7,143 nt of DNA, from NCBI GenBank assembly GCA_017508505.1, contig JAFVYT010000057.1:1-7143 (forward strand), written 5' to 3'. Positions 1-7,143 of the stretch are shown one piece after another. Both the position numbers and the translations under genes were made by a program. The DNA is from Clostridia bacterium (GTDB lineage: Bacteria > Bacillota_A > Clostridia > Oscillospirales > SIG627). Numbering within the stretch: position 1 is the stretch's first letter; each line of letters begins with the position of its first letter. The notes under the pieces were generated by a model, which searched no databases, was not told the origin of the DNA, and saw only the letters and a program-made list of their open reading frames with translations.

Positions 1-20
1 AACTTTTTTTCAAAAAAGTT
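1..20 (+). repeat. AT-rich hairpin repeat, truncated by window edge
   Basis: The left arm AACTTTTTT (1-9) and right arm AAAAAAGTT (12-20) are perfect reverse complements around a TC dinucleotide (10-11). The bases after it continue TTGG..., matching the right end of the full hairpin at 3532-3557, so the outer part of the left arm probably lies before the window. It begins the first modular repeat array; the GC-rich units follow directly. There is no U-tract after the stem on this strand, so it does not look like a standard intrinsic terminator in this direction. Confidence 0.75.
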
Positions 21-23
21 TGG

Positions 24-130
24 CGGGGTGCGGGGCGGAGCCCTGCGGAAAGCCCCCGCTAGGGTGCGGGGCGGAGCCCTGCGGAAAGCCCTCGTTTGGG
101 GTGCGGGGCGGAGCCCTGCGAAAGACCCCG
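24..130 (+). repeat. GC-rich tandem units (array 1, three copies)
   Basis: The 20-base word GTGCGGGGCGGAGCCCTGCG occurs at 28-47, 64-83 and 101-120, giving periods of 36 and 37 bases. Copies 1 and 2 are identical over 30 bases (26-55 and 62-91), which suggests recent duplication. Each unit contains the small hairpin GCGGGGC / GCCCTGC with a GGA loop and one G-T wobble, followed by an AAAG(C/A)CCC tail. Related units in the same orientation lie at 3559-3611 and in inverted orientation at 3291-3360. The array ends about 20 bases before the polA -35 box. No open reading frame here can be supported. Confidence 0.85.
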
Positions 131-147
131 CGCGGCCACGGCGGGGT

Positions 148-176
148 TTGACAAAAAGGCCCCCGTTTGGTATGAT
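148..176 (+). promoter_or_regulatory. polA promoter
   Basis: A perfect -35 box TTGACA (148-153) is followed after exactly 17 bases by the -10 box TATGAT (171-176), five of six bases matching the sigma-70/sigma-A consensus. Transcription would start near 183, giving a leader of about 43 bases before the polA ATG. The promoter directly follows the GC-rich repeat array. This is a consensus match by eye, without expression data. Confidence 0.8.
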
Positions 177-192
177 AATTTGGTAGAGATGA

Positions 193-217
193 CCCCCGAA
201 GGAAAGGGGGAAGGGAG
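193..217 (+). promoter_or_regulatory. polA leader: small hairpin and ribosome binding site
   Basis: CCCCC (193-197) can pair with GGGGG (206-210) across an 8-base loop in the predicted polA leader. The Shine-Dalgarno-like AAGGGAG (211-217) follows at once and lies 8 bases before the ATG at 226. The stem abuts but does not cover the purine-rich site, so any effect on translation start is conjecture. The site supports ATG 226 as the start. Confidence 0.5.
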
Positions 218-225
218 AAAAGACT

Positions 226-2799
226 ATGAAAACGATTCTGGTGCTGGACGCCTCCAGCCTGTTTCACCGTGCCTTTTACGGCATCCGTCCCCTCACCACC
301 CGCACGGGTTTGCCGACCAATGCGGTCTTCGGGTATATCAACATCGTCAAAAAGCATCTGGATCGGGTCAAGCCCGACTATGCGGTTGCCGCCTTCGACC
401 TTTCCGCACCCACCTTTCGTCATCGGATGGACCCGGAGTATAAGGCCACCCGAAAACCGATGCCCGAGGAGCTGCGAGCCCAGCTTCCGTATTTGCGTCG
501 CGCCACCGAGGCCTTGGGAGTTGCCATTGTGGAAAAGGAGGGCTACGAGGCAGACGATATCCTCGGCACCCTCTCCCGCTTGGCGGAGGAGTCGGGCAAT
601 CGGGCGGTTTTGGTCACGGGTGATCGTGACTCCTTTCAGCTGGTCAGCGACGGCGTCACCCTGATCTTGGCAGGCACCAATAAGGACGAGGAGATCACCC
701 CCGCCGTCCTGTTGGAGCGCTTCGGCCTTGCCCCCCACCAGCTCATCGACGTCAAGGCGCTGGCAGGGGACACCAGCGACAACATCCCCGGGGTCCGCGG
801 CATCGGAGAAAAGAGCGCCGTGAAGCTGATTGCGGCGTGCAAAAGCCTGGACGGGGTTTACGAAAATACCGACGCCCTTCCCGTTGGCCCCGCCGCCAAG
901 GAAAAGCTGCAGGCAGGGAAGGAGGACGCCTACCGCAGCCGAGACCTTGCTCGGATCTGCCGCACCGTCCCCGCGCTCTGCGGCATCGAGTGCTACCCCT
1001 ACGATGGCCACCGTCCCGAGATCCTGGCACCGCTTCTGGTGGAATTGGAGTTTTCCCGTATGCTTAAGACCTTCGGACTGGAGGAGAGCGCTCCTGCCCC
1101 CGTGAAAAAGGAAACGGCCCCGGAGGCGAGCGGCCAAGGCTCCATCTTCGATCTCATCCCGTCTGCCGAAACGGCTCCCGTAGAGGACGTGGACGCAGGG
1201 AGCGTAGCGGAGGACCCGCTGTTTCTTCTTCCGAAGGACAACGACTTTTTCGTTCTTTCCAAGGGCAAGCCCTGTCGCCTTGTGGGGGACGTAGAGGGCT
1301 TTTTGCGCTCTGCGCGTCCCGTGCTCCTCGACTATAAGCAGTATCTGCATCAGGTAGGGGACCGCTTTGGCCGGATCCGCGGCATCGAGGCCGCCTTCGA
1401 CCTTTCCCTCGGGGCTTATACTGCCAACTCCCGGGACAGCTCCATGACCCTTTCCCGTCTGGCGCTGACGTATCTGAAGGAAAATACCGTACCCGATCCC
1501 GAGCGCGACCCCGCCGTGGCGCTGGATCTGATGGCAAGGCTCTACCCGGAGGTGCAAAACGCCCTGAGGGAAAGCGGCGCCGAGGCGCTGTTTTACGAGA
1601 TCGAGCTCCCCTTGGCCTACGTCCTTGCGAAAATGGAGCGCACGGGCTTTGCCGTGTCGAGAGAGGGCATCGAGGAATACGGCAAGGGGCTCAGGCAGGC
1701 CGCCGAGGCATTCAAGCAGGAGATCTATGAGCTGGCAGGGGAGGAATTTACCATCGGCTCTCCCAAGCAGCTCGGGCGGATCCTCTTTGAAAAGCTCGGG
1801 CTCCCCGCGGGAAAGAAGACCAAGACGGGGTACGCCACCGATGCGGAGACCCTCTCGGCGCTCCGCTTCCACTCGCCCATCGTGGATCGGGTGCTGGCGT
1901 GGCGCGGGGTAACCAAGCTCGAGAGCACCTACGTGGAGGGAATGCTCTCTCAGATCGATTCCGACGGGCGCATCCGCACCGTCTTCAAGCAGAATCTGAC
2001 GGCCACGGGGCGTCTTTCCTCCGCAGAGCCGAATCTGCAGAACATCCCCGTAAAAACGGAATTGGGTCGGGAGATGCGCCGATTCTTCACCGCCAAGGAA
2101 AAGGGATACCTTTTGGTGGATGCGGACTACTCCCAGATCGAGCTGCGCCTTTTGGCTCATATGTCCGGGGACGAGGTGCTGCGGGATTATTTCCGTCAGG
2201 GACGGGATATCCATACCAAGACCGCATCGGAGATCTTTCACGTGCCTGAGCAGGCCGTGACCCCCGAAATGCGAAAGAGTGCCAAGGCCGTGAACTTCGG
2301 CATCGTCTACGGCATCGGGGAATATTCTCTCAGCCGTGATCTGGGCGTTCCCATCGGGGTGGCAAGGGACTACATCCGTGCGTATTTCGAGCTGTTCCCG
2401 GGCATCCGCGGGTATCTGGACTCCGTGAAGGCCCGTGCCAAGGAGGATGGCTTTGTGACGACCCTCTTCGGCAGACGGCGCTACATTCCCGAGCTTTCCG
2501 CCACGAAAAAGAATCTGGTGGCCTTCGGGGAGAGGGTCGCGCAGAATTCCCCCATCCAAGGCACCGCCGCGGACATCATCAAGCTTGCGATGGTGCGGGT
2601 GGATCGCCGTTTGGAGCGGGAGGGTCTGGAGTCGAAGCTGGTTTTGCAGGTGCACGACGAGCTGATTCTGGAGGCGCCCGAGGCCGAGGCGGAGTATGCC
2701 GCGCGGCTCCTTTCCGAGGAGATGGAGGGGGTTGTGGACTATGCGGTTCCCCTGACCGCAGAGGCGAAGGTCGGCTTTAGCTGGTACGACGCCAAATAA
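226..2799 (+). CDS. polA: DNA polymerase I
   Basis: This 857-residue protein is DNA polymerase I, which fills gaps and removes RNA primers in Okazaki fragment processing and excision repair. The N-terminal 5' nuclease domain (about 1-290) shows D8, the E108/D110/D111 cluster, D133/D135 in TGDRDSF and GDTSDNIPG (181-189), so flap/5' exonuclease activity should be intact. A Pro/Glu/Ala-rich linker (about 287-335) leads to a shortened, degenerate 3'-5' exonuclease-like domain (about 340-450) in which the acidic DxE of Exo I is not visible; proofreading is probably absent, as in the Bacillus enzyme. The polymerase domain (about 455-857) carries motif A DYSQIELR (catalytic D634), motif B with R683, K687, F691 and Y695, and motif C VHDEL (H810, D811, E812). 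The length is close to Bacillus PolA and shorter than E. coli (928). It has its own promoter and appears monocistronic. Confidence 0.98.
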   Translation: MKTILVLDASSLFHRAFYGIRPLTTRTGLPTNAVFGYINIVKKHLDRVKPDYAVAAFDLSAPTFRHRMDPEYKATRKPMPEELRAQLPYLRRATEALGVAIVEKEGYEADDILGTLSRLAEESGNRAVLVTGDRDSFQLVSDGVTLILAGTNKDEEITPAVLLERFGLAPHQLIDVKALAGDTSDNIPGVRGIGEKSAVKLIAACKSLDGVYENTDALPVGPAAKEKLQAGKEDAYRSRDLARICRTVPALCGIECYPYDGHRPEILAPLLVELEFSRMLKTFGLEESAPAPVKKETAPEASGQGSIFDLIPSAETAPVEDVDAGSVAEDPLFLLPKDNDFFVLSKGKPCRLVGDVEGFLRSARPVLLDYKQYLHQVGDRFGRIRGIEAAFDLSLGAYTANSRDSSMTLSRLALTYLKENTVPDPERDPAVALDLMARLYPEVQNALRESGAEALFYEIELPLAYVLAKMERTGFAVSREGIEEYGKGLRQAAEAFKQEIYELAGEEFTIGSPKQLGRILFEKLGLPAGKKTKTGYATDAETLSALRFHSPIVDRVLAWRGVTKLESTYVEGMLSQIDSDGRIRTVFKQNLTATGRLSSAEPNLQNIPVKTELGREMRRFFTAKEKGYLLVDADYSQIELRLLAHMSGDEVLRDYFRQGRDIHTKTASEIFHVPEQAVTPEMRKSAKAVNFGIVYGIGEYSLSRDLGVPIGVARDYIRAYFELFPGIRGYLDSVKARAKEDGFVTTLFGRRRYIPELSATKKNLVAFGERVAQNSPIQGTAADIIKLAMVRVDRRLEREGLESKLVLQVHDELILEAPEAEAEYAARLLSEEMEGVVDYAVPLTAEAKVGFSWYDAK

Positions 2800-2801
2800 G
2801 C

Positions 2802-2830
2802 TTGACTTTTTCCCGAAAGGGTGTTAAAGT
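2802..2830 (+). promoter_or_regulatory. promoter of the VOC-fold gene
   Basis: The -35 box TTGACT (2802-2807; five of six consensus bases) is separated by 17 bases from TAAAGT (2825-2830; four of six). It begins three bases after the polA stop codon. Start of transcription would be near 2837, leaving a leader of about 20 bases with the ribosome binding site AAAGGAG (2845-2851). No convincing terminator separates polA from this promoter, so some read-through from polA is possible. Confidence 0.65.
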
Positions 2831-2857
2831 GACAAAAAAGACGCAAAGGAGCAGACT

Positions 2858-3247
2858 ATGATTCAGAACAGAAAGCTTGACCATCTCGGAATGGCCGTGG
2901 ACAACGTAGAGGCCGCGAAGGATTTTTACGTATCCGTTTTGGGAGGGACCGTCGTGGGGACCTTCTTCTGTGAGGGCGACCCCAATCCCGTTTACTTTGT
3001 GAAGGTGGGAGAGGTGGTTTACGAAATGTATCAGGAGCCCATTCCCGAGGGTGCACGGGGCAAGATCGATCACGTGGCTTACGTTTCCGACGACATCGAG
3101 CGGGACTATGCCTTCTGTGTGGAAAAGGGCTATACCGTCACCACCGACGGAATCGAGGCACTGCCGACCTTTTGGACGAGCGGCTGTCGCTACTTTAAGA
3201 TCCTGAGCCCCACCGGGGAGCAGGTGGAATTCTCTCAGACCCTGTAA
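2858..3247 (+). CDS. VOC / glyoxalase-fold metalloprotein
   Basis: The 129-residue product is a small cytoplasmic vicinal-oxygen-chelate protein. Two beta-alpha-beta-beta-beta modules are recognisable: the first opens with LDHLGMAV and the second with IDHVAYVS. The four expected metal ligand positions are H9, E56 (VVYEMYQ), H72 and E124 (EQVEFSQ), nearly the same spacing as in E. coli glyoxalase I (H5, E56, H74, E122; 135 residues). A metal-dependent lyase or isomerase acting on a small oxygenated substrate is therefore plausible, but the VOC superfamily also includes methylmalonyl-CoA epimerases, dioxygenases and fosfomycin-resistance enzymes, so the substrate is not assigned. ATG 2858 is preceded by AAAGGAG with a 6-base gap. 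The gene has its own promoter upstream and an intrinsic terminator downstream, so it is probably a single-gene transcript with no functional link to polA. Confidence 0.9.
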   Translation: MIQNRKLDHLGMAVDNVEAAKDFYVSVLGGTVVGTFFCEGDPNPVYFVKVGEVVYEMYQEPIPEGARGKIDHVAYVSDDIERDYAFCVEKGYTVTTDGIEALPTFWTSGCRYFKILSPTGEQVEFSQTL

Positions 3248-3257
3248 GCCGATTTAC

Positions 3258-3285
3258 CCCCCCGTTTTCGGGGGGTCTTTTTTTT
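3258..3285 (+). terminator. intrinsic terminator of the VOC-fold gene
   Basis: CCCCCCG (3258-3264) pairs perfectly with CGGGGGG (3269-3275) around a TTTT loop, and is followed by TC and eight T residues (3278-3285). This is a classic Rho-independent terminator, starting 10 bases after the stop codon of the VOC-fold gene. Confidence 0.92.
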
Positions 3286-3290
3286 GCTTT

Positions 3291-3360
3291 ACGGGGGTTT
3301 TCGTGGGGCTTTGCCCCGCACCCTGACGCGGGGGTTTTATGGGGCGTTGCCCCATACCCC
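3291..3360 (-). repeat. GC-rich tandem units (array 2, two copies, inverted)
   Basis: Two related units share the GGGGGTTTT word at 3293-3301 and 3330-3338, a period of 37 bases. Their internal hairpins are GTGGGGC / GCCCCGC with a TTT loop (3303-3319 region) and TATGGGGC / GCCCCATA with a GTT loop (3338-3356, a perfect 8-bp stem). Read on the minus strand they match the units at 24-130 and 3559-3611, so this array is inverted relative to those. It begins immediately after the terminator of the upstream gene. Confidence 0.8.
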
Positions 3361-3361
3361 A

Positions 3362-3391
3362 CCAAAACCTTTTTCGAGAAAAAGGTTTTGG
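3362..3391 (-). repeat. AT-rich perfect hairpin of array 2
   Basis: Left arm CCAAAACCTTTTTC (3362-3375) and right arm GAAAAAGGTTTTGG (3378-3391) are perfect 14-base reverse complements around GA. Read on the minus strand the loop is TC, as in the other copies, and the GC-rich units then lie downstream of it. Loop sequence and unit order therefore give the same orientation for this module. The right arm also overlaps a second palindrome, TTTTGGA / TCCAAAA (3386-3400), so two folds could compete. Confidence 0.85.
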
Positions 3392-3394
3392 ATT

Positions 3395-3466
3395 CCAAAA
3401 AGCTTTTGAGTGGCTTTTATACTGGTTACAGAGAGAAAGAAGGATGAAAACCATAAAGCTTTTTGG
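3395..3466. repeat. 12-bp inverted repeat with unique 48-base core
   Basis: CCAAAAAGCTTT (3395-3406) is the perfect reverse complement of AAAGCTTTTTGG (3455-3466). The 48 bases between them (3407-3454) are the only stretch of the 3291-3611 interval not explained by repeats. The core holds a -10-like TATACT (3418-3423) without a matching -35, and an ATG at 3444 with AGAAGG directly against it, too close to act as a ribosome binding site. I see no gene in it. Confidence 0.6.
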
Positions 3467-3471
3467 GAGGC

Positions 3472-3503
3472 TTGGAACCCTTTTTCTCGAAAAAGGGTTC
3501 CAA
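3472..3503 (+). repeat. AT-rich perfect hairpin without GC units
   Basis: Left arm TTGGAACCCTTTTTC (3472-3486) and right arm GAAAAAGGGTTCCAA (3489-3503) are perfect 15-base reverse complements around TC. Loop and inner arm match the hairpins at 1-20, 3362-3391 and 3532-3557, but no GC-rich unit follows directly; the next hairpin starts 28 bases later. Between them, AAACT (3512-3516) and AGTTT (3521-3525) form a further small stem followed by more T residues. Confidence 0.85.
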
Positions 3504-3531
3504 AAAAGAATAAACTATAAAGTTTTTTGAT

Positions 3532-3557
3532 CCAAACTTTTTTTCAAAAAAGTTTGG
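3532..3557 (+). repeat. AT-rich perfect hairpin of array 3
   Basis: CCAAACTTTTTT (3532-3543) and AAAAAAGTTTGG (3546-3557) are perfect 12-base reverse complements around TC (3544-3545). The inner part is identical to the truncated hairpin at 1-20, and GC-rich units follow in the same order. Confidence 0.88.
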
Positions 3558-3558
3558 T

Positions 3559-3611
3559 GGGGAGTGGGGCAAAGCCCCACAAAGCCCCCGTAAGGCCCCA
3601 TAAAGCCCCCG
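3559..3611 (+). repeat. GC-rich units (array 3, one full and one partial)
   Basis: The full unit contains the perfect 7-bp stem GTGGGGC (3564-3570) / GCCCCAC (3574-3580) with an AAA loop, then AAAGCCCCCG. The second unit keeps only the right half: 3574-3590 and 3595-3611 match at 16 of 17 bases. It looks like a tandem copy that lost its left arm. The metG -35 box lies 27 bases downstream, parallel to the position of array 1 before polA. Confidence 0.78.
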
Positions 3612-3638
3612 TTGGGGACAAAAAAGGCGTTGGAGGAC

Positions 3639-3667
3639 TTGAAAAAGCGCACGGGCTTGTATATAAT
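3639..3667 (+). promoter_or_regulatory. metG-tatD promoter
   Basis: TTGAAA (3639-3644; five of six) and a perfect TATAAT (3662-3667) are separated by 17 bases. Transcription would start near 3674 and leave a leader of about 52 bases. That leader is too short for a T-box or S-box riboswitch and shows only a weak GGGC/GCCC stem (3688-3702). This promoter also shows that a longer open frame beginning at 3612 cannot be the true metG start, since that start lies upstream of the transcript. Confidence 0.82.
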
Positions 3668-3725
3668 AAAAAGGATAAAAGGGAAACGGGCTCCATTCGC
3701 CCCGCTCCGGAAAAGAGGAAACCCC

Positions 3726-5699
3726 ATGGAAAAAGAAAAGTTTTATATCACAACCGCCATCGCCTATACCTCCCGCAAGCCCCACATCGGGAACGTGTAC
3801 GATCCCGTCCTCGCGGACGCCATCGCACGGTTCAAGAGAATGATGGGCTATGACGTGTTTTACCTCACCGGCTCCGACGAGCACGGCCAGAAGATCGAGG
3901 AATTGGCCAAGGAGGCGGGCATCTCCCCCAAGGATTACGTGGACGGCGTCGCCGCCCAGATCAAGGCGGTCTGGGACTGTATGAACATCTCCTACGACCG
4001 ATTCATCCGCACCACCGACGCGGACCACGAGGCCGCCGTGGAGAAGATCTTCCAGCGCCTTCTGGAAAAGGGCGACATTTATAAGGGTGAGTACGAGGGC
4101 AAGTATTGCGTGCCCTGCGAGTCCTTCTTCACCGCAAGCCAGCTTGGGGAGGGCGGCGTCTGCCCCGACTGCGGCCGTCCCTGCACCGACGCCAAGGAGG
4201 AGGCCTACTTTTTGAAGCTCTCCAAATACGCGGATCGGCTGATGGCCTATTACGAGGAGAACCCCGAGTTCTTCGCACCGCTCTCCCGTAAGGCGGAGAT
4301 GGTCAACAACTTCATCAAGCCCGGCCTTGCGGATCTTTGCGTGTCCCGCTCCACCTTCTCTTGGGGCGTAAAGGTCAAGGAGGACCCCCGCCACGTCATT
4401 TACGTGTGGATCGACGCACTCTCCAACTATATTACCGGTGTCGGCTACGACCCCGACGGCTCGAAGGAGAGCTTCGAGCATTATTGGCCTGCGGATCTTC
4501 ACGTGATCGGAAAGGACATCGTCCGTTTCCACACCATTTACTGGCCCATCCTTCTGATGGCGCTGGATCTGCCCCTGCCCAAGCGGGTGCTGGGTCATCC
4601 TTGGGTGCTGGTGGGAGAGGACAAAATGAGCAAATCCCGCGGCAACGTGCTGTATGCGGACGATCTGGCGAAGATCTTCGGGGTGGACGCGGTGCGCTAC
4701 TATCTCCTTTCGGAGATCCCCTTCGCCCAGGACGGCTCCATTACCCACGAGGCGGTCATCGCCAAGTTCAACGCCGACCTTGCCAATACCCTCGGCAACC
4801 TCGTCAGCCGCAGCGTTGCCATGGCCGATAAGTATTTCGGAGGCAAGCTCACAAGACCCGCGGCCTTTACCGAGGCGGTGGATCTGGATCTGATCGCCTG
4901 CAGCGAAAAGACCTTCGCGGCGCTCTGCGAGGGGATCGATACCCTCCACGTGGGCGACGCGGTCAACGCGGTGATGGACTTTGCCAAGCGATGCAACAAA
5001 TACATCGACGAGACCATGCCCTGGGCCCTTGCCAAGGACGAAACGAAGAAGGAGAGACTGCAGGACGTACTGTACAACCTTCTGGAGTCCATCCGCCGCA
5101 TCGGCGTGATGCTCTATCCCTTTATGCCCGAGACGGGAGATAAGATCGCCGAGGCCCTGAATTGCAAAACGAGCCACGAGATGACGGAGGTCACCTGCCC
5201 CTTCGGCCTTGCGGACGGGTTCGAGGTCACCCCCTGCGCGCCGCTGTTTGCCCGCATTGACGCGGAGAAGCTCTTAAAGGAGCTGGCCGAGGAGGAAAAG
5301 GCAAAGAAGAAGGCCGAAAAGGCCGCCGCCAAGGAGGCTGCGAAGGCCGCTGCCAAGGCCGAGACCGAGCCCCCCGCTCCCTGTACCTTCGACGATTTCT
5401 GCAAGGTCGAATTGGTCTGTGCCAAGGTGCTGGAGTGTGAGAGAGTCCCCAAGAGCGAAAAGCTTTTGAAATTCCGCCTTGACGTGGGCACCGAGGAGCG
5501 TCAGGTGCTCTCGGGCATCGCCAAGTTCTATGCTCCCGAGGAGCTGGTGGGGAAGAATCTGGTTCTGGTGAAGAATCTGCTCCCCCGCAAGATGATGGGG
5601 CTGGAGTCCCACGGGATGCTCCTTTCCAGCGAATATGAGGGCACCCTGAAGGTGCTCACCCTTGCAGAGGACGTGCCCGCAGGCTCGAGGATCGGCTGA
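3726..5699 (+). CDS. metG: methionyl-tRNA synthetase with C-terminal tRNA-binding domain
   Basis: The 657-residue class I enzyme charges tRNA-Met with methionine using ATP, in the cytoplasm. The Rossmann catalytic domain shows the HIGH-type motif PHIGN (19-23) and KMSKS (300-304). The connective zinc-binding insert has C128xxC131 and C146xxC149, a single-knuckle arrangement. The anticodon-binding helical domain follows (about 345-500; NADLANTLGNLVSR near 349-362 and W433 in MPWALAK). A strongly charged Ala/Lys/Glu linker (about 516-548) connects to a C-terminal EMAPII/Trbp-type OB-fold tRNA-binding domain (about 553-657), which in the family promotes dimerisation and tRNA affinity. The length matches Bacillus MetS (664) and E. 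coli MetG (677). ATG 3726 is chosen because AGAGG (3714-3718) lies 7 bases before it, the promoter lies just upstream, and conserved sequence starts here. The stop overlaps the tatD start. Confidence 0.97.
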   Translation: MEKEKFYITTAIAYTSRKPHIGNVYDPVLADAIARFKRMMGYDVFYLTGSDEHGQKIEELAKEAGISPKDYVDGVAAQIKAVWDCMNISYDRFIRTTDADHEAAVEKIFQRLLEKGDIYKGEYEGKYCVPCESFFTASQLGEGGVCPDCGRPCTDAKEEAYFLKLSKYADRLMAYYEENPEFFAPLSRKAEMVNNFIKPGLADLCVSRSTFSWGVKVKEDPRHVIYVWIDALSNYITGVGYDPDGSKESFEHYWPADLHVIGKDIVRFHTIYWPILLMALDLPLPKRVLGHPWVLVGEDKMSKSRGNVLYADDLAKIFGVDAVRYYLLSEIPFAQDGSITHEAVIAKFNADLANTLGNLVSRSVAMADKYFGGKLTRPAAFTEAVDLDLIACSEKTFAALCEGIDTLHVGDAVNAVMDFAKRCNKYIDETMPWALAKDETKKERLQDVLYNLLESIRRIGVMLYPFMPETGDKIAEALNCKTSHEMTEVTCPFGLADGFEVTPCAPLFARIDAEKLLKELAEEEKAKKKAEKAAAKEAAKAAAKAETEPPAPCTFDDFCKVELVCAKVLECERVPKSEKLLKFRLDVGTEERQVLSGIAKFYAPEELVGKNLVLVKNLLPRKMMGLESHGMLLSSEYEGTLKVLTLAEDVPAGSRIG

Positions 5700-6478
5700 T
5701 GGGTCTGTTCGATTCCCACGCGCACTACGACGATCCCCGCTTTTCGGGGGATCTGGACGAGGTGGTCGCGCGCATTTCGTCCGAAAGCGAGATCTGCCCC
5801 TGCGGGGTGGAGTACGTGGTGAACATCGGCTGTGACGTTCCCACAAGCCGCCTCTGTCTGGAGCTGGCGGAGCGGTATCCGCTGTTTTACGCGGCGGTGG
5901 GTCTGCACCCCCAGGATGCGGATCGCTTCGACGAGAATACGGTTCCCGCCTTAAAGGAGCTGCTTTGTCACCCCAAGGCTGTGGCCATCGGGGAGATCGG
6001 GCTGGACTACAAGTACGAGAACGCGCCGCGTGAGAAGCAAAAGGAGGTCTTTTGCCGCCTGATGGAGCTTGCGCGGGAAACGGGCTACCCCGTTTGCATC
6101 CACGATCGGGACGCCCACGGGGACGTGTTCGACATCGTCCGCAAATATCCCGACGTGAAGGGCGTGATGCACTCCTTCTCCTCCTCCCCCGAGATGGCAA
6201 GGGAGTACGTCCGTCGGGGTTGGTATATTTCCTTCTCGGGAACCGTTACCTTCAAAAATGCGGCGGTGGTGCCCGAGGCGGCCAAGGCCGTACCCTTGGA
6301 TCGACTTTTGGTGGAGACGGATGCCCCGTACCTTGCCCCCGTTCCTTATCGGGGCAAGCGGAACCGCTCCGATTATGCCTACGCCACGGCGGCGCGCCTG
6401 GCCGAGCTTCACGGGATTTCGGTGGCAGAAATGATCGAAATTACCCGAGAAAACGCCCTGCGTTTTTTTCAAATGTAA
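5699..6478 (+). CDS. tatD: TatD-family metal-dependent hydrolase / nuclease
   Basis: The 259-residue protein is a TatD-family TIM-barrel metallohydrolase; characterised members are Mg-dependent DNases, some with 3'-5' exonuclease or D-tyrosyl-tRNA related activity. Visible ligand positions are the HxH motif H7/H9, E99 (IGEIGLDY), H135 (VCIHDRDAH), H158 (MHSFSSS) and D208 (ETDAPYL), with the family signature GLHP at 68-71. The length is that of Bacillus YabD (about 255). The ATG overlaps the metG stop as TGATG, with GAGG (5687-5690) 8 bases upstream inside metG, so translation is probably coupled. metG followed by tatD is a common Bacillota arrangement; the usual next genes, rnmV and ksgA, do not follow here. 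There is no convincing terminator between this gene and the gap promoter. Confidence 0.94.
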   Translation: MGLFDSHAHYDDPRFSGDLDEVVARISSESEICPCGVEYVVNIGCDVPTSRLCLELAERYPLFYAAVGLHPQDADRFDENTVPALKELLCHPKAVAIGEIGLDYKYENAPREKQKEVFCRLMELARETGYPVCIHDRDAHGDVFDIVRKYPDVKGVMHSFSSSPEMAREYVRRGWYISFSGTVTFKNAAVVPEAAKAVPLDRLLVETDAPYLAPVPYRGKRNRSDYAYATAARLAELHGISVAEMIEITRENALRFFQM

Positions 6479-6534
6479 CAAATTTTAAAAATTAGCAAAA
6501 AACACTTGTAATATTGGAAAAAATAGTCTATACT
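6479..6534 (+). promoter_or_regulatory. gap promoter with A/T-rich upstream element
   Basis: TTGTAA (6506-6511; four of six) and TATACT (6529-6534; five of six) are separated by 17 bases. The preceding 27 bases (6479-6505) are almost only A and T with A-tracts, resembling an UP element that contacts the RNA polymerase alpha subunit; they include the palindrome AATTTT / AAAATT (6481-6493). Transcription would start near 6541, with AAAGGAG (6564-6570) 8 bases before the ATG. The AT-rich flank contrasts with the GC-rich surroundings and fits a strongly expressed gene. Confidence 0.75.
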
Positions 6535-6578
6535 AACGATTGGTAAAAAAATAATTTTAACATAAAGGAGATACCACA

Positions 6579-7143
6579 ATGTCCGTAAAAGTTGCCATTA
6601 ACGGTTTCGGTCGTATCGGCCGTCTCGCATTCCGTCAGATGTTCGCTGCCGATGGTTACGAAGTAGTTGCCATCAACGACCTGACCAACCCCAAGATGCT
6701 CGCTCACCTTCTGAAGTATGACTCCGCTCAGGGTCGCTACGGCAAGGCTGTTTCCGCTACCGAGAACTCCATCATCGTAGACGGAAAAGAGATCAAGATC
6801 TACGCTGAGCCCGACGCTTCCAAGCTCCCCTGGGGCGAGATCGGCGTTGACGTAGTCCTCGAGTGCACCGGCTTCTACACCTCTAAGGAGAAGGCCAGCG
6901 CTCACATTAAGGCAGGCGCTAAGAAGGTTGTTATCTCTGCTCCCGCAGGCAACGATCTTCCCACCGTTGTATTCAACGTAAACCACAACATCCTGACCAA
7001 GGACGACACCGTAATCTCCGCTGCTTCCTGCACCACCAACTGCCTGGCTCCCATGGCAAAGGCTCTGAACGAGTACGCTCCCATCCAGAGCGGTATTATG
7101 ACCACCGTTCACGCTTACACCGGCGACCAGATGATCCTCGACG
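6579..7143 (+). CDS. gap: glyceraldehyde-3-phosphate dehydrogenase, 5' part
   Basis: The first 188 residues of a type I NAD-dependent GAPDH are present; the gene runs off the window (family length about 335). The enzyme oxidises and phosphorylates glyceraldehyde 3-phosphate in glycolysis. The Rossmann dinucleotide motif INGFGRIGR is at 7-15, and D34 in AINDL sits where NAD-preferring enzymes bind the adenosine ribose. The catalytic cysteine is C151 in SCTTNC (150-155), with the partner histidine H178 in TVHAYT. ATG 6579 follows AAAGGAG with an 8-base gap. Codon use differs sharply from the neighbours: 16 of 24 alanine codons are GCT, against 1 of 27 in tatD, and Val is mainly GTT/GTA. This is typical of a highly expressed gene rather than a transferred one. 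Confidence 0.97.

What the first reader, a model, noticed from the sequence alone, without database searches (positions are those of the whole stretch)
3291..3611. Modular intergenic repeat: TC-loop AT hairpin plus GC-rich ~37-bp hairpin units
The same two-part module occurs three times: at 1-130 (hairpin plus three units), at 3532-3611 (hairpin plus about 1.5 units) and inverted at 3291-3391 (hairpin plus two units). The hairpin always sits on the same side of the units. The variable unit number and constant order resemble REP/BIME-type elements, but the long A/T hairpin joined to GC units does not match any named family I recognise. A role in RNA ends, chromosome organisation or spread by a trans-acting transposase is inference.
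Basis: partly seen in the sequence, partly recalled or inferred. Interest (0 to 1): 0.75.

Follow-up and report, generated by a model that had tools for sequence, protein, structure and literature searches.

The report
REPIN-like hairpin-array repeats in gut Clostridia
Scattered between genes in some Clostridia is a short non-coding DNA element, built from a fixed set of hairpins and often arranged as a mirror-image pair; it looks like a small mobile repeat of the REPIN kind, but without the usual helper transposase.

Summary
Each module has a conserved 5' leader (AAAG[T/C]TTTTTGG), the TC-loop A/T hairpin, then zero to several GC hairpin units. Modules often stand head to head around a ~50-nt spacer: in the window 3291-3503 (leaders 3406(-) and 3455(+), 48 nt apart), followed by a third module at 3519-3611; another lies at 1-134.
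A covariance model built only from another genus finds three window copies (E 2e-12, 3e-8, 1e-7) and occurs in 18 of 391 class genomes. One genome lists 56 dispersed DNA matches to one copy (capped list). In 12 of its stretches, picked for hit clusters, 40 of 55 modules form doublets, 18 of 20 with leaders 50-53 nt apart. Stems vary by compensatory changes. At the smpB-ssrA spacer three congeners carry the element, with one or two GC units, and a fourth does not.
The layout resembles REPINs/BIMEs, but neither alignment shows a GTAG or CGTC tag, and Y1 transposase genes do not co-occur (8 of 26 carriers, 101 of 269 others). Best reading: an unnamed REPIN-like dispersed element maintained and spread as DNA. 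The enzyme is unknown; transposition is inferred.

The parts
1..20 (+). A/T hairpin of module copy 1; its leader would lie beyond the window start
   Evidence: Perfect 9-bp arms with TC loop; model R1 matches 1-50, E 1.3e-7, cut at its 5' end
26..134 (+). three GC hairpin units of module copy 1 (26-61, 62-98, 99-134)
   Evidence: period 36-37
148..176 (+). sigma-70-like promoter before polA, starting 14 nt after the last GC unit (context)
   Evidence: 11 of 12 consensus matches; shuffles give 0.0 sites on average
3258..3284 (+). intrinsic terminator after the glyoxalase-like gene (context)
   Evidence: 7 GC pairs followed by a T run
3292..3361 (-). two GC units of the inverted module (proximal 3361-3329, distal 3323-3292)
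   Evidence: R1 match 3406-3335, E 2.7e-8
3362..3391 (-). A/T hairpin of the inverted module
   Evidence: Perfect 14-bp arms
3392..3406 (-). leader of the inverted module (AAAGCTTTTTGGAAT)
   Evidence: R1 positions 1-11 align here; pairs with the leader at 3455 in the DNA fold
3407..3454 (.). 48-nt spacer between the two facing leaders
   Evidence: spacers are 44-52 nt in the G647 genus
3455..3503 (+). leader (3455-3470) plus A/T hairpin (3472-3503) without GC units; partner half of the doublet
   Evidence: not found by R1 in this orientation
3519..3557 (+). leader (3519-3531) and A/T hairpin (3532-3557) of a further module
   Evidence: R1 match 3519-3584, full length, E 2.3e-12
3558..3611 (+). 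GC hairpin unit with tandem 10-11-nt reiterations of its 3' arm
3639..3667 (+). sigma-70-like promoter before metG, starting 28 nt after the element (context)
   Evidence: 11 of 12 consensus matches; shuffles give 0.3 sites on average

Best explanation
This is a dispersed, non-coding miniature DNA element of Clostridia, patchily distributed and high-copy in some species. The module is leader + TC-loop A/T hairpin + GC hairpin unit(s). In the genome examined most closely (G647) the usual unit is a head-to-head doublet: [GC units - A/T hairpin - leader] - ~50-nt spacer - [leader - A/T hairpin - GC units], about 240 nt. On one strand it folds into a row of hairpins, with the two leaders pairing around the spacer. 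I propose that single-stranded DNA exposed at replication folds this way and is recognised and copied elsewhere by a trans-acting factor, as proposed for REPINs, and that GC units are gained or lost by tandem slippage. Shown: the architecture, the dispersed copies, the compensatory changes, one filled/empty orthologous site, and unit-number variation at that site. Inferred: transposition as the copying process, ssDNA as substrate, the existence and nature of the enzyme, and no required role for the host genes nearby.
For: Model R1, built only from three species of another genus (24 sequences), finds three window copies with E 2.3e-12, 2.7e-8 and 1.3e-7 and at least one copy in 18 of 391 class genomes at E<=1e-5 (13 candidates scored per genome). 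The leader+hairpin pattern occurs in 26 of 295 order genomes, with 0 hits of the reversed pattern. One 3-kb G647 locus has 97 matches in G647; of the 61 rows listed, 1 is the locus itself, 56 fall on the element segment (query 1422-1567) and 4 on a neighbouring segment. Of the first 43 non-self rows 42 begin within 16 nt of each other, at the outer end of the last GC unit. Doublets: 40 of 55 modules; 18 of 20 pairs with leader 5' ends 50-53 nt apart. Arm pairing: outer four A/T-hairpin positions 639 of 720 Watson-Crick against 230 expected if the arms were independent, wobble 33 against 77 expected. GC units, outer positions 1-4: 86, 97, 84 and 76 of 101 Watson-Crick against 48, 41, 28 and 58 expected. 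Six of 15 consensus pairs show double changes. smpB-ssrA: element in G672, G673 and G647, none in G674; one GC unit in G672, two in the others; right junction at the same position. Ten genes beside G647 elements gave no transposase domain.
Against: No mobilising enzyme was found and no target-site duplication was seen. The left flank at smpB-ssrA differs between species (another hairpin module in G673 and G647), so that site does not show one clean insertion, and it is the only orthologous site compared. Most sampled genomes lack the element by these tests (269 of 295 and 373 of 391). G516 (40 elements) shows no doublets, and G658 has an inverted leader nearby in 2 of 26, so the doublet is not universal. 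Wobble depletion is indirect evidence for DNA rather than RNA, and the copies counted are related, not independent. The 12 G647 stretches were chosen because hits cluster there, so the doublet share is biased upward.
Confidence: 0.66

Rival explanations
1. A REP/REPIN family mobilised by a Y1 tyrosine transposase (RAYT or IS200/IS605 type) that is missing from many assemblies or was lost after spreading.
For: Same general layout as REPINs: inverted doublet, conserved spacing, compensatory stem changes, extragenic (PMC3116915, passages). REPs in genomes without a tnpAREP gene are mentioned in PMC6006769 (passages). Y1 genes exist in 109 of 295 order genomes, among them G647, G658 and G516.
Against: Y1 in 8 of 26 carriers against 101 of 269 others (Fisher p 0.53). 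Adding nine R1-positive genomes of the same sample, none with Y1, gives 8 of 35 against 101 of 260 (p 0.09, direction negative); R1 was not run on the rest of that sample. G599 (16 copies) and G660 (22 copies) have none. Ten Y1 loci gave one weak model match, E 0.0046. No GTAG or CGTC tag in the two alignment consensuses.
Confidence: 0.12
2. A functional RNA element (3' UTR stabiliser, terminator or sRNA) that is selected next to many genes; its multiplication is secondary.
For: Stable folds and compensatory changes. In the G658-family set no element lies in a divergent intergenic region: 0 of 36 regions with element against 16 of 67 without (p 0.001). One terminator-like site falls inside the inverted module (3314-3333).
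Against: In the window 3291-3611 lies between a terminator and a promoter, and copy 1 ends just before a promoter. Orientation to genes is mixed: G647 genus 10 antiparallel and 10 parallel tandem cases, 3 convergent and 2 divergent of 33. Terminators are not enriched upstream (11 of 73 against 36 of 166 background windows). Wobble pairs are below chance. No Rfam family reaches its cut-off at the element.
Confidence: 0.12
3. Hairpins multiply locally by replication slippage or template switching without any enzyme; similar copies elsewhere are convergent or arise by gene conversion.
For: 3'-arm reiterations downstream of some hairpins (12 of 75 elements, against 6 of 75 for 5' arms upstream); clean one-unit difference at smpB-ssrA.
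Against: Does not explain tens of dispersed copies with fixed-spacing doublets and a shared ~50-nt spacer in different intergenic regions.
Confidence: 0.08

Closest known systems
REPINs (REP doublets forming hairpins), Pseudomonas and E. coli
   Same: Extragenic inverted doublets with preferred spacings (71 and 110 bp most common in SBW25), compensatory stem changes, high copy number (PMC3116915, passages)
   Different: Leader AAAGTTTTTGG instead of a tagged REP; each half carries an A/T hairpin and often GC hairpins; spacer ~50 nt; no Y1/RAYT association here
GTAG- and CGTC-tagged REPs / BIMEs
   Same: Short palindromes, head-to-head dimers, variable unit number; CGTC repeats also lack a dedicated transposase (PMC3733652, passages)
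   Different: No GTAG or CGTC tag in the consensus; composite of two unlike hairpin types in fixed order; the passages seen name Proteobacteria, Cyanobacteria, Chloroflexi, PVC, Chlorobi, Bacteroidetes, Spirochaetes and Thermotogae, and the text has 0 hits for Clostridi or Firmicutes
BOX elements of Streptococcus pneumoniae
   Same: Composite modules in fixed order with a variable number of a middle unit (boxA-boxB(n)-boxC) (PMC3049150, passages)
   Different: BOX has TIRs and target duplications, not seen here; nothing in the passages describes BOX as an inverted doublet; the sequences were not compared
Gut-1 RNA (RF01706)
   Same: Intergenic hairpin arrays in the same genomes; hits in L064 and L110
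   Different: Different repeat (GATGAAATC-separated hairpins); its matches lie outside the element

Membership tests
REPIN/RAYT | Inverted doublet with conserved spacing | tested here: met
   G647: 18 of 20 pairs with leaders 50-53 nt apart; window 48-nt spacer. Not seen in G516 (0 of 40)
REPIN/RAYT | GTAG-type tag at the hairpin foot | tested here: not met
   Consensus of A1 (22 G516 copies) and A2 (24 G647-genus copies) shows AAAGTTTTTGG before the hairpin and no GTAG
REPIN/RAYT | Y1 transposase gene in the genome, flanked by the repeat | tested here: not met
   No co-occurrence; one weak match among 10 Y1 loci. Assemblies may be incomplete
CGTC REP | CGTC tag at one end | tested here: not met
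   Not in the A1 or A2 consensus
BOX | Modular order with variable middle-unit number | tested here: met
   GC units 1 or 2 at the smpB-ssrA site, up to 4 in G647 copies (L159), 3 in window copy 1; the varying unit is terminal, not in the middle
BOX | Homology to boxA/boxB/boxC | not tested
   No BOX sequence was compared
MITE | Terminal inverted repeats and target-site duplication | tested here: inconclusive
   The inverted leaders are internal, not terminal; no duplication is visible at smpB-ssrA, where left flanks differ
Intrinsic terminator | GC stem directly followed by a T run | tested here: inconclusive
   In 3200-3740 the scan lists four sites (1.7 expected): three nested at the 3256-3276 terminator and one inside the inverted module, 3314-3333, with a mixed tail; in 1-260 one site, 143-163, after the GC units (0.7 expected)
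Rfam families (release 15) | Match at the curated gathering score over the element | tested here: not met
   Window: best is MIR7533 50.9 bits, cut-off 230; 16 loci: only Gut-1 reaches its cut-off, outside the element

The most novel reading that the evidence does not exclude
A REPIN-like lineage across Clostridia, possibly with relatives in other phyla, whose hairpin-array doublets are recognised and copied by an undescribed single-strand-DNA-structure enzyme that is not a Y1 (RAYT/IS200) transposase.
Probability: 0.35. Interest if true: 0.78.

Novelty: new variant of a known kind. Interest (0 to 1): 0.6.

Why it matters
REPINs have been linked to one domesticated transposase family. A doublet element with the same geometry but without that enzyme would either reveal a second way for hairpin repeats to spread or show that the geometry itself is selected. 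The G647 genus gives a natural series (97, 63, 47, 20, 19 and 0 matches to one 3-kb locus; element confirmed in G670 and G671 by R1) in which the missing factor can be sought. Several copies in G658 and G599 lie within ~350 nt of a contig end, so these repeats probably break metagenome assemblies; the window itself starts inside one.

Tried and rejected
Insertion preferentially after terminators: looked likely by eye, rejected by count (11 of 73 against 36 of 166 random intergenic windows). Reiteration of 3' arms as a general rule: only 12 of 75 elements. Directional bias relative to genes: the first count favoured antiparallel downstream genes, but tandem cases alone are 18 to 11 in the G658-family set and 10 to 10 in the G647 genus. 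Rfam MIR7533 (E 4e-8, 50.9 bits, cut-off 230) is most likely an effect of the inverted repeats. DNA similarity searches: no match in phages or plasmids for the window region or the G647 element. Two exact viral contigs patterns gave nothing. A leader+hairpin pattern gave 22 viral stretches; their leader and hairpin core are identical by construction, so I use them as leads only. Literature: nine text searches, of which I saw the listings. One search covered the leader, its complement and the hairpin core as strings: 37 papers, 15 listed, none of those 15 by title about bacterial repeats. Papers cited were seen as passages (PMC3116915, PMC3733652, PMC2267715, PMC6006769, PMC3049150) or as outline and abstract only (PMC4666352, PMC12306157).

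Corrections: one search ended in a script error after printing the gene contexts and was rerun. In one search the wobble column of the per-position tables was double-counted; the sums used here were counted apart, and the GC units were recounted. The leader pattern required six T (or C and five T) and was corrected. One search gave 0 for G670 and G671 by strict pattern; searches show diverged copies there, so only G674 is treated as lacking the element.

Full report
What the window is. The window holds polA, a glyoxalase-like gene, metG, tatD and the start of a GAPDH gene, all on the plus strand. The nearest named MetG relatives in the list of 120 are 'Clostridia bacterium' (81% identity) and a Ruminococcaceae/Oscillospiraceae bacterium (65%). 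The window's own genome is not held. The nearest of 295 held genomes of one order, by MetG, are G599 (82%), G561 and G658 (79%), and G651 and G490 (74%).

Observation. The three modules are present as described and exceed chance. I add a fourth module without GC units at 3455-3503 and a conserved leader directly before the hairpins. The modules at 3291-3406 (minus) and 3455-3503 (plus) face each other with their leaders, 48 nt apart; as single-stranded DNA 3291-3503 folds with the leaders paired (z -10.2). Both intergenic clusters end just before a sigma-70-like promoter (148-176 and 3639-3667, 11 of 12 matches each), and 3291 follows a canonical terminator; what lies before copy 1 is outside the window. 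The modules are therefore probably outside the regular transcripts (inference).

Relatives. In the 22 held genomes of the G658 family, the GC-unit pattern occurs in 4 and the leader+hairpin pattern in 10, with no hit of the reversed pattern. In an order-wide sample the latter occurs in 26 of 295 genomes, again with no reversed hits; the highest counts are 30 (G647), 22 (G660), 21 (G658), 19 (G516) and 16 (G599). Copies within a species mostly share their arm sequences, which differ between species. Among 75 unique leader-bearing hairpins (72 from the G658 family, 3 from the window) the loop, read in leader direction, is TC in 59 and GA in 1.

A second genus with the full architecture. In the genus of G647 the element reads AAAGTTTTTGG, an A/T hairpin, and one or more GC units (up to four in L159), as in the window. 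SmpB of its member G672 is 97% identical to one named 'Clostridia bacterium' and 82-86% to ones named Acutalibacteraceae. I aligned 24 of 26 extracted segments from G647, G672 and G673 (one divergent segment and a second one from the same locus were left out), found double changes in 6 of 15 pairs, and built model R1. R1 finds three window copies at E 2.3e-12, 2.7e-8 and 1.3e-7; it does not find the fourth, which has no GC unit. Among 25 other loci it gives E 7.6e-14 in L010, 6.1e-10 in L007 and 6.8e-6 in L019.

Copy number and unit. Of the 61 G647 rows listed, 1 is the locus itself, 56 fall on the element and 4 on a neighbouring segment (my count of the listing). G671 rows are not listed, but R1 finds the element in the G670 and G671 loci (L228 E 6.7e-13, L233 1e-10, L229 6e-10, L234 1e-6). 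Of the first 43 non-self G647 rows, 42 begin at query 1426-1441, at the outer end of the last GC unit. In 12 G647 stretches (67.9 kb, chosen because hits cluster there) R1 gives 55 matches at E<=1e-7, and 40 of these modules are in head-to-head doublets with leader 5' ends 30-60 nt apart; 18 of the 20 doublets are at 50-53. The spacer is itself alike between copies. Over all loci held at that point, 32 of 182 elements have an inverted leader within 100 nt upstream, against 2 of 158 in a control interval (both halves of a pair are counted). G516 has none of 40 and G658 2 of 26, so the doublet is not universal.

Structure is selected or maintained. At 180 leader-anchored A/T cores the four outer pairs are Watson-Crick in 639 of 720 cases (230 expected if the arms were independent), with 33 wobble pairs (77 expected). 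For 101 GC units the outer four positions are Watson-Crick in 86, 97, 84 and 76 (48, 41, 28 and 58 expected). Copies are related, so these are not independent trials. The shortage of wobble pairs fits DNA-level better than RNA-level maintenance, but does not prove it.

A filled and an empty site. Between smpB and ssrA, G672, G673 and G647 carry the element and the congener G674 does not; G670 and G671 were not examined there. The right junction is at the same position in the three, and G672 has one GC unit where the others have two. The 5' flank differs: in G672 the element supplies the last codons and stop of smpB, while G673 and G647 have another hairpin module there. R1 finds no match in L184 (G674), nor in L185-L187 and L189-L191; it gives a match away from this site in L188 (E 5e-8) and a weak one in L192 just after smpB (E 0.0075). 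Of the genomes with smpB I looked at these 12 loci with R1, and at 18 loci by script, 4 of which the script could not parse.

Gene context. In the set of 75 unique elements, 20 lie between convergent genes, 29 between tandem genes, none between divergent genes, 8 overlap a predicted ORF, and 18 have one side missing at a contig or stretch end. By intergenic region, 0 of 36 with an element are divergent against 16 of 67 without (p 0.001). In the G647 genus 2 of 33 elements are divergent, so the avoidance is partial. Gene calls are my own hexamer-model predictions. Ten G647 genes beside elements are ordinary: SpoIIP, PHP, sortase/Big_2, a putative methyltransferase, RtcB, histidyl- and class-II (D/K/N) tRNA synthetases, SpoIIR, an ABC transporter, one unassigned.

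Is it a RAYT system? PF01797 occurs in 9 of 22 family genomes, 4 of them among the 10 carriers, and in 109 of 295 order genomes: 8 of 26 pattern carriers and 101 of 269 others (p 0.53). Nine R1-positive genomes that are also in the order sample (G119, G143, G166, G208, G266, G283, G335, G371, G388) have none. Fragmented assemblies may hide genes, but the direction is negative. Neither REP tag is in the alignment consensuses. I therefore compare it with REPINs in layout and do not file it as one.

Beyond Clostridia. 22 viral-contig stretches match the leader+hairpin pattern. One of them (L121) has two hairpins between inverted leaders, and its DNA has relatives on six Komagataeibacter/Novacetimonas plasmids (15 places). 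This may be convergence, since the search fixed the leader and core.

Verdict. A real hairpin-array repeat, high-copy in some species and with no name found in the searches made, with REPIN-like doublets and BOX-like variable units. Mobility is likely but inferred, and the enzyme is unknown.

Noticed in passing
L064:2580-2653; L110:92-162: Gut-1 RNA (RF01706) above its curated cut-off: arrays of small hairpins separated by GATGAAATC, a second intergenic hairpin repeat in the same genomes.
   Followed up: partly
L183 (G647), within the smpB 3' end: smpB is interrupted near its end by ~150 nt that end in a CRISPR-repeat-like GTGGATTGAAAC (label from recall).
   Followed up: no
L158, L162, L171, L176, L178, L181, L183: A third hairpin module, AAAATTTGC...GCAAATTTT, stands before or after the element in the G647 genus.
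   Followed up: partly
L033, after the element: Tandem ~20-nt repeats GGGGCGTTAGCTTTCCTTTT beside a G658 copy.
   Followed up: no
L236:1886-3082 (Novacetimonas hansenii plasmid p1): A relative of the L121 palindromic element lies 48 nt after an IS630-family transposase gene.
   Followed up: no
window 10-2655, minus strand: An 881-aa open frame opposite polA; probably an effect of GC-rich codon use.
   Followed up: no
L095, L102, L083, L087, window 3571-3611: The 3' arm of a hairpin is repeated in tandem one to several times downstream of some copies.
   Followed up: partly
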